Source: Deltaproteobacteria bacterium (GTDB lineage: Bacteria > Myxococcota_A > Polyangia > Polyangiales > JADJMO01). From it: DNA of 64,000 nucleotides. The notes under the pieces were generated by a model. It had not been told where the DNA came from, searched no databases, and saw only the letters and a program-made list of their open reading frames with translations. The translations under genes were made by a program, and so were the position numbers. The stretch spans positions 1-64,000 of the forward strand of contig JANYDK010000093.1 in assembly GCA_025363655.1 (NCBI GenBank), in the 5' to 3' direction. Below, in pieces: positions 1 through 64,000 of the stretch (positions are counted from its first letter, which is position 1; every line of letters begins with the position of its first letter).

Positions 1-2728
1 TCAGCGTGAGGACGTGCACCTTGGTGCGGAGCTGCTTGATGCGCTCTTTGTGGGTGACGCCGAAGCGCTGCTCTTCGTCGACGACGAGGAGCCCGAGGTT
101 CTTGAAATGCAGGTCCTTCGAGAGCAGGCGATGGGTCCCGACGACGATGTCGAGGCTGCCCTCTTTGAGGCGACGAAGGACGTCGTTCTGCTCTTTCGTG
201 TCCTGGAATCGCGACATCGCGCCGATGGTGATCGGGTACTCGGCGAGGCGCTGTTTGAACGTGAGATAGTGCTGTTGCGCGAGCACCGTCGTCGGGCAGA
301 GGACGGCGACCTGCCGACCGGCGCTGGCGGCGCGGAAAGCGGCGCGAATCGCCACCTCGGTCTTGCCGAAACCGACGTCGCCGCAGACGAGGCGATCCAT
401 CGGACGCGGGGTCTCGAGATCGCCGAGGACGTCTTCGATGGCCTTCGCTTGATCGACGGTCTCCTCGAACTGGAACGTGGCCTCGAACTCGCGGTAGTCG
501 TCGTCGCGCGGAGGGAGCGGTTCGCCGACCTCTGCCTGGCGCTCGGCGTAGAGGCGAAGGAGCTCGTCGGCCATCTGTTTGACGGCTTTTTCGACGCGCG
601 ATTTCGATTTGGCGAAGGTCGAGCCGCCGAGCTTGTCGACCCGGATCGTCGTCGCCTCGCCGCCCGAGTACTTTTGGATTTGATTGAGCCGGTAGACGGG
701 GAGATAGAGGCGATCGCCCCCGCCGTACTCGACGACGATCAAATCGACGCGCGTCTTCGGTTGATGGAGCTTGCCGTCGGCGTCGACGATGGCGGGGCCG
801 AGGATGTCGCGGTGCTCGAGGCCGAGGTACTTGCCGATGCCGTGCTCGGCGTGGACGACGAGATCGCCGACCGAGAGGGCGCGGAGATCTTCGATGAAAG
901 GACGAGCGGCGTCGCGGGCCTTCTCGCTGCGTGACGTCCGTCGCTTGGCGCGCGCGCCGAAGATCTCTTCTTCGGTGACGAAGGCGAGGCGCTCGGTCGG
1001 GAGAATGGCGCCGCCGCCGAGCGAGCCGACGACGACCTCGACGTGATCGCGCGCGAACGCCGGATTTTCGAGGAGCGTCGGATCGAAGCGCCCGAGGCGA
1101 GCCTTGACGTCGACGTCGTGACCACGAAGGAGAGAGACGAGACGTTCGGCCTGCGTCGTCGCGCGCGCAGTGAGGAGCACGCGCATGCCGTGCTCGCGAA
1201 AGACCCGAAGACGACGGACGAGTGGATCGAGCGCGCCGCGTTTGCCGATGGCGGCTCGAGCTTGTTTCACCGCGCGTGCAAGATCTCCTTGGTCGCGGGC
1301 CGCGAGGGTCGGCAAATCTTCCGGCGCGCGCTCGTAGTCGCCGAGCGGTGACTCGTCGTCGGTTGCGCCTTCGACGGCGATACGGTGCACCACGAGGACG
1401 CGGGCGTCGGAGATGCGCGCGGCGACGTCGGCTTCGTCGAGGTAGTGCGCGCTGCGGGGAAAATGGGGCTTTCCGACGGGGGCGTCGTCGTCTTCGGCGC
1501 GCGCCAGCTCGTCACGGAGCGCGCTGGCGATGGCGATTGGATCGTCGAGGACGAAGGCCGAGTCGTCTGGCAAGTAGCGGAGGATCGGGTCGAGCGCGCC
1601 GTGGTACGCGGGGAGGAAGCCGTCGGCGCCGAAGAAAGAGCGACCTTGCGCGACGTCCTCGGCGAGCTGGCGAGCCTTCGCCGTCGGGGTGTTCACCGCA
1701 TCGCATAGCTCGGCTATGGATTTGCGTGCGCGCTCGATCGACGCGGCGTCGAGGATCGCTTCGCGCGCCGGCGGGAGGTGCAGGACCTGGATGGCGCCGA
1801 GCGTGCGCTGCCCGTCGGGGTCGAAGCGCTTCATCGAGAGCACGAGATCGCCGTAGAGCTCGATGCGTACCGGCGTCGGCGACGAAGGCGGCCAGACGTC
1901 GAGGAGCGCGCCGCGGACGGCGAACGAACCGGGATCTTCCACGACCGGCACGCGGAGATATCCGGTTTCCGAGAGGCGACTGACGAGCAGCTCGCGATCG
2001 AGCTCGCCCTCGGCCTCGATGGTCTCGGTGCGTGCCTCGAGCGTGGCGCGCGGCACGGTACGTCGGACGAGCGCGCCGGCGGTGATCACGAGGACCCGCA
2101 GCTCGGCGTCTTTGCGTGCGGCGCGGGCGAGGTGTGAGAGCGTGGCGAGCCGGGCGAGCGCGCCGCGACGATCGGGCGCGACGTCGGCGTAGGGGCTCTG
2201 TTCGGGTGCCGAGAGAAGGAGCACCTCGCCGACGCCGACGTCCTCTGCCTCTTCGGCCGAGACGTCGTCGACGTCGCCCTCGTCCGGTTTGCCCTTCTTG
2301 CTCACCTTGCGGTGGGGGACGAAGAACTCGAGATCGGAGACGAGGGCCCGTGCGCGCTCGACATCGGCGGTGACGACGATGACCGGACGACCGAGCTGCG
2401 CGGCGATGCGTGCGACGAGGAGGGGCAAGGCAGCGCCCGGCGCGGCGGCGAGATCGACGCGCCCCGGCGCCTTCTCACGAACACGCGCGACCACGTCTTC
2501 GACGGAGAGGACGACCCGACCGTCGGGGAGGGCGAGCGGATCGTCGATCGGATCGAGCGCGTCTTCTTCCGCGCGACGCTGCGCCTCGAGCTCGCCGCCG
2601 AGCAATCGGGCGTCGACGTCGGTCAGTTCTTTCAGCGAAGCGCGCAGCTCGGGGGAGGACACGGACGAGGTGGCGAATCGCGGGAAATTGCCGAGAAACT
2701 CGGCCGATTCGGGCGCCGACAGAAGCAC
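1..2728 (-). CDS. mfd: Transcription-repair coupling factor Mfd (3' end outside window)
   Basis: Mfd is a superfamily 2 DNA translocase. It removes RNA polymerase stalled at lesions and recruits UvrA. The minus strand reads through without a stop to base 1. It carries the UvrB-like N-terminal region, the RNA-polymerase-interaction region (VGDLVVHAEHGIGKYLGLE), then the helicase core: Walker A in MDRLVCGDVGFGKTEVA at about 350-400, a TTVLAQQH motif, and the DEEQRFG Walker B/DExx region near 75-95. About 909 codons are present; the C-terminal helicase lobe is missing because the window starts inside the gene. The start is uncertain. The GTG at 2728 is used because an AGGG lies just upstream and the conserved part begins soon after; a GTG at 2836 is also in frame. 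The neighbour at 2923 is divergent. Confidence 0.93.
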   Translation of the reverse strand, partial: MLLSAPESAEFLGNFPRFATSSVSSPELRASLKELTDVDARLLGGELEAQRRAEEDALDPIDDPLALPDGRVVLSVEDVVARVREKAPGRVDLAAAPGAALPLLVARIAAQLGRPVIVVTADVERARALVSDLEFFVPHRKVSKKGKPDEGDVDDVSAEEAEDVGVGEVLLLSAPEQSPYADVAPDRRGALARLATLSHLARAARKDAELRVLVITAGALVRRTVPRATLEARTETIEAEGELDRELLVSRLSETGYLRVPVVEDPGSFAVRGALLDVWPPSSPTPVRIELYGDLVLSMKRFDPDGQRTLGAIQVLHLPPAREAILDAASIERARKSIAELCDAVNTPTAKARQLAEDVAQGRSFFGADGFLPAYHGALDPILRYLPDDSAFVLDDPIAIASALRDELARAEDDDAPVGKPHFPRSAHYLDEADVAARISDARVLVVHRIAVEGATDDESPLGDYERAPEDLPTLAARDQGDLARAVKQARAAIGKRGALDPLVRRLRVFREHGMRVLLTARATTQAERLVSLLRGHDVDVKARLGRFDPTLLENPAFARDHVEVVVGSLGGGAILPTERLAFVTEEEIFGARAKRRTSRSEKARDAARPFIEDLRALSVGDLVVHAEHGIGKYLGLEHRDILGPAIVDADGKLHQPKTRVDLIVVEYGGGDRLYLPVYRLNQIQKYSGGEATTIRVDKLGGSTFAKSKSRVEKAVKQMADELLRLYAERQAEVGEPLPPRDDDYREFEATFQFEETVDQAKAIEDVLGDLETPRPMDRLVCGDVGFGKTEVAIRAAFRAASAGRQVAVLCPTTVLAQQHYLTFKQRLAEYPITIGAMSRFQDTKEQNDVLRRLKEGSLDIVVGTHRLLSKDLHFKNLGLLVVDEEQRFGVTHKERIKQLRTKVHVLTL

Positions 2729-2922
2729 GGACCCTGTTCGGGAGCAACGCCGCTGGGCGCCGTGCCAACGCGGGTCTCCCGCTGCTCCCGCCGGAACGCG
2801 CGCGTCTCGACGGAAAAATGCGCGGAAACGTCCCACCCTCTCGCACTTGTTTGCTGGGCGAAGTGCCGAACGCAGCGAACAATCAGAGAACTTAGGCTCA
2901 CATACCCCTGGGGAGGTGCCGT

Positions 2923-3486
2923 GTGGTCGACGAATTCGAGACGACGATCCGGGATCGCGATCGTGATCGGCGTTCGACGCGGCCGAGCCCGCTCGAGCGA
3001 TCGGTCGACATCCCCATCGACGAAGCGATGTTGCTCGACTCGGTGAAGATGCGCGCGACGACGACGATCCCCGACTCGGGCCCTCGCATGGAGCCGAGCT
3101 CGACGCGGCTCATGCGTGCAGAGCCGAACGCGTTCGATCCGACGGCGACGATTCGCACGGTTTCCAATCACGTGCCCTCGCGTCCACCGCCGCGCGTCTC
3201 GTCGCGTCCTCCGCCCCGCTATCCTTCGCGTGCCGCGGCGCCGCGGAATCCGTCGCGTTTTCCCCGACGGAGCACCGACGTGCCCGATCCGTCGGTCGAC
3301 GTGCCGACGAAGATTCATCAGGTCCCCGTCGAGCTCCTCTCGAAGATGCGCACCACCGCGCAACGAGTCGAGGACGATCGCGTGGCGCAGGCGTCGCAAG
3401 TGTGCGCGCGAGATCTCAGCGACACCGACGAGTGTCCGACCGCCGATCTCTCCGACGCGCAGGATCTCGAGTGGGTCGACGAGTGA
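2923..3486 (+). CDS. Hypothetical protein, Arg/Pro/Ser-rich, disordered
   Basis: The family is not recognised. The predicted product has 187 residues, is very rich in Arg, Pro, Ser and Asp, and has no signal peptide or membrane segment, so it is probably cytoplasmic and largely disordered. A low-complexity middle (SRPPPR-type repeats, residues about 85-115) separates a charged N-terminus from an acidic C-terminal tail (residues about 140-187) with two cysteines. The GTG start at 2923 is supported by a GGGAGG sequence about 7 bases upstream. The overlapping opposite-strand frames look like codon-bias shadows. The gene is divergent from mfd and convergent with the C39-like lipoprotein gene, whose stop lies 3 bases beyond this one. 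Confidence 0.6.
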   Translation: MVDEFETTIRDRDRDRRSTRPSPLERSVDIPIDEAMLLDSVKMRATTTIPDSGPRMEPSSTRLMRAEPNAFDPTATIRTVSNHVPSRPPPRVSSRPPPRYPSRAAAPRNPSRFPRRSTDVPDPSVDVPTKIHQVPVELLSKMRTTAQRVEDDRVAQASQVCARDLSDTDECPTADLSDAQDLEWVDE

Positions 3487-3489
3487 GCG

Positions 3490-4398
3490 TCACGTCGGCT
3501 TGCACGAGAAGCGCGCCAGCTCGCTGACCGGGGCCTCCACCAAGGCCCGCACCTCGCCCTTTTTCGCCGGTAGATCGATCGACCACTGCGGCTTCGCCTC
3601 GGAGAGTTTGCGTCGTCGTTCGAGCCGCAGCGTCGCGCTCGTCTCGGCTCCGAGGCAGGTGACCTCGAGTCGTAGTGCAGAGGCACCCTGCTCGACGATG
3701 CGCAGCACCGCCGCCGTCGACCCTTTCGGCACCTCCACGCCGCGCACCCGAATCGCATAGAACGCGTTCTTGAACGAGAGCCCCGGCGTCGTCGTGTCGG
3801 CGACCCATGCGCGCTTCTCCCACGTGGTGTTCACCAGCAACCCCTTCTCGCCGTACCCGATGGCGAGCACGAAGTGATCGAGCCCCCACTCGGGATGATC
3901 CGTCGGAAGAATCTTCACCCCCGCGACCACCGGATCCCCATCGTCGATCGCGGCCTGCACCCATCGTGAGTAGGCGAGAAATCCAGGTGTTTTCGATGGG
4001 TAGAAGGTGATCTTGGCGCCGAGTGCGGCGAGGGCGATGGGGAGCTCGTCGGAGTAGAGGTCGGGGTGCTTCGGTTTGCCGGCGGCGTGGATGAGAGGTT
4101 GGGGGGCGTAGATGCCGAAGGGGAGGAGGCTTTGTTGGATGGCGGTTTCGCCACACCAGCCGGAGGGGGGGGAGGAGGGGTCTTGGGGGAGGTCGGGGAT
4201 CGCGAGCGCGACCGTTGCGTCGGCAATCGGATCGGGCGCGAGCGCAGGCGCGGGCGTGGGCGTAGGCGCAGGCGCGGGGGCGTGCGCAGTCGAAGTCGCG
4301 GGGGCGTGCGCAATCGAAGTCGCGGGCGTGGGCGTGGGCGCGGGCGCTTGTCCGTGTGTGCATGCGATCAGCGCGATGCACGCGGCGCTTTTTCTCAC
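3490..4398 (-). CDS. Lipoprotein with C39-like cysteine-peptidase domain
   Basis: Predicted exported lipoprotein of about 302 residues. The signal peptide ends in a lipobox-like LIAC (Cys13). It is followed by an Ala/Pro/Thr linker (residues about 17-60) and a papain-fold domain of the C39-like type. Cys82 lies in GWCGETAIQQ and His175 in GLDHFVLAIGYGEKG, with Asn in the following LLVNTTW, which is the expected Cys-His-Asn arrangement. The C-terminal 90 residues look like a beta-rich extension with a disulphide-capable pair. The GTG start at 4398 overlaps the stop of the upstream metalloprotease-like lipoprotein gene by four bases (GTGA), so the two are translationally coupled. The same frame stays open far upstream, but that part is a shadow. 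Substrate unknown; the domain could also be catalytically inactive. Confidence 0.8.
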   Translation of the reverse strand: MRKSAACIALIACTHGQAPAPTPTPATSIAHAPATSTAHAPAPAPTPTPAPALAPDPIADATVALAIPDLPQDPSSPPSGWCGETAIQQSLLPFGIYAPQPLIHAAGKPKHPDLYSDELPIALAALGAKITFYPSKTPGFLAYSRWVQAAIDDGDPVVAGVKILPTDHPEWGLDHFVLAIGYGEKGLLVNTTWEKRAWVADTTTPGLSFKNAFYAIRVRGVEVPKGSTAAVLRIVEQGASALRLEVTCLGAETSATLRLERRRKLSEAKPQWSIDLPAKKGEVRALVEAPVSELARFSCKPT

Positions 4399-5348
4399 AG
4401 TGCCCTCACCCACTTGGCCCAGGTTTCGTCCAAGTCGGCGGGGGTCTTTTTCATGACTTCGAGGAAGGCTTTTTCGCCGGTGGGGTCGGTGGCGAAGTGG
4501 TCGCGGAAGGAGTGGTAGAAGGGCCAGAGTTGGTTTTGGCTGTCCATCCACTGGCAGAAGTAGCGGGCGATGGCGTAGTTGAGGCCTTCGCGGGGGCCGC
4601 GGAAGTCGGTGTCGCTCATCGCGAAGAGGGTCGGGAGGCTGGCGTAAGGGCGGTCTTTTTTCGACTTCAGCGCGGCGAGGAGGGCGGGGTGACGGAAGTT
4701 CTTGTTGCCGCGGATTTCGCCGGGCTTGGGGAAGTTGAAGGCTTCGTAGAGTGAGGCGATGCCTTCGTTGATCCACGTCGGCGCCTCGGGAAAATCGGCC
4801 TCGACGAGCGGGTGGACGAGCTCGTGGGTGAGCGTGCCGATGCCGGGGCCGGCGTTCATGATGACGGTGCGGATCTCGGGCTCGTAGACGCCGTACGGCG
4901 TGATGCACGGCTTCTTCCACACCGATTGGCAATAGGCCTCGTAGGGAGGCGCTTGATCGAAGAGGAGGACGGCGATCGCGCGTTCGGGTTTGTGGGTGAA
5001 GCGGCCGTTGAAATAGGCCTTCAGCGCTTGCTTGGTGACGACCGCGGAGGCGCCGAGCTGGCCTGACGGGGCGGCGATGAGGAACACGTCGTCGACGACT
5101 TCGAACTTCGTCTTCTTGCCGACGCGCGCGCCCAAGTCGACCTTGCGCGCGTCGAGATCGGCCGCGAGATCGTAGGGCGGCGGCGCCGCGGCAGCTTCGT
5201 CCTTGGCTTCGACGATGCTCTCGGGGGTCGGCTTGGCGCTCGCGCTCGCTTGCGTCGATGACGCGGGCGCGGGCCCGGCGCTGTTGCCGCTGCATGCGAG
5301 GACGAATCCGGTGAGCGACGCGAGGAGACAGCGAGGGACGCGCGGCAT
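4395..5348 (-). CDS. Lipoprotein with HExxH gluzincin (peptidase-MA-like) domain
   Basis: Predicted lipoprotein of 317 residues. The signal sequence starts MPRVPRCLLASL and has a lipobox FVLAC at about residue 19. An Ala/Ser/Thr-rich linker follows. The zinc site is HELVH near residue 172, with a downstream glutamate in WINEGIASLYE, the pattern of gluzincin peptidases of the peptidase-MA/DUF1570 type. Such proteins act in the periplasm or at the outer membrane. ATG 5348 was chosen because it places the signal peptide at the N-terminus; the open frame continues upstream to 5483 with no lipoprotein signal. It overlaps the C39-like gene downstream by four bases, so the pair forms an operon of two candidate extracytoplasmic peptidases. 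It is divergent from the GST-like gene at 5419. Confidence 0.82.
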   Translation of the reverse strand: MPRVPRCLLASLTGFVLACSGNSAGPAPASSTQASASAKPTPESIVEAKDEAAAAPPPYDLAADLDARKVDLGARVGKKTKFEVVDDVFLIAAPSGQLGASAVVTKQALKAYFNGRFTHKPERAIAVLLFDQAPPYEAYCQSVWKKPCITPYGVYEPEIRTVIMNAGPGIGTLTHELVHPLVEADFPEAPTWINEGIASLYEAFNFPKPGEIRGNKNFRHPALLAALKSKKDRPYASLPTLFAMSDTDFRGPREGLNYAIARYFCQWMDSQNQLWPFYHSFRDHFATDPTGEKAFLEVMKKTPADLDETWAKWVRAL

Positions 5349-5418
5349 CAGGGTCGGACATGCCTCGCCGGTGAACCTTGGGCGTGAACGGCGGGCTGGG
5401 GTAGCCTCGCCCTCCACC

Positions 5419-6129
5419 ATGATCCAGGTCCACAAATTCGGCCCCGCCTTCGGTCTCCCTGACGCCAGCCCGTTCGTCACCAAGGTCGAGACCTACCTTC
5501 GCATCACCGGACAGACGTACGAGGTCGTCACCGCCGACGTGCGCAAGGCGCCGCGTGGTCAGTTGCCGGTGGTGCTCATCGACGACAAGCGCATCCCCGA
5601 CTCGACCGCGATCGTCGATTTCCTCGAAGGCAAGCGGAGCGAGAAGCTCGACGCCCACCTCGACGAGCACGAGCGCGCCATCGCCTTCGCCTTCAAATCG
5701 ATGCTCGAGGAGCACTTGTACTTCGGCATGCTCTACCTGCGTTGGGCGACCGAGGACGGTTGGAAGGTGTTCGAGCCGAACCTCCGGAGCATGCTCGGGA
5801 ACATGGGCGTGCCCGGCATCCTCCGCGGCATGATCGCGAAGAAGGCGCGCAAGCAAGTGACGAACCGCGCGAAGACGCAAGGAATCGGTCGGGCCTCACA
5901 CGAGGAGATCGTCGGCGCGTGTAAGAAAATCCTCGACGCGTTCGCCATTCAGCTCGGCGAAAAGGCCTATTTTTGCGGGAAGAAGCCGACGACCTTCGAT
6001 GCGACGACCTACGCGTTCGCGGCCGGCGCGCTCTGCCCCGCGTTCGACAACGAGGTGTCGCGGCACGCACGCAGCAAAGAGAACCTCGTCCGCTACGAGG
6101 CGCGCTTGAAGGAGCAGTATTGGCAATGA
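5419..6129 (+). CDS. Glutathione S-transferase-like protein (metaxin/FAXC-type)
   Basis: Cytoplasmic protein of 236 residues with an N-terminal thioredoxin-fold region (residues about 1-75, including GLPDASPFVTKVETYLR and the cis-Pro segment QLPVVLIDDKRIPDSTAIVDFL) and an all-helical C-terminal GST domain. The long form with a PFVTK/VETYLR N-terminus is typical of the failed-axon-connections/metaxin branch of GST-like proteins. The canonical GST catalytic Ser/Tyr/Cys is not obvious, so enzymatic function is unproven. The start ATG 5419 follows the intergenic region with the divergent lipoprotein operon. The stop overlaps the amidase start (ATGA at 6126-6129), which indicates translational coupling. 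Confidence 0.85.
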   Translation: MIQVHKFGPAFGLPDASPFVTKVETYLRITGQTYEVVTADVRKAPRGQLPVVLIDDKRIPDSTAIVDFLEGKRSEKLDAHLDEHERAIAFAFKSMLEEHLYFGMLYLRWATEDGWKVFEPNLRSMLGNMGVPGILRGMIAKKARKQVTNRAKTQGIGRASHEEIVGACKKILDAFAIQLGEKAYFCGKKPTTFDATTYAFAAGALCPAFDNEVSRHARSKENLVRYEARLKEQYWQ

Positions 6130-7571
6130 GCGCTGGCGATCGGCGTTGGGAGCTCGCCGAGTGGGACGGCGTCGAGACGGCCGAGCGCGTCCGCCGCGGA
6201 GATGTCTCCGCGCGTGAGGTCGTCGACGCGGCGATCGCCCGTGCCGAGGACGCAGCGACCCTCAACGCCCTCGTCACCGCGACGCCCGAACAAGCGAGAC
6301 GCGTCGCCGAACGCGCACCACACGGCGCACTCTTCGGCGTTCCCTTCGCGGTCAAAGATCTCGCGCAGGTCGCCGGCGTGCGCACCGCGTGGGGCACGGC
6401 GGCTTCGGGAACTTACGTTTCGCGTCGCAGCGATCCCACCGTGCGCATGTTCGAAGCGCTCGGCTTCGCCAGCATCGGCAAGAGCGCGACGCCCGAGCTG
6501 GGGATGACCGCCACCACCGAACCGCTCGCCTTCGGGCCTTGTCGCAATCCGTGGAACGAAGCGCACTCGACAGGTGGCTCCTCGGGCGGCGCAGGTGCAC
6601 TCGTCGCCTCGGGCGTGGTGCCGATCGCACATGCCAGCGACGGCGGCGGATCGATTCGCATCCCGGCTTCCTGTTGCGGGCTCGTCGGTCTCAAGCCGTC
6701 ACGCCAACGGCTCGACATGGAGGGCTCGAACCTCTTGCCGGTGAACATCGCGGTGCACGGCGTGCTCACCCGTACGGTGCGCGACACGGTCGCCTTCTGG
6801 AACGCAATCGAGCGGGAAAACAAGGCTTCGAAGCTCGCGCCGATCGGCGAGGTGGCACCGGCGCCGTCTCGTCGGCTTCGGCTCGCGGTCTTCGTCGACT
6901 CGCCGATCGGTACCGCCGTCGACGCCGAGGTGCGCGCCACCGTCGAAGAGACGGCGAAGCTCTGCAGCGAGCTCGGTCACGACGTGCGCACTATCGCCTG
7001 CCCCTTCCCGGCGCAGGTGGTCCACGACTTCCTCCACCTCTGGGCCTTCGTCGGCTTCATTCAAGCGAAGGCCGGGCGCGTCCTCGTCCATCGTGGCTTC
7101 GATGCTTCCAAGCTCGAGCCCTTCACCCGCGGCTTCGGCCTGGCGTTCAAGAAAAATGCGATGAGCGCGATGGTGGCGATTCGTCGATTGCGCGGCTTTT
7201 CTAGGCATTTTTCTGACATCGTGGCGCCTTACGACTTGCTTGTCGGACCGACCGTGGCCGAGCCGCCGCCGCGCCTCGGGCACCTCGCGACCGATCGTGA
7301 CTACGACGAGACCATCACGCGACTCCTCTCGTTCACGCCTTTCACCGGTCTCATCAACGCTGCGGGCGCGCCTGCGCTCTCGTTGCCGCTCGGGAAGGTC
7401 GGCAAGAGCGCGAACGGTCTGCCGCTCGGCGTGCAACTCGCGGCGGCGCATGGCAACGAGCGCGTGCTCCTCGAGCTCGCCGGTGAGCTCGAGACCGCCA
7501 GACCGTGGCCGAAGCTCGCGCCTTCCGTACGTGACGCCGTCAGGTCGCGCGCGCCGCTCGCTCCGACCTGA
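6126..7571 (+). CDS. Amidase signature family hydrolase
   Basis: 481-residue amidase-signature enzyme. The Ser-cisSer-Lys triad is visible: Lys77 in GVPFAVKDLA, Ser152 in the glycine-rich STGGSSGGAGA, and nucleophile Ser176 in DGGGSIRIPASCCGLVGLKPS. Members hydrolyse carboxamides (aryl amides, acyl amides, fatty-acid amides); the substrate cannot be told from sequence. GatA is unlikely because no gatB or gatC is adjacent. Its ATG overlaps the stop of the GST-like gene, so both are probably made from one transcript. Its 3' end overlaps the convergent metallo-beta-lactamase-fold gene by 32 bases. Confidence 0.92.
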   Translation: MSAGDRRWELAEWDGVETAERVRRGDVSAREVVDAAIARAEDAATLNALVTATPEQARRVAERAPHGALFGVPFAVKDLAQVAGVRTAWGTAASGTYVSRRSDPTVRMFEALGFASIGKSATPELGMTATTEPLAFGPCRNPWNEAHSTGGSSGGAGALVASGVVPIAHASDGGGSIRIPASCCGLVGLKPSRQRLDMEGSNLLPVNIAVHGVLTRTVRDTVAFWNAIERENKASKLAPIGEVAPAPSRRLRLAVFVDSPIGTAVDAEVRATVEETAKLCSELGHDVRTIACPFPAQVVHDFLHLWAFVGFIQAKAGRVLVHRGFDASKLEPFTRGFGLAFKKNAMSAMVAIRRLRGFSRHFSDIVAPYDLLVGPTVAEPPPRLGHLATDRDYDETITRLLSFTPFTGLINAAGAPALSLPLGKVGKSANGLPLGVQLAAAHGNERVLLELAGELETARPWPKLAPSVRDAVRSRAPLAPT

Positions 7572-8481
7572 GTGAATCGGCGACGAACGCCAGACCCTGC
7601 GCGTTGATCTCGACGTCGAGCTCGAGGAGCTTCTTTTCGGCATCGCCGAAGCTCGGCGCTTCTTCGGCAAAGGCGCGCCACCAATGAGCGCGGAGGCGCG
7701 TCTCCATCTCGCTCACGGTCTCGCTCCCGCGCGCGCACTCTTCGACCCATGCTTCGGCGCGGTCGATGAAGCGCCGCAATTGCAGGCCGATCGCCTCGAC
7801 GTCCTCGTAGGCGTCGTAGTGCGTCGGACAGACCGCGCGAGCGCCGAGCGAGAGCACCTTGTCGAGACTCTTGCGCGCCTCGGCAGCGTGAAAACCAGTC
7901 GGGCTGGTGGAGGGAAAGGCGAAGCGTCCGCCTGCTTGGAGCGCCGGATAGACGAGCCCGAAGGTGTCGCCGGTGAAGACGGTGTCCATCGCCGGATCGT
8001 GGACGATGAAGTGATGAAACGCGTGTCCGTAGGTGTGCCATGCGGTCAACTTCGCATCCCCGAGCGCGAAGCTCTCGCCGTCTTCGAGCGTCTGCACGCG
8101 CTCTTTGGCGATGGGATCGATCGTCCCGTAGAGCTCGGCGAAGCGCTTCTCGCCGTACACGGCCGTCGCCCCTTCGATGAGCTTCACCGGATTGACGAGG
8201 TTTCGCGCCGCACGCGGATGCGCCAGGAGCGTCGCGTTGGGACAGGCCGCAAGGAGCGCGCTCGCCCCCGCCGCGTGATCGAGGTGGGCATGGGTGACGA
8301 CGATGAAGCGCACGCTCTCCGGCTTTTTCCCCTGCTCCGCGAGCGCGGCGAGGAGCCGAGGGAGCGCGTGCGCCGTGTGCGCCTCGATGAACGCGCACTC
8401 GTCGCCGGCGACACGCAGGTAGCACGCGGTGAAGCGCGGCGTGACGTCGGCGTCGATCGTGAAGCGAGCATGGCGAGTCAT
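7540..8481 (-). CDS. Metallo-beta-lactamase-fold hydrolase
   Basis: 313 residues. The metal motif HAHLDHA is at residues 64-70 (His64, His66, Asp68, His69), followed by a later His in HTYGHAFHHFIV, the GDTFG aspartate, and a histidine in CPTHYDAYED, giving the complete dinuclear metal set of the superfamily. A helical C-terminal region of about 90 residues resembles that of LACTB2-type hydrolases. It is probably cytoplasmic; no signal peptide is seen. The substrate is unknown (thioester, lactone or nucleic-acid phosphodiester are all possible). It is convergent with and overlaps the amidase gene by 32 bases. Confidence 0.9.
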   Translation of the reverse strand: MTRHARFTIDADVTPRFTACYLRVAGDECAFIEAHTAHALPRLLAALAEQGKKPESVRFIVVTHAHLDHAAGASALLAACPNATLLAHPRAARNLVNPVKLIEGATAVYGEKRFAELYGTIDPIAKERVQTLEDGESFALGDAKLTAWHTYGHAFHHFIVHDPAMDTVFTGDTFGLVYPALQAGGRFAFPSTSPTGFHAAEARKSLDKVLSLGARAVCPTHYDAYEDVEAIGLQLRRFIDRAEAWVEECARGSETVSEMETRLRAHWWRAFAEEAPSFGDAEKKLLELDVEINAQGLAFVADSLRSERAARAT

Positions 8482-8526
8482 GCCGCGAGGCTAGACCGGA
8501 TCACGTCCGCGCATCGAGGACGCTCT

Positions 8527-9762
8527 TCAGCGCACCTCGCCGACGAACTCGACGGTCGGCATCGTCGTCGAGTCGCTGGTGTGCAGACGCGTGATCACGC
8601 CCGTCGTCGCGTTCACCGCCCACATTCCATTGACCCCGCAGACGACGCCGCCGGCGACGAGGGTGTTGCCGTCGGCGGTCCAGGTCCCCGAGCCGCTGAG
8701 GAAGCCGTCCGCCGGCGACCCGAGCGCGGTGAGGATTTTTCGTCCGCTGCCGTCGGCGTTGATGACGCCGAGATTGCCGCGCGGATCGCTCTCGGCGTTG
8801 ACGTGGAGGAACGAGAGTTTGGCGCCCGTCGGTGACCAACGCGGCCAGACGTCTCCCGCGACCGTGCTCGGGATCGCGGTCACCGCGCTGCCGTCGGTCT
8901 TCATCGTGAACATGTTGCTGTGCACGTTGTGGAAGGCGATCAGCGAGTCGCTCGCGCGCAGGTCGGGGCTGTCGTCGTAGCAATCGCGGCCGAGGATGTT
9001 GGCGAAGCCGGTGCCATCTTTGCCCGTGACCGACACGCCGCACGAGTTGTCGAAGTAGACCTTGGTCGAGTCGGCCGCCCAGGTGACGCCGACGACGTAG
9101 TCGCCGTTGTTGAAGACCTTCGTCTCGACGCCGCTCGTCAGGTCGCGCACGTAGATGTTGCCGCGCGTCTGGATGGGGTTGTCCTTGTGGAAGACCAGGT
9201 ACTTGCCGTCGGGGCTGAGCCGCGGCCAGACGCCCGTCGTCAGCTTGACGTCCGAGGTGCCATCACCCTTCGCGACCCAGATTTCGCCGTCGGCCGTCGT
9301 CGAGGCTGCGAGGCGGCTGTAATAGATGGTGCCGGTTACGGTACCGTAACCTGGGGCGACGCAGCCCGTGTCGCCCGCCTCTGCTGCATCGGTCGTGTCG
9401 GCCACGAACGTGTCGGCAGTATCGGCGGTGTCGGCCGTATCGGTCGTGTCTGCGGTATCTGCGGTGTCAGCCGTATCGGTCGTGTCGGCGGCGTCCGTCG
9501 TGTCGGGTTTGGTCGCGTCGGTCGTGTCGGCGACGAAGGTGTCGGCGATCCCCGTGTCGGCGGTCCCCGTGTCGGGTTTCGCGGTATCGGGCTTGGTCGA
9601 GTCAGCGACGCCGGTGTCCGAATTGTCGCCCGTGTCTGCCGGAGAATCGGTCGTCGTTTCGTCGCCGCTGCACGCGGGGAGGAGCACCCCGAGGGGCGCC
9701 GTCGCCAACACCACCGAGCAGCAACCGCGCACGCCGAGCCCGCGCAACCAAGAATGGGTCAT
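8527..9762 (-). CDS. Lipoprotein with Asp/Thr-rich stalk and WD40/TolB-like propeller
   Basis: Predicted surface lipoprotein of 411 residues. The signal peptide runs to a lipobox LLPAC. A roughly 100-residue stalk of repeated DTADT/DTTD units follows, then six to seven TolB/PD40-like blades marked by repeated WPRLSPDGKYLVF-, WSPTGAKLSFL- and WTADGNTL-type segments. TolB-like propellers bind partner proteins or glycans; the partner here is unknown. The start ATG 9762 is preceded by GGAGGA with good spacing and puts MTHSWLRG before the hydrophobic core. The frame is open further upstream to 9804 without a better site. Confidence 0.85.
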   Translation of the reverse strand: MTHSWLRGLGVRGCCSVVLATAPLGVLLPACSGDETTTDSPADTGDNSDTGVADSTKPDTAKPDTGTADTGIADTFVADTTDATKPDTTDAADTTDTADTADTADTTDTADTADTADTFVADTTDAAEAGDTGCVAPGYGTVTGTIYYSRLAASTTADGEIWVAKGDGTSDVKLTTGVWPRLSPDGKYLVFHKDNPIQTRGNIYVRDLTSGVETKVFNNGDYVVGVTWAADSTKVYFDNSCGVSVTGKDGTGFANILGRDCYDDSPDLRASDSLIAFHNVHSNMFTMKTDGSAVTAIPSTVAGDVWPRWSPTGAKLSFLHVNAESDPRGNLGVINADGSGRKILTALGSPADGFLSGSGTWTADGNTLVAGGVVCGVNGMWAVNATTGVITRLHTSDSTTMPTVEFVGEVR

Positions 9763-9915
9763 CAGGAAGTCCTCCGTGGGGGAACGAACGCGCGACGCGC
9801 GCAACAGGGTCGCGTCGAGGTTGCTCGAAGGGAGGGCCTCCGTCGATTGTCATTGTCAGCCATGCCCTGGGATGGCGCGGAAACGCACCCGATTGGCGCG
9901 TCCGTGTTGGTGCGC

Positions 9916-11385
9916 TCACCAGGTCACGATCAGCTCTTTTTCCGGGCTTCGCGCGAGGTGGAAGTCGTCGACGTAGATGTCGTAGGCGATCTTGATCTTC
10001 ACCGGCGTCGCTGGCTTCTTCAGGCTCACGGGCCAGATGGCGGTGTGCGGCACGGCGATCGACGCGCCGTCTTTCAGGTCCATCGGATCGCCCACCACGA
10101 TCATCGTCTTCGGCGTGCTCGCAGCGACGAAGCCCTTGGCGTCTTTGTATTTCGCGTTGCGGAACGGGATCTGCGCGCCGTCTTTGGTGAAGCGGACGAC
10201 GATCTGGAATTTGTGCCCGCTCGCCTTCTTCAACGTGCCGGCGAAGGAGATGACGAGGTCGGTGTCGGCGTCGACGAGGACGTTCGAGATCGTCGTCGGG
10301 GCGAGGAGCGCGGCCTCGGGAGCCGCCGTGACCGGCTTCGGGGTCGGGGTCGGGGTCGGAGTGGGCGTCGGAGTCGGGTTGGGCGTCGGGGTCGGTATCG
10401 AGAAGTCTTTCGCCGTGTAGACCTCGTCGACCACCTTGGGAAAGACGGCGTACGAGACCCACGCGTAGCCGCCGTCGCCCCAGCTCTTTCCCCACGAGTT
10501 CTGGAAGCGAAAGGCTTGCTTGGCATCGTCGTACCCGACGACCGCGATGGCGTGCCCACCGAGATCTTTCCCGACCGGTCCGTTGTAGATGACGGCGCCC
10601 TTGAGGTTGTCGAACGTCGGATCGACGGTCATGCCGACGACGATCGGGTTGTGCGCGGCGAGCTGTCCCTTCACCTGCATGACGTCGAGGGGCACGCGTC
10701 GATAGGACTCGATGCGGAAGTCGAGCGCCTCTTTCTTCACCGTCGAAGGCGGCATCGTCGTGCAGTTCGCGTCGGTGTAGGGGAACTCCTTGAGGGTGGC
10801 GACGCCTTCGTTGATCATCGCGTCGAGCCCGTCGATGATGTCCATGCCGGCGTTCTGACAGGCGCCCGATGCGTGGTGCTGGTTGTAGAGGAACGACGGG
10901 CTGAACTCGTGATCGGCCGTCTTCGCGCCCCACGCGCGTTGATGGTTCTCGAGGTAGCTCTTCATCGCGAACGCGAGCGACCAACCGACGCACGAGCCCT
11001 GCGCGCCTTGATCACCCGGCGCGGGAAATTCCGGGCTGAGATCGATCGACGGGGGGAGGGTGTCGATGAGCGCGGCTTGCGCGGTCGGCAGCGCCAAGAG
11101 CTTCGCCGGCTTCGCGCGTACGAGCCCGTAGGTGTGCGACGCCGCGCCACCGATGCCGGGGATCGCCGTCGGCAAGGCGGTCGGAAACGTCGTCGGCACG
11201 AGGACCGGGATGGTCGGGATGCCGCTCGGTGCCGGGATCGTCGGCCACGTCGTCGGGAACGTCGGCGCGGTCGGCGCGGCACCCGAGCGATGGGCTCCGA
11301 TCGCCGCGACGCCACCGGTGATGAGCACGCCAATGGCAACGACACGCACACGCACACGCCTACGCCCAGTCGACGATCCCGCCAT
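9916..11385 (-). CDS. Papain-family (C1A) cysteine protease, exported
   Basis: 489 residues. An Arg-rich N-terminus and a hydrophobic segment (residues about 11-30) form a signal peptide or anchor, followed by a Pro/Thr-rich region. The C1A peptidase domain has Cys132 in DQGAQGSCVGWS, His278 in DLGGHAIAVVGYDD and Asn296 in QNSWGKSWGDGG, the complete Cys-His-Asn triad with oxyanion Gln125 region. A TP-repeat linker (residues about 330-350) leads to a C-terminal beta-rich domain of about 130 residues. The start ATG 11385 has GGGAGG upstream. It is divergent from the PlsC gene. Predation or cell-surface protein turnover is a plausible role in a myxobacterium, but this is inference. Confidence 0.92.
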   Translation of the reverse strand: MAGSSTGRRRVRVRVVAIGVLITGGVAAIGAHRSGAAPTAPTFPTTWPTIPAPSGIPTIPVLVPTTFPTALPTAIPGIGGAASHTYGLVRAKPAKLLALPTAQAALIDTLPPSIDLSPEFPAPGDQGAQGSCVGWSLAFAMKSYLENHQRAWGAKTADHEFSPSFLYNQHHASGACQNAGMDIIDGLDAMINEGVATLKEFPYTDANCTTMPPSTVKKEALDFRIESYRRVPLDVMQVKGQLAAHNPIVVGMTVDPTFDNLKGAVIYNGPVGKDLGGHAIAVVGYDDAKQAFRFQNSWGKSWGDGGYAWVSYAVFPKVVDEVYTAKDFSIPTPTPNPTPTPTPTPTPTPKPVTAAPEAALLAPTTISNVLVDADTDLVISFAGTLKKASGHKFQIVVRFTKDGAQIPFRNAKYKDAKGFVAASTPKTMIVVGDPMDLKDGASIAVPHTAIWPVSLKKPATPVKIKIAYDIYVDDFHLARSPEKELIVTW

Positions 11386-11482
11386 CGAGCCTCCCTCGCG
11401 AGAGCGATCGCGCCCTCGACGAAGAAAGCATACGTGGTCCGCGGGCTTGACGGCGCGGGCTCGAACGAACAGTCCATCGTGC
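11386..11482. promoter_or_regulatory. Divergent intergenic region between papain-like protease and PlsC genes
   Basis: This 97-base gap must hold the promoters of both divergent genes. The plus strand has a TTGACG at about 11448 and the minus strand a TATGCT at about 11427, but no convincing full promoter or operator is seen. Confidence 0.35.
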
Positions 11483-12286
11483 ATGGCTGAGACGCGCGAT
11501 CGGCGGCTGCAAGCGCTCGTCGGCTGGGCGACGTTCGCACTGGTTGGACCAGCGGCGGTGTTCACGATGCGCGGCGTTCGGCGCCATCGAATGGTCGGGC
11601 TCGACGAGGCGCGTCGTCGGTATCGCGAGGCCCTCGCCAGCGGTCGTCCGACCCTGATCTGCGCGAATCATCTGACCATGGTGGATTCCGCGTTCCTCCA
11701 CCATGCGCTCGCCCCCCTCGTCGACTACCTCACCGACTTCCGGCGCTTCGCTTGGAACGTGCCGGCGACCGAAAATTTCACGAAGAGCACTCTTTTGCGG
11801 GTTCTCGTCTACGTCGGCAAGTGCATCCCCATCGACCGCGCAGGGAGCGCCGAGCATCACAAAGCGGTGCTCGATCAGCTTCGTCATCTCCTCGAAGCCG
11901 GACAGCCGTGCGTGATTTTTCCGGAGGGCGGGCGAAGTCGCACGGGTCGCGTCGAGCCTTCGCAGGTCACCTACGGCATCGGCCAAATCCTCCGCGAGCT
12001 CGAGAAGCCGCAGGTGCTGTGCGTATATCTGCGGGGCGAACGGCAGGTTTCGTGGGGCAGCCTGCCGGCGAAGGGCGACACCATGCACGTCACGGTCGAG
12101 CTCCTCGAACCGAGCACGACGCAAACTGGTCTGCGCGCGGTCCGTGACCTCTCGCGTCAGGTGATCGAAAAATTGGCCGAGATGGAAAAGGGCCATTTTT
12201 CCCGTCTCGAACGCGACGCGCTGCGTCCTGGAGGCGCCGGCGATGACGCACCCAAACCTCGTGGCCGAGAGATGAACGGGGAATGA
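11483..12286 (+). CDS. 1-acylglycerol-3-phosphate acyltransferase (PlsC-like)
   Basis: 267-residue acyltransferase of the LPLAT family. The catalytic HX4D motif is in ANHLTMVDSA (His63, Asp68), and the substrate-binding FPEGGRSRTG motif lies about 90 residues later. A hydrophobic N-terminal segment (about 10-30) suggests peripheral or single-pass inner-membrane association. The reaction would be acyl transfer from acyl-ACP or acyl-CoA to a lysophospholipid or similar acceptor. The gene sits immediately upstream of a fatty-acid synthesis cassette on the same strand (37-base gap to fabD), so it may place the product acyl chain of that cassette into a lipid. The start ATG 11483 was chosen because homology to the family begins just downstream. 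Confidence 0.88.
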   Translation: MAETRDRRLQALVGWATFALVGPAAVFTMRGVRRHRMVGLDEARRRYREALASGRPTLICANHLTMVDSAFLHHALAPLVDYLTDFRRFAWNVPATENFTKSTLLRVLVYVGKCIPIDRAGSAEHHKAVLDQLRHLLEAGQPCVIFPEGGRSRTGRVEPSQVTYGIGQILRELEKPQVLCVYLRGERQVSWGSLPAKGDTMHVTVELLEPSTTQTGLRAVRDLSRQVIEKLAEMEKGHFSRLERDALRPGGAGDDAPKPRGREMNGE

Positions 12287-12322
12287 GAGAATCGTGACAG
12301 AGAGACGTGCTAGCGGAAGGGC

Positions 12323-13261
12323 GTGAAACAACGCTCAATCGCGGTCGTTTTCCCGGGGCAGGGGTCACAGCGCGCTGGCATGGCGCGTGACTTTCACCAA
12401 CGCTTCGCCGCCTCGCGGGATGCGTTCTCCGAAGCGAGCGAGGCGCTCGGCCTCGACGTCGCTTCTCTTTGCTTCGAGGAGGACGAACGCCTCGATCGCA
12501 CGGAGTTCACGCAGCCGGCGATCCTCACCGCCGAGATCGCCATGATGCGCGCGCTCGAAGCGGAGTTCGGGCTCCGTCCGGCGTATTTCGGAGGCCACAG
12601 CCTCGGCGAGTACACCGCGCTCTGTGCCGCGGGCGTCATCTCGCTCTCCTCGGCCGTGCGGCTGGTGCGACGTCGTGGCGCGCTGATGCAAGACGCGGTT
12701 CCGCTCGGCACCGGCGCGATGGTCGCGGTCATCGCCGAGGGAGTGGCCGATCGCGATCTCGCCGGCGATCTCGCCGATCTCGAGGTCGACGTCGCCAATC
12801 GCAACTCGGCGACGCAGGTCGTGCTCTCCGGCGAGCGCACCGCGATCGAGCGCGCGCAATCGCGTCTGCCGCAGATCTTCGGCGACACGCCCTTCGAGGC
12901 CATCGCGCTCAACGTCAGCGCGCCCTTCCATTCGCGGATGATGCGACCGATCGAGGCGCCCTTCCGCGCTGCGCTCGAGGAGATCGCCGGCACGCTGCAT
13001 CCCGAGCGCGCCACGGTGGTGACGTCGAACCTCGCGGGCGGCTTCCATCGCGCCGACGTGTCGTCGCTGATCGATGGCTTGACGCGGCAGCTGAGCGGAA
13101 CGGTCGACTGGATCGCCAACATGCGCGCGCTCACCGAGGCAGCCACCGAGATCTACGAGGTCGGACCGGGACGGCCGCTCCGTGGCTTCTTCAAGTCGAC
13201 GGGCCGCGAGGTCACCGCGATCATTTCGGTGTCGTCGGCCGAGCGAGGACTGGCGGCATGA
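12323..13261 (+). CDS. fabD: Malonyl-CoA:ACP transacylase
   Basis: 312 residues. The N-terminal FPGQGSQ motif and nucleophile Ser93 in GGHSLGEYTAL are typical of FabD and acyltransferase domains. The histidine of the Ser-His dyad is in NVSAPFHSRMM. The enzyme loads malonyl groups onto ACP. The GTG start at 12323 gives the usual MKQRSIAVVFPGQGSQ N-terminus. The stop overlaps the next start (ATGA at 13258), and all following genes are tightly packed, so this is the first chain-building gene of the cassette. Confidence 0.95.
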   Translation: MKQRSIAVVFPGQGSQRAGMARDFHQRFAASRDAFSEASEALGLDVASLCFEEDERLDRTEFTQPAILTAEIAMMRALEAEFGLRPAYFGGHSLGEYTALCAAGVISLSSAVRLVRRRGALMQDAVPLGTGAMVAVIAEGVADRDLAGDLADLEVDVANRNSATQVVLSGERTAIERAQSRLPQIFGDTPFEAIALNVSAPFHSRMMRPIEAPFRAALEEIAGTLHPERATVVTSNLAGGFHRADVSSLIDGLTRQLSGTVDWIANMRALTEAATEIYEVGPGRPLRGFFKSTGREVTAIISVSSAERGLAA

Positions 13262-14211
13262 GCCTCTCGTTCGACGCCAACCATTGGGCGCTCATCCTCG
13301 GCGGCTCCAGCGGCTTCGGTCTCGCCACCGCGCACAAGCTGGCGCGTCATGGGATGAACGTCGCCGTCATCCATCGCGATCGACGCGGCGCGATGACCAC
13401 GATCGAGGCTGAATTTACGGCCATTCGTGCGACGGGCGTGGGCTTCTTGGCTGTCAACGGCGACGCGCTCTCCGAGGAAGGTCGCAAGACCGCGCTCGAT
13501 GCGCTCGCCGAACGGATGGGCGGCGAAGGTCGCGTTCGCCTGCTCATGCACTCGATCGCCTACGGCAACCTCAAGCCGCTGGTCCCCGTGCAACCGAAAG
13601 AGAGCGCAGCGCCCGCGCACGCACGTGGACGACTCGCCGAACGCCTCGGCGTCACGCAGGCCGCGCTCACCGAAGCGATCAGCGCCATCGTCGCCGCCGG
13701 TGACGGAGACGAGCTCGCGCACCTCGTCGATCCGCCGGCCTACGACGCCGAAGCGGTCCTCGAGGACGAAGATTTCGCGCGCACCGTCTTCAGCATGGGC
13801 ACCAGCCTCGCGTCGTGGACGCAGGACGTCTTTCGTCGCCGCCTCTTCGCCGCCGATGCCCGCGTCGTCGGGATGACCAGCGAGGGCAACGAGGTGGCGT
13901 GGCGCGGATATGCCGCCGTCTCCGCCGCCAAGGTCGCGCTCGAATCGGTCTCCCGCACCATCGCCACCGAGCTCGCGTGCTACGGCGTGCGCTCCAACAT
14001 CGTGCAAGCGGGCGTCACCGACACGCCGGCGTTGCGCCTGATTCCCGGCAGCGAACGCATGAAGGCAGAGGCGCGTTTGCGCAACCCGTTCGGAAGGTTG
14101 ACCACCACCGCCGACGTCGCCGACTTCATCAGCCTCCTCTGCACCGACGAGGCTCGTTGGGTGAACGGCGCCCTCATTCGCGTCGACGGCGGCGAACGCA
14201 TCTCGGGCTGA
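13258..14211 (+). CDS. Enoyl-ACP reductase-like SDR (FabI/FabL type, Y-x6-K)
   Basis: 317-residue short-chain dehydrogenase. The nucleotide-binding glycine motif is LGGSSGFGLATA (residues 14-25). The active site is Tyr218 and Lys225 in RGYAAVSAAKVALES. The Y-x6-K spacing is characteristic of enoyl-ACP reductases (FabI/FabL) rather than ketoreductases, which have Y-x3-K. A roughly 60-residue insertion rich in Ala/Glu (residues about 115-175) is longer than in typical FabI. It would reduce the trans-2-enoyl-ACP in each elongation cycle. The ATG overlaps the fabD stop. The assignment as enoyl reductase rests on the catalytic spacing and the cluster context. Confidence 0.82.
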   Translation: MSLSFDANHWALILGGSSGFGLATAHKLARHGMNVAVIHRDRRGAMTTIEAEFTAIRATGVGFLAVNGDALSEEGRKTALDALAERMGGEGRVRLLMHSIAYGNLKPLVPVQPKESAAPAHARGRLAERLGVTQAALTEAISAIVAAGDGDELAHLVDPPAYDAEAVLEDEDFARTVFSMGTSLASWTQDVFRRRLFAADARVVGMTSEGNEVAWRGYAAVSAAKVALESVSRTIATELACYGVRSNIVQAGVTDTPALRLIPGSERMKAEARLRNPFGRLTTTADVADFISLLCTDEARWVNGALIRVDGGERISG

Positions 14212-14219
14212 GGAGAGCG

Positions 14220-15251
14220 ATGTTGCGCCCGTTGTATCTCCACGCCGTCGGTCATTTTCATCCCGAAAACGTCATCGACAACCGCTTCCTCGAGGCTCTC
14301 GACATCGGGACCAACGACGAGTGGATCCTCGAGCGGGTGGGCATTCGCGCGCGTCGCACGGTGCTGCCGCTCGACTACGTCAGGCGCACCAAGAACGCCG
14401 ACCTCCGCGCCGGACAAGAGGCCGCGCTCTACTCCAACGTCGAGACCGGCAAGCGCGCTGCGTTGCACGCGATGGCGCGCGCGGGCATCGGTCCGAAAGA
14501 CGTCGGGATGGTCATCGCCGGTGGGTGCGCGCCCGAGATGGCGAACCCGTCGGAGGCCTGTCGCATCGCCGCGGCCCTGGAAATCGAGGCTCCGGCGGTC
14601 GACATCAACTCCGCCTGCTCGAGCTTCGGCGCGCAGCTGCACCTCCTCGGGTCGATGGACGACTTGCCGCCGTACGTCTTGGTGGTGAACCCCGAGAACA
14701 CGACGCGCGTCGTCGACTACTCCGATCGCGCGACGGCGGTCCTCTGGGGCGACGCCACCAGCGCGGCGATTCTTTCGCGTGAGGTGCCGGCGCGTGCGCG
14801 CATCGTCTCGACCTCGCTCGCCAGCTCGCCGATGGGATGGAAGGCGGTCACCATTCCGCGCTTCGGCCACTTCGTGCAAGACGGCAGCGCGGTGCAGCGC
14901 TTCGCCATCAAGACGACGAGCAGCTGTCTCGAGAAGCTCCTTCCTGCCGCGCGCGCCCACGCCGAGCACACCGGCGGTCGCGTGCGTTTCATCGGTCACC
15001 AAGCGAACCTGCTCGTGCTCGAGTCGGTGGCGCGCCGCGCCGAGCTGGCCACGGAAGATCATTTCCACAACGTCGTCGACTTCGGCAACACCGGCGCCGC
15101 GGGTGCACCGAGCGTGCTCTCGCAAAACTGGGAGCGGCTCGAGGACGGCGACAGCGTGATCGTGGTGGTGGTCGGCTCGGGCCTCACGTGGGCCAGCCTT
15201 CGAATCGAAATCGGCGAAAAAACTCGGACCCAAGAGACGGGAGCCTCGTGA
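14220..15251 (+). CDS. 3-oxoacyl-ACP synthase III family (FabH-like)
   Basis: 343-residue thiolase-fold condensing enzyme. The KAS III triad is complete: Cys133 in DINSACSSFGAQL, His260 in RFIGHQANLLVL and Asn290 in DFGNTGAAGAPS. It probably primes chain synthesis by condensing an acyl-CoA with malonyl-ACP. The N-terminus (RPLYLHAVGHFHPENVIDN) and the DEWILERVGIRARR segment match the FabH-like family, although an unusual stretch (VLPLDYVRRTKNADLRAG) precedes the first core helix. A GGAGAG sequence lies just before ATG 14220. The stop shares one base with the fabA start. Confidence 0.9.
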   Translation: MLRPLYLHAVGHFHPENVIDNRFLEALDIGTNDEWILERVGIRARRTVLPLDYVRRTKNADLRAGQEAALYSNVETGKRAALHAMARAGIGPKDVGMVIAGGCAPEMANPSEACRIAAALEIEAPAVDINSACSSFGAQLHLLGSMDDLPPYVLVVNPENTTRVVDYSDRATAVLWGDATSAAILSREVPARARIVSTSLASSPMGWKAVTIPRFGHFVQDGSAVQRFAIKTTSSCLEKLLPAARAHAEHTGGRVRFIGHQANLLVLESVARRAELATEDHFHNVVDFGNTGAAGAPSVLSQNWERLEDGDSVIVVVVGSGLTWASLRIEIGEKTRTQETGAS

Positions 15252-15850
15252 TGCGATACGCGGAATACCTGGAACGCAGCACCTTCTCCAAAGAAGAGCT
15301 GTTCGGCCTCGCGCAAGGCAACCTCGTCGAGGACGCGCCGGCCGAGTTCATCCGCTTGCCTGCCCCGCCGATGCTGATGATCGATCGCGTCGTCGAGCTC
15401 CGTCGTGACGGCGCGCGCGGTCGCATCGTCGGCGAGCAGGACATCCACTTCGACGATTGGTTCTTCCAGTGCCATTTTCGTGGCGATCCGGTGCAACCCG
15501 GTTGCCTCGGCGTCGACGCGGTCTGGCAGCTCGTCGGTCTCTACTGCTCCACCGCGGGTGCGCCCGGCTCGGGTCGCGCGCTCGGCTGCAAAGAGGTCGA
15601 GTTCTCCGGACAGATTCGCCCCTACGACAAAGTCGTTCGCTACGAGGTCGACATCCGCCGCTACTCCGAGCTCAAAGAATCAGGCAGCGCGGTCGCCATC
15701 GGAACCGCCAAGGTCTTCGTCGACGGCGAGCACATCTACACCGTGAAGGACGCCAAGGTCGGCATGTTCCGCGGCATCGCCTACCCCGACTACCCGGCGC
15801 GTTCGCAGAACAGCAAAGGCGGCATCATGGATCGAGGGTCTTCGTCATGA
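15251..15850 (+). CDS. fabA: 3-hydroxydecanoyl-ACP dehydratase/isomerase FabA
   Basis: 199-residue hotdog-fold enzyme. The catalytic motif is WFFQCHFRGDPVQPGCLGVD with His75 and Asp89. The combination of CHFxGDPVxPGCLGxDA and downstream WQLVGLY is diagnostic of FabA rather than FabZ. FabA dehydrates 3-hydroxyacyl-ACP and can isomerise trans-2 to cis-3 decenoyl-ACP, the entry step to unsaturated chains. It overlaps the preceding KAS III stop by one base and the following fabZ start by four. Confidence 0.94.
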   Translation: MRYAEYLERSTFSKEELFGLAQGNLVEDAPAEFIRLPAPPMLMIDRVVELRRDGARGRIVGEQDIHFDDWFFQCHFRGDPVQPGCLGVDAVWQLVGLYCSTAGAPGSGRALGCKEVEFSGQIRPYDKVVRYEVDIRRYSELKESGSAVAIGTAKVFVDGEHIYTVKDAKVGMFRGIAYPDYPARSQNSKGGIMDRGSSS

Positions 15851-16314
15851 CGTTCGGACCGCTCTCGCTCGAAGACGTCCTCGCGCTGGTGCCGCAGCAG
15901 CGTCCGTTCCGTTTTCTCGATCGCATCGTCTCGATGAACGAGTCGCACGCCGTCGGCGAGTACACTTTCCGCGACGACGAGACCTTCTATCAAGGCCATT
16001 TTCCCGGCAATCCAGTGACGCCGGGGGTCATCCTCATCGAGACGATGTGCCAGACCGGGCTCGTCGCGCTCGGCATCTATCTCCTCGGGCTCGAGTCGCC
16101 GCGTGACGAGGTCGCCCAGACGGTGACGCTCTTCACCGAGTGCGAGGTCGAGTTCGAGCGCGTGGTGAAGCCCGGTGACACGGTGCGCGTGTCGGCGGAG
16201 AAGCTGTACTGGCGTCGTCGCAAATTGAAGTCGACCGTCGTCCTTTCGCTCGCCGACGGAACGTCGGTGGCCAAGGGAACCGTCGCCGGAATGGGGGTAC
16301 GTCGTGACGGTTGA
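15847..16314 (+). CDS. fabZ: 3-hydroxyacyl-ACP dehydratase FabZ-like
   Basis: 155-residue hotdog-fold dehydratase. Catalytic His51 lies in YQGHFPGNPVTPGVI and Glu65 in LIETMCQTGL, the FabZ pattern (Glu where FabA has Asp). The N-terminal VLALVPQQRPFRFLDRI is also typical. It carries out the general dehydration step of chain elongation. Its start overlaps the fabA stop (ATGA), and its own stop lies inside the next gene, so all three must be translated from one message. Having both FabA and FabZ side by side is noteworthy. Confidence 0.92.
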   Translation: MTFGPLSLEDVLALVPQQRPFRFLDRIVSMNESHAVGEYTFRDDETFYQGHFPGNPVTPGVILIETMCQTGLVALGIYLLGLESPRDEVAQTVTLFTECEVEFERVVKPGDTVRVSAEKLYWRRRKLKSTVVLSLADGTSVAKGTVAGMGVRRDG

Positions 16315-17593
16315 AAGACATGAACGAGTGGTGATCACCGGGCTCGGCGTCCTCGCACCGAACGGGCACGGCCTCGCGGCCTTCGCCGGCGCACTTCGCG
16401 AGGGCAAGAGCGGCATCCGTCATCAACCGCACCTCGCCGAGCTCAACTTCGGTTGTCAGGTCGGCGGCATCCCCGAGAACGTCGGCGAGATCGAGAAGTC
16501 GTATCTCACCGACGAAGAGCGGATGGCGATGAATCCCAACATGGTCTACGCGGCCATCGCGGCGATCGACGCCTTCACGGACGCCGGCCTCGTTCGTCCC
16601 GCCCCCGACGCCGACGTCGTCGATTGGGACACCGGCGCGATCATCGGCACCGGCATCGGCGGCATCGACACCATCGCCGAGAAGCTGGCGCCGCGCACCG
16701 ACGCCGGCAAAGTCGCCCGTCTCGGCAGCACGATGGTCGAGCAAATCATGTCGAGCGGGAACAGCGCGCGCGTCGCTGGGCTCCTCGGTCTCGGCAACCA
16801 GGTCACCACCAACTCGAGCGCTTGCAACACGGGCACCGAGGCGATCGTCGACGCCTTCCTCCGCATCCGCGACGGGCGCGCCAAGCGCATGCTCGCCGGC
16901 GGCTCTGAAGGTCACTCGAAATACATCTGGGCCGGCTTCGACGCGATGAAGGTGCTGAACCGCACCAAGAACGACGCGCCCGCCGAGGCCTCGAGGCCGA
17001 TGAGCGCGAGCGCCGCAGGCTTCATCCCCGGCTCCGGCGCCGGCGTTCTGGTGCTCGAGAACCTGACCAGCGCGAAAGAGCGTGGCGCGCGCATCTACGC
17101 CGAAATTCTCGGTGGATTCGTCAACTGCGGCGGACATCGAATGGGCGGGAGCATGACCGCGCCGAACCCGACGGCGGTGCAGCGTTGCATCCGCGGCGCG
17201 GTGGCGATGGCCGGGCTCCGCGGCGAGCAAATTGATGCCATCAATGGGCACCTGACGGCGACGTTCGCCGACCCTCACGAGGTCGGCAGCTGGGCCAAGG
17301 CGCTCGAGCTCGCGCCGGAGAAGATGCCGCTCATCCACTCGACGAAGTCGCTCATCGGTCACGCGCTCGGCGCGGCGGGGGCCATCGAGAGCGTCGCCTC
17401 CATCCTCGAGCTGCACCACGGCTTCGTCCACGGCTCGATCAACTGCGACGACTTGCACCCACAATTGACGGCCTACGAGAGCCGCGTCGTCCACCGCACC
17501 CGCGAAGTGCCGGGGCTCGAGATCATCGCCAAGGCGAGCTTCGGCTTCGGCGACGTCAACGGCTGCCTGGTCTTCCGCAAGTACCACGCGTAG
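16304..17593 (+). CDS. 3-oxoacyl-ACP synthase I/II family (FabB/FabF-like)
   Basis: 429-residue beta-ketoacyl synthase. The Cys-His-His triad is Cys174 in NSSACNTGTEA, His316 in INGHLTATFADPHE and His353 in KSLIGHALGAAGA, with Lys348. The His316 motif differs from the usual N-[AG]-H-G-T-S-T (here NGHLTAT), a possible specificity change. The enzyme extends acyl chains with malonyl-ACP. The GTG start at 16304 overlaps fabZ by 11 bases; translational coupling is likely. A clear gap of 46 bases with a Shine-Dalgarno sequence separates it from the ACP gene. Confidence 0.92.
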   Translation: MTVERHERVVITGLGVLAPNGHGLAAFAGALREGKSGIRHQPHLAELNFGCQVGGIPENVGEIEKSYLTDEERMAMNPNMVYAAIAAIDAFTDAGLVRPAPDADVVDWDTGAIIGTGIGGIDTIAEKLAPRTDAGKVARLGSTMVEQIMSSGNSARVAGLLGLGNQVTTNSSACNTGTEAIVDAFLRIRDGRAKRMLAGGSEGHSKYIWAGFDAMKVLNRTKNDAPAEASRPMSASAAGFIPGSGAGVLVLENLTSAKERGARIYAEILGGFVNCGGHRMGGSMTAPNPTAVQRCIRGAVAMAGLRGEQIDAINGHLTATFADPHEVGSWAKALELAPEKMPLIHSTKSLIGHALGAAGAIESVASILELHHGFVHGSINCDDLHPQLTAYESRVVHRTREVPGLEIIAKASFGFGDVNGCLVFRKYHA

Positions 17594-17639
17594 CAGCACC
17601 TAGTCGCAACAGGCATCGCAAGCCCCACAGGAGATCGTC

Positions 17640-17888
17640 ATGGACCAGCAGGAAGTGTTCACCAAGGTCGTCGGCATCCTCAAGCCGTTCGTGAAGGCGC
17701 CCGAAGCGTTGGCGACCGTCTCGATGGAGACGTCGGTGCTGAAGGACCTCAAGGTCAACTCCGCGCGACTCGTCGACGTCGTCCTCGAGATCGAAGACAC
17801 CTTCGGCATCGCCGTCACCGACGCGCAGGCCGACAGCGTCAAGACCGTCGGCGACGCCGTGAACCTCATCCTCGCCGCCAAGGCCTGA
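17640..17888 (+). CDS. Acyl carrier protein
   Basis: 82-residue acidic carrier protein. The phosphopantetheine attachment serine is Ser41 in LKDLKVNSARLVDVV, followed by the conserved acidic helix ending in EIEDTFGI. The usual Asp-Ser-Leu motif is changed to Asn-Ser-Ala, which suggests a specialised ACP rather than the housekeeping AcpP. A CAGGAG Shine-Dalgarno lies upstream of the ATG. It sits between the condensing enzyme and a phosphopantetheinyl transferase, so the cassette encodes its own carrier and activating enzyme. Confidence 0.88.
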   Translation: MDQQEVFTKVVGILKPFVKAPEALATVSMETSVLKDLKVNSARLVDVVLEIEDTFGIAVTDAQADSVKTVGDAVNLILAAKA

Positions 17889-17906
17889 GCCGCGCGTGAG
17901 TCGCGC

Positions 17907-18500
17907 ATGATCGGCGACGACGTCGTCGATCTCGACGACCCGGCGATCGCCGCGCACCACCTCCGCCCGCGATTTCTCGATCGCGTGCTCCACCCGAGCG
18001 AACGCGCTGCCCTCTCGGCCACGCGTTCGCCGAAGGTCTTTTTGTGGTCTCTCTTCGCGGCCAAAGAGGCGACGTACAAGCTCGTCTCGAAGCTGGGCAC
18101 GCCGGTGATCTTCGCCCACGCCGAGTTCGTCGTCGACGACGGGTTTCGATCGGTTCGCCATCGTGACGTCGAGGCGGTGCTCGAGATCGAGACCGACGTC
18201 GCACGCGGCTTCACCCACGCCGTCGCGCGAACCGCCGGCTCATCGCGCTACCAGCGACAGGTCGAAGCGATACCCGTCGGAGCCGACGCGAGTCGCGAAG
18301 CCCGGCAAGCGCTCCTTCGGGCGATGGCTGCGCAGCTCGAGTGTGCACCTTCCGAGCTGATCATCGAGCGCGCGCCGAAGCCCGGAAGTTGGGACGGGTT
18401 CGGGCCGCCGAGGCTCCTTCGTCACGGCGTGCCGACGACGGTCGACGTCAGCCTCTCGCACGATGGACGCTTCGTCTCGTTCGCCGCGCAGCTCTGGTGA
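17907..18500 (+). CDS. 4'-phosphopantetheinyl transferase superfamily protein
   Basis: 197 residues. The magnesium-binding motif is near the N-terminus (GDDVVDLDD, residues 3-11), and the WSLFAAKEATYK motif (residues 47-58, Lys53, Glu54, Lys58) is the W-x-x-KEA-x-x-K signature of these transferases. A late SLSHDG resembles the Ser-x-Ser-His motif found in Sfp-type enzymes. It would transfer the phosphopantetheine arm of CoA to the serine of the adjacent ACP. It starts 18 bases after the ACP stop and ends next to the convergent multicopper oxidase gene (1-base gap). Confidence 0.88.
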   Translation: MIGDDVVDLDDPAIAAHHLRPRFLDRVLHPSERAALSATRSPKVFLWSLFAAKEATYKLVSKLGTPVIFAHAEFVVDDGFRSVRHRDVEAVLEIETDVARGFTHAVARTAGSSRYQRQVEAIPVGADASREARQALLRAMAAQLECAPSELIIERAPKPGSWDGFGPPRLLRHGVPTTVDVSLSHDGRFVSFAAQLW

Positions 18501-18501
18501 A

Positions 18502-19749
18502 TCACTTCGCGACCTTGCGTGCCATCGTCCCCGCCGGGTTCTTGTACCAACCCGGATCATCGTAGGTGGTGATGCCGCTGCGCACCTTCAGCACGGTGAA
18601 CATCCCGCCCATCTCGATGTCGCCGAAGGGACCTTTGCCCGTCATCATCGGCAGCGTGTTCTTGGGGGTGCCCATCGCCATCATCCCGCCCATGCCGTTC
18701 TCGCCCATCGCCATGTAGGTCGGCAGCACCTTCTGGACCTTGCTCGCGACGCCCTTCTGGTTCACGCCGATCATGTTCGGTACGTCGTGCCCCATCGCGT
18801 TCATCGTGTGGTGCGACTTGTGGCAATGGAACGCCCAGTCACCCGGCGCGTCGGCGAGCAGCTCGACGGTGCGTGTGCTCCCGACGACGACGTCGACGGT
18901 CGTCTCCGGCCAGCGCGCCGACTTCGGCACCTCGCCACCATCGGTGCCGACCAGCTCGAACGCGTAGCCGTGGAGATGAATAGGGTGATTGTCCATACTC
19001 AGATTCCCCAGGGAAATACGCACCCTCTGGCCCTCTTTGACGACCAGCGGATCGGTGCCCGGCCAGCAGCGCCCGTTGAAGGTGAAGATGTTGAAGTCGA
19101 GCATCACCGCCGGATTCGGCTTCGAGGTGCCGGGCGCGATCGCCCACTCGTGGAGCATGATGCAGAAGTGCCGATCGATCGGCGGCGGGTTCTTCGGATG
19201 GATGATGAAGAAGCCCATCATCCCCATCGCCATCTGCACCATCTCGTCGGAGTGCGGGTGGTACATCTTCACGCCCGAGCCGCGGATGACGAACTCGTAG
19301 ACGTAGGTCTCGCCGACCTCGATGTGCGGTTGATTGAGCCCGGCGACGCCGTCCATGCCGTTCGGAAGAAGCACGCCGTGCCAGTGCGCGCTCGTTCGTT
19401 CGGGGAGCTTGTTGGTGACGAAGAGCCGCACGTGATCGCCCTCGACGACCTCGATCGTCGGCCCTGGGCTCGAGCCGTTGTAGCCCCAGGTGTCGACGAT
19501 CATTCCTGGCGCGAACTCGCGTTTGACCGGCTCGGCGACGAGGTGGAACTCCTTGGCGCCGTCTTTCCCTTTGGTCCACGGCAGCGAGCCGACGTTGGGC
19601 GTGACGACCGGCGTGTATCCGACCGCCTTCGGCATCGGCGTTCCCGGCGCTGGCACCGGTGGGATTTCTTCGGCGCTCGCGCGACGGAGCAGGCTCGCGC
19701 CACCGAGGAGCGCAGCACCGGTGAGCAGGTTGCGACGAGAGACGGTCAT
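18502..19749 (-). CDS. Multicopper oxidase, Tat-exported
   Basis: 415 residues. The Tat-type N-terminus has SRRNLLTGAALL. The four copper-ligand motifs are present in order: HWHG, HPHSDE, NHPIHLHGY and HCHKSHHTMNAM, the last giving the type 1 site with a Met axial ligand. The C-terminus is rich in Met and Gly (MAMGENGMGGMMAM), as in copper-tolerance oxidases. It would oxidise Cu(I) or another metal or phenolic substrate in the periplasm, with dioxygen reduced to water. Its ATG overlaps the stop of the upstream TolC-like gene (ATGA, 19746-19749). It is the last gene of a six-gene operon, convergent with the phosphopantetheinyl transferase gene. Confidence 0.92.
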   Translation of the reverse strand: MTVSRRNLLTGAALLGGASLLRRASAEEIPPVPAPGTPMPKAVGYTPVVTPNVGSLPWTKGKDGAKEFHLVAEPVKREFAPGMIVDTWGYNGSSPGPTIEVVEGDHVRLFVTNKLPERTSAHWHGVLLPNGMDGVAGLNQPHIEVGETYVYEFVIRGSGVKMYHPHSDEMVQMAMGMMGFFIIHPKNPPPIDRHFCIMLHEWAIAPGTSKPNPAVMLDFNIFTFNGRCWPGTDPLVVKEGQRVRISLGNLSMDNHPIHLHGYAFELVGTDGGEVPKSARWPETTVDVVVGSTRTVELLADAPGDWAFHCHKSHHTMNAMGHDVPNMIGVNQKGVASKVQKVLPTYMAMGENGMGGMMAMGTPKNTLPMMTGKGPFGDIEMGGMFTVLKVRSGITTYDDPGWYKNPAGTMARKVAK

Positions 19750-21131
19750 GGCGTTTTTCCTTTGCCGCTTTCGGTGCCGAACGCGCCGCCGACCGCGCGC
19801 TCGAGATCGGCGCGGGCGACCCAGTAATCGCGCACGCCGGCGATGAGCGCGCGATAGGCGCTCACCTCGTTCTGCTTCGCCAGGAGCACCTGATGGACGC
19901 CGATGAGCATCGCGTCGTACTGCTGTTGCGAGAGCGCCACCACCTGCTGCCGGAGCGGGACGATGACCGTCGCATAGCGTTCGACGAGCCCGCGCGCGAC
20001 CACCAGACGATTGCGAGCGACGCGCACCTGCGAACGGATGTCGAGCGCGAGCGACGTCTCGCGCGCCTCGGCTTGGCGAAGCATCGATTCCAAGCGGGCA
20101 ATCACCGCCTGCTTCTGATCGAAGATCGGGAGCCCGATCGACGCCGTCGGTCCGACCAACGTCGGGCCCTCGAAGGCGCGCACAACCGTGACGCCGACGG
20201 TGGCGCCGCCGAGCCAACGCCAATTTTTGACGAAGGCGATCGTCTCCGCGATCGAGGTGATGTCGAAGCGCGCCGCCGCGAGATCGTAGCGACGAGAAAT
20301 CGCCTTCGATTCCAGGTGATCGAGCGAAGGATCTTCTTTCGGAAGCTCGGGGAGCTTGGCCGGCAACTTCGGATCGGCGTCCTTCCCCCAGAGGCCCATC
20401 ACGCGGATGAGGTCTTCGCGCGCGCCGATGATGTCGGCAGCCGACTGCGCGACGTCGAGCCGCGTCTGCTCGTAGAGCGCCTGCTCACTCGCCAGATCGA
20501 GGTCGCTGAGGTTGCCTGCCTCGTGCTGCCTTCGTGCCAGCTCGATCGACGCCTCGCCCGCTTCGAGCACGATTTCCTGCATCGCGTGCTGCTGCATGGC
20601 GCCTTGGAGCTTGAAGTAATCGGCGCGAACTTCGTAGGCGACGCGGACGATGGCATCAGCCACCCCCAGCTTGGCGGCTTCGAGATCGGCGCGGGCGATC
20701 CTCTTCTTCGCCGGGATCATGAAGATGGCGAGGAAGTCTTCGGTGACGCTCACCTCGCGCTCGGTGAGGACGTCGCTGCCGCCCGTGGGAAAGAGGAAAC
20801 CGAGGCCGATCGTCGGGTTCGGCAAGAGCCCCGCTTGCACGAGATCGGCCTGCGCGATGCCGAGCTGTTCGTACGTCGCCTGCAGCTGGGGGCTGGTGAC
20901 CAGCGCGATTTGCACCGCGTCGTCGACCGAGAGCTCACGCTGCAAGCGAGCGTGGACCTCTTTTTCGACCGCCTCGTCTTCCTTGGTGCCTTGGTTCCAA
21001 TAGACCTTTTGACCCGTGCGCGCCTCGGCGTTGGCGGCCGCCTCGTCGAACGCCGGACGCGCCGACGTCGATGCGCAACCGCTGGTCACGAGCCCGAGCA
21101 GGAGTATGAGCGCGCCTCGGCGTCGGCTCAT
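19746..21131 (-). CDS. TolC/CusC-like outer-membrane efflux protein
   Basis: 461 residues. The lipoprotein signal has the lipobox TSGCAS (Cys19). Two long helical halves typical of the outer-membrane efflux protein family follow (SVDDAVQIALVTSPQLQATYEQLG in the first half, REDLIRVMGLWG at its end, and the second repeat with ISRRYDLAAARFDI). It would form a trimeric channel across the outer membrane. There is no RND pump or adaptor in the operon, so its inner-membrane partner is elsewhere or it acts differently. Its ATG overlaps the stop of the small His/Met-rich lipoprotein gene and its stop overlaps the oxidase start, indicating coupled translation. Confidence 0.88.
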   Translation of the reverse strand: MSRRRGALILLLGLVTSGCASTSARPAFDEAAANAEARTGQKVYWNQGTKEDEAVEKEVHARLQRELSVDDAVQIALVTSPQLQATYEQLGIAQADLVQAGLLPNPTIGLGFLFPTGGSDVLTEREVSVTEDFLAIFMIPAKKRIARADLEAAKLGVADAIVRVAYEVRADYFKLQGAMQQHAMQEIVLEAGEASIELARRQHEAGNLSDLDLASEQALYEQTRLDVAQSAADIIGAREDLIRVMGLWGKDADPKLPAKLPELPKEDPSLDHLESKAISRRYDLAAARFDITSIAETIAFVKNWRWLGGATVGVTVVRAFEGPTLVGPTASIGLPIFDQKQAVIARLESMLRQAEARETSLALDIRSQVRVARNRLVVARGLVERYATVIVPLRQQVVALSQQQYDAMLIGVHQVLLAKQNEVSAYRALIAGVRDYWVARADLERAVGGAFGTESGKGKTP

Positions 21132-21373
21132 GACCCGTCACCGGCTGGCATCGGCATGTCCATACCTTCGTGATGCACATGCGGCGTGGCGGGCGTCGCC
21201 GACGACGAGGCGCTCGGCAGGACGGTCGTCGAGGCGAAGGGCGAAGGCGCGATCGGCGCTTCGGGAGCCGCGGGATCGGACGGACCTCCGGCGTGACGCG
21301 GCGGAGGGTCTCCGTTGGCGCACCCGACGCCGAAGGCGACGACGGCAAGCACGGACGTGGTGGAGAAATGCAT
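21128..21373 (-). CDS. Small His/Met-rich putative copper-binding lipoprotein
   Basis: 81 residues. The signal peptide leads to a lipobox FGVGC at about Cys18. A low-complexity Ala/Pro/Ser region follows, then a C-terminal tail PHVHHEGMDMPMPAGDGS with three His and three Met in a metal-chelating arrangement. AGGAG precedes ATG 21373. Its stop overlaps the TolC-like start. The tail resembles periplasmic copper carriers, but no known family is assigned. The position between an outer-membrane protein gene and the efflux and oxidase genes supports a metal-handling role. Confidence 0.7.
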   Translation of the reverse strand: MHFSTTSVLAVVAFGVGCANGDPPPRHAGGPSDPAAPEAPIAPSPFASTTVLPSASSSATPATPHVHHEGMDMPMPAGDGS

Positions 21374-21426
21374 GGGTCTCCTCTGCAGACGCAGGATCGA
21401 GACCTTCTTGCACGAGGGCGGGAGGC

Positions 21427-22272
21427 CTACAAATCGAAGCCGATCACGCTGCGAACCCACAAGCGGCCGAAGGACTCTCCCGGCGCTATCGTGTGATCGG
21501 TGTCGGTGACGCGAGTGTAGACGCCGGTCGACCACCAGAGGCGTGACGTGACCAGGAGAATCGTCGGCCCGAGATAGACGTGCGGACCGAGCGCGAAAGG
21601 ACGCGGGCTCGGCGCGGGGTGCGGGTACTCACGACGAAGCCACGACTCCAGCCCGAGGTGCACGTTGCGCGACACCTCGTAGGTGAAGCCGAGCGTCGGG
21701 TTGAGCACCACGTCGCGATGTCCGTCGAAGTAGAGCTCGTACTCGGCCCAGAGATTGGAAGCGATGCGCAGCGCGCCGATGCGTCGTTGGAGAAGGATCT
21801 TCGCTTCGAGCTCGATTTCCCGCTCATTTTCGACGATTTCGCCGTAGACGCCGACGTCGATCGGCCACTCGCCGCTGTCGGCGAATTGGTAGCGGATGCG
21901 CTCTTTCATCCCGCCGCCTTCGGTCAGCTGCGCCGCACCGGTGTACGACTCGCCGGGGTGCGGCACGTAGGTGACATAGAGCCCGAGCTCGAAGCGCTTG
22001 CCGAGGCCGACCTCGAGCTCCGTCTGGAACTGGCTGGCGACGTACCAAACGGGCGTCCCTTGCGACGACGAGAGCGCGCGCACGGGAACGAAGTCGGCGT
22101 ACTGCTCGACCTCGAGCTCGCCGTCGTCGAGCGTGTCGGAGGTGTACGTGAAGGGCAGGGGACGCGGGTGCGCCGACGCTTGGTTGGAAGACGTGAGCAC
22201 CGCGAGAAGGGGCGCGATGCAGGCAGCGAGGCAAGCCAGCGGAGCGCGCGCGGCAAGGCGACGATTCGACAC
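21427..22272 (-). CDS. Outer-membrane beta-barrel-like protein
   Basis: 281 residues. The signal peptide ends near ASAHP, followed by alternating hydrophobic and polar strands throughout (for example GKRFELGLYVTYV, RIGALRIASNLWAEYELYF, NVHLGLESWLRR) and a C-terminal aromatic-rich strand ending FDL, as expected for an outer-membrane barrel. No named family is recognised. GTG 22272 is preceded by GAGGA with 7-base spacing and puts SNRRLAARAPLACLAAC as signal peptide. It lies 20 bases after the CxxCH-protein gene in the same operon. It may be a sensor or porin for the metal the operon handles. Confidence 0.75.
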   Translation of the reverse strand: MSNRRLAARAPLACLAACIAPLLAVLTSSNQASAHPRPLPFTYTSDTLDDGELEVEQYADFVPVRALSSSQGTPVWYVASQFQTELEVGLGKRFELGLYVTYVPHPGESYTGAAQLTEGGGMKERIRYQFADSGEWPIDVGVYGEIVENEREIELEAKILLQRRIGALRIASNLWAEYELYFDGHRDVVLNPTLGFTYEVSRNVHLGLESWLRREYPHPAPSPRPFALGPHVYLGPTILLVTSRLWWSTGVYTRVTDTDHTIAPGESFGRLWVRSVIGFDL

Positions 22273-22292
22273 GAAATATCCTCGAAATTGGC

Positions 22293-22841
22293 TCAGAAAT
22301 TCGTCAGCTGAAGCTTCGGGGAGGCGACGTAGTCGTTGCCCTCGAAGCCGGAGTGACAGCTGTTGCATCCGCCCGTCGGGTCACCACCATAGACCTCGCC
22401 GAGGGGAGGACCGACGCCGCGCCAGATGACGGTGACGCCGCCGTCGGCCGCTTCCTTGAGCTCGAACCACTCCCAATCGAGCGCTCCGGTCGCGTTGTAA
22501 CCGCCGCCGCGCTTCACGCCGGCGAAGATTTGAAAGAGGCCCGACTCGCGCACCTCGACGATGACGGTGCCGACGGGGAAGCGCTTGCTGCCGTGCGGCG
22601 GGACGTGGTTGATGTACTGCGTCCGCGGACCGAGGACGTCGTCCGGGAACGTGCCCTTCGCCGGACCGTCGCTGTGAAACGACGGCCACTTGCGAAAGTC
22701 GGCGAAGGTCGGAGGAAACGCGAGGAACGTCGTCGGCGTGGTGCCGCTCGGCGTCGTGTCACTCGAACCCGAACAGCTGAGCGATCCACCGGCGCCACCC
22801 ACGAGGAGCGCCGCGACCAAGATCGTGTGCTTCGACTTCAT
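22293..22841 (-). CDS. CxxCH lipoprotein, cytochrome P460-like
   Basis: 182 residues. The lipoprotein signal has the lipobox GSLSC (about Cys23). The core has HGSKRFPVGTVIVEVRES, an IFAGVKRGGGYNA segment and DWEWFELKE, a pattern seen in cytochrome P460-like domains, then a C-type haem motif CNSCH near residue 160. It is probably a periplasmic haem protein that exchanges electrons with the oxidase or the imelysin protein. Its ATG overlaps the imelysin stop (ATGA at 22838-22841). Confidence 0.75.
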   Translation of the reverse strand: MKSKHTILVAALLVGGAGGSLSCSGSSDTTPSGTTPTTFLAFPPTFADFRKWPSFHSDGPAKGTFPDDVLGPRTQYINHVPPHGSKRFPVGTVIVEVRESGLFQIFAGVKRGGGYNATGALDWEWFELKEAADGGVTVIWRGVGPPLGEVYGGDPTGGCNSCHSGFEGNDYVASPKLQLTNF

Positions 22842-23926
22842 TCGACGAACTGCGGGAATCCAAGCACTTTGGCGACGGTGTTCATGTCCGAGACCACCGA
22901 GCCAGGCTTCGTCGGATCGACCGCCGCGTGCACCGAGCTCCACAGCTTGCCGAAGGGCGTGGCGAGATCGGCGGCCGTCGGAGCGTCCGAGCTCCAGGTC
23001 TCCGGCGGCTGCGGCACCGCGTCGCCGGTGTAGCCCTTGTAGAGATCGCGCAGCGCCTGCAGCTCTTTCGCGAGCGCGGCGTCGGTCGTGGGCCCGTCCT
23101 TCGTCAGGTCGGTGTTCGTCTTGCTGCGCAGCCACGGGCGAAAGAGCTCGTACGCGGTGGCGGTGCCGTCGAGGTTGTTGCGTAGATCGAAGAGCGTGGT
23201 CTGCGCATAGCGCGACTCTTCCTCGCCGGTCGCCGCCTTGTTCACCTTCTCACGCTGCTCGTTCATCAGCGCGATGAGGCCTTGGAACGCGGTGCCGATG
23301 TCGATGGCCGCGGGCAACCACTCGGCCTGGAGCTTGGCGATGTCGTCGACGAGCTTCTGCAGCAGCTTCGTCTTGAACTCGGTGGCTTGATCGGCGGTCG
23401 ACGGAAAGGCCGCCTTGGCGTAGCCCGGCAGCGTCTTCTCGAAGTCGACGACGCGCGCCTGGATGGTGTCGGAGAAGATGATCCGCTCGATGGCGTGCAT
23501 TCCGGTCACGCCCTTGGCGTCGAACGGATCGGCGTCCCCCGCACCGGCGAGCTGCGTGAGGAAGTCGTCGTAGCGCGCGTCGACGGCGTTGTCGGTCGCC
23601 GGAAAGAGCGGAGCAATCGCGCCTTCGATGTGCTCGTAGGCGACGCGGCAGGCGCGCCAATCGTCCCGCAGCTGGCTCAGCGCGGCGGCGTCCATCGTCG
23701 CATCCCATCCACGTCCAGCCGGCGTCGGCGCATCGGCCTGCATCTTCACGGCGGCGTCGTGGAACGTCTTCAGCTCGACCGCGAACGTGTCGTGCATGCC
23801 CGTCACGATGTCGTTGCGCCACTCGGCGTCGGTCTTCGCCGGCGTGGTGGTCGGACCGCTGCTGCTCGACGAGCAGGCCATCGCTCCGACCGCCAGAAGG
23901 GAGATGAAGATGAAAGTCGTTTTCAT
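22838..23926 (-). CDS. Imelysin-family lipoprotein (EfeO/IrpA-like)
   Basis: 362 residues. The signal has the lipobox AMACSSS (Cys18). The imelysin fold signature GxHxxE appears in VTGMHAIERIIFSD, preceded by RACRVAYEHIEGAIAPLF. Imelysin domains bind ferric or other metal ions in the periplasm and at the cell surface and occur in EfeUOB iron systems. Here there is no EfeU permease or EfeB peroxidase. It is the first gene of the operon, with a 13-base palindrome 30 bases upstream as a candidate operator. Confidence 0.88.
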   Translation of the reverse strand: MKTTFIFISLLAVGAMACSSSSSGPTTTPAKTDAEWRNDIVTGMHDTFAVELKTFHDAAVKMQADAPTPAGRGWDATMDAAALSQLRDDWRACRVAYEHIEGAIAPLFPATDNAVDARYDDFLTQLAGAGDADPFDAKGVTGMHAIERIIFSDTIQARVVDFEKTLPGYAKAAFPSTADQATEFKTKLLQKLVDDIAKLQAEWLPAAIDIGTAFQGLIALMNEQREKVNKAATGEEESRYAQTTLFDLRNNLDGTATAYELFRPWLRSKTNTDLTKDGPTTDAALAKELQALRDLYKGYTGDAVPQPPETWSSDAPTAADLATPFGKLWSSVHAAVDPTKPGSVVSDMNTVAKVLGFPQFVE

Positions 23927-23955
23927 TTGGAAGCCTACGTATGCACCGCCGCGGC

Positions 23956-23968
23956 ACTTGCCGCAAGT
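23956..23968. promoter_or_regulatory. 13-base perfect palindrome, candidate operator of metal operon
   Basis: The half-sites ACTTGC and GCAAGT flank a single central base, and the flanking GCGGC/GCCGC pairs overlap it. It lies 30 bases upstream of the imelysin start and within the 84-base gap to the kinase gene, where the operon promoter should be. It does not match a Fur, CueR or CopY box known to me, so the regulator is unidentified. Confidence 0.35.
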
Positions 23969-24010
23969 CGTGCCCCCTAAATGTAATGAAATCAGCATGT
24001 TACCTGGTCC

Positions 24011-27000
24011 TCACGCCTGCCACTCCGCGGCCAGTCGGAGCGTTTTCGCGTGCGCCCGCACCTCTTTAAGGAATGAGGCCCGCAACGCCAAGTCGCCGAT
24101 CAGCACGGCACTCTGGAGGATTCGATCGCGCGCGACGGCGATCGCCACCTTCGCTTCGTCGACGGCGCCCACGCGATGAAGGGCGCACGCATGGGTCAGT
24201 CGAATGACCTCCGCGCCCTCGAGCACCGACCCCAACGATTCGAGGAGCGTGACGGCTTCGCGCGAGAGCCGCAGCGCTTCCTCGGCGTGACCGAGACGAA
24301 GCTCGACGTGCGCGAGGATGCCGAGCGCCTGCGGGTGAATCGGTGGAAACGGCGCCGACAGCGTCACCGCGGTGCGCGCCTCTTCGGCGGCGAGGTCGAG
24401 TCGATCGGCGCCGGCGAGGATCTCCGCCCGATAGTTCTGACCGACGGAGTGATAGCGACGATTCCCGCGCGCGGCGTAGAGGCGCATCCCTTCGCCGACA
24501 CAGGTGAGCGCTTCGTCGGTGCGGCCGAGTTGCCCGAGGGCGAGGCCGAGGTTGAGGTTGGCGAGGCTGGTCACGCCATCGAGCGCCATCTCTTCCGACG
24601 GCGCGAGCACCTGCCGGGCGACGTCGGCTGCACGTTCGTAGGCGCCGAGCTGCAAGAGGCAATCGGCGAGGTTGGTCTGGATGAAGAGCATGTGCCGCGT
24701 CGCGCCGAGCGCCTGGTATTCGGCGATGGCCTCTTCGTTGAGACGCACGCTGCGAGACGTGTCGCCCTCCATGCGTGCCCAGACTGCGCGGAGGTTGGCG
24801 AACTGCGCGTTGATGGCTCGCTCCTCCCCGCCGAGCGAGGCGACGAGCGGCTCGAGGCGCGCGAAGAGACGACGACCGGCTTCGAAGCGCGAGACGAGGA
24901 ACATGCTCCTCGCGAACATGCACATCGCGCCGCAGAGGACCACCGTCGCGCCGTCGCGTGGCTCGACCTCGAGGAGCTGCGCGGTGAGCCGTTCGGTGCC
25001 CGCGTGATCGTCGCTGAGACCTTCGGCGACGGCCGCGAGCGCGCACGACTCTGCCGCTTTGCACCAGCCGATGCTCCCAGGCTCCAGTCGATCCATCGCT
25101 TCCGCGCCGCACTGCGCGGCCTCGGCGACGCGACCCGACCAACGATGGGCATCGGCCTGCACGCGTCGCAGCTCGCCGAGCTCGCGATCGGTCGCGCCGG
25201 CGGCGATTCCCTCTTCGGCGCGGAGGATCGCGGCCGCGAAATCGTTGGCGTCGAGGGCTTGATCGGCCGCGCGAACGTAGCAGGCGATGGCGAGCGCGAG
25301 GGCTCCACCACGGCGGTGATGCTCGGCGAGGGCGGCGGCGTCGGCTTCGCCATTTTCCGTCAGCCACTGCGCGGCGAGTCGATGTCCGAGCGCGCGATCG
25401 GTGTCGGTGAGGAGCCCATAGGCCGCCTCACGGACGATGGCGTGACGAAACCGATGCTCGAGGTGCCCCGGGAACCGCGAAGGCTCGATCGGTTGCACCG
25501 CCTCGCGCTCGACGAGGCTGCGGAGGTTGCCGAGGAACGACTGCACGTCGGAAGCACGCTCGCCGAGGAGCGCCCGAACCGCGCCGTCCCAGAAGGACTC
25601 GCCGAAGATGCTCGCCGCACGCAGGATGCGACGGGCTTCGTCGGGAAGCGCGTCGAGGCGCATCTGCACCATCGCGAGCACGGTCTCGGGCAGGGCATCG
25701 AGTCGCCCCTCCGATTCGGCGCGAATCAGCTCCTCCAGGTAGAACGCGTTTCCGTCGGCGCGCTCGACGATTGCGGCGACGCGCGAGGCCGGAAATGAGT
25801 CCCCGAGCGCGCTGCGCACGAGCCGCTCGGCTGCCTTGGGAGAGAGCGCCGCGAGCCGAATTTCCGTCAGATCGCGCTCGGCCCAGAGCTTCGGGAACGT
25901 CTCACGGACGTCCGGCCTTGCCATCGCGATCACCGTCAGCGGCCGTCGCTTGAGGTTGCGCAGCACGCGATCGAGGAAGGCGAGTGAAGGCGGATCGCCC
26001 CAGTGGACGTCCTCGAGCGCGATCAAGAGCGGCCTCGTGCGCAGCTCGGCGTCGACGAGCTCCTCGAAGGCCCGCGCCATCTGATCGGACATCAAAAGCG
26101 GATCGCGTCGCGCGGCCTGCAGCGGAGATCCGGGCGTCTCGACGAAGGCGACGCCGATCATCTCCCCGAGGAACTCGGCCACGCGATCGCACGCTCGGGG
26201 CTCGAGGTGGAGCCCGACCCGCACGCGCAGGCTCTGCCTCTGTTCGGCGAGCGACTCGCCTTCGCGCACGCCCATCGAGGCCCGGAGGAGCGGACCGAGC
26301 AGTCCGAACGGAGAGCCCGCGCGGCTCGCATCGGCGCGACCGATCCACACCCGCGGAGCTTCGTCGCGCGAAGCCAATCGACCGAGGAGCTCGGAGAGTA
26401 CGCGCGATTTGCCGGCGCCTGCCGGTCCGGTGACGAGCACCACGCGCGCGACGGAGTCTTGTGCCGACTCGGCCACGAGGGTCTCCAGCATCGACAGCTC
26501 ACGGTCGCGACCGACGCAAGGAGTTGGTTTTCCGAGGAGCAATCGAGTCGAGTCGAAGGCCCGCTCGCGAAGGAGCGCGATGCCCGTTTCGCCGCGTCGA
26601 AGGTCGAATTTCGCTTCGACGAGGCCGGCCGTCGTCGAGTCGACCATCACCTCGCCGCCGTGATTTTCTTCCGCCTCACGAAGGAGCGCCGCAGCTCGCT
26701 CCATCGCGTCGCCGATGGGCCAGCGTCCTTCGACGACGCCGCGTCCGGTGGCGGCGATCACGTGCGCTTCTGGGAGCTCTGCGCTCAGCTCGAGGGCCAG
26801 GCGTGCGGCGCTCGCCGATTGGTCGGTCGCGCTTCCACGGATCGCCAGCACGGCCACCCACGTGCCGTCACCGACGCGATCGATGGTCGCACCATGACGA
26901 CGCGCGAGGTTGCGCAGATGCGCCAGTGACTCGTCCGAAGCATGCGCCGCCAACGTCGGCGCATGGGCTTCGTCGTTTTGCTCGCCTGTGGGCACCAAAT

Positions 27001-27907
27001 TCGGCTGCCTCGCCATCACCACCGAGAGGAGTCGTTGTTCGCCCTCGGTGAGCATCGCCGGCGGCGGCGTGGTTCGAATCGGAGGGGCGCCCGTCTGTGC
27101 ACCGAGCGTCAAGAGCTCGACCAGCAACGCACCCGCGTCGGCGGGCCTCTTCGCGGGAGATTTCGAGAGCATGCGCGCGACGAGCTCGTCGAGCGCAGGG
27201 TTCGCTTCCGGTCGCACCTCGCGCAGCCGCGGCGCTTCCTCGAAGAGTATTTTTCCGAGGATGGCGACCGCGTGCTCACCGACGAAGGCCGGGCGCCCGC
27301 TGAGGCACTCGAAGAGCACGCAGCCGAGCGCGAAGACGTCGGCGCTGGCATCGACGTTTCGTTCCCCGCGCGCTTGCTCGGGCGCCATGTATCCAGGCGT
27401 TCCGAGCGTGTTGCCGGTGCCCGTGAGCCCGCCGCCAGAGACGTGCGCGATGCCGAAATCGAGCACTTTCACGTGTTCGACCCGGCCGTCGCGGAGGAAG
27501 AAATTGCTCGGCTTGAGATCGCGATGGAGGACGCCCTGCGCGTGCACCAGCGCGAGTGCCTCGGCCACGCGGACGATCAACGTCAGGCTCTCGCCGACGG
27601 TCAGCGTTTTGCGCGCGAGGCGCTTGCCGAGGTCTTCGCCTTCCAGCCACTCCATCGCCAGATAGAGCTCGCCGCGCTGCGATTGGCCGTGCGCGATGTG
27701 TCTCACGATCGCCGGATGCGACAGCTCCGCGAGGATTTCGGACTCGCGGAGGAAGCGCTCGGCGACGCCGCCGTGGGTGCGCAGCGACTTGAGCGCGACG
27801 CGTTCACCGGACGTGCGATCGATCGCCCGGTGAACGTCGCCCATGCCGCCGGATCCGATCAGCTCTTCGATCTCGAAGCGCCCCGCGATGACGTCGCCGA
27901 CCTGCAT
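24011..27907 (-). CDS. Ser/Thr protein kinase fused to AAA ATPase and TPR repeats
   Basis: 1298 residues. Kinase domain at about 10-270: glycine loop LIGSGGMGDV, VAIK-type Lys in RVALKSL, catalytic HRDLKPSN, DFGIAH and APEQARGE. A cyclase-like segment may follow (about 300-450). Then a MalT/AfsR-type ATPase: Walker A in GPAGAGKSR near residue 492, Walker B in LLIALEDVHWGD, and an SMR/arginine region. The C-terminal about 400 residues are TPR-like alpha repeats (for example EEALRLSREAVTLLESLGSV). Such proteins are signal-integrating cytoplasmic kinases and regulators, abundant in myxobacteria. It is downstream of nrdB (72-base gap), so read-through is possible. Confidence 0.92.
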   Translation of the reverse strand: MQVGDVIAGRFEIEELIGSGGMGDVHRAIDRTSGERVALKSLRTHGGVAERFLRESEILAELSHPAIVRHIAHGQSQRGELYLAMEWLEGEDLGKRLARKTLTVGESLTLIVRVAEALALVHAQGVLHRDLKPSNFFLRDGRVEHVKVLDFGIAHVSGGGLTGTGNTLGTPGYMAPEQARGERNVDASADVFALGCVLFECLSGRPAFVGEHAVAILGKILFEEAPRLREVRPEANPALDELVARMLSKSPAKRPADAGALLVELLTLGAQTGAPPIRTTPPPAMLTEGEQRLLSVVMARQPNLVPTGEQNDEAHAPTLAAHASDESLAHLRNLARRHGATIDRVGDGTWVAVLAIRGSATDQSASAARLALELSAELPEAHVIAATGRGVVEGRWPIGDAMERAAALLREAEENHGGEVMVDSTTAGLVEAKFDLRRGETGIALLRERAFDSTRLLLGKPTPCVGRDRELSMLETLVAESAQDSVARVVLVTGPAGAGKSRVLSELLGRLASRDEAPRVWIGRADASRAGSPFGLLGPLLRASMGVREGESLAEQRQSLRVRVGLHLEPRACDRVAEFLGEMIGVAFVETPGSPLQAARRDPLLMSDQMARAFEELVDAELRTRPLLIALEDVHWGDPPSLAFLDRVLRNLKRRPLTVIAMARPDVRETFPKLWAERDLTEIRLAALSPKAAERLVRSALGDSFPASRVAAIVERADGNAFYLEELIRAESEGRLDALPETVLAMVQMRLDALPDEARRILRAASIFGESFWDGAVRALLGERASDVQSFLGNLRSLVEREAVQPIEPSRFPGHLEHRFRHAIVREAAYGLLTDTDRALGHRLAAQWLTENGEADAAALAEHHRRGGALALAIACYVRAADQALDANDFAAAILRAEEGIAAGATDRELGELRRVQADAHRWSGRVAEAAQCGAEAMDRLEPGSIGWCKAAESCALAAVAEGLSDDHAGTERLTAQLLEVEPRDGATVVLCGAMCMFARSMFLVSRFEAGRRLFARLEPLVASLGGEERAINAQFANLRAVWARMEGDTSRSVRLNEEAIAEYQALGATRHMLFIQTNLADCLLQLGAYERAADVARQVLAPSEEMALDGVTSLANLNLGLALGQLGRTDEALTCVGEGMRLYAARGNRRYHSVGQNYRAEILAGADRLDLAAEEARTAVTLSAPFPPIHPQALGILAHVELRLGHAEEALRLSREAVTLLESLGSVLEGAEVIRLTHACALHRVGAVDEAKVAIAVARDRILQSAVLIGDLALRASFLKEVRAHAKTLRLAAEWQA

Positions 27908-27979
27908 CCGCCGTTCACCGTATCGCCGTACTTCGACGACGTCACCGGTTCGAGGCTCGTCGACCGAGGTGGTGCCGCT

Positions 27980-28987
27980 TCAGAATGCAGCGTCAAACGC
28001 CACCTCGCCGGTGACCCCGACCTGATACGCCGAGACGCGCCGCTCGAAGAAATTCGCCACCTCTTGCACGTTCTGCAGCTCGAGGAAGCCGAACGGGTTC
28101 TTGCTGCCGTAGCGCTTGGGAAAGCCGAGCGTGACGAGGCGTTGATCGGCGACGTGCTCGAGATACGCGCGCATGTCGGAGACCGAGAGCCCAGCGACGC
28201 CCTGCGACAGAATGTCCTCGGCGAAGGCGAGCTCGCAAGCGATGGCTTCGTCCATCATCACGTAGACGTCGGCGACGAGCGTGGCGTCGAAGAGCGTGGG
28301 CTCTTCCCGGCGCACCGCGGCGACGACTTCGAAGGCGAACGCCATGTGCGCGCTCTCGTCGCGGAAGACCCAATTGGTGCCCGCCGCGAGACCATGGAGG
28401 AGGCCCTTCGAGCGGAGAAAATAGACGTAGGCGAAGGCGGCGAAGAAGAAGAGCCCCTCGACGCAGCCGGCGAAGCAGATGAGGTTGAGGAGGAAGCGAC
28501 GACGATCGGCGACCGTCTCGAGCCGCTCGAGCGCGTGCACGCTGTCGGTGAAGCGGAAGCAGAAGTCGGCCTTGCGCCGAATCGACGGGACGTTGTCGAT
28601 GGCCGCGAACGCCCGCGCGCGCTCCCCCGGATCGGGCACATAGGTGTCGAGGAGCGTGAGGTAGAACTGCACGTGCAGCGCCTCTTCGTAGAGCTGTCGC
28701 GAGAGATACATCCGCGCCTCGGGCGCGTTCACGTGTCGATAGAGGTTGAGCACCAGGTTGTTGGCGACGATCGAGTCGCCGGTGGCGAAGAAGGCGACCA
28801 GCCGTTGCACGAGGTGACGTTCGGCGGGTGTCATCCGGCTCTGCAGGTCGACGAGGTCGGTGGCGAAGTCGACCTCCTCGACCGTCCAGGTGTTGCGGAT
28901 GGCCGCGCGATACATCTCGTAGAACACCGGATAGCGCATCGGGCGCAGCGTCAAATCGAGCCCCGGATCGAGGATGCGCCCGTTCAT
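27980..28987 (-). CDS. nrdB: Class I ribonucleotide reductase small subunit (radical subunit)
   Basis: 335 residues. The dinuclear metal ligands are all visible: Asp71 (ATGDSIVANN), Glu102 and His105 (YEEALHVQFY), Glu177 (GCVEGLFF), Glu211 and His214 (RDESAHMAF). Tyr109 follows His105 at the spacing of the E. coli radical Tyr122, so a tyrosyl-radical enzyme (class Ia-like) is expected rather than a Phe-substituted class Ic enzyme. The protein makes and stores the radical used by NrdA. ATG 28987 overlaps the nrdA stop (ATGA), so the two subunits are coupled. The ligand numbering rests on motif spacing. Confidence 0.93.
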   Translation of the reverse strand: MNGRILDPGLDLTLRPMRYPVFYEMYRAAIRNTWTVEEVDFATDLVDLQSRMTPAERHLVQRLVAFFATGDSIVANNLVLNLYRHVNAPEARMYLSRQLYEEALHVQFYLTLLDTYVPDPGERARAFAAIDNVPSIRRKADFCFRFTDSVHALERLETVADRRRFLLNLICFAGCVEGLFFFAAFAYVYFLRSKGLLHGLAAGTNWVFRDESAHMAFAFEVVAAVRREEPTLFDATLVADVYVMMDEAIACELAFAEDILSQGVAGLSVSDMRAYLEHVADQRLVTLGFPKRYGSKNPFGFLELQNVQEVANFFERRVSAYQVGVTGEVAFDAAF

Positions 28988-31416
28988 TGGCAGGCCTCGC
29001 ACGACGACGGATTCTCGAGCGAGCAGGCGATCGCAGCGCCGTCGCCTCCCGAGCTCACCGAGCTCACCGGCGCCAGTTCGTTCTCCAACGTCGTCTTGGC
29101 GATGCGCGTCGCCGGTCGCGACCGCAAGTAGTAGGTCGTCTTCAGGCCTTTTTTCCAGGCGTACATGTACATCGAGGAGAGCTGTCCGATGTTCGGGCTC
29201 TCGAGAAAGAGGTTGAGCGACTGGCTCTGATCGACGAACGGCCCGCGCTCGGCGGCGAGATCGATGAGCGCCCGCATCGGCAGCTCCCACGCGGTGCGAT
29301 AGATGCGCCGCAGCGCCTCGGGGATCTCGACGATGCCTTGAATCGAACCCTCGGCGTGACGAATGCGATTGCGAATGTCGTCGTTCCAGAGCCCGATGGC
29401 TTGCAGCTCGTTCACGAGGTGACGGTTCACCTGAAGAAAATCTCCCGAGAGCGTCTCGCGCTTCCACACATTCGAAACTTGCGGCTCGATGCACTCGTAG
29501 CAGCCGGCGATGGAGGCGATGGTCGCGGTCGGCGCGATGGCCACGAGGAGCGAGTTGCGGAGACCGTGCTCGGCGATGCGCATGCGAAGCGCCGTCCAAT
29601 CGTGACGCGTGAGAATCGGCACGCCCCACAAGTCGGGTTGCAGCTGACCGTCCGCGGCGCGCGTCTCGGCGAACGTCGGATGACGGCCTTTTCGCTGCGC
29701 CAAATCGCACGAAGCATCGAGCGCGTGGAAGTAGATGCTCTCGGCGATCTCCTGCGACACCGCCCGCGCGCGTGACGAATCGAAGGGCAGCCGCATGCGG
29801 AAAAACACGTCCTGCAGGCCCATCACCCCGAGGCCGACCGGTCGCCAACGGAGGTTGCCCTCGCGCGTCACCTCTACGGTGTAGAGGTTGAGATCGATGA
29901 CCGCGTCGAGCGCGCGGACGGCGGTGCGTACCGTCGAGGCGAGCGCGTCGTGATCGATTCGCACCGCCCCGTCGTCGGCCTCCACGAGGTGCCGCGCGAG
30001 GTTGATCGAGCCGAGGTTGCAGACGGCCGTCTCGTCCTTCGACGTCACCTCGAGGATCTCGGTGCAGAGGTTCGAGAGATGGACGGTCCGACCCTCACGC
30101 GCGGTCTGGTTGCAGGTGGCGTTCGATCGATCCTTGAACGTCATCCACCCGTTCCCCGTCTGCGCGAGCGATCGCATCATCCGCGCGTAGAGATCGCGCG
30201 CCTTCACCGTCTTCGTCGCCAGGCCTTCTTTTTCCGCTGTTTCGTAGGCAGCGTCGAAGGCCGCGCCCCAAAGATCGACGAGGTGCGGAACCTTCTTCGG
30301 ATCGAACAGCGACCACTCGCCGCCTGCTTCGACGCGTCGCATGAAGAGGTCGCACACCCAGTTGGCGAGGTTGAGGTTGTGCGTGCGCTGCGCCTCGTCG
30401 CCGGTGTTGTCGCGGAGCTCGAGGAAGGCCTCGACGTCGGCGTGCCACGGCTCGAGGTAGACGCAGCACGCGCCCTTGCGCTTGCCACCTTGGTTCACCG
30501 CGGCGACCGAGGCGTCGAGCGTCTTCAGCCAGGGGACGATCCCGTTCGACTGACCGTTGGTGCTGGCGATGAGCGACCCGCGCGAACGCACCCGATGGAA
30601 CGCGAGGCCGATGCCGCCGCTGAACTTCGAGAGCATCGCCACTTCGGTGTACGTCCGGTAAATCGCGGCCAATTCGTCGGTCGGCGAGTCGAGGAGGAAG
30701 CAGCTCGAGAGCTGCTCGTGGCGCGTGCCGGCGTTGAAGAGCGTCGGCGAGCTCGGCAGGTAGGCGAGCGACGAGAAGAGCCGGTAGAGCTCGAGCGCAT
30801 CGACGACGTTCTCCGAGAGCGCACAAGCGACGCGGAGAAAGAAGTGCTGCGGCGACTCGATGACCTCGCGCTTCTCGGGATGACGAAGGAGGTACCGGTC
30901 GTAGACCGTGCGCAGACCGAAATACTCGAAGAGCTTCGAGCGGCTCGGATCGATGGCGTCGTTGAGCTTGCGCGCGTGCGTCTGCGTGAAGGCGAGGAGC
31001 CTGTCGCCGATGAGCCCGAGCCGATGCCCGACCGCGATCGACTGGGAAAACGACTGGATTTCCTGTCCGCCGACCTCTTTGTCGATGAACGCCGACAGGA
31101 GCCGCGCCGCCAGCTTGGCGTAGGTCGGCTCCTCCGCGGTCAGCGCCGCCGCCGTCTGGATCGAGAGCTGATCGAGCTCCCGCGTGGTCGCACCGTCGTA
31201 GAGGCCGGCGATGGTCCGCGTCGCCACGCGCAAGGCGTCCACCTTCGTCAGCCCGCTACAGCAGCGACCGACGGCGCGCACGATCTTGTTCAAGTCGACC
31301 GGCTCGTAGGCCCCGCTCCGCTTGCGGACGCGCATCGAGGTTCCAGTTGTCCCGTTGGTACCGTTGGAGGTCGACGGAGGGATCGGTGACGGCTCGACGT
31401 GACGGGTGACGTTCAT
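28984..31416 (-). CDS. nrdA: Class I ribonucleotide reductase large (catalytic) subunit
   Basis: 810 residues. An ATP-cone domain at about 25-120 (allosteric activity site, MRVRKRSGAYEPVDLNKI) precedes the ten-stranded barrel. Active-site residues: Cys239 (QLSSCFLLDSP), Asn449, Cys451 and Glu453 (HLSNLCTEI), Cys466 (AVCNLGSINL), matching E. coli Cys225, Asn437, Cys439, Glu441 and Cys462. A C-terminal Cys-x2-Cys (SCEACQ) gives the external redox pair. It reduces ribonucleoside diphosphates to 2'-deoxy forms. ATG 31416 has a GAGGAAG Shine-Dalgarno. The leader carries a cobalamin riboswitch and the promoter two NrdR-type boxes. Confidence 0.96.
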   Translation of the reverse strand: MNVTRHVEPSPIPPSTSNGTNGTTGTSMRVRKRSGAYEPVDLNKIVRAVGRCCSGLTKVDALRVATRTIAGLYDGATTRELDQLSIQTAAALTAEEPTYAKLAARLLSAFIDKEVGGQEIQSFSQSIAVGHRLGLIGDRLLAFTQTHARKLNDAIDPSRSKLFEYFGLRTVYDRYLLRHPEKREVIESPQHFFLRVACALSENVVDALELYRLFSSLAYLPSSPTLFNAGTRHEQLSSCFLLDSPTDELAAIYRTYTEVAMLSKFSGGIGLAFHRVRSRGSLIASTNGQSNGIVPWLKTLDASVAAVNQGGKRKGACCVYLEPWHADVEAFLELRDNTGDEAQRTHNLNLANWVCDLFMRRVEAGGEWSLFDPKKVPHLVDLWGAAFDAAYETAEKEGLATKTVKARDLYARMMRSLAQTGNGWMTFKDRSNATCNQTAREGRTVHLSNLCTEILEVTSKDETAVCNLGSINLARHLVEADDGAVRIDHDALASTVRTAVRALDAVIDLNLYTVEVTREGNLRWRPVGLGVMGLQDVFFRMRLPFDSSRARAVSQEIAESIYFHALDASCDLAQRKGRHPTFAETRAADGQLQPDLWGVPILTRHDWTALRMRIAEHGLRNSLLVAIAPTATIASIAGCYECIEPQVSNVWKRETLSGDFLQVNRHLVNELQAIGLWNDDIRNRIRHAEGSIQGIVEIPEALRRIYRTAWELPMRALIDLAAERGPFVDQSQSLNLFLESPNIGQLSSMYMYAWKKGLKTTYYLRSRPATRIAKTTLENELAPVSSVSSGGDGAAIACSLENPSSCEACQ

Positions 31417-31629
31417 GGCTTCCTCGCGCCCGCAGCACCGGGCCGCAGGAGTGAAAAGCCGAGGAGTCGAGTAGGCAGAGCGACACGCCATCGAGCGCGA
31501 GTGCGCGAGCAAGCACGCATGCGAGCACGCGAGTCCGAGACCGACGATGGGCCACCGAGCCGACCTTCGCCCCCTCGGGCGCAGAGCCTCACGGCTCCAA
31601 GGTCGAGACCGAACGCGAACAGCCACGTT
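31417..31629 (-). promoter_or_regulatory. nrdAB 5' leader between riboswitch and start codon
   Basis: No gene is present. The minus-strand leader can pair GGCUUUU (31454-31460) with GGAAGCC (31418-31424), which would hide the Shine-Dalgarno of nrdA just before its ATG. This is a plausible expression platform for control of translation by the upstream riboswitch; no clear terminator with a U-tract is seen. Pairing was assessed by eye only. Confidence 0.4.
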
Positions 31630-31822
31630 CGGGCGCTGGCAGGTCTTCGGGCTTGCGAGCGTTTGCCGGAGATCCGGCGCTTCCTACGATCCGCCGCTTC
31701 CCGATCTCTTGCGATCAGTGCGCGTTGGCGGAGCTCGTTCTCGCGTACCGCTGCGGGGCAGCCCCGGATTCGAACCGGGTTCCCTTTTCAGCCTGCGCAG
31801 TTGCACAGGCACCAGAGCGACC
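31630..31822 (-). promoter_or_regulatory. Cobalamin (adenosylcobalamin-type) riboswitch
   Basis: On the minus strand the segment contains GGTGCC (31813-31808), then CUGAAAAGGGAA, an AACCCGG..CCGGGG hairpin and GCCCCGCA. It ends in the AGCCCGAAGACCUGCC element, which matches the AGCC-GGAGACCUGCC cobalamin box (about 31638-31654). The order is that of the B12 riboswitch class. It sits in the leader of nrdAB, 214 bases before the start codon. B12 is expected to switch nrdAB off, as described for Streptomyces nrdABS. A T-arm-like GGTTCGAATCC inside it is a riboswitch helix, not a tRNA. Confidence 0.85.
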
Positions 31823-31837
31823 CACTACATATTGTGG
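31822..31837. promoter_or_regulatory. NrdR box, proximal, over the candidate -10 region of nrdAB
   Basis: CCACTACATATTGTGG matches the palindromic NrdR consensus (acaCtAtATaTtGtGt-like). It overlaps the candidate -10 of the nrdAB promoter, so a bound repressor would block polymerase. NrdR is the ATP/dATP-responsive repressor of ribonucleotide reductase genes. Confidence 0.75.
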
Positions 31838-31855
31838 TCGAGGCGCCCTCGTCAA
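31826..31855 (-). promoter_or_regulatory. Candidate nrdAB promoter
   Basis: On the minus strand a TTGACG (-35, 31855-31850) is followed after 17-18 bases by an ATATGT/TATGTA -10 (31832-31826). The -35 is strong and the -10 weak. It lies between and within the two NrdR boxes and just upstream of the riboswitch, giving a start site near 31820. Confidence 0.5.
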
Positions 31856-31869
31856 CCCAGATGTTGTGG
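31854..31869. promoter_or_regulatory. NrdR box, distal
   Basis: AACCCAGATGTTGTGG shares the TTGTGG end and about 10 of 16 positions with the proximal box. Its centre is 32 bases away, three helical turns, the spacing known for tandem NrdR boxes. It overlaps the -35 region. Confidence 0.6.
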
Positions 31870-31901
31870 TCTCGGCCCGCGCCCGGGGAAAACGAGGTTC
31901 G

Positions 31902-32705
31902 TCACTCCCGCTCGCAGAGGTAGCCGTAGGGGACGGTGACGCAGTCGGTGTCTCCCCAACCGACCGGCGCCGCGGTCGTCGAGATGCGGGCGCACATGCC
32001 GCTGCCGTTCGGCTCACTCGGGCGCCATCCATCGAACGTCACCGGCTCGGGCGTGACCCAGAGGTAGTCGGTCTTGAGGAAAGTGGTGGCCGTTCGTTTC
32101 AAGCCGATCCAGCAGTCGACGGCAGCCGGGGGCGACGCGGTGCTCATGCACTGGCTGATCACGAAGGTGTTCTCGGCCGCGCTGTTGATGGTGACGAGGT
32201 GCTCCTTCGCCGTCCCCGCGCACGCGCTGTTGGCGGCGATCCACGTCGCAGCGGTGGGAACGAAGCGGTAGCAGTGACCCTCGAAGGCCACTTCTTTCAA
32301 CGCTGCGTTGCAGGTCGTGGCGGTGTCGACGCCGACCTCGTGCGTGTCGGGGACGGCGCTGTCCCGCGTGTCGGCCGTGTCGGCTGCGTCGTGCGTATCG
32401 GTGCCGACGTCGACGGGCTTGGTGTCGCTCGAGTCAGCATCGGCATCGGCATCGGCATCGGCATCGGCATCGGCGAAGGCGTCCGGGTTCGAGTCCGGCA
32501 CGATCGCGTCCGCGGTCGCATCGACGCCGGTGTCATCCGGATGCGTGTCGGGCGGGTCATGGGAATCGGGGACGATGGCGTCGTCCGACGTCTCTTCCGT
32601 CGCGTCCGTCGAGCCGTCGAGGCCGTAGCCATCGTCGAGCCCGAGCACTGCGTTGCAAGCGACGAGCATCACGCTCGCGCCGAGAAATAAGGCTGCCCGA
32701 ATCAT
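31902..32705 (-). CDS. Lipoprotein with C-type-lectin-like domain
   Basis: 267 residues. The lipobox LVACNAV is followed by the motif NAVLGLDDGYG and an acidic Asp/Thr/Ala stalk that includes an (Asp-Ala) run encoded by a hexanucleotide repeat. The C-terminal domain has a C-type-lectin-like pattern: GHCYRFVPTAATW, AHLVTINS-type core, CWIGL, WGDTDC and GYLCE with the expected cysteines. It may bind glycans or proteins at the cell surface. ATG 32705 has GAGG upstream with correct spacing; ATG 32720 is also in frame but has none. Confidence 0.82.
   Translation of the reverse strand: MIRAALFLGASVMLVACNAVLGLDDGYGLDGSTDATEETSDDAIVPDSHDPPDTHPDDTGVDATADAIVPDSNPDAFADADADADADADADSSDTKPVDVGTDTHDAADTADTRDSAVPDTHEVGVDTATTCNAALKEVAFEGHCYRFVPTAATWIAANSACAGTAKEHLVTINSAAENTFVISQCMSTASPPAAVDCWIGLKRTATTFLKTDYLWVTPEPVTFDGWRPSEPNGSGMCARISTTAAPVGWGDTDCVTVPYGYLCERE
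32437..32472. repeat. Tandem GCATCG hexamer, six copies
   Basis: Six perfect copies of GCATCG inside the lectin-like lipoprotein gene encode the Asp-Ala run of the stalk. Because the unit is 6 bases, changes in copy number keep the frame and alter only stalk length. Confidence 0.9.
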
Positions 32706-32789
32706 CTCCACCCTCGACATCGGCGCGCAGCGTAGTCGCCGTTCTCGTATCGTCACGGTGGCACGCGACGAGTTCGTGCGCTGGATGGG

Positions 32790-34700
32790 TCAGGAATCGG
32801 TCGCCGAGGTCACGCTGTTGATCCAGTGCTGGATGAGCAGGCGGTGCGCCGCGGTGACGGTGGCGCTGGTGTCGCAAGCGCCGGTGAAGGGCATGCACGT
32901 TCCGCACGGCGGAGGGCTCGACGAGTTGCCGCTGATTTTCTGGTAGAGCAGGCTCGTCGAGGGCGAGCCGGGCACGACGTACATGCGCCCCGCGCCACCG
33001 CACACCGACGAGATGCCCGCGCCCGCGGTGCCACCTGCAGCGGTGTTGACGAGCTGACTCGCGTTCTCGTTTCCGCTCGGGCTCGCGAAGGAAGAGCCCT
33101 TGAAATTGGGCTTGTCGGTCTCGGAAGCGGACACCGGGCCATGACAGCCGGTGCATCCGTATCCGCCCGCCGAAGAGCCGTTGTTGAGGAGCGGCCAGAT
33201 GTTGACGTGATACCCGGGGTTGACGTGCAAGGTGACCGACGCCGTCGCGGTGCGGGGCGTGGCGCTGCCGCTGATGCGATCGGTGCGCGCATCGGAGACC
33301 TTCACCATCAACGTGAGGTCGGTGTCGGCGATCCCCGCCACCGGAGTGCCGCTGACGACGCCTGCAGCCGAGAGCGACAGACCGCTGCCTGCGAGGCCCG
33401 ACGTGAGCGACCAGGTGAGCGGTCCCGTGCCGCCGGTGACGACGATCGATTGCGAGAAGGCCACGCCGGCGCGGGCGTTGGCGAGCGAGGTCGAGGTGAT
33501 CACCGGCGCCGGCGCGAGCAGTCGAACGGCATAGGTGTGCGCAGTGGTCGCCCCGAGCGCGTCGGTGATCGTGATCGTGATTTTGGAAGTGGTTCCGACC
33601 TCGCCCGAGGCCGTCGGCGTGCCCGAGAGCGTGACCTCGGTGCTCGCCGTTCCGTCGGCGCTGACGACCGCGCCGAGGCCCGTCAACGGCGCGCCGGTGA
33701 CCACGGCCTTGTAGGGCGGGTTGCCCGTCGGCGCCATCGTGAAGACCTGTGAATACGCGGTCGAAAGCACCGCGTCGGGGATGCTGACGTCGCCCGATCC
33801 GAGCGTCGGAGTGGCCGGCGAGAGCGAGAGCGGGATGGTGTTTTTGATCGTCAAATCGAACTTCTTCGTGATCGTCCGCTTGGCCGCGTCGCGGAAGACG
33901 AAGGTGTACGAGGTCTTCGGCAAGATCGCCGTCGGCGTGCCCGAGAACGTGAAGGCGGCGTTGTCGAAGGTGATGCCGCCACCGACCGTCGTCGGCATCG
34001 TCGTGCTGACGAACGAGAGCGCGCCGAGGGTGCTCGTGACCACGAATTTCTCTGTGTACGCGGCGTCTTTGACGGCGTCGCGGAGGCTCGTGGCGGTGCC
34101 ACCGACCGGTGCGACGTCGGCGAGCGCGGGGAGCGTGACGGTGAACGATCGCACCGCGCTCGTGAGGCCTGACGAGTCGGCCACCGCGAGACCGAACGTC
34201 GCCGTGTCGGCACCCACCGTCGACGCGTCCCACGCACCTTGGATGTGCGGCGCCGGACCTGGACTGCCGACGAGCGTGAGGCCCGGAGGCAGCGCGCCCG
34301 GCGCGAGGGTGAGGGTGAACGGCGCCACGCCACCGGTGATGACGATCGGCGCGTCGAACGTCGCCGGCTTCAGCGCCCCGTCCTCGAGGTTCTTCTTCGT
34401 CGCCACCAAGTCGATGTCGACCGGCACGACCGCGACATCGGCCTTGGTATCACCGTCGAGCGCGTCTCCCGCATCGGTCGCGCCATCGACGAGCGTGTCG
34501 CCCTTCGTGTCGTTCGCGACGTCACCCGTACCCGAATCGCTCCCGACGTCCGGAACCACGCTGGTGTCCGAAGACACGTCTTCGATCGACGTGTCTTCGC
34601 CAGGAGCTACGACCGCACCGCCGTCGCTGCTGCTCGAGCAGCCCATGAAAAGAGTCATTGCGACGGACGCCGCGGACGCGACGGAGAAAGCTCGGGCCAC
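32790..34700 (-). CDS. Lipoprotein with putative Ig repeats and a CxxCH haem motif
   Basis: 636 residues. The signal has the lipobox MGCSS (about Cys21), then an Asp/Ser/Thr-rich stalk and at least four Ig-like repeats of the putative Ig (He_PIG) type, each with ITGGVAPFTLTL- or SGTPTASG-like motifs. The C-terminal domain contains GCTGCHGP (CxxCH) near residue 520 and several further Cys, as in exported Myxococcota c-type domains. It may be a haem-binding surface protein; electron-transfer function is unproven. Confidence 0.82.
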   Translation of the reverse strand: MARAFSVASAASVAMTLFMGCSSSSDGGAVVAPGEDTSIEDVSSDTSVVPDVGSDSGTGDVANDTKGDTLVDGATDAGDALDGDTKADVAVVPVDIDLVATKKNLEDGALKPATFDAPIVITGGVAPFTLTLAPGALPPGLTLVGSPGPAPHIQGAWDASTVGADTATFGLAVADSSGLTSAVRSFTVTLPALADVAPVGGTATSLRDAVKDAAYTEKFVVTSTLGALSFVSTTMPTTVGGGITFDNAAFTFSGTPTAILPKTSYTFVFRDAAKRTITKKFDLTIKNTIPLSLSPATPTLGSGDVSIPDAVLSTAYSQVFTMAPTGNPPYKAVVTGAPLTGLGAVVSADGTASTEVTLSGTPTASGEVGTTSKITITITDALGATTAHTYAVRLLAPAPVITSTSLANARAGVAFSQSIVVTGGTGPLTWSLTSGLAGSGLSLSAAGVVSGTPVAGIADTDLTLMVKVSDARTDRISGSATPRTATASVTLHVNPGYHVNIWPLLNNGSSAGGYGCTGCHGPVSASETDKPNFKGSSFASPSGNENASQLVNTAAGGTAGAGISSVCGGAGRMYVVPGSPSTSLLYQKISGNSSSPPPCGTCMPFTGACDTSATVTAAHRLLIQHWINSVTSATDS

Positions 34701-34765
34701 TTGGGTACCTTACGGGGTGCGCGGTGCTGCGCTCTCCCTTCGTCGCACCAGCGCCCCCGGCGTTT

Positions 34766-35068
34766 CTAGCGAAAATCGCCGGTGTCGTACGCCGCTTCGT
34801 AGAGAGACGGGTTCGTCGACTCGACGTACGGTCGGAGTCGTTCGAGGTGCGCCTGGAAGTCGCTTCGTCCGCGCAGTGCATCGATCGCGGCCTGCGACTC
34901 GAACACGCTGATCAGCACCGCCGATCGCCCGTCGAGCGCGCGATACATGCGACCGCCGACGAGGCCGCAGGCGGGCAACGACGAGGGGAAGGCGCGCTGG
35001 GCGTCGATGAACGCGTCCATCTGGCCTGGCCGAATCTCGAACCGGTTGATCACGGTGATGGTGCTCAT
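34766..35068 (-). CDS. Antibiotic biosynthesis monooxygenase (ABM)-domain protein
   Basis: 100 residues, cytoplasmic. The ferredoxin-like ABM pattern is visible: NRFEIRPGQMDAFIDAQRAF, then GGRMYRALDGRSAVLISVFES and a helical end. Small ABM proteins include haem oxygenases, quinol monooxygenases and non-enzymatic members; which one applies cannot be told. ATG 35068 has GAGGAG at good spacing. It is divergent from the Cys-rich repeat protein gene. Confidence 0.82.
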   Translation of the reverse strand: MSTITVINRFEIRPGQMDAFIDAQRAFPSSLPACGLVGGRMYRALDGRSAVLISVFESQAAIDALRGRSDFQAHLERLRPYVESTNPSLYEAAYDTGDFR

Positions 35069-35344
35069 GGATGACTCCTCGGTATGCGCCGGGGATTCGT
35101 TCCTCGGCGTCGGCCCGAAGCTAGGTCGCGCGAAGATGTCGCACCATTGAACTCTCGTGATGTGAATCTTCACTACTGGTGAACATTCTTTCGACCAGGT
35201 GCCTCTTCGATCCGCGTCGAGCTCGCGCTCGTAGGCTCGTATGTGGAGCGACGTCGCCTGGCGGCACGGCCGGTATCGTTGTAGTCTCCGAAGACCCGGG
35301 CGTCGCGGGCGTTGTTCCTTTCTTTCACGAAAAATGGGCTCGAA
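35069..35344. promoter_or_regulatory. Divergent intergenic region with 12-base palindrome
   Basis: No gene is seen in these 276 bases. A GTGAATCTTCAC palindrome at 35162-35173, in a locally AT-richer stretch, lies about 95 bases upstream of the ABM gene and may be an operator. The promoters of both divergent genes must be here, but none is convincing by eye. Confidence 0.35.
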
Positions 35345-36733
35345 ATGCTTCCTTCTGCCGTCCCCCTCGATGCCCATCGTCCCCGGAAACGCTCTGCGCG
35401 CGTCGTCTTCCTCGCGTGTTGCGTCGGCGTGTTGGCCTTCGCGTCGACCGGCTGCAACGCCGTCCTCGGCCTGAACGAGGACTACCACCCGAGCGACGAC
35501 ACCTCGTCGGGTGGTGACGACAGCACCGTCAGCGAAGGTGGCACCGACTCGACGACCCCCGAGGTCGGCAACGATACGCTCGACGGCGGGACCGACACGA
35601 CCGACAGCGGGACTCAGAGCGACACGGCCGACACCGCCGTTCCCGGCGACGCGCCCGACACCTTCGACGCGTGCGTTCCCAAGACGTGCGCTTCGCTCGG
35701 CGCGACGTGCGGCGATCTTCCCGACGAGTGTGGCACGACGCTGCACTGCGGGACGTGCACCGCGCCCGCGACGTGCGGCGCCGAAGTGAAGAACACCTGC
35801 GGCTGCAAGCCGACGACGTGCGCGGCGGCGGGCAAGAACTGCGGCACCATCCCCGAGGGTTGCGGCAGCACCATCGACTGCGGCGCTTGCTCGGGAGCGG
35901 GACAGTCGTGCGGCGGTGGTGGCACGGCGAACGTCTGCGGCTGCAAGCCGGCGACCTGCGTCAGCCTCGGCAGGAACTGCGGCTCGGCGAGCGATGGTTG
36001 CGGCGGCACGTTGAGCTGCGGCGCGTGCTCGGTGGGCACCGCCTGTGGAACTTCTGGCGTCTGCGGCTGCGTTTCGACGGGCACGTGCGGAACGAAGAAC
36101 TGCGGCACCGTCCCCGATGGCTGTGGCTCCACGCTCGCATGCGGCGCATGCACCGGCTATCAAACGTGCGGCGGCGGTGGCACGGCCGGCGTCTGCGGCT
36201 GCACCCCGACGTTCAGCTGCACGGGCAAGTGCGGCACCATTCCCGACGGCTGCGGCGGCACGCACGATTGCGGCGCTTGCACGGCTCCCGCGACGTGCGG
36301 CGGCGGCGGCGCGACCAACGTCTGCGGCTGCAAGCCAGTCTTCGACTGCACGGGCAAGTGCGGCACCATCACCGACAGCTGCGGTGGCGCGCGTGATTGC
36401 GGCGGTTGCGTCAGCCCCAAGTCGTGTGGAGGCGGCGGCACCGCTGGCACCTGCGGTTGCACGCCGAAGACGTGCGCGGGTGTCGGCGCGACGTGCGGCA
36501 CTCCGCCGGATGGTTGCGGCGGCACGCTCCCCAGCTGCGGAACCTGCAGCGGCAAGCAAACGTGCGGTGGCGGCGGTACTCCGTACAAGTGCGGGTGCAC
36601 GGCGTCCGATCCCTGCGGCACCAACATTTGCGGCACGGCAATCAACAGCTGCGGCGTCACCGTCAGTTGTGGCGTTTGCGCCGGAAAGTGCTGCGGCGAT
36701 TCGTGCGTGTGCGCGAAGTGTTTCTGTACCTGA
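35345..36733 (+). CDS. Lipoprotein built of Cys-rich GCGGT-type repeats
   Basis: 462 residues. The signal sequence ends at a lipobox STGCNAVLGLNE, with the same CNAVLGL motif as the lectin-like lipoprotein, followed by an acidic Asp/Ser/Thr stalk (about 45-110). The rest is at least eight Cys-rich units of about 35-45 residues with TCG...DGCGGT...CGxC...CGGGG and CGCKP elements. Even numbers of cysteines suggest disulphide-linked, rigid surface repeats. Function unknown. ATG 35345 was preferred over a GTG at 35312 because it puts the signal peptide near the N-terminus. Confidence 0.75.
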   Translation: MLPSAVPLDAHRPRKRSARVVFLACCVGVLAFASTGCNAVLGLNEDYHPSDDTSSGGDDSTVSEGGTDSTTPEVGNDTLDGGTDTTDSGTQSDTADTAVPGDAPDTFDACVPKTCASLGATCGDLPDECGTTLHCGTCTAPATCGAEVKNTCGCKPTTCAAAGKNCGTIPEGCGSTIDCGACSGAGQSCGGGGTANVCGCKPATCVSLGRNCGSASDGCGGTLSCGACSVGTACGTSGVCGCVSTGTCGTKNCGTVPDGCGSTLACGACTGYQTCGGGGTAGVCGCTPTFSCTGKCGTIPDGCGGTHDCGACTAPATCGGGGATNVCGCKPVFDCTGKCGTITDSCGGARDCGGCVSPKSCGGGGTAGTCGCTPKTCAGVGATCGTPPDGCGGTLPSCGTCSGKQTCGGGGTPYKCGCTASDPCGTNICGTAINSCGVTVSCGVCAGKCCGDSCVCAKCFCT

Positions 36734-36755
36734 GAGGCGATTTGGCCGCCGTCTT

Positions 36756-36771
36756 CGAGTGAGCTCACTCG
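36756..36771. terminator. Palindrome between convergent genes, possible bidirectional terminator
   Basis: CGAGTGAGCTCACTCG is a perfect 16-base palindrome. It lies between the convergent stops at 36733 and 36765 and overlaps the latter. A hairpin with a 4-base loop is possible, but there is no T-tract on either side, so it may be an attenuating or end-stabilising element rather than a classical terminator. Confidence 0.4.
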
Positions 36772-38516
36772 GGCTTGCTCGTCCTCGCGCCAAGACGATC
36801 GGCGAGTCGGGTGAGTGCACCGGCGACGAGAAATTCGCTCACGAGCGGCAAAAAAAGGATGTTTCGCGACCTCAGCGCGACGCCCTGGCCGACCAGAACG
36901 CACCAGACGAAGAGCGTGAGCGGCGCGATGGCGCGCCCGAAATCTCGTTCCCGTAAGGCCGCTCTGCCAGCGAGGCCGAAGAGCGCGAAGGTCGCGACGA
37001 GCAGCCCGAAGCCGAGGACGCCGGTGTTCGACGCGGGATCGACGCCGACGACGTCGAACTGGGCGACGCCTCGCAGAAGGCCCGAGAGCTCTCCTTGGCC
37101 GGGGCCTCTCGACGGACGGAGGTCAGGACCCGCGGGCGCGTTCTCCGCGGTCATCGGCTTGACTTGATCGTGTAGCGCGACCCACGCGCCAGGGACGAGG
37201 GGAGCGCAGAAGACGACCGTCGCGAGCAGCGCGATGGCCGCAGAAGGCAGTGCGCGCGCGCGTAGACGAACGATCGACGTGATGACGGCACACGCGAGGA
37301 GAAGGCCGCCAGCCATGCCGGCGACGAGATCGGTCCATGCGGCGAGCGCGACGCCGAGGATCGCGACGAACCAACCGAGCGGCGACGGCGTGCCCGACGT
37401 ATGGCGCTTTGCACGAGAAAATAGGCTCACTGCGACGATCACGACGCCGAGCGCGGCGAGGGCGTAGGGCCGCGCCAAGACGCTCGATACGACGAGGGCA
37501 GGAGCGACGGCGACGCCGACGACGGCGACGAAACCGATCGGATGCGAGGCTCGACCGAGTCCCACGAGAAGGAGCACGAGCGCGGCGAGCGAGGCGACGA
37601 GAGACGGCAGGCGGAGCCTTTGGAGGCTGTCTCCCTCGTGCCAACCGATGGCGTGCACCCACGCTTGCTGCAGCGAACGATGCATCGGCGGGTGCACCCA
37701 CGCGTCGTGATCGTTGGTCACGACCGAGTGCACGGTGGGGAGCGCCCAGGCCTCGTCGGTGTCGAGCGGAAGGTTCGTCGACGCACGCACTCGAAGAACC
37801 GCGCCCACGAGGAGCAAGATCGCGATCGCCGCTGCGGTGACGAAGCGTCGCTTCGTAGGCGCCGTCGTCGTGATGGGCTCCCCTTGCGCGCGCGGCGCCA
37901 GAAGCGCGGCCAAGAGCGCGAGCAATGTGGCGAACCCGAACGTGACGCCGAGGATTCGGCCCGGCGACCCCTTCGAATCGACCTTGCGAAAGAAGGGAGC
38001 GAGGATTCCGCCGACGCCTCCCGGAGCATGGCCTTCGACCCAACTCCACACGCGATCGTGCGGGCGGTTTGCGAGCGCACCGGCGAGGCGCTCACCGGCC
38101 ATCTGGAGGGCGGGATCGCCTGCCGATCCGCACGTGACCCACGAGACAATCAAGTCGCCGGCCGGCGCACTACTGGCCCCGCTGACCGCGGATCCCTTCG
38201 GACCGATGACCGCACCTCCGGGACCATGGAGATGACGTGGGAGCTCGCAGGTGACGTCGCCCGTCTGCTCCATCTGGAGGACGATCACGTCGTGATCGAT
38301 CATGATGTTGCCGATGGGAACGCCGGCGAAAGTCCGCGCATCCGTGCTGAGGTAGGCCATCACCTCTGCTTCGCGACCACGCGTGATGACCAGCTTGCCA
38401 TCGGCCTTTTCGACGGTCGAAATGCGCGTCAGCATGACGACGGCGAGGACGACGAAGGGCGCGAGCGCGGCGAGCCACGTCACGACGCGGAGTGGCCATC
38501 GCCAGGTGGAACGCAT
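36765..38516 (-). CDS. Polytopic membrane protein, GT-C/mannosyltransferase-like
   Basis: 583 residues. The first hydrophobic segment (about 8-30) precedes an extracytoplasmic region of about 150 residues with possible disulphide pairs. Ten or so further membrane segments follow. The periplasmic loop after the third segment holds DTDEAWALPT, resembling the acidic DE motif of GT-C glycosyltransferases such as ArnT. It would use a lipid-linked sugar, but substrate and activity are unproven. It is convergent with the Cys-rich gene. Confidence 0.7.
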   Translation of the reverse strand: MRSTWRWPLRVVTWLAALAPFVVLAVVMLTRISTVEKADGKLVITRGREAEVMAYLSTDARTFAGVPIGNIMIDHDVIVLQMEQTGDVTCELPRHLHGPGGAVIGPKGSAVSGASSAPAGDLIVSWVTCGSAGDPALQMAGERLAGALANRPHDRVWSWVEGHAPGGVGGILAPFFRKVDSKGSPGRILGVTFGFATLLALLAALLAPRAQGEPITTTAPTKRRFVTAAAIAILLLVGAVLRVRASTNLPLDTDEAWALPTVHSVVTNDHDAWVHPPMHRSLQQAWVHAIGWHEGDSLQRLRLPSLVASLAALVLLLVGLGRASHPIGFVAVVGVAVAPALVVSSVLARPYALAALGVVIVAVSLFSRAKRHTSGTPSPLGWFVAILGVALAAWTDLVAGMAGGLLLACAVITSIVRLRARALPSAAIALLATVVFCAPLVPGAWVALHDQVKPMTAENAPAGPDLRPSRGPGQGELSGLLRGVAQFDVVGVDPASNTGVLGFGLLVATFALFGLAGRAALRERDFGRAIAPLTLFVWCVLVGQGVALRSRNILFLPLVSEFLVAGALTRLADRLGARTSKPE

Positions 38517-38559
38517 CCTGCGCTCGAAACTAAGGGTTTGTGGTCGTCACGACAAATAC

Positions 38560-38946
38560 CTATCGACGACCCTGGCGCGTCGTCCTCCCGCTGGATTTCG
38601 CGGCGGCGGTCTCGTGGATGGCGGCGAGCAGCATCGCGAGGTCGAAGGGCGTGATCAACAGCGCGTCGACGCGGCCGGCGGCGAGGGCCGCGAGCTGAGC
38701 TTTCTCCTCCCAGCGGGTCAGCAGATAGCGTCGCGTCGTCGGATGCGAGCGGGCGACGAGCTCGAGGAGCGCCAAACCTTCGCCCTCGAATCCTTCCGTG
38801 ACGACCATCGCGTCGAAGCGCTCCTGCGTGAGGAGGCGCATCGCTCCGTCGACATTCGAAGTGGTGGCGACGCTGTGATGCGCGCGCAGCGCGTGTGCTC
38901 GCGCGAAGCGATGGTGACCGTTCGGCTCGACCATCAGTACGCGCAT
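38560..38946 (-). CDS. Degenerate response-regulator receiver domain protein
   Basis: 128 residues with the alpha/beta pattern of a receiver domain (MRVLMVEPNGHHRFARAHAL, FDAMVVTEGF, YLLTRWEE, LLITPFDLAMLL). The phosphoacceptor Asp expected in the third strand is Thr50, and the conserved Lys before the Pro is Thr. It is therefore a pseudo-receiver that probably cannot be phosphorylated. It lies downstream of the FHA-sigma54 activator gene on the same strand and may modulate it. Confidence 0.7.
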   Translation of the reverse strand: MRVLMVEPNGHHRFARAHALRAHHSVATTSNVDGAMRLLTQERFDAMVVTEGFEGEGLALLELVARSHPTTRRYLLTRWEEKAQLAALAAGRVDALLITPFDLAMLLAAIHETAAAKSSGRTTRQGRR

Positions 38947-39076
38947 GGAGGCAAATCGGTGAGAGCTCGAACGGAGCGCGGGTTTCGCCACGCACGTGAT
39001 TTGGCAAGCGGCGTGCCTCGGACGTCGGCGCGGCCAAAGCTGGCGACTCGCCCCATCACCGGTCGGGTTCGCTCGC

Positions 39077-39113
39077 AGCTGCGTCTCAAATGCGATCGCG
39101 ATGAGAGTCAGCT
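39077..39113. repeat. Imperfect inverted repeat at the end of the FHA-sigma54 gene
   Basis: A 12-base stem (AGCTGCGTCTCA with TGAGAGTCAGCT, two mismatches) surrounds a GCGATCGC-containing loop and overlaps the stop at 39108. Without a T-run it is a weak terminator candidate, but it may cap the transcript before the pseudo-receiver gene. Confidence 0.4.
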
Positions 39114-40472
39114 CCCCGAGCGACCGCCGATTCGTTGGAGGACTCGGTACACCGTGGCGGCGCTGACGCCCACCGATTGGGCGATGGCGTGGGCATCGGC
39201 GCGTGGGTTCTTGCGAAAGGCTTCGACGATCGCTGCCTCGCGTTCGTCGCGTTTGAGCGCACGAGCTGGCGCGGTCGCATCGGTCGGCGGGGCCGGCGTC
39301 GAGGCCGACGTCGAATGTGCCTTGGAAATGGGCTCGTGCGGCGCACCCGCGAGCAAGGGCGGAAGGTGCGATGCCGAGACGACGTTGGCGCCGCCGAGCC
39401 TCGCGCCACTCGCAGCCGCACGAACGCTGCCGAGCAGCTCGCGTACGTTGCCGAGCCAGGGGCGAAGGAGACAATGCTCGATGAGCGAAGAGTCGATTCC
39501 GAGCTGCGGCAGGAACGGTCGTAGTCCGAGGGCGATGAGATAGCCGATTTCCTCCGGTCTCTCGCGCAACGGGGGCAGGGGAACCGCGCTCTCGGCGAGA
39601 CGATAGAAAAGATCGTCGCGAAAGAGACCGGCGCGGATGCGCTCTCCGAGATCGCGATTGGTGGCGGCGACGATGCGTACGTTGACGCGGCGGACGTCGT
39701 TTTCGCCGACCCGCCGCACTTCGCGTTCTTGGATGGCGCGCAGCAATTTGGCCTGCATGGTGAGCGGCATCTCCCCCAGCTCGTCGAGAAAGAGCGTGCC
39801 GCCATGCGCCGCCTCTAAGAGCCCCGCGCGCGCCTGTGCTGCGCCGGAGAATGCCCCACGCGCGTGTCCGAAGAGCTCGCTCTCGAGGAGAGGCTCGGCG
39901 ACGGCTGCGCAGTTGAGCGTCTGCATCGGTCCGGAGCGTTGCGTGGCTGCGTGGTAGGTCTGCGCGGCGAGCTCCTTGCCGGAGCCTGTTTCGCCGGTGA
40001 TGAGCACGTTGAGGCCGTCGCGCGCCGCTTGTCCCACGAGATCGAGTGCGGCTTGCATCGTCGGGCCGCGCACCATCGTCGGATCGAAGAGTTGGTGCGG
40101 GTGCGCCAGCCGCGTCAGATCGGGGATGAAGACGAGCACTGTCTGCCCCATGCGAAGAGTGCGTGGCGCCGCGCCCGACCACTCGCCGGTGATGCCGTGC
40201 CCGTCGACGTAAGTCGCGTTGCGACTGCCGAGCTCGCGCACGCGCCAGAGGCCTTGGGCGAAGGAGACCGTGACGTGCTGTCGCGAGAGTCGATCGTCCT
40301 GCAGCACGAACGCGCTGCCCTCGCCTCGCCCGACGACGAGGGGCTGGTCGCCGATGGGAAAGACGCGAAACGTGGCCGAACCGGCGACGAAAGCGGCCAA
40401 AATGGCTGGCTGGACGTGGCCCTCCACGCGAACGCTGGCCGCCTGCTCCTTGGTCGTGCTGTCGCTGCTCAT
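39108..40472 (-). CDS. FHA-domain sigma54-dependent transcriptional activator
   Basis: 454 residues. FHA domain at about 35-115 ([29 protein letters not shown]), sigma54 AAA+ domain at about 130-360: Walker A GETGSGKE (160-167), a GAFSGA loop at 206-211, Walker [10 protein letters not shown], sensor ATNRDLGE and arginine-finger region RDDLFYRL. The C-terminal HTH is [20 protein letters not shown]. The GAFSGA replaces the usual GAFTGA. The FHA domain would read Thr-phosphorylated partners, plausibly the kinase encoded at 41059. Confidence 0.92.
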
Positions 40473-40497
40473 CGGAAGCTCGCCGTGGGAGACGAGT

Positions 40498-40827
40498 CTA
40501 CCTCGGGTCCGTCGACCGGCGCGCTCCTTCCCCGACGGCGATGAGCACGTCCGTTCGACCGTCCGCGGGCGAGGCGGTGACCGGCACGGGGGAGAAACGG
40601 AACTGCACCGGACCGATCTCGAACGCGAATGCGACGCTGGCGAAGTCGATCACTTGGTGCGGCCCGATGACCACGTGAAAGTGCGAAACGAAGGAGAATG
40701 CGAGCTGCAAGTCGTTGAGCGCGCTGCGCCCGATGCGAATCGGAAATCGGTCGAACGAGCGATCGAGCACGCCGCCCGTGCGCAAGTCGGTGGCCCGAAG
40801 GACGAGACCGAAGGAGGTGGGAACCAT
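40498..40827 (-). pseudogene. Decayed TagH-like FHA gene
   Basis: The 109-codon frame matches the N-terminal FHA region of the protein at 59575-60627: GLVLRATDLRTGGVLDRS against GLSLRATDTRNGNVLDRT, SFVSHFHVVI against SFISHFHAVI, and [10 protein letters not shown] against FAFAIGPVQF. About 22 residues covering the FHA beta-strands (ERFLLRDLGSRNGVT region) are missing in frame, and similarity ends at AVGEGA, so the C-terminal domain is gone too. It is probably a remnant of a T6SS FHA gene. An alternative is a small functional protein, but loss of the phosphopeptide-binding SRN loop argues against that. Confidence 0.6.
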
Positions 40828-40998
40828 CGACGCGATCGCGACCTCAGCAAGGCCTGGACCGCTTCGCGGACGTCACGATCCTGATCGAACACACACGCGG
40901 CACACCGGCTTGCGTCTCAAATGAGATTCATCTGCGAGGAGCAAGCTCGGGATCGACGTCACCGGCCCGGACGCGATCCAGTCCGCGCGGTAGAAGTT

Positions 40999-41012
40999 GG
41001 CTCGGCATGTGC
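40999..41012 (+). promoter_or_regulatory. Candidate sigma54 (-24/-12) promoter of kinase gene
   Basis: TTGG-N10-GC (TTGGCTCGGCATGTGC) fits the invariant GG-N10-GC of sigma54 promoters, with the TGC of the -12 element. The predicted start site, about 12 bases later, leaves a leader of about 35 bases to ATG 41059. The neighbouring gene encodes a sigma54 activator. No other evidence supports it. Confidence 0.4.
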
Positions 41013-41058
41013 CGTGCACATGTGTTCCTGCTACACTCCGCACCCCATCTCCATACCC

Positions 41059-42765
41059 ATGAACATCCCCGATCTCCCGCCGGAGGGAATGCAGCTCCCC
41101 GGCGCCGAGCGCTACGTGCTCCGCAAGTTGCTCGGGCGCGGCGGCTTCGGTGACGCGTACCTCGCGGACGACTCCGCGCTCGCGCGCCGGGTGGTCATCA
41201 AGCTGCTCATCAACCTCAGCGAGCCGACGATTCGTGAGCGCTTCACCCGCGAGGCGCGCATCGCGGCGAACATCCATCACCCGGCGGTCGTCCAGGTCCA
41301 CGACATCGGCGCGCTGCCCGATGGCCGGCCGTACTTCGTGATGGAGTTCGTCGATGGAATGTCGCTCACCGACTTCATCAAGCAGCGTGGCGCTTCGCTC
41401 TTGCTCTCCCATGCATTGACGTTGCTTGCAGAGGCCGCCGAAGGTCTCGCCGTCGCCCACAAGATGGAGGTCGTCCATCGCGACATCAAGCCCGACAACA
41501 TCCTCGTCACGCGTGACGGTCACGCCAAGCTCATCGACTTCGGCATCGCCAAGAAGGCCGTCCAGGAATCGGACGCCAGCTCGGCGAAGCATACGAACAT
41601 GGGCACCGTGCTCGGCACGCCGCGCTACATCTCGCCCGAGCAAGCCACCGCCAAGGTGCTCGCCGGCGCGAGCGATCTCTACTCGCTCGGTTGCGTCATG
41701 TACGTGCTTCTCACGGGGCGATCGCCCTTCGATGGCTCACCGCAAGAGCTGATGATGCACCACGTGTACACGCCCCCTCCGACGTTGGCTTCGGCCACCC
41801 CGGGGCGCTCATTTCCCCCTGAAATCGAGGGAATCGTCGGCCGACTGCTGACGAAAGATCCGCTGCGTCGCCATCAGAGCGGCGACGAATTGGCGAAAGA
41901 GCTACGTCGATGCGCGGCGCTCGCCAAGCTGAGCGAAGCGACCGACGCGACCGCCGCGCTGCCGTCGGTTCGCGGCGACGTCACCCTCGACGAGCCGCGA
42001 AACGGCGCCGCCACGCTCAGCAACTCGCACGCCGCCGACGTCACCCCACCCCCGAAGTTGTGGGATGGTGCGACGGAGGATCTCTCCCAGATGGGCCTCA
42101 GCCCGCTCCCCTCGCGCGAGCCGCCGCGCCCGGGCGCAGGTCATCGGGCCGAGGGCGAACCGACCGAAGCGCTCGACGTCGCCGCTCCCGCACACGCGCG
42201 GCGAGAAGACTCGATCTCCGCGCCGCTGCAGGTGATGGAAGACATCACGGGTCGAACGGAGCCCGCCCCGCGCGGCAATCGTATCGCCGTCGTCCTCGGC
42301 GTCCTCCTTCTTCTCGCGTCGGCCCTCGGCGGCACGTTGTTCCTCGTCTCGCGCAGTCGCGGAACGTCCGAGAGTCCGGCCAGCGTCGGTCCGCAGCCCT
42401 CCTCGAAGACCAAAGATACGATCGAGAACGAGGCCGAGAAGAAAGGCGAGTCCGTCGAGTCGCCGAACCAAGCGGAAGTGGCCGAGGTGACGAGCGCGAA
42501 GCCCGAAGCCGCGACCTCGGCCGACGCCGTCGACGCTGCCAAGAGTGCAGCGCCGAAGCCCGCAGTCTCCACGGCTCCCCTCGCCGGCAAGCCCACGACG
42601 GTCCCCACGAAGACCAGCGGCACGAGCTCTGCTAAGGCCCCTGTCGTCGCCGGCACGCAGCCCACCGCGGGGACTGCGACGGGAGCGCCCAAGCCTTCGC
42701 CTGCCCCGGTGCCCACCGCGCCTCCTCCGACGAACACCGGCACTGCGATCGACGATCGACTCTGA
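41059..42765 (+). CDS. Membrane Ser/Thr protein kinase
   Basis: 568 residues. Cytoplasmic kinase domain at about 18-290: LLGRGGFGDAYLA, VVIKLLI (catalytic Lys), EVVHRDIKPDN, KLIDFGIAKK and RYISPEQAT. A disordered linker precedes one transmembrane segment (about residues 413-435, IAVVLGVLLLLASALGG). The outer C-terminus is a Pro/Ala/Thr/Lys-rich tail. It probably senses or acts at the envelope and could phosphorylate FHA proteins. ATG 41059 was chosen because it starts the kinase region; the frame is open to 40921. Confidence 0.9.
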   Translation: MNIPDLPPEGMQLPGAERYVLRKLLGRGGFGDAYLADDSALARRVVIKLLINLSEPTIRERFTREARIAANIHHPAVVQVHDIGALPDGRPYFVMEFVDGMSLTDFIKQRGASLLLSHALTLLAEAAEGLAVAHKMEVVHRDIKPDNILVTRDGHAKLIDFGIAKKAVQESDASSAKHTNMGTVLGTPRYISPEQATAKVLAGASDLYSLGCVMYVLLTGRSPFDGSPQELMMHHVYTPPPTLASATPGRSFPPEIEGIVGRLLTKDPLRRHQSGDELAKELRRCAALAKLSEATDATAALPSVRGDVTLDEPRNGAATLSNSHAADVTPPPKLWDGATEDLSQMGLSPLPSREPPRPGAGHRAEGEPTEALDVAAPAHARREDSISAPLQVMEDITGRTEPAPRGNRIAVVLGVLLLLASALGGTLFLVSRSRGTSESPASVGPQPSSKTKDTIENEAEKKGESVESPNQAEVAEVTSAKPEAATSADAVDAAKSAAPKPAVSTAPLAGKPTTVPTKTSGTSSAKAPVVAGTQPTAGTATGAPKPSPAPVPTAPPPTNTGTAIDDRL

Positions 42766-42793
42766 CTCCACCTCGCCCTCGCGAAGGAATCCC

Positions 42794-43747
42794 ATGCCTC
42801 AGCACCGAAAGTCCCACACGACGGCTGCGATCCTCGCGGCCGTGCTCCTCGCCAGCTCGGTCGCGCCTCGGGCGCTCGCCGACAACAAGACCGTCGCCAC
42901 GCAGCTCTTCGACGACGCGAAGAAGTTGATGGACGATGGCAAAGCTTCGGAGGCGTGTCCGAAGCTCGAAGAGAGCATGCGCCTCGATCCCGCCGACGGC
43001 ACCGAGCTGCGATTGGCCTATTGCTACGAGCTCGTCGGGCGCTACGCGACGGCGTGGGGGCTCTTCAAGGGTGGCCTGGAGAAGGCGAAGAAAGCGAACA
43101 ACCAAAAGCGCATCGAGTTCGCCACCGAGCACCTCGCGATCGTCGAACCGCAGCTCTCGCGCATCACATTGGTGCTCGATCCGGCGGCGAAATCGACGAC
43201 CGGCCTGGTCGTGAAGTGGGACGGCGAGGTGGTCGGCCAAGCGTCGCTCGGCACTGCGCTTCCCTTCGACAGTGGTCCGCACACCTTGGAGGTGAGCGCG
43301 CCGGGCAAAGCCACGGTCACGACGACGGTGAACGTCGTGAAGGCGAAGCAAGAGACGGTGAGCATCGGCCCCTTGAAGGATGCCGCAGTGGTCCCCGCGA
43401 CAGGCTCGGATGGACCGGGCGCTGCGCCGTGGATCATCGGCGGCGCAGGCCTCGCGTTCCTCGGTGGGGCCATCTTCTCGCGTCTGCAAGTCTCCTCCGC
43501 CCAGAGCGATCGACAGAGCGCGTGCGCGTCGCAACACACGATCAGTTGTGGCGACGACGGCGTCTCCAAGATTCAGACGTGGGATCGCCTCTCTTTCGTC
43601 TTCGGCGGGCTCGCCATCGTCGGAATCGGCGCCAGCGTGGTGATGTTCACGAGCTCGGGCTCGAAGGGCACGCCCGCCACCAAGGTCGGCGCCGGCCCCG
43701 CGACGATCGGCGGCGCACCTGGATTTCAGCTGCAGGGGAGTTTTTGA
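42794..43747 (+). CDS. Exported TPR-like/PEGA-like protein with C-terminal membrane helices
   Basis: 317 residues. Signal peptide (AAILAAVLLASSVAPRALAD), a TPR-like segment (QLFDDAKKLMDDGKASEACPKLEESMRLDP, residues about 38-110), a beta-rich PEGA-like domain (about 120-200, PFDSGPHTLEVSAPGKATVTTTVNV) and two hydrophobic helices (about 213-232 and 274-296). This architecture is common in Myxococcota next to Ser/Thr kinases. It may act with the kinase encoded 28 bases upstream. It overlaps the next start by one base. Confidence 0.8.
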   Translation: MPQHRKSHTTAAILAAVLLASSVAPRALADNKTVATQLFDDAKKLMDDGKASEACPKLEESMRLDPADGTELRLAYCYELVGRYATAWGLFKGGLEKAKKANNQKRIEFATEHLAIVEPQLSRITLVLDPAAKSTTGLVVKWDGEVVGQASLGTALPFDSGPHTLEVSAPGKATVTTTVNVVKAKQETVSIGPLKDAAVVPATGSDGPGAAPWIIGGAGLAFLGGAIFSRLQVSSAQSDRQSACASQHTISCGDDGVSKIQTWDRLSFVFGGLAIVGIGASVVMFTSSGSKGTPATKVGAGPATIGGAPGFQLQGSF

Positions 43748-45747
43748 TGTCGAAGCTATGGATTCTGGTCACGTGCGCGGCGATGAGCGCGAGCTCCATG
43801 GCGTGCGCGAAGACCGACTACGGCACGGCCTGCGCCGACGACCTGACGAAGTGCGACGACTACGACGGCGGTAGTCTCGACGACGCGACCTTCGACGGCG
43901 GCGACAGCGCGGTCGGCACCGACACCCGCATCGACGTGGGCGATGCCAAGGTCGACGTCGCCGACGGCGCCGATGGTGCGGAAACAGGAGTCGGCGACAC
44001 CGGCAAAGACGGCTGCACGCCGATCACCTGCGCGGCTTCTGCTTGCGGATCGATCGACGATGGCTGCGGCGGCACGGTCACCTGCTCGACGTGTCCGACC
44101 GACAAAACATGCGATTCGACGACGCATGCGTGCGTATGCAAACCGATCACGACGTGCCCGGCGGGCCTCGAATGCGGCGACGTCCCCGATGGGTGCGGAA
44201 GCACCTTCAAGTGCCCCGCGTGCACGTCGGGCAAGACGTGCAACACGACCAGCAACAAGTGCGAGACGACGTGCACGCCGGCGACGTCCTGCACCACCGG
44301 CAAGTGCGGGACCATCGACAACGGCTGCGGCACCGGCACCATCACCTGCGCTGCCTGCACTTCACCGCAGACGTGCGGTGGCGGAGGCACCACCGGCATC
44401 TGCGGATGCACGCCGACGGGTACCTGCGGCGCCAAGGTCTGCGGAACGGTCCCCGACGGCTGCGGCGGCACGATCAATTGCGGCACGCTCGGCGGCGGTT
44501 GTCCGAGCGGCACGATGTGCAACTCGAGCGGCGCCTGCGTCTGCGTGCCCGGTACCTGCGGAACACACGTCTGCGGAACGATGCCCGACGGTTGCGGCGG
44601 AACGCTGACCTGCGGAACGCTCGGCGGCGCCTGTTCGGGAACGTTGGTCTGCAGTGGCGGCTTCTGCGCCGATCCGTGCGCGGGCATCACGTGCACCGCG
44701 ACGCCGGCTGCGATTTGCACCACCTCGACGGCGAAGCGCACCTATGCGGCCGGCGTTTGCTCGGGCGGAACGTGCTCGTACGCACCGACCGACACGCCCT
44801 GCGGTAGCGGACAAATCTGCAGCCTCGGCGCCTGCGTCACGCCGCCACCGTCGTGCTCCGGAGGCCTCGACGGCACTTGGAACTGCGGCCCGACGGGCAC
44901 CGAGAGCTGTTGCGCCAGCCTTCCGGTGACGGGCGGCGCCTTCAAACGCAGCTACGACAACGTCAGCTACACCGACGCTTCGTTCGTCGCGACGGTCGCC
45001 GACTTCAAGCTCGACAAGTACGAGGTCACCGTCGGGCGCTTCCGCAAGTTCGTCAACGCCGTCGTGGGCGGCTACGTGCCGCCCGCGGGCTCGGGCAAAC
45101 ACACGCACCTGAGTGGCGGCGCCGGCTTGAACGGCAGCGAAACAGGCTGGGACTCCTCGTGGAACGCGCTCCTTCCGACGACCAAGGCCACATGGGACGG
45201 CACCAGCAACCTGGCGTGCGATGCCTCATCGGCGAGCTGGACCTCGGCCGCCGGGGCCAACGAAAAGCTCCCCATCGGCTGCGCGACTTGGACGCAGCTC
45301 TACGCCTTCTGCATCTGGGATGGCGGATTCCTTCCTTCCGAAGCCGAGTGGAACTACGCGGCCGCCGGCGGCGCCGAACAACGCGCCTATCCGTGGTCGG
45401 TACCTCCCACCTCCGTCGTTTACGACGCCACCTACGCCACCGGCTGCGGCTCGGTCGGATGCCTACCGTCTCCCGTCGGCTCGCTCCCCAAGGGCAACGG
45501 CAAGTATGGACAATCGGACCTGGCGAGCAACCTCTTCGAGTGGACGCTCGACTGGTTCAAGACCACCTACAACGAGACGAGCTGCACCAACTGCAGCCTC
45601 CTCACGTCGGCGAGCGCGACCGACCGAGCCGTCCGCGGCGGCGCGTACATCTTCGTGAAGGACTCGTCGCTGACGAGCGCGCGCAACAATTGGAGGCCGA
45701 GCACCAACTACTATGGGCTCGGAGGGCGCTGCGCACGGCTGCCGTGA
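43747..45747 (+). CDS. Cys-rich lipoprotein with formylglycine-generating (SUMF1-like) domain
   Basis: 666 residues. Lipobox SSMACAK at about Cys20, acidic stalk, Cys-rich GCGGT-type repeats (about 85-345) similar to those of the 35345 gene, and a C-terminal SUMF1/FGE-sulfatase-type domain: DKYEVTVGRFRKFVNAV, LPIGCATWTQLYAFCIWDGGFLPSEAEW, and NLFEWTLDWF with RGGAYIF. Most such bacterial domains lack FGE activity and bind ligands. The surface position and neighbouring kinase suggest a signalling or adhesion module. Confidence 0.85.
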   Translation: MSKLWILVTCAAMSASSMACAKTDYGTACADDLTKCDDYDGGSLDDATFDGGDSAVGTDTRIDVGDAKVDVADGADGAETGVGDTGKDGCTPITCAASACGSIDDGCGGTVTCSTCPTDKTCDSTTHACVCKPITTCPAGLECGDVPDGCGSTFKCPACTSGKTCNTTSNKCETTCTPATSCTTGKCGTIDNGCGTGTITCAACTSPQTCGGGGTTGICGCTPTGTCGAKVCGTVPDGCGGTINCGTLGGGCPSGTMCNSSGACVCVPGTCGTHVCGTMPDGCGGTLTCGTLGGACSGTLVCSGGFCADPCAGITCTATPAAICTTSTAKRTYAAGVCSGGTCSYAPTDTPCGSGQICSLGACVTPPPSCSGGLDGTWNCGPTGTESCCASLPVTGGAFKRSYDNVSYTDASFVATVADFKLDKYEVTVGRFRKFVNAVVGGYVPPAGSGKHTHLSGGAGLNGSETGWDSSWNALLPTTKATWDGTSNLACDASSASWTSAAGANEKLPIGCATWTQLYAFCIWDGGFLPSEAEWNYAAAGGAEQRAYPWSVPPTSVVYDATYATGCGSVGCLPSPVGSLPKGNGKYGQSDLASNLFEWTLDWFKTTYNETSCTNCSLLTSASATDRAVRGGAYIFVKDSSLTSARNNWRPSTNYYGLGGRCARLP

Positions 45748-45909
45748 TGTCGAATTCACGCGGGCTCCCTCGATGGTGGTCGCGAGGAGATGCGCCGCCG
45801 GATCGCTGAAGATCGCGTCCGCACGCAACCGGCGGCGAAGTCCAGCCGACATGGAGATGAGGGCGGTAGATTCGTCATCAACTCGATCTCGAGAAGGAGA
45901 GCGTCCGCC
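45748..45909. other. Short intergenic region before effector island
   Basis: 162 bases without a gene. A GGAGAG Shine-Dalgarno precedes the GTG of carrier 1. No convincing promoter, terminator or attachment site is seen, so the left edge of the island is defined only by gene content. Confidence 0.3.
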
Positions 45910-48900
45910 GTGACCCGTGAGTGGTTCCTCGACACCGACCGTGAACGCGTGCGACTCGCGCTTCCTGCCGAGCCCATGCCGTCGATCTTCGTGCGCGCTG
46001 CGCTCGATCGGTGGCTGCAGGATCCGGCGGCGCTGCGCTCGCTCGTCTCGATGGCTGAGCACGTCGCGCCGGAGCGCGACCACCGCACGCACATCGACGA
46101 TGCCGAGGGTATCCGTCGGCTGCGCGAGACCCTGGTCACGGCCTTCGCGCGCGGAGCACTCGTGGTCGAGGCCATGGAAACGGTCGCGGCAGTCCTCGCA
46201 AGCGCGCCGAAGAGCTCGGGTGCATCGCCGGGGAAGAGCGCCAAGTCTGGAGCGACGCCCACGGGTGCGAAGAGCAAGTCCGGGCCGACCAGCGGCGACG
46301 ACGGGGCGGCAGGTACGTCGCCGAACTCACTCGAAGATCCGATCGGTTGGTTCGAGGTGACCGTCGTCGACGCTTGGGGAGAGCCGATCGGCGATCTGCC
46401 CCTGGAGATCTCGTACGCCGGCACGCGCAAGAGGTTGACGACGCCTTCGAGCGGTCGCGTGCGCCTCGAGAAGGTCGACGCCTCGTTCGGGTCCGCGCGA
46501 ATCCTCGACGTTCCGGCAGCGCGCGACCTCGTGCGGCCGCGCTTCCTCAAGAAGCCGCCGCCCGCGCCGCCCGCGGTGCCCAACCCGACCCGAGTCGCGC
46601 TCACCGACGACCTCGACACCGTGCCGCTGACGAGCGAGGTGCCCAAGACCATCGTGGTAGTGAAGTCACTGACGCGCGTGCGTTTGCTCGGTACGCACTT
46701 CGACACCAACAAATCGTTCATGCGCAAATCGGCAGTGCCGGGCCTGCAGCGCGTCTATCGCGAGTATCAGAAGCTCGGAACCGGAAGTCTGCTGGTCGTT
46801 GGTCACACCGACACGGTGGCCGACGAGAGCTACAACCTCGACTTGTCGCTCGAGCGTGCCGAGGCGGTGAAAGCCTATCTGCGCGACGACGTGCCTGCGT
46901 GGGAGGCCTGGTTCGACGACGACAGACCGCAGAAAAAACGCTGGGGCTCGAGTGAAATCGCCCACATGATCTCGGCGTTCCCTTGCGAACAGACCGTGGC
47001 TGGCTTTCAGACGTTCAGCAACGGCGCCCGGGAGACGTCCTTGAAGATCGATGGGAAGGCGGGGCCGCAGACGCGCCACGCGCTCATCGAGGCCTACATG
47101 GCACTCCCCGACACTTCGCTTCCGAAGACGATTGGCATCGAGATTCATGGGCTCGGTGAGTTCTTCCCGGCGACGGAAGACAAGAGTGACAATCTGGAAT
47201 CGGAAGAGAACCGGCGCGTCGAGATGTTCTGCTTCGACGACGCCATTCATCCGCCGGTGCCGGGGAAGAAGGGGAAGAAGGGCGAGCCGGAGTATCCGCA
47301 GTGGAAGACGCAGGTGACGGAGACGGTGGATGTCGATGGCGAGGACGACGTGCCTCCCCTGCTGTTGACGTTGACCGCCGCCGAGGGCTCGCGCCCGCGC
47401 CTCTTGGCAATCAACGAGAACGAGCACGTCGTTCTCGCGCTCGACGAGTCGCACGCCGAGCGAGTCGGGACCTCCCTGACGTTCGAGATCGACAAGGCGA
47501 ACTTGCCTTCCCCGGTTCACTTCGTTGCCGAAACGTGGGGCGTGCAGTTTCCGCACGGTGTGTCGTTTCTCCCGACGGCTCTGGTTGCGCCGCTGAAGAA
47601 TCACGACGCTGCGGCGCTGGCCCGCGTGATCTACGGCGACGCTCCCTCCCTGACGGCGTCCTCCGGGGCGGTGCTCGCCGCCGCGCCGACGACGACGACG
47701 GTGACGGACCGACTCAAGGTCCGAATTACAGTTTCCGACGGCGTGAATCCCAGCAATCTCGAGGTCGACGTGCCGCGGCCGGCACCGAAAGGAGGCGGCA
47801 CGTTCATCCACACGAACAAGCTGATTGGTCTCCTCCAAGTCACGCTCGATGGCACACCCTCTTCGCCACGCGTCAAAGACGTCGTCGGCGATTTCGCCTT
47901 GTCGCTCCCAGCGAAGACTTCGTACGTGCTCGAGGTACGGCTCGACGATGCCGATCCCGACGGAGCGCCGCTGGTGGTCAAGCAAGAGATCGTCTTCCAC
48001 CTGACGTCGAAGGGCTGGGTCGCCGATACCCCGAACGTTCACCCGCGCATCACCGGCCTCTCCCCGGCCATCGCGTCGGCGAAGACGAACGAGTTCACGT
48101 TGTCGCTCGACGTCTCGTTCATCGGAGTGACCAAGCGCACTGCGCGAGTCAACAAGGCCTACCGGGAAGCTCAACTGCTCGGTTTCTTCGCCGACAACGA
48201 CGCCCTCGAAAATCAGACGGAGCACGCGACGTCGATTCATCGCACGATCAACGAAGTCGCTTCGGTAGCCGCGACGACGCGCGTTCGGGAAGATCCACGC
48301 AAAGGCGATCAGTCGCCGACCGTTTGGCTCATCGTTGGTCCGAACAAGGGCGTCTTCAAGAAGAAGAAGGTCGACGTCTTTCTCTATTTTCAGAACGAAG
48401 CCACCGACCACACCTCGGCGGATCGACATGGGTTCGGAAACGTCACGCGGATCGTCACTGGCCCCGGCGTCTTCAAGGCTGGCGCGGCACAGGGGAGCTA
48501 CGGAACGGCGCTCGTGCCAGATGACAACGTCCGCGCCGTCCCCAAACCGGACGGCACGGTCGACACCATTCGCAAGAGTTTTCACGACACGACCGGATAC
48601 GCTTCCTACCCTGGATGCGGATGGGCAGCGCAGCTCGAGGCCTCCGGCACCGACGTTCTCATGGTGATGCCGAACGTCGTTCCCGGAGGAAATGGGATGT
48701 CCTTCGGCGATCTCGCTCTCGCTGACACCGGTATTCCGCGCATAGAACGCCTACTTTTCATGCTGTGGGCGGATCAGAAAGATCGCAGCGGAGATCCGCC
48801 CGAGCTGCGGCGTTTGATCCTCGGTGGCTGGAGCTCGGGTATGAATACCGTGTTCCAGTGGTTCCAATTCGACGCGGGCAATCGTGTCGACAGCATATTT

Positions 48901-49680
48901 TGTTTCGATGCGACAGGCGCGGAGTTCGAAACGAAGGACGACAAGCCGTCGTTTCCGCCCCTCGGGCGTCCTCAGCCCTTTCCGCAAGGTCCCCACTGGG
49001 AAGCCTGGCTGAAGAAGACACCGAACGCGAAACCGCAATTGAGCTCGAGGAAGGGCGACCGTTTCGTTGCATTCGTCAACGGGGGCTACAGCCAGGAGCG
49101 CGCGATTGGGGCTGCCAGCCATCTCGGCAAAGCTGGGCTTGGCGGTCGGCTCGTCTTGCACGAGCCCTCGAGCGAAGGCTTCTGGTTCGACGATCTCGAC
49201 TACCGCAAGGCTCACCACTCGGCCGACTTTCCTTCGACGATCACTCCGAATCAAGTCTGCGTACACAAGGAGACGGGTGCGCACACGACTGCGGACTACA
49301 AGCTCTTCCTTTGCCACGGCTCCAGCGAGTCCACGACCATTCGCGTCCTCTCCGGCATATCGCGTCACGAGGCGGCTGACTTCTTCTTTAATGCTCTGGG
49401 CGCTGGCATCGGCCATGACGGCACGAACAGTGGCGTCACCGTCACGGAATATGATCTGGCGATTGGCCGTCCGATCACGAAGGTCGGCGGCGTCAAGACC
49501 CTCCCGTCGGCGCCGCACCACCAGCTGAGTCTTCTGAACACCGTCGACCTCAACGAGTCCGATCGCGCGCTCAAGGAGCGACACACCTGGTCGGTCTCTG
49601 GAGGAATGACCACCCCTGGGGGGTTCAAAGGCTATCTGCAGCTGTGCCTCGAGAGAGCGCGCGCCGCGGGTTTCTTGTGA
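45910..49680 (+). CDS. Carrier 1: OmpA/PG-binding carrier fused to alpha/beta-hydrolase toxin
   Basis: 1256 residues, no signal peptide. Head with EWFLDTDRERVRL (residues 3-16) and a helical region; beta-rich part at about 145-260 (GWFEVTVVDAWGEPIGD); OmpA-like domain at about 263-325 (GTHFDTNKSFM and VVGHTDTVADESYNLDLSLERA); PG-binding-like segment at about 361-396 (FQTFSN..IDGKAGPQTRHAL) and ENRRVEMFCFDDAI. The unique C-terminal half (about 700-1256) contains GGWSSG near residue 974, the nucleophile elbow of an alpha/beta-hydrolase, with GCGWAAQLEASGTDVLMVMP before it. It is likely a T6SS lipase/esterase effector. The GTG start at 45910 was chosen because the WFLDTD motif follows at once. 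Lipid specificity is unknown. Confidence 0.82.
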   Translation: MTREWFLDTDRERVRLALPAEPMPSIFVRAALDRWLQDPAALRSLVSMAEHVAPERDHRTHIDDAEGIRRLRETLVTAFARGALVVEAMETVAAVLASAPKSSGASPGKSAKSGATPTGAKSKSGPTSGDDGAAGTSPNSLEDPIGWFEVTVVDAWGEPIGDLPLEISYAGTRKRLTTPSSGRVRLEKVDASFGSARILDVPAARDLVRPRFLKKPPPAPPAVPNPTRVALTDDLDTVPLTSEVPKTIVVVKSLTRVRLLGTHFDTNKSFMRKSAVPGLQRVYREYQKLGTGSLLVVGHTDTVADESYNLDLSLERAEAVKAYLRDDVPAWEAWFDDDRPQKKRWGSSEIAHMISAFPCEQTVAGFQTFSNGARETSLKIDGKAGPQTRHALIEAYMALPDTSLPKTIGIEIHGLGEFFPATEDKSDNLESEENRRVEMFCFDDAIHPPVPGKKGKKGEPEYPQWKTQVTETVDVDGEDDVPPLLLTLTAAEGSRPRLLAINENEHVVLALDESHAERVGTSLTFEIDKANLPSPVHFVAETWGVQFPHGVSFLPTALVAPLKNHDAAALARVIYGDAPSLTASSGAVLAAAPTTTTVTDRLKVRITVSDGVNPSNLEVDVPRPAPKGGGTFIHTNKLIGLLQVTLDGTPSSPRVKDVVGDFALSLPAKTSYVLEVRLDDADPDGAPLVVKQEIVFHLTSKGWVADTPNVHPRITGLSPAIASAKTNEFTLSLDVSFIGVTKRTARVNKAYREAQLLGFFADNDALENQTEHATSIHRTINEVASVAATTRVREDPRKGDQSPTVWLIVGPNKGVFKKKKVDVFLYFQNEATDHTSADRHGFGNVTRIVTGPGVFKAGAAQGSYGTALVPDDNVRAVPKPDGTVDTIRKSFHDTTGYASYPGCGWAAQLEASGTDVLMVMPNVVPGGNGMSFGDLALADTGIPRIERLLFMLWADQKDRSGDPPELRRLILGGWSSGMNTVFQWFQFDAGNRVDSIFCFDATGAEFETKDDKPSFPPLGRPQPFPQGPHWEAWLKKTPNAKPQLSSRKGDRFVAFVNGGYSQERAIGAASHLGKAGLGGRLVLHEPSSEGFWFDDLDYRKAHHSADFPSTITPNQVCVHKETGAHTTADYKLFLCHGSSESTTIRVLSGISRHEAADFFFNALGAGIGHDGTNSGVTVTEYDLAIGRPITKVGGVKTLPSAPHHQLSLLNTVDLNESDRALKERHTWSVSGGMTTPGGFKGYLQLCLERARAAGFL
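46330..46730 (+). repeat. Duplicated carrier DNA block, copy 1
   Basis: The central part of carrier 1 is close in DNA to 51712-52108 of carrier 2, while the flanks are not. For example 46669-46724 differs from 52047-52102 at three of 56 bases. This suggests recent duplication or gene conversion. Confidence 0.8.
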
Positions 49681-49694
49681 ACACCGCATTCACC

Positions 49695-50951
49695 TCATGG
49701 CGACTCGTCGCGGTACACCTCGATCGCGCCCTTCACGCGCAACACTTTGGCGATCGAACGACCACTCTCCGTCCCCGTCGCGATGAGCAGTGGTTCGACG
49801 ATCTCGAGGCGGTGAATCTCGAATTTCGGTCCGCTTTGATTCACGAATCGGCTGGTATCGACGAGCCGCATGCTCCCGTTTCCGATGCCGACCTCTCCCA
49901 TCGAGCTCAGAGGAAACACGCAGCGTCGTGGCGGCTCGCGGATGGGATCGGTGAGAGGACGGGTCGGGCCGGTCTCGGACTCGTACGTCCGGCTAGCCTC
50001 GAAGGCGCGCCGGTCGTGGAATCCGTCCTCCCAACGCACGAACGCGGAGTACTGGCCCTGAGGATGAATCACGAGGCCGTTCATCTTGCCGTCGGTGCTC
50101 AGCACGAGGTGACAGGGGCCGACCTGGGGCCGCAAAGAGAGCGATGCCGACGGCACCGGAGCCTCGTCGTCTCCCGCATTGATCGTTCGGGGTACGTCCA
50201 CCTCCCAGAGCGTCGTCAGGTTCCAGCGGTAGCAACCGGCCTTCACGAAAGCTCCGGCATCGCTGGTGAGGCAGATGCCGTCGCCGTGTGGCTCGGGTAC
50301 GAAGCTCGAGGGTGCGAGCGCCGCGAGCCAAGGCCCTCCCGTGATCGACGCCGACGATGGCGAGAGACGGTCGGTTCGAAAGGGTCGCGTGCTGACCGAC
50401 ACGCCGCTCTTCGCGTCGAACACCGCGACATCTCCAGCCTCCTCGCGCAGTACGACGTGGACTCCGATGAGGCTCGCCTCGGACACGGGTTTCACGCGGC
50501 GAATCTCGTAGAGGGATGCGCCCGACGACGCGGCGTAGGCCTGCACTCCGTCACCTCGCGCGCACAGTACGATTTGATCGTCGACGCGCAACGAGAGACA
50601 GGCCGCACGCGGCGTGGCCTGCCATCGCCGAACGCCAGTCGCGACGTCGAACGCGAAGATCTCCGTGCCCGACGTGAGAACGGCCAGCTTGTCGTCGGAG
50701 GTCATCAACTCGTCGATGGGCGCGGGCGTCAGGAGCGTCGCCACGACGCCCAGTCGCTCGAGTGCCACCAATTTGCCGTGCAAGACGCGTCGCAGGGGCG
50801 GACCCTCGGTGACGTCGGGCGACGCGGACACCGATGGACGCGGAGCATTCGGCACTTCCGGACGGATGCGCTCGGCGGCGGGGTGCTCGCACGCAACCGC
50901 GAACGGCAGGAGGAGCAACGGCAGAGCGCAGGGGAACAGTCGCGCGATCAT
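49695..50951 (-). CDS. Beta-propeller lipoprotein, candidate immunity to carrier 1
   Basis: 418 residues. The signal has the lipobox LLPFAVACEH (Cys21). A PQQ/WD-type propeller follows (for example LAVLTSGTEIFAFDVATGVRRWQA, IVLCARGDGVQAYAASSG, VVLREEAGDVAVFDAKSG). It lies convergent to, and 14 bases from, the hydrolase carrier gene. A lipoprotein in the periplasm fits neutralising a periplasm-acting lipase; no immunity family is recognised, so this is inference from position and localisation. GTG/ATG choice: ATG 50951 starts the signal peptide. Confidence 0.75.
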   Translation of the reverse strand: MIARLFPCALPLLLLPFAVACEHPAAERIRPEVPNAPRPSVSASPDVTEGPPLRRVLHGKLVALERLGVVATLLTPAPIDELMTSDDKLAVLTSGTEIFAFDVATGVRRWQATPRAACLSLRVDDQIVLCARGDGVQAYAASSGASLYEIRRVKPVSEASLIGVHVVLREEAGDVAVFDAKSGVSVSTRPFRTDRLSPSSASITGGPWLAALAPSSFVPEPHGDGICLTSDAGAFVKAGCYRWNLTTLWEVDVPRTINAGDDEAPVPSASLSLRPQVGPCHLVLSTDGKMNGLVIHPQGQYSAFVRWEDGFHDRRAFEASRTYESETGPTRPLTDPIREPPRRCVFPLSSMGEVGIGNGSMRLVDTSRFVNQSGPKFEIHRLEIVEPLLIATGTESGRSIAKVLRVKGAIEVYRDESP

Positions 50952-51045
50952 GACGGCCGGCTCCAGCGTACGCCGTCTCTCGATAATTCGGATGGGAGTT
51001 CCTCCCGAGCTGAGCGAGGTAATCGTGAGCCAGCATCGTCAATTC

Positions 51046-51354
51046 TCAATCATTGCGCGTGTCCGCCCCCGCATCGCTCGGTGCCGCGATTTTCTGCGGG
51101 TGTCCGGTGACGCCAAAGTACCAGCCATGGTCGACCATCACCCGGTAATAAAAGCCGACCTGGAAGTCGCCGGAGTAAGTCACCGTCAGCGTCACGTCGT
51201 CACGATCGTCCATCGATCGCAGCGTGATCGAAGGCGGCGTCGCGCCGCCGGATACCTCGCATATGTTGTTGATCTGCGAGCCCGGCTTGACCTGGTTCTT
51301 GTCGGCGAAGACCAGGCGACTCGCCTTCCATTTCGAGGAGCCACTTTGGGCCAT
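51046..51354 (-). CDS. Small hypothetical protein (possible remnant)
   Basis: 102 residues, no signal peptide or recognised domain. Core IDs: SQINNICEVSGGATPP and TVTYSGDFQVGFYYRVMVDHGWYFGVTG, suggesting a beta-rich fold. ATG 51354 lies only 8 bases from the divergent carrier 2 start, leaving no room for a promoter between them, so it may be a fragment of an older immunity or effector gene. The frame is open upstream in antisense to carrier 2, but that is a shadow. Confidence 0.4.
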   Translation of the reverse strand: MAQSGSSKWKASRLVFADKNQVKPGSQINNICEVSGGATPPSITLRSMDDRDDVTLTVTYSGDFQVGFYYRVMVDHGWYFGVTGHPQKIAAPSDAGADTRND

Positions 51355-51362
51355 CGGTTGCC

Positions 51363-53141
51363 ATGAAGCGCTGGTACCTCGACACCGATTTCGAGCGCGT
51401 CCGCGTCGTGCCTCGCGACCACGTTGCGTCCTCGCTCGTCGAGCCCGTCGTGCTCGAAAAGTGGATGCGCGATCCAGCTGCCCTGGCAACTCTCCTATCG
51501 GTGGCTCAGGCCGTGGCGCCTTCGCTCGAAGCACCTCGGGGCCCCGATGACGTCGACGGCCTTCGTCGTCTCCGCGACGCGCTGCTCTCCGCCGTCGCTG
51601 CGGGCGCGCTCCTCGTCGAACCGCAGGGCTCGACCGACGGCGCGTTGGCCAGACTGCCGAAAGCAACAGGGAGCCCCGCGTCGCTCGGGCCCCCCCAGGC
51701 GGACCCCAACGAAGACCCGACGGGGTGGTTCGAGGTCACCGTCATCGACCCTTGGGGAGAACCGATTGGCGAGTTGAACCTCGAGATTTCCTACGCCGGT
51801 ACGCGCAAGAAGCTGACGACGCCGGCCAATGGTCGCGTTCGGGTCGAGAAGGTCGGCGCCTCGTTCGGATCGGCACGAATTCTCGACATTCCGGCGGCGC
51901 GGGCGCTCGTGCGGCCGCGCTTCCTCGAGAAGCCGCCGACCACGCCGCCCGCGGTGCCCAACCCGACGCAGGTCGCGCTCACCGATGACTTGGACACGGT
52001 GCCGCTCACGAGTGAGGTGCCCAAGACCATCGTGGTGGTGAAGCCGCTGACGCGCGTGCGTCTGCTCGGCACGCACTTCGACACCAACAAGTCGTTCATG
52101 CGGTCGAGCGCGGTGCGGGGCATTCGCTTGCTGGTCGCCGAGGCGGAGAGGTCGCCGAAGGGCAACGTTCTCATCGTCGGTCACACCGACAGCGTCGGGC
52201 CCGAAGAGGAGAACCTCGGCCTCTCGGTCGATCGCGCCGAGTCGGTGCAGGCGTACCTGAAGAACGACGTGAAGGCCTGGGAGGCTTGGTTCTCCGAGTC
52301 GAAGCTGCAGAAGACGCGTTGGGGGAATCTCGAAATCGCGCAGATGATTTCCGCCCTGCCCTGCGACCAGTCGGTGGCTGGGTTCCAGCAGTGGAGCAAC
52401 GAGAACAAAGGCACGTCGCTCGTCGTCGACGGCAAGCCGGGCGAGCTGACGCGACGAGCGCTGATTCGCGCGTACATGGAGCTGGGTGGAACGACGCTAC
52501 CCGCAGGGATGGGGCTTGCCGTGCACGGGTGCGGCGAATTCTTTCCGGCAGAGGATGTCGGAGATGGGGTGGCTGACGAGGAAAATCGGCGAGTGGAGAT
52601 GCTTTGCTTCGACGACGCGATCAACCCGCCGGTGCCGGGGAAGCGCGCGAAGAAGGGCGAGAAGGAGTATCCGCAGTGGCGTGAGCAGGTGACGAAGAAC
52701 GTGGATGTCGGGGCCAAAAAAATCGTGACGGTCGACGTACGGCTCACGGGACCGGATCTCCAGCCCATCCCTCATGCGCCGTGCCGACTTCGCGCGCGCC
52801 GACACGTCGTCTTGCATGCCGACGAAGGGGGATGGGTGAACTTCGAGCTCGAATCCGGAGATGCGAGCACCATTCTCGAGTGGGACACGCCTGCCTTCCC
52901 CGACCGCTTCGGCTACTGCCGTGCGCTCGATGCAGCGGAGCCAGGCGGCACCGACGACGAGGCCGGAATGCGGCGACTCAGGCACTTGAGCAGTGTCGGT
53001 GACACGCTCGAGGAGCTCGTGTCGGACTACCAGTCGAGCTTCCAACAGAAAGTGACCGGCCGGATCGCCGACATCCGAGACCAACTCACCAAGTGGCACG
53101 ACGGGGGACCGAAACCGCCGCCAGCAAGCACACCCGGTTAG
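51363..53141 (+). CDS. Carrier 2: OmpA/PG-binding effector carrier
   Basis: 592 residues, no signal peptide. Same plan as carrier 1: head RWYLDTDFERVRVVP (residues 3-17), helical region (EKWMRDPAALATLLS), beta-rich part (GWFEVTVIDPWGEPIGE), OmpA-like domain at about 233-300 (GTHFDTNKSFM, VGHTDSVGPEE) and PG-binding-like segment (FQQWSN..VDGKPGELTRRAL). It ends with a second beta part and a C-terminal PG-binding-like domain (RRLRHLSSV..VTGRIADIRDQLTKWHDGG). No toxin is fused. It is followed 49 bases later by a candidate amidase. The head resembles carrier 3 and the middle resembles carrier 1. Confidence 0.82.
   Translation: MKRWYLDTDFERVRVVPRDHVASSLVEPVVLEKWMRDPAALATLLSVAQAVAPSLEAPRGPDDVDGLRRLRDALLSAVAAGALLVEPQGSTDGALARLPKATGSPASLGPPQADPNEDPTGWFEVTVIDPWGEPIGELNLEISYAGTRKKLTTPANGRVRVEKVGASFGSARILDIPAARALVRPRFLEKPPTTPPAVPNPTQVALTDDLDTVPLTSEVPKTIVVVKPLTRVRLLGTHFDTNKSFMRSSAVRGIRLLVAEAERSPKGNVLIVGHTDSVGPEEENLGLSVDRAESVQAYLKNDVKAWEAWFSESKLQKTRWGNLEIAQMISALPCDQSVAGFQQWSNENKGTSLVVDGKPGELTRRALIRAYMELGGTTLPAGMGLAVHGCGEFFPAEDVGDGVADEENRRVEMLCFDDAINPPVPGKRAKKGEKEYPQWREQVTKNVDVGAKKIVTVDVRLTGPDLQPIPHAPCRLRARRHVVLHADEGGWVNFELESGDASTILEWDTPAFPDRFGYCRALDAAEPGGTDDEAGMRRLRHLSSVGDTLEELVSDYQSSFQQKVTGRIADIRDQLTKWHDGGPKPPPASTPG
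51712..52108 (+). repeat. Duplicated carrier DNA block, copy 2
   Basis: Counterpart of 46330-46730. The two blocks encode almost the same protein (RVALTDDLDTVPLTSEVPK versus QVALTDDLDTVPLTSEVPK) and match closely in DNA. Confidence 0.8.
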
Positions 53142-53190
53142 CCGGTGGCACCTTTCATGCGTCAGCAAACAAGAGAAACGAATTGGCCCG

Positions 53191-54462
53191 ATGGGAACAC
53201 CGAAGACACTCGCGCCCGATTTGGACTACACGCCCGTGGATACCTACAAGGGCAAGCCCAAGTCGTATTGGGAGCAGTTCAAGACCGTGCTCATTTACGA
53301 CATCCATTCGCCCACGGCGGCGGCTTCCGGCAAGTTCTCCACCACGAAGATCGATCTCGGCGAGAAGACTGGCTTCGTCGACTTTGGGAAGCCCCACCAT
53401 CTATCTTCGACCCGAATCGGTGAAAAGCCAGAATACGGATGGAAGTATCAAAATCCGCATCTCTTTCCCGTTACGGGGAATCCGAATACGAGCCGAATCG
53501 CCGTTCTCGAAGCGTTTCTCCCATCGCTGAAGTTCATTCCTCCCGTCGACCCCAAACTTCCGATTCGCCAGTGGTGGGAGCCGACGGCCACAGACCCGAT
53601 GGAGCAGCGGCTCCAGCGCCTCGTGGTGTCTTGCTTCGATGAGCAATCGCTCACGTTTGCCCAAACTGGTTCGGCCGGCCCAGCGGACGTGTACAAGAAG
53701 CTGTATCAAGGTCTCATTCGGAAGACGCACACGCACGGCAGCGCCGCGCCGCATCATTTTGACGTGATGCTCTCGATCGTGCAGCTCTATCTCGACCTGA
53801 CGCCGACGAGCAACGCGGCGGATTTGACGAAGATGTTCGGCGCCGATTTCACGGCACCCGATCGCATGAAGCGCTACACGAAAAACATCGGACTCATGTG
53901 CTCCGGAGTCGCTGGCAACTTTGCTCGCTACGGCACTGTCTCTGGGCGCCCCGGCCGCTGGAATTCAGCGGGTGAGCAGACTCTCGACGGAGGGTCGCCG
54001 ATTCTGCCCTGTCCGGTGACCTTCGCAGAGCGTGGATCCGTGCTGCCCCCGCCATTTTGGGACCTGGCGGGACAGGAAGGAGCCAACAACTTCGGCCTCG
54101 ACTTCGGCGGGAAGTCCCTCGCCCGAACGAATCTGCAGGAGATCAAGCCCGGTGACTACGTCTGCTATCTCGGCGAAAAGGAGGACGTCGACGTTCCGCC
54201 TCTCAACGTCGGGTCGCACGTTCTGATCGTCGACGAAATCGAAAGCAAAAGCGAAAAGACGATATCGATTTCCACTGTCGAATCGTGCGGTGAAGACCTC
54301 GTTGACGGCATGGTCTTCACGACGGGTGTGAACGTCACGCACGATTCGGGGGACCAGTTCATCATCGAACACCTCGCGTTTCGGAAGAAGCGAGTCCACA
54401 TCCGCCGAATCAATCACTTTCGACAACCCAAAGCGCCTCGCCACGATCTGACGGACATCTGA
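53191..54462 (+). CDS. Candidate T6SS effector, NlpC/P60-like amidase
   Basis: 423 residues, no signal peptide. The family is not certain. The C-terminal half has features of NlpC/P60-type amidases: Cys237 in GLMCSGVAGNFARYG, then KPGDYVCYLG and His343 in VGSHVLIVDEIES, the usual order of Cys and His for a papain-like dyad. The N-terminal half is unassigned. It lies directly behind carrier 2 and is coupled to the following lipoprotein (stop and ATG overlap, TGATG). Peptidoglycan cleavage after T6SS delivery is a reasonable reading but not proven. An ATG at 53191 with weak Shine-Dalgarno is used. Confidence 0.7.
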   Translation: MGTPKTLAPDLDYTPVDTYKGKPKSYWEQFKTVLIYDIHSPTAAASGKFSTTKIDLGEKTGFVDFGKPHHLSSTRIGEKPEYGWKYQNPHLFPVTGNPNTSRIAVLEAFLPSLKFIPPVDPKLPIRQWWEPTATDPMEQRLQRLVVSCFDEQSLTFAQTGSAGPADVYKKLYQGLIRKTHTHGSAAPHHFDVMLSIVQLYLDLTPTSNAADLTKMFGADFTAPDRMKRYTKNIGLMCSGVAGNFARYGTVSGRPGRWNSAGEQTLDGGSPILPCPVTFAERGSVLPPPFWDLAGQEGANNFGLDFGGKSLARTNLQEIKPGDYVCYLGEKEDVDVPPLNVGSHVLIVDEIESKSEKTISISTVESCGEDLVDGMVFTTGVNVTHDSGDQFIIEHLAFRKKRVHIRRINHFRQPKAPRHDLTDI

Positions 54463-55811
54463 TGAGGCGCCTCTCTCTCCACGAAAGCCGAATGCCCATT
54501 GGGCTGGCGATGGGCCTCTTGGTCGCCCTCTCGCATTGTCGACGAACGTCGCCGGAACGCGGCGTCACGGGCGACGATTCGGGTGCAGCGCATCCCGATG
54601 CCGCGCAACTGCCCAAGCCTCTGGGCACCATCGAAAGGCTGGTGGGCACGGCCTTTGGCGCGTGCGCGCTCACGAGCACCGGTCGAGTCTGGTGCTTCAC
54701 GTCGATGGATGATGGGCGCATCGTCGACGAGCTCGATGACGTCGCCGACCTCGTCGGCTTCGTTCATGGGGCCGCGACCACCGAATGCCCACTCTGCACG
54801 CTGTGCGCGCTGAGTCGCGACTCGGTCGTCGAGTGCGCGACGAACGCCCGCTCGAAATCGTTGGCTGCGCTCTGCAAGCGTCCGAAAGCGAATGGCACTT
54901 CATGCGGTGCGCCGCCCGATGGCTTCGCGGCGCGCGACGTTCGATGGATTGGAGGATTCGCCGCACCGATCGACCCGCTGGTTCCCAACACCGAGATTCA
55001 ATGGAGCTCGCTCGTCGTGGGGCTGACGCACGAGGCGGTTCTCCTTCGCGCCGATGATCGAAATTCCAAGGGTTGTTGTCACGACCTGACAACCGGCACA
55101 TGCGAGCCAGGCGCGGTCGGGGGTGCGTGTCTGTGGCACGTGCCGTATTCCGACTCGCCGTCCGATTGGCAGAGCGGATTGGCTCACATGAGCGATGGCT
55201 CTTTTCGCAATTGGCCGTTGCGTGCCACCGATGAGGTCAAAGCAGTCGGTCGCGCTCGAAAGATCGCTCAGTATTCACTGTACGGGGGTGGGGGCGCCGC
55301 ATGCGCGATCGCCGAAGATGGGCGCCTCCGGTGCGAGGGTGAGCCCTGGGACCTCCCGTGGGGACTCGGCCCTCGTCCTGCCTATCGGGATTGGCACGAC
55401 ATCGTGGTGCCGGAGGGAGTCACCGATCTCGCGATTTCCGGAGGAAATGGTCTGCAGGCGGCGTGCGCGCTCGTCGCCGGCGTCCCTTGGTGCTGGGGAG
55501 CGGAGGTCTACCTCGATGCCGGTGCCGGAGGATGGCTCGGTCTTCCGGCGCCCTCTCAGACCTGTACCTTCGCTACGACGGCTGATGCGTCCAATCCGAC
55601 CAATACCCAGTCGTATCCGTGCGAGCGGACGCCGAAGCGGCGAGTGGGAATCGCCGGCGCGACACGAATCGTCTCTCTCGGATTCGACGATTCTCTACGC
55701 TACAATTTCTGCGCGCTCACGAAGGCAGGGCAGATCGATTGTTGGGGGAGGGGCACGAAGGGACGAGTCGAAAGGATTCAAACGCCGAGCTCGGAGCATA
55801 CCGAGCAATGA
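54462..55811 (+). CDS. RCC1-like propeller lipoprotein, candidate immunity to amidase
   Basis: 449 residues. The N-terminal hydrophobic segment (PIGLAMGLLVALSHC) resembles a lipoprotein signal, though the residue before Cys is His, not a good lipobox. Then RCC1-like blades: ACALTSTGRVWCF, ACAIAEDGRLRCEG, ACALVAGVPWCWG, FCALTKAGQIDCWG. Overlap of its ATG with the amidase stop is typical of effector-immunity pairs. An internal ATG before MPIGLAMG is a possible start. Confidence 0.72.
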   Translation: MRRLSLHESRMPIGLAMGLLVALSHCRRTSPERGVTGDDSGAAHPDAAQLPKPLGTIERLVGTAFGACALTSTGRVWCFTSMDDGRIVDELDDVADLVGFVHGAATTECPLCTLCALSRDSVVECATNARSKSLAALCKRPKANGTSCGAPPDGFAARDVRWIGGFAAPIDPLVPNTEIQWSSLVVGLTHEAVLLRADDRNSKGCCHDLTTGTCEPGAVGGACLWHVPYSDSPSDWQSGLAHMSDGSFRNWPLRATDEVKAVGRARKIAQYSLYGGGGAACAIAEDGRLRCEGEPWDLPWGLGPRPAYRDWHDIVVPEGVTDLAISGGNGLQAACALVAGVPWCWGAEVYLDAGAGGWLGLPAPSQTCTFATTADASNPTNTQSYPCERTPKRRVGIAGATRIVSLGFDDSLRYNFCALTKAGQIDCWGRGTKGRVERIQTPSSEHTEQ

Positions 55812-55962
55812 TCCGACGACCGGCGTATCCCTCACCGTCGACCACCAAGGCCAGCCGATCGACGGGTGCAAGTCGTCGTCATCACACCCCCAGATCCCTC
55901 GCATGACCCCCACCACGAGGGGGAAGCCGCAGATCGTGTCCCCGCCGGAAGGGCTCTGAACG

Positions 55963-57819
55963 ATGACCCGCACTTGGTACCTCGACACCGACTTCGAGCG
56001 CGTTCGCGTCGCGCCGCGCGGCGAGGTCGTGCGTGCTGTCCTCGAGCCAGCCGTCATCGAAAAGTGGCTGCGCGACCCGGCTGCACTTTCCACTCTCCTC
56101 TCGGTCGCCAACGCCCTCGCACCTTCGCTCGAAGCCCCCCGAGGCCCCGACGACGTCGATGGCCTTCGCCGTGTCCGCGACGTGCTCCTCTCCGCCGTTG
56201 CCACCGGAGCGCTCCTCGTTCAATCGCAGGGTTCGACCTTCGGTGCCTTGGCCCGAGTGACGAAGACCACAGGAATCTCGGCGCCAATCGCGCCGAAGAC
56301 CATCCCCACCGATGAGCCGACGACATGGTTCTCGCTCACCGTCGTCGACGAGCAAGGCATGCCGCTCGACGATCTCGCCCTCGAGCTCACCATCGATGGC
56401 AAGGCGCGCAAGGTGAAGACCAATGGCGCGGGTCAAGCGCGCGTCGACGATGCACACATGTCGTTCGGCTCGGCGCGCTTTGCCAACCTCAAGTCGGTGC
56501 GTGACAAGCTGCGCGAACGAAAGATACCCAATGCGGACGCTCCGGCGCCGAAGGGCGAAAACGTCCGCGTGGTGCCGCTCACGAACGACCTCGCGAGCAT
56601 TCCTCTCGAAGCCGAGAAGCCGCTGACGGTCGTACTCCGACGCAACCATGTGCGCATTCGGCTGATCGGGATGCACTTCGAGACCGACAAGGCCTTCCTG
56701 CTTCCATCGGCGATGCGCGGCGTTCGGCGCGTCGTCGAGGCCTACAAGCAGCTTCCCGATGGGAAGCTCCTCAGCGTCGGCCACACCGACACCGCGGGCG
56801 AGGAACACTGGAACCTCGACCTCTCCCTCGAGCGTGCCGATGCCATGGCCGACTACCTCACCGACAGAGTCGACGGGTGGCTGAAGTGGTTCGACGTCAA
56901 AGTGCATCCGAAGAAGTTCTGGGGCGTCCGCGAAGAGCAACACATGCTCAGGGCGTTGCCGGAGGGAGCCGAGCCGTTCTACGCAGGGACCATCGATGGT
57001 ATCGAGGGCACGCAGACGCACGAGGCCGCGGCGCGCTTTCAAGCGTGGAGCAACACGACGCGGGGCACGTCATTGGTGGTCGATGGCAAGATCGGTCCGG
57101 CGACTCGGCGTGAGTTGGTGACGGCCTACATGGCACTCGACGCCACCTCGTTACCGAAGGGGATGACGATTGAGCGACATGGATGCGGTGAATTCTTTCC
57201 CGAGGACGCGACGGAAGACGGCGTGGCCGACCCGGAGAATCGGCGGGTCGAAGTGTTCTGTTTCGACGGAGCCATCGAGCCGCCTCCGCCCGGGAAGCTG
57301 TCGAAGAGAGGGTCGACCGAATATCCGACATGGCGAAAGCAGGCGACGGAGACGATCGATTTCGAAACGACGGGCGTCTCGGCCGAGGGCCATATCGTAC
57401 GGCTCACGGGCTTCGACAAGCAGCCGCTCGCGGCAGCGAAATGCCGTATTGCCGGTCAAGCCGCGAAGGTCTTCGTGGCCGACGCTCAGGGGCGCATCGC
57501 TCTCGCGTTTCCCGCCGGCACAGCGGTCGATCTCGAGTGGGAGCCGAGCGACACCGAGTCCAATCCGGAAATTCCGCGCTTCTACCTTCGGCAGCGAATC
57601 GTGCTCGGCGCCGCTGCAACTACCGCCGCGCTGACGGAGGGTAACGACGACTGCGACCGAAGACTACGTAACCTCGGCTTCGAGGGAACGACCAGCTCGG
57701 AGATGACCGCCGATTTCCAAAGCTTCTTCGGTCGTCCACGAACAGGGCATTTGGATGACATTCGCGCGGAGCTGATCGATTGGCACGATGGTGGCAACCG
57801 ACCATCGAGGGCGGGGTGA
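55963..57819 (+). CDS. Carrier 3: OmpA/PG-binding effector carrier
   Basis: 618 residues, no signal peptide. Head RTWYLDTDFERVRVAP (residues 3-18), helical region (EKWLRDPAALSTLLS), beta-rich part divergent from carriers 1 and 2 (WFSLTVVDEQGMPLDD), OmpA-like domain at about 233-300 (GMHFETDKAFL, VGHTDTAGEEHWNLDLSLERA), PG-binding-like segment (FQAWSN..VDGKIGPATRREL) and C-terminal PG-binding-like domain (RRLRNLGFEG..TGHLDDIRAELIDWHDGG). A GGAAGGG sequence precedes ATG 55963. It is followed by the caspase-like gene after 12 bases. Confidence 0.82.
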   Translation: MTRTWYLDTDFERVRVAPRGEVVRAVLEPAVIEKWLRDPAALSTLLSVANALAPSLEAPRGPDDVDGLRRVRDVLLSAVATGALLVQSQGSTFGALARVTKTTGISAPIAPKTIPTDEPTTWFSLTVVDEQGMPLDDLALELTIDGKARKVKTNGAGQARVDDAHMSFGSARFANLKSVRDKLRERKIPNADAPAPKGENVRVVPLTNDLASIPLEAEKPLTVVLRRNHVRIRLIGMHFETDKAFLLPSAMRGVRRVVEAYKQLPDGKLLSVGHTDTAGEEHWNLDLSLERADAMADYLTDRVDGWLKWFDVKVHPKKFWGVREEQHMLRALPEGAEPFYAGTIDGIEGTQTHEAAARFQAWSNTTRGTSLVVDGKIGPATRRELVTAYMALDATSLPKGMTIERHGCGEFFPEDATEDGVADPENRRVEVFCFDGAIEPPPPGKLSKRGSTEYPTWRKQATETIDFETTGVSAEGHIVRLTGFDKQPLAAAKCRIAGQAAKVFVADAQGRIALAFPAGTAVDLEWEPSDTESNPEIPRFYLRQRIVLGAAATTAALTEGNDDCDRRLRNLGFEGTTSSEMTADFQSFFGRPRTGHLDDIRAELIDWHDGGNRPSRAG

Positions 57820-57831
57820 CGGAGAGGTTTC

Positions 57832-58509
57832 ATGGCTGACAAGAAGAAGGAAGACACCGCGTCCCCGAAGACGCCGCTCGTGGTCGCGTTTCCGACCATC
57901 GGTGACACGCGCAAGCCAGGCAAGTCGCCGCACGACCTCTCCGAGCTCTTTGCGCGAGCATCCAGCAGCATTCTCGACGCTGGCCTTCGGTTGCCCTCGA
58001 TCGACTCCGCCGATGCGAAGAAGAAGCTCGTGAAGAGCATTCCCATCAAGGATGGTGTGCCCGATCGGTTCATCGGTCGGGTGATGTTCGTCGGCCACGG
58101 GGGGCCGAAGTCGGCCCCATCCGGCTTCTTCGCCTTCAGCGGTAAGCCGCCCCCACCTCCCGATGATCCTCACAACTTTCTAGCTGGCGGGATGCTCAGC
58201 TCCGTGCTCACAGGTCCCGACATCGATTTGCTCGACGCGCTGGCCGAACGCTTCACGGTCGGCGCGAGCGTCGAAGTGTGGTTCGTGAATTGCTATTCGG
58301 GCGCTCACATGGCGAAAGCGGTCGCCGGCCGCTATGGCGCCGGCCTACTCACCAAACAGAAGAAGGACGGATTCGTTCGGGGATACACGGTGGAAGTGGC
58401 GTTCGGTTGGGATGGTACCGATCCCATCCTCGAGCTCGAGCCTGGGGGTCTGATCAACCGGCTCGAGCCGAAGCACATGCAGTTCGACGCCATCGAGAGA
58501 TTCCAATGA
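57832..58509 (+). CDS. Candidate T6SS effector, caspase-like (His-Gly/Cys) protease
   Basis: 225 residues, no signal peptide. Two motifs suggest a caspase-hemoglobinase fold: RVMFVGHGGPK (His89-Gly90) and EVWFVNCYSGAHM (Cys154). That order and the beta-strand context (hydrophobic strand before each) are as in C14/C80/CHAT-like peptidases. A GGAGAGG Shine-Dalgarno precedes ATG 57832. It is in one operon with carrier 3 and convergent with the next lipoprotein gene. The substrate is unknown; a non-proteolytic GHG-fold hydrolase is the main alternative. Confidence 0.68.
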   Translation: MADKKKEDTASPKTPLVVAFPTIGDTRKPGKSPHDLSELFARASSSILDAGLRLPSIDSADAKKKLVKSIPIKDGVPDRFIGRVMFVGHGGPKSAPSGFFAFSGKPPPPPDDPHNFLAGGMLSSVLTGPDIDLLDALAERFTVGASVEVWFVNCYSGAHMAKAVAGRYGAGLLTKQKKDGFVRGYTVEVAFGWDGTDPILELEPGGLINRLEPKHMQFDAIERFQ

Positions 58510-58517
58510 CGACGAGC

Positions 58518-59543
58518 TCAGGGCCACGCAAGGACGCTGTCGGAAGTACACCAACGAAACTCGGCGTTGCCGACGCGTACGATCTCACTGACGTAGTCCA
58601 TCTTCTCCGTAAACAACGTCGTCGCGGATTGAGCCTCGATGTCGATATCCAACAAGTTGTGCGATATGGCGAAGATGTGGGGCGGGCTGACGATGAAGGG
58701 TTCCTCTGGGGAGATGCGTTCGCGGTCCCACATCACCACCGGCTTGTCCCCCACGAGCTTGCTCAACTCGCCTTCGCGCGCATACCAAAGTTCGCTGCCG
58801 CTGAAACGCAGTTGATTCAGTCGGTCATGGGTCTTGAGAACGGTCGTCGTCTTCTTGGTGGAAATCTGCGTGTGAAAAAGGCCCACGAAATGGTCGAAAA
58901 CCGTGCCGGTCCAATAGAGATCGTCGCCGTTCCAGGCGTAGTCGATGATCGAGAAAGGTTGCATGGCGAGCAGCTCGACCAGCGCGCCCTCTGGCGTGGG
59001 CAGGCGGAAAATGGAGTAGCAACCCGTCTTCGATCCGCACGTGTCGTTCGCGAGAAGAAGGACGAGCTCTCCGTCGATCGACTTTGCCCGTTGGACGATT
59101 TCGCGAAAGTGCAGCGGCGGCAGTCTTCGGTGGGTCGTGAGCTCCATCATCTCGAGATCGCTCAACGCGCCTTTCGTCGACCAGAACAGGCGATTGCCGA
59201 CGACCACCCAAGTGGGCTTGCTCAGTGGCACGCTCGGAACCAGTCCAGGGGCGTCGTGTCGAATGACCTTTTCGCCGACCTCGACGACAGCGTCCGTTTC
59301 GGGAACATAGAGGGTGTTGCCAACCGCCTGGCAGTTTCGGGTTCCGCCTTCGGGGCGCCGATGGAGCAGGCGAGCGGGCGAATTGGCATCGGGCAGCGCG
59401 TCGGTCACCGCTTCCACGCGGTGCGTGTCCGAGGGGGCATTATTGTCGGCGCCAATCGTCGTCGCTCGCCGGCACGAAGCCGCGCAGCACGCCGCGACGA
59501 GCGCGAGCAGCACTCCCAGGTTCGACTTGGAGAGTGCCACCAT
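58518..59543 (-). CDS. Propeller-like lipoprotein, candidate immunity to caspase-like effector
   Basis: 341 residues. Signal (LGVLLALVAACCAASC) with lipobox AASC (about Cys24), then a propeller-like series of blades (TLYVPETDAVVEVGEKV, NRLFWSTKGALSDLEMMEL, DLYWTGTVFDHFVG, ELWYAREGELSKL). It is convergent to the caspase-like gene (8-base gap) and divergent from the TagH-like gene. Its role as immunity is inferred only from position and export. The start may be the adjacent GTG. Confidence 0.7.
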   Translation of the reverse strand: MVALSKSNLGVLLALVAACCAASCRRATTIGADNNAPSDTHRVEAVTDALPDANSPARLLHRRPEGGTRNCQAVGNTLYVPETDAVVEVGEKVIRHDAPGLVPSVPLSKPTWVVVGNRLFWSTKGALSDLEMMELTTHRRLPPLHFREIVQRAKSIDGELVLLLANDTCGSKTGCYSIFRLPTPEGALVELLAMQPFSIIDYAWNGDDLYWTGTVFDHFVGLFHTQISTKKTTTVLKTHDRLNQLRFSGSELWYAREGELSKLVGDKPVVMWDRERISPEEPFIVSPPHIFAISHNLLDIDIEAQSATTLFTEKMDYVSEIVRVGNAEFRWCTSDSVLAWP

Positions 59544-59574
59544 TCCTGCCAGTCTATAACAGACAGCGAGCACG

Positions 59575-60627
59575 ATGACCCCCTCCGCCACCACCCTCGG
59601 CCTCTCTCTGCGCGCCACCGATACGCGCAACGGCAATGTGCTCGATCGCACCATCGATCGTTTCCCACTCCGCGTCGGTCGCAGCGCGCTCAATGGGTTG
59701 CACCTCGAATTCTCCTTCATCTCGCACTTCCATGCCGTCATCGAGCGCACCGGAGAGCGGTTCCTGTTGCGAGATCTCGGAAGTCGCAACGGTGTGACCG
59801 TGGCGGGAAACCAGCTGAAGCCCCACCAGACGGTCGACCTCTCGACCGTCGGTTTCGCGTTTGCGATCGGCCCCGTTCAGTTCCAGCTGGCGCCCACGCC
59901 GGTGCGGCCGGTCGCCGCCGACAACCAGACCAACGTGATGATGGCCGTGGCTGAAGGCGCCCCGAACGCGACGCAGGTGTGGCAGGCGCTCGTCGAAGGG
60001 CCTCCGCAGCAGCAGCAACGCGACCCAGCGCAGGTGGCCCTGGCAGGTCTTCGCCAGCTCGCGTCGTACTTCCAGGTGGGAAAGCTCGAGGACGCCGAGA
60101 GCGTGATGCGTTTCCTCAACAAGATGAAGCAGTCGCTCGATCTGCTCTTCGCCGTGGTGGTTCCGCTGCGCGAAGGAACGCGCCAGTTTCAGCGTCACCT
60201 CAACGTCCGCGGAGGGAGCGCGAGTGCGGGCGCCGTGGCGGAGGCGAAGCGGCCGATCGACATCGCCACCCTCGTGCTCAACCTCCAGGATCCCTCCGTC
60301 GATGCGCTGCGCGTGCTCGAAGAGATCTTTGCCGACTTCGTCGTCCACCAGTTGGCGATGGTCGACGCGACGATGCGCGGCGTGGAGGGCCTCCTCGACG
60401 AGCTCTCGCCCGCGGCCATCGAAGCCGAGGCGACGAAGCGCGGCGGCGGTTGGTTCGGCAAGTCGAAGGCCCTTTGGAACGTGTTCCGCGAGAGGCACCG
60501 CAACTTGGCCGACAAGGACGGCGACGCGTTCACCGTGACGTTCGGAGAAGAGTTCGCTCAGGGCTACAAGGAGTTTTCCAACAATGCCGCACGTCCCTCG
60601 ATCGTCCCACAGAAGAAGACCAGCTGA
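59575..60627 (+). CDS. tagH: T6SS-associated FHA protein (TagH/FHA_VI type)
   Basis: 350 residues. N-terminal FHA domain at about 8-105 with RVGRSALNGLHLEF, SHFHAVIER, and LGSRNGVTV, the phosphothreonine-recognition set. The C-terminal domain at about 240-350 (VLEEIFADFVVHQLAMVDATMRG, ALWNVFRERHRNLAD, FGEEFAQGYKEF) resembles the FHA_VI region of type VI FHA proteins. It would read Thr phosphorylation to control T6SS assembly. It overlaps no neighbour and is followed after one base by the next gene. The remnant at 40498 is its paralogue. Confidence 0.85.
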   Translation: MTPSATTLGLSLRATDTRNGNVLDRTIDRFPLRVGRSALNGLHLEFSFISHFHAVIERTGERFLLRDLGSRNGVTVAGNQLKPHQTVDLSTVGFAFAIGPVQFQLAPTPVRPVAADNQTNVMMAVAEGAPNATQVWQALVEGPPQQQQRDPAQVALAGLRQLASYFQVGKLEDAESVMRFLNKMKQSLDLLFAVVVPLREGTRQFQRHLNVRGGSASAGAVAEAKRPIDIATLVLNLQDPSVDALRVLEEIFADFVVHQLAMVDATMRGVEGLLDELSPAAIEAEATKRGGGWFGKSKALWNVFRERHRNLADKDGDAFTVTFGEEFAQGYKEFSNNAARPSIVPQKKTS

Positions 60628-60628
60628 G

Positions 60629-61153
60629 ATGTCCACCAAGCCCGCCCGCGCCAAACATCGTGCATCGGAAGAGCGCGTCTCCGAAGAACGCGTGCCGATT
60701 TCCGGCACCTCGCCGATCGCCTCCGTGGCGCCTACGCGAGGGCTCGACGTCGCAGCCGTCGTCTCGCTCGACGAAGACTCACGCCGTGCGCAGCTTCGTC
60801 TCGACGATGGCTCGACGCCGCAGGCCGAGCTCGCGCCGTCGCTCTCGCCGATTGTCGTTCGCGGAGCGATTTCTCGTGGCGAACCACTCGTGGTCAAAGA
60901 GACCCCCGCGGGGTGGGTCGTGCTCGGGGCGCTCCGTACCGCACCGACGCCAGGCCTCGACAAGGGTGATTCCTACGTCATCGAAGCGCGGCGCGTCGAG
61001 CTACGAGGCGATCACGAGGTCGCGCTCGTGAGCGGCCGGACGACGCAAATCGTGCTCCGCGCCGTCGGGCTCGTCGAGACGATTGCTCAGGACATCAGCA
61101 CGCGCGCGGCCGGCGTGCACAAGATCATCGGCCGGATGCTCCACCTGAACTGA
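60629..61153 (+). CDS. Small T6SS-linked protein, DUF6484-like
   Basis: 174 residues, cytoplasmic. The central segment AAVVSLDEDSRRAQLRLDDG followed by VVLGALRTAP and a C-terminal helical part resemble DUF6484 proteins often found beside VgrG genes; the match is by eye. It starts one base after the TagH gene. The 3' end overlaps the convergent small gene by 29 bases. A role in VgrG loading is possible. Confidence 0.6.
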   Translation: MSTKPARAKHRASEERVSEERVPISGTSPIASVAPTRGLDVAAVVSLDEDSRRAQLRLDDGSTPQAELAPSLSPIVVRGAISRGEPLVVKETPAGWVVLGALRTAPTPGLDKGDSYVIEARRVELRGDHEVALVSGRTTQIVLRAVGLVETIAQDISTRAAGVHKIIGRMLHLN

Positions 61154-61652
61154 CCTTTTCATGCTGCACCCATTCGCGAAATTGCCGAGACATCGCCGCG
61201 TCCTGCGCCAGACGTCGCGTCCACGCGCGCGAAAGGCGCCCGAAGTCGGCCAGCGAGAGGCCATCTTGCTTGGCGACGAGCCCGGGATTGTCCCCGCGCT
61301 CGATGCGCGCGACGAGCTGGGCGTAGCGATCGAGCGGCCGCGAAGGCTCGACCGGGCCAAGGGCATCTTGGGCTTCGAGGTAGAGCCGGTCGAACTCCTC
61401 GGCGCGCGAGCGGTCACCGCGCAGGGTCGCCGAGGCGATGCGCAGGAGATGTGTTTGCTCGATGTGAAGCCAGCGCGTCTCGTCGAGGCGATGCATGTGA
61501 AGGACGCGATCGCGGGGGTCTACGCCCTCGGCGAGGTGGGCCGAGATGAGCGCGTAGGTCTGGAGGTCGACGCCGTCGACGGGATCGCTGGGAATCGGCG
61601 CATCGGCGGGCGGGCCGCCGGGAAGCTGCACGACGGGACGCGATTCGGACAT
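61125..61652 (-). CDS. Small helical protein, paralogue of the 61703 gene
   Basis: 175 residues, no signal. The region ALISAHLAEGVDPRD through RLAQDAAMSRQFREWV aligns with the product of the divergent gene at 61703 (AVIAATLAEGPGSVV through RLSTDAEEQQRFFATY), including LSLADFGRLSRAWTRRL against LSLPDYLRLLRDFTRRL. Function unknown; the location beside vgrG suggests an adaptor or chaperone for VgrG or effectors. ATG 61652 was chosen from the alignment; its Shine-Dalgarno is weak. Confidence 0.7.
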   Translation of the reverse strand: MSESRPVVQLPGGPPADAPIPSDPVDGVDLQTYALISAHLAEGVDPRDRVLHMHRLDETRWLHIEQTHLLRIASATLRGDRSRAEEFDRLYLEAQDALGPVEPSRPLDRYAQLVARIERGDNPGLVAKQDGLSLADFGRLSRAWTRRLAQDAAMSRQFREWVQHEKVSSGGASGR

Positions 61653-61702
61653 GCGGTCATCATGCCGCAACTGGGGGGCGAGTTGTGTCGAGGGGGGTGG
61701 AC

Positions 61703-62185
61703 ATGACCACGAATGGCGCCCCACCGATGAGCCTCGAGGCCCACGCGGTGATTGCGGCCACCCTCGCGGAGGGCCCCGGCTCGGTGGTCGAGGTCCTCAC
61801 CTCCGTCGGCTTCACCGAAAAGCAGTGGAACGCCGCGACGCTCTACTGGATGAGCAAGCTGGCCGAGGATGCACAACTCCACGGCGCCGGCGCCCAGCTC
61901 GCCATCGAGTACTCGACCTACTTTGCGCGGGCGCAGGGCGATCTCGCGCCCGTGGTGCCGATGACCCCGGAGGAATGGGCGCGGCTGACGGTCGACGTCC
62001 AGAAGGAAGGGAGCACCGGCGAACCGCTGGCGCGTCGCAATCTCTCGCTGCCCGACTACCTCCGCCTCCTCCGCGACTTCACGCGGCGGCTCTCGACCGA
62101 CGCGGAGGAGCAGCAGCGCTTCTTTGCCACGTACCAGCAGCTGCAACCGGCGACCCAGCCGGAAAGCGGCCTGGTGACGCGATGA
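61703..62185 (+). CDS. Small helical protein, candidate VgrG adaptor
   Basis: 160 residues, no signal. Paralogous to the divergent 61125-61652 product. A GGGGGG-type Shine-Dalgarno lies just before ATG 61703, and its stop overlaps the vgrG start (ATGA at 62182-62185), so it is made together with VgrG. Small proteins with this coupling often act as adaptors that load effectors on VgrG; here that is inference. Confidence 0.75.
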   Translation: MTTNGAPPMSLEAHAVIAATLAEGPGSVVEVLTSVGFTEKQWNAATLYWMSKLAEDAQLHGAGAQLAIEYSTYFARAQGDLAPVVPMTPEEWARLTVDVQKEGSTGEPLARRNLSLPDYLRLLRDFTRRLSTDAEEQQRFFATYQQLQPATQPESGLVTR

Positions 62186-64000
62186 GCGCGCCCTTCGTCC
62201 TCACGGGGCTCGACGACAGCTTCGAGGTGTTCACCGGCGATCTCGTCGAAGGCATTTCGCAGACCACCCATGCGCGTGTTCGGCTGGTGAGCGGTGACGT
62301 GCTCGACCTCGAGGCGCTGCTCGGCAAGTCGGTGACGCTGTCGCTGACATTCGGCGAATTCACGCGGAACTTTCATCTCGTCGTGCGCGACGTCGTCGAG
62401 CTCGGCGTCGCCAGTGGCGGGCTCTTCGTCTACGAGCTCATGCTGGTCGATCCGCTCGACCTGCTCTCGCTCCGCACGAACATTCGTCATTTCCAGGAGA
62501 AGACGACGCGCGAAATCGTCGATGCGGTGCTCGCCGACGCTGGCATCGACAGTTCGCTCGGGTCTTGGCAGCTGCTGCGCGCATTGCCCAAGAGGGAGTA
62601 TTGCGTGCAGCACCGCGAGAGCGATTTCGCCTTCGTCGACCGGCTGCTCGCGCACGAGGGCATCTGTCGAATCCCGGCCGCCGACGACGACCAGGGCCGT
62701 TTCATCTTCAGCGACGACGCCGAATCCTTCCTCGCCATCGACGGAGAGCCGGTTCTCACGCTCCACGATCAGGCGACCGCAGAAGAAGACGCAGTGCGGA
62801 GCTTCGAAGTCGAATACAGCGCTGTTTCCGACGAGATCGTCCTCCGCGATTGGAATTACCAAACCCCGCAGACGGATCTGACGTCGACGGCGCGGGTGGC
62901 CGATGAGCCGCAATCGTCGCTCTTCGAGTTTCCGGGCGGGTTCACGACTCCCGCCGAGGGGAAGGCGCTGGCGAAGATTCGCGCCGAGGAGCTCGCCTCG
63001 CGAAAGGCCATAGCGCGTGCATCCGCGTTCTCGCCCCGCCTGCGACCCGGGCGCTGGTTCGAGCTCGCGGGCGTCACACGCGCCGAGCTCGCCGTGAAAT
63101 GGCTCGTGCGCGAGGTGCATCACCAGTTCTCGCTCGGCGGCGATGCAGCGGGGCGGCTCGTCTATCAATGTGACATCGTCACCTCACCTCTCGCGCAGCC
63201 TTACCGGCCGCCGCGCACCACGCCGCGCCCCACCATCGCTGGCTCGCACAGCGTCAAGGTGATGGGGCCGGCCTCGGAAGAGATTCACACCGACGCGCTC
63301 GGACGGATGAAGGGCAAATTCTACTGGGATCGGTCGAGCAAGGACGACGACCAGGCGTCGGGTTGGATGCGCGTCTTGCAGCTTCCCATCGGCGGCTCGC
63401 AAGCGCTCGCTCGCGTCGGTTGGGAGATGATCGTTCGCTACGCCGATGGCGATCCCGATCGACCGATCGCCGTGGCGCGCGCCGACAACGCCACCCACGT
63501 CGCTCCTTATGCCTATCCGAAGGCCGGGAGCTCGATGGCCTTCAAGACGCTCTCCAGCCCCGGAGGCGCCAAGCACAACGAGCTCGCTCTCGAAGATGGT
63601 GGCGGCGGCATGAAGTTCGGCGTCACAGCGTCGAAGGATTGGAACGAACAGGTCAATCACGACAAGACCGAGAAAATAGGCGTCGATGAAGAGCTCGAGG
63701 TCGGCACCGATCTAGCGACCACCATCGGCGCTTCGCAGACGATCGACGTCGGTGGCAGTCGCAGCCTCAGCGTCGCCGCCGATGCCGGCACCAAGGTGGG
63801 GAAGAACCGAACGAAGACGGTCGGCGCCGCCGAGAACGTCAGCGTCACCGGCAACACCACCGAAAAAATCCTCGGCAACGACACCGAATTCATCGGCGCT
63901 TCGGGAATGGAGTCGGCGACGATGGGAGTGACCAAGAGCTGTCAGGGCTCGCACGTCTGGACGGTGGGCGGGACGATGCTGACGGGCGCGGTCAGCAAGT
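62182..64000 (+). CDS. vgrG: Type VI secretion tip protein VgrG (3' end outside window)
   Basis: 606 codons are present. The N-terminal gp27-like fold shows LTSLDD-type start and RHFQEKTTREIVDAVLADAG, followed by REYCVQHRESDFAFVDRLLAHEGI, a strongly conserved VgrG signature. A gp5-like OB-fold segment follows (GRMKGKFYWDRSS, WMRVLQLPIGG), then beta-helix repeats of alternating hydrophobic residues (TIGASQTIDVGGSRSLSV and so on) forming the spike. It caps the Hcp tube and carries effectors. A C-terminal extension domain, if any, lies beyond base 64000. Confidence 0.95.
   Translation, partial: MSAPFVLTGLDDSFEVFTGDLVEGISQTTHARVRLVSGDVLDLEALLGKSVTLSLTFGEFTRNFHLVVRDVVELGVASGGLFVYELMLVDPLDLLSLRTNIRHFQEKTTREIVDAVLADAGIDSSLGSWQLLRALPKREYCVQHRESDFAFVDRLLAHEGICRIPAADDDQGRFIFSDDAESFLAIDGEPVLTLHDQATAEEDAVRSFEVEYSAVSDEIVLRDWNYQTPQTDLTSTARVADEPQSSLFEFPGGFTTPAEGKALAKIRAEELASRKAIARASAFSPRLRPGRWFELAGVTRAELAVKWLVREVHHQFSLGGDAAGRLVYQCDIVTSPLAQPYRPPRTTPRPTIAGSHSVKVMGPASEEIHTDALGRMKGKFYWDRSSKDDDQASGWMRVLQLPIGGSQALARVGWEMIVRYADGDPDRPIAVARADNATHVAPYAYPKAGSSMAFKTLSSPGGAKHNELALEDGGGGMKFGVTASKDWNEQVNHDKTEKIGVDEELEVGTDLATTIGASQTIDVGGSRSLSVAADAGTKVGKNRTKTVGAAENVSVTGNTTEKILGNDTEFIGASGMESATMGVTKSCQGSHVWTVGGTMLTGAVSK

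Follow-up and report, generated by a model that had tools for sequence, protein, structure and literature searches.

NrdR of Streptomyces coelicolor controls both nrdABS and nrdRJ, and the control exerted by B12 on nrdABS in Streptomyces is repression. The class Ia genes nrdABS of S. coelicolor are situated behind a B12 riboswitch, with the class II enzyme NrdJ encoded elsewhere, according to the passage of PMC3293853 that cites Borovok 2006. In Propionibacterium acnes, an NrdR box overlaps the nrdAB promoter, the 5′ UTR contains a cobalamin riboswitch and nrdJ is present; its authors speculated on NrdR-controlled transcripts devoid of the riboswitch (PMC3848588). In Desulfovibrio and Desulfuromonas, nrdDG is also preceded by B12 elements, and repression by B12 was proposed for those genomes containing NrdJ (PMC545781).

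The locus examined here, in a 64-kb stretch of soil-bacterium DNA designated the window, is very probably the regulatory leader of an operon for a class I ribonucleotide reductase that needs no B12, and on which NrdR and an adenosylcobalamin (AdoCbl) riboswitch act as negative controls independently of each other. As in S. coelicolor, a class I operon lies behind a B12 riboswitch and a class II NrdJ is encoded elsewhere. With P. acnes the locus shares NrdR-box overlap with the nrdAB promoter, a 5′ UTR cobalamin riboswitch and nrdJ, although P. acnes nrdAB has one NrdR box and the window two, 32 bp apart. Desulfovibrio and Desulfuromonas, former delta-proteobacteria, likewise combine a B12-independent ribonucleotide reductase preceded by a B12 element with NrdJ in the genome; however, nrdDG codes for a class III anaerobic enzyme and the account in PMC545781 has no NrdR part, whereas the enzyme in the window belongs to class I.

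A cobalamin riboswitch precedes nrdA

A cobalamin riboswitch had been predicted in the minus-strand leader and was confirmed by a full-length match to the Rfam covariance model RF00174 (107.9 bits, E 4.5e-26, gathering score 31.5), spanning model positions 1–189 of 189 and with all core boxes intact (Table 1). The aptamer is on the same strand as nrdA and 5′ of its start at 31416, and no other Rfam match reached a gathering score anywhere in the 64-kb window. It is a class I aptamer, with AdoCbl as the likely ligand. The core of its L5 loop, CTGCCCCGCAGC, is invariant, being identical in 62/62 nrdA leaders.

The source genome (9.0 Mb, 96% complete) contains three cobalamin riboswitches in total, including that of the nrdA leader. 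The other two are followed by ORFs for predicted secreted lipoproteins: aptamer 1501–1702 by ORF 1724–3181 (485 aa frame) in L001, and aptamer 1501–1704 by ORF 1699–2592 (297 aa frame) in L003. Neither lipoprotein had a Pfam match, and the L001 protein did not have a PDB sequence match either. Similar lipoproteins are situated 3′ of riboswitches in relatives (L008, L009 and L011), and these riboswitch-linked products may be surface corrinoid-binding proteins.

Table 1. Features of the nrdAB locus, in window coordinates.
Feature	Position	Strand	Basis and remarks
NrdR box 1, CCACAACATCTGGGTT	31854..31869	-	Relatives' matrix, alignment; overlaps -35; imperfect match
-35 hexamer, TTGACG	31850..31855	-	Sequence; TTGAC conserved at same place in relatives
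NrdR box 2, CCACAATATGTAGTGG	31822..31837	-	Relatives' matrix, alignment; overlaps -10
-10, TATGTA	31831-31826	-	Inside NrdR box 2
Cobalamin riboswitch aptamer (RF00174)	31621..31831	-	First ~10 model positions overlap NrdR box 2
P5/L5 hairpin, GCTGCCCCGCAGC, kissing-loop side of aptamer	31750..31762	-	Sequence
B12 box, AGCCCGAAGACCTGCC	31638..31653	-	Rfam match and sequence
Candidate P13 module, CGACCTT (31605-31599) with AAGGTCG (31567-31561)	31561..31605	-	Minimum-energy fold; encloses accessory and L13 hairpins
Candidate L13 hairpin, CGCC[CGAGGG]GGCG	31568..31581	-	Loop complementary to L5
Hairpin possibly sequestering the Shine-Dalgarno (GGCTTTTC with GCGAGGAAGCC), plus nrdA ATG	31414..31460	-	Pair probabilities 0.34-0.95
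nrdA, large subunit of class I ribonucleotide reductase (810 aa, single ATP cone)	28984..31416	-	Family/domain searches
nrdB, small subunit of class I enzyme (Tyr at radical position; ligand motif EALHVQFY)	27980..28987	-	Family/domain searches, ORF translation

Tandem NrdR boxes cover the promoter

The tandem palindromic boxes at the nrd promoter are 32 bp apart from start to start, a spacing typical of the NrdR regulon (ca. 31–33 bp). Using an NrdR matrix trained solely on boxes from relatives, with the window excluded, the pair scored 40.8, whereas the next-best pair in the 64 kb scored 5.0 and the best of 15 Markov-1 simulated 64-kb sequences reached 11.4. The alignment of relatives shows that box 1 extends into a -35 with the sequence TTGAC, that box 2 holds a TATNTT-like -10 and that the aptamer comes directly after. 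The original prediction of two boxes 32 bases apart is upheld by the score of the pair, but these boxes do not flank the promoter, as it had proposed; instead, they cover its -35 and -10. A generic promoter scan of the window did not call the -35 TTGACG. Judging from this arrangement, the transcript should start at the 5′ edge of the aptamer, and the idea of riboswitch-free transcripts put forward for P. acnes would therefore not apply here. NrdR probably occupies the predicted boxes. Upstream of box 1, at a distance of 32 bp, is the end of a gene likewise on the minus strand (31902–32756), whose lipoprotein product carries a C-type lectin domain (PF00059).

The genome encodes NrdJ and a separate NrdR

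Gene nrdB probably starts within the end of nrdA, overlapping its stop codon, when the start is taken from the ORF translation. The prediction that the genome codes for a class II enzyme elsewhere was correct: we found one nrdJ gene (582 bits in total to TIGR02504), whose product contains the class II N-terminal domain Ribonuc_red_2_N, the barrel and a TSCPD domain. The search for nrdR, which the prediction had called for, retrieved a single copy (195.2 bits to TIGR00244) coding for a protein with Zn_ribbon_NrdR and ATP-cone domains. Unlike in the nrdRJ arrangement of S. coelicolor, nrdR is here apart from nrdJ, between recN and ribD (neighbours identified from their translations rather than by family search); additionally, no nrdS was seen, and the organism belongs to another phylum.

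Upstream of nrdJ (L078, 2600–2646) there is an NrdR-like tandem pair, CCCCAAGCCGTTGGGG and CCCCAACCGGTGGTAG, 31 bp apart, with a score of 17.7 that is weaker than that of the nrdA pair; several relatives have stronger NrdR-like pairs upstream of nrdJ (L050, L055, L065 and L070). There was no Rfam riboswitch match near nrdJ of the source genome.

The dual layout is widespread and geometrically fixed

NrdA of this type was found in 30/116 genomes of the order, and a riboswitch lies upstream of nrdA in 18 of these 30, window included. The layout of riboswitch and NrdR boxes recurs among 80 further nrdA loci taken from named genomes, among them Polyangium fumosum, Minicystis rosea, Nannocystis and Archangium, as well as two Acidobacteriota and many Lysobacterales. 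We scanned ca. 105 usable nrdA upstream regions from Myxococcota, Lysobacterales, Acidobacteriota and others with an nhmmer profile built from Rfam-positive aptamers and with the NrdR matrix. Both elements were present in 57 regions, NrdR boxes alone in 29, the riboswitch alone in 10 and neither in nine; among the regions counted, three are truncated and two assemblies are each represented by a duplicate pair. The spacing between boxes is exactly 32 bp in 47 of the 57 dual loci, and 38 of them share a single box-to-aptamer register, a count somewhat favoured by the profile, into which box 2 partly extends; the fixed layout can be read directly from the relatives' ungapped sequences. In Myxococcus and Corallococcus, the NrdR boxes and nrdJ are present but the riboswitch is absent.

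These distributions bear on the possibility, which we consider very unlikely, that the riboswitch is the sole working control and the NrdR-like boxes merely an A+T-rich promoter resembling NrdR sites. Box 1 is degenerate, promoter elements force some likeness to NrdR sites, and L022, L025 and L035 have a weak second box, with pair scores of only 0–9.4. However, the window pair is well above the maximum of the null, the palindromes are found again at 57 loci along with their 32-bp spacing, and 29 loci have kept the boxes without a riboswitch, all of which argues against this possibility.

Some individual loci depart from the general pattern. The box pair of L021, L026 and L043 is shifted one 32–33 bp step upstream, so that no good second box remains at the -10 region. 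An apparently decayed riboswitch, of which GGGACCCCGGTGTGTGCCGGGCGTGCCCCGCAGCGG is left and which has no B12 box, occurs at ca. 1330–1430 of the nrdA upstream region of L028 (genome G035), where nrdJ is present. Two records appear to be out of place: L097, titled Comamonas sp. KCTC 72670 (9 Mb genome), has an NrdA that groups with Myxococcus, and its title looks wrong, and L083, titled Nitrospira sp. MAG, has an NrdA 73% identical to that of the window, which looks odd for Nitrospira.

We found no description of dual control in myxobacteria or Lysobacterales in the literature searched, which was thin on subscription journals, including the early comparative genomics of the B12 and NrdR regulons. 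The view that this dual control is little described consequently stands for myxobacteria, within that literature, but not in general, since the layout is already known from actinobacteria (PMC3848588; PMC3293853) and is common here in other phyla. Shown here are its spread over several phyla and the loss of its riboswitch together with nrdJ.

Candidate expression platforms downstream of the aptamer

In class I corrinoid riboswitches, kissing between L5 and L13, from hairpin P13, then favours either a hairpin sequestering the ribosome binding site (RBS) or a terminator (PMC10653944). As in E. coli btuB and P. megaterium metE, which have the same aptamer family and a platform loop complementary to L5 (PMC10653944), the window leader contains a loop, CGAGGG (31577–31572), complementary to L5 CCCC(G), and the two may form a kissing loop. 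Since L5 is invariant, covariation could not serve as a test of the L5–L13 pairing.

Among 62 leaders, 95% contain a hairpin with a CGNGGG loop 3′ of the aptamer, compared with 12% of shuffled, 6% of reversed and 3% of coding control sequences, and 63% of the leaders have two such hairpins, versus 0–1% of controls. With a looser stem rule, the first hairpin appears in 54 leaders, mostly 43–55 nt after the B12 box and with 17 different closing stems, and the second in 48 leaders, mostly 115–170 nt after the B12 box and with 20 different closing stems. Leaders with twin hairpins include L020–L027, L034, L082 and L154, together with those of Lysobacterales. Most nrdA leaders examined differ from E. 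coli btuB and P. megaterium metE in carrying two such loops downstream, whereas the window leader has only one. Riboswitch-free leaders mostly do not have a CGNGGG hairpin, Stenotrophomonas keeping a few apparent remnants. We give somewhat less than an even chance to a twin platform proper to nrdA, in which a single L5 would alternate between two L13 hairpins as kissing partners, the window leader being a reduced, single-hairpin version. A two-checkpoint readout based on twin hairpins was not found in the literature searched, and the twin platform of the related leaders may be new. An alternative role of the CGNGGG loops as CsrA sites was rejected because they often do not contain GGA.

A hairpin possibly sequestering the Shine-Dalgarno of nrdA is predicted by the fold of the window leader, but it was not better than in shuffles. 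Over 36 leaders, sequestration of the RBS was only suggestive (0.31 vs 0.35 unpaired, p 0.08), being clear in a subset of them (L022, L023, L025, L082 and L099). As it is weak overall and the window is not above shuffles, we do not claim it as a conserved mechanism. No intrinsic terminator was found on the minus strand between the aptamer and nrdA, and the fold energy of the post-aptamer leader in the window is ordinary (z 0.58). Rho-dependent termination, which has been discussed for B12 riboswitches of M. tuberculosis (PMC11260477), may also operate at the nrdA leader. In addition, AGGUC from the 3′ strand of P13 can pair with GACCU of the B12 box (in L041, GGCAGGUC with GACCUGCC), forming a candidate anti-aptamer alternative.

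The aptamer might sense another corrinoid or turn nrdAB on instead of off, given that corrinoid riboswitches recognise several corrinoids (PMC9600662) and that one activating corrinoid riboswitch has been reported (PMC10653944). This is very unlikely, because the logic of the target is that of a B12-independent isozyme beside nrdJ and the same pairing is B12-controlled in Streptomyces (Borovok 2006, cited in PMC3293853).

The riboswitch co-occurs with nrdJ

Among 100 genomes, nrdJ, counted as present if over the cut-off or in part, occurred in 63/66 of those bearing the riboswitch and in 18/34 of those free of it (Fisher 8e-7). The association was maintained when corrected on the NrdA tree (p 0.001–0.003, simulating either trait), and a dependent-evolution likelihood test on this tree gave a likelihood ratio of 13.9 (p 0.008). 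The three riboswitch-bearing genomes without nrdJ (L023, L109 and L157) are either assembled from metagenomes or of uncertain completeness. Joint absences are located in separate parts of the tree, among them Stenotrophomonas, the L103/L105 pair, L031 vs L041, and L037/L038; the NrdR boxes are still there in Stenotrophomonas, L103/L105 and L031. A riboswitch that spares nrdAB when B12 can drive NrdJ is expected to be lost where nrdJ is lost, and the proposal that its presence on nrdAB is tied to the existence of a B12-dependent NrdJ is backed by this co-occurrence. Conversely, NrdJ does not require the riboswitch, as shown by the 18 riboswitch-free genomes that hold nrdJ.

It is also very unlikely that NrdR alone acts in the source organism, the riboswitch being a leftover of evolution. 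Most relatives have two CGNGGG hairpins and the window a single one, and the riboswitch has decayed or been lost in L028, Stenotrophomonas and other relatives. However, the window aptamer matches the model over its full length (107.9 bits) with its core boxes intact, nrdJ is in the genome, and genomes without nrdJ have usually lost the riboswitch.

Proposed regulation of nrdAB and its significance

Under joint control by NrdR and the riboswitch, NrdR with dATP/ATP would bind the tandem boxes when dNTPs are plentiful, cover both promoter elements and block transcription. Any transcript that is started would carry the class I AdoCbl riboswitch from approximately its first nucleotide. With abundant AdoCbl, the aptamer would close and L5 would kiss the L13 hairpin of the downstream P13 module, cutting off nrdAB expression by sequestration of the RBS and/or premature termination; the B12-dependent NrdJ encoded elsewhere would then supply the DNA precursors. 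Scarcity of B12 would release nrdAB. We infer both this direction of the response, repression of nrdAB by B12, and the level at which it is read out.

The control of class I ribonucleotide reductase by a repressor plus a riboswitch is widespread and geometrically fixed, well beyond actinobacteria. The twin CGNGGG hairpins of related leaders, if functional, would represent a new kind of riboswitch readout. Moreover, the idea of a B12-sparing isozyme becomes testable by evolution, with the riboswitch being lost together with nrdJ while the NrdR boxes usually stay.
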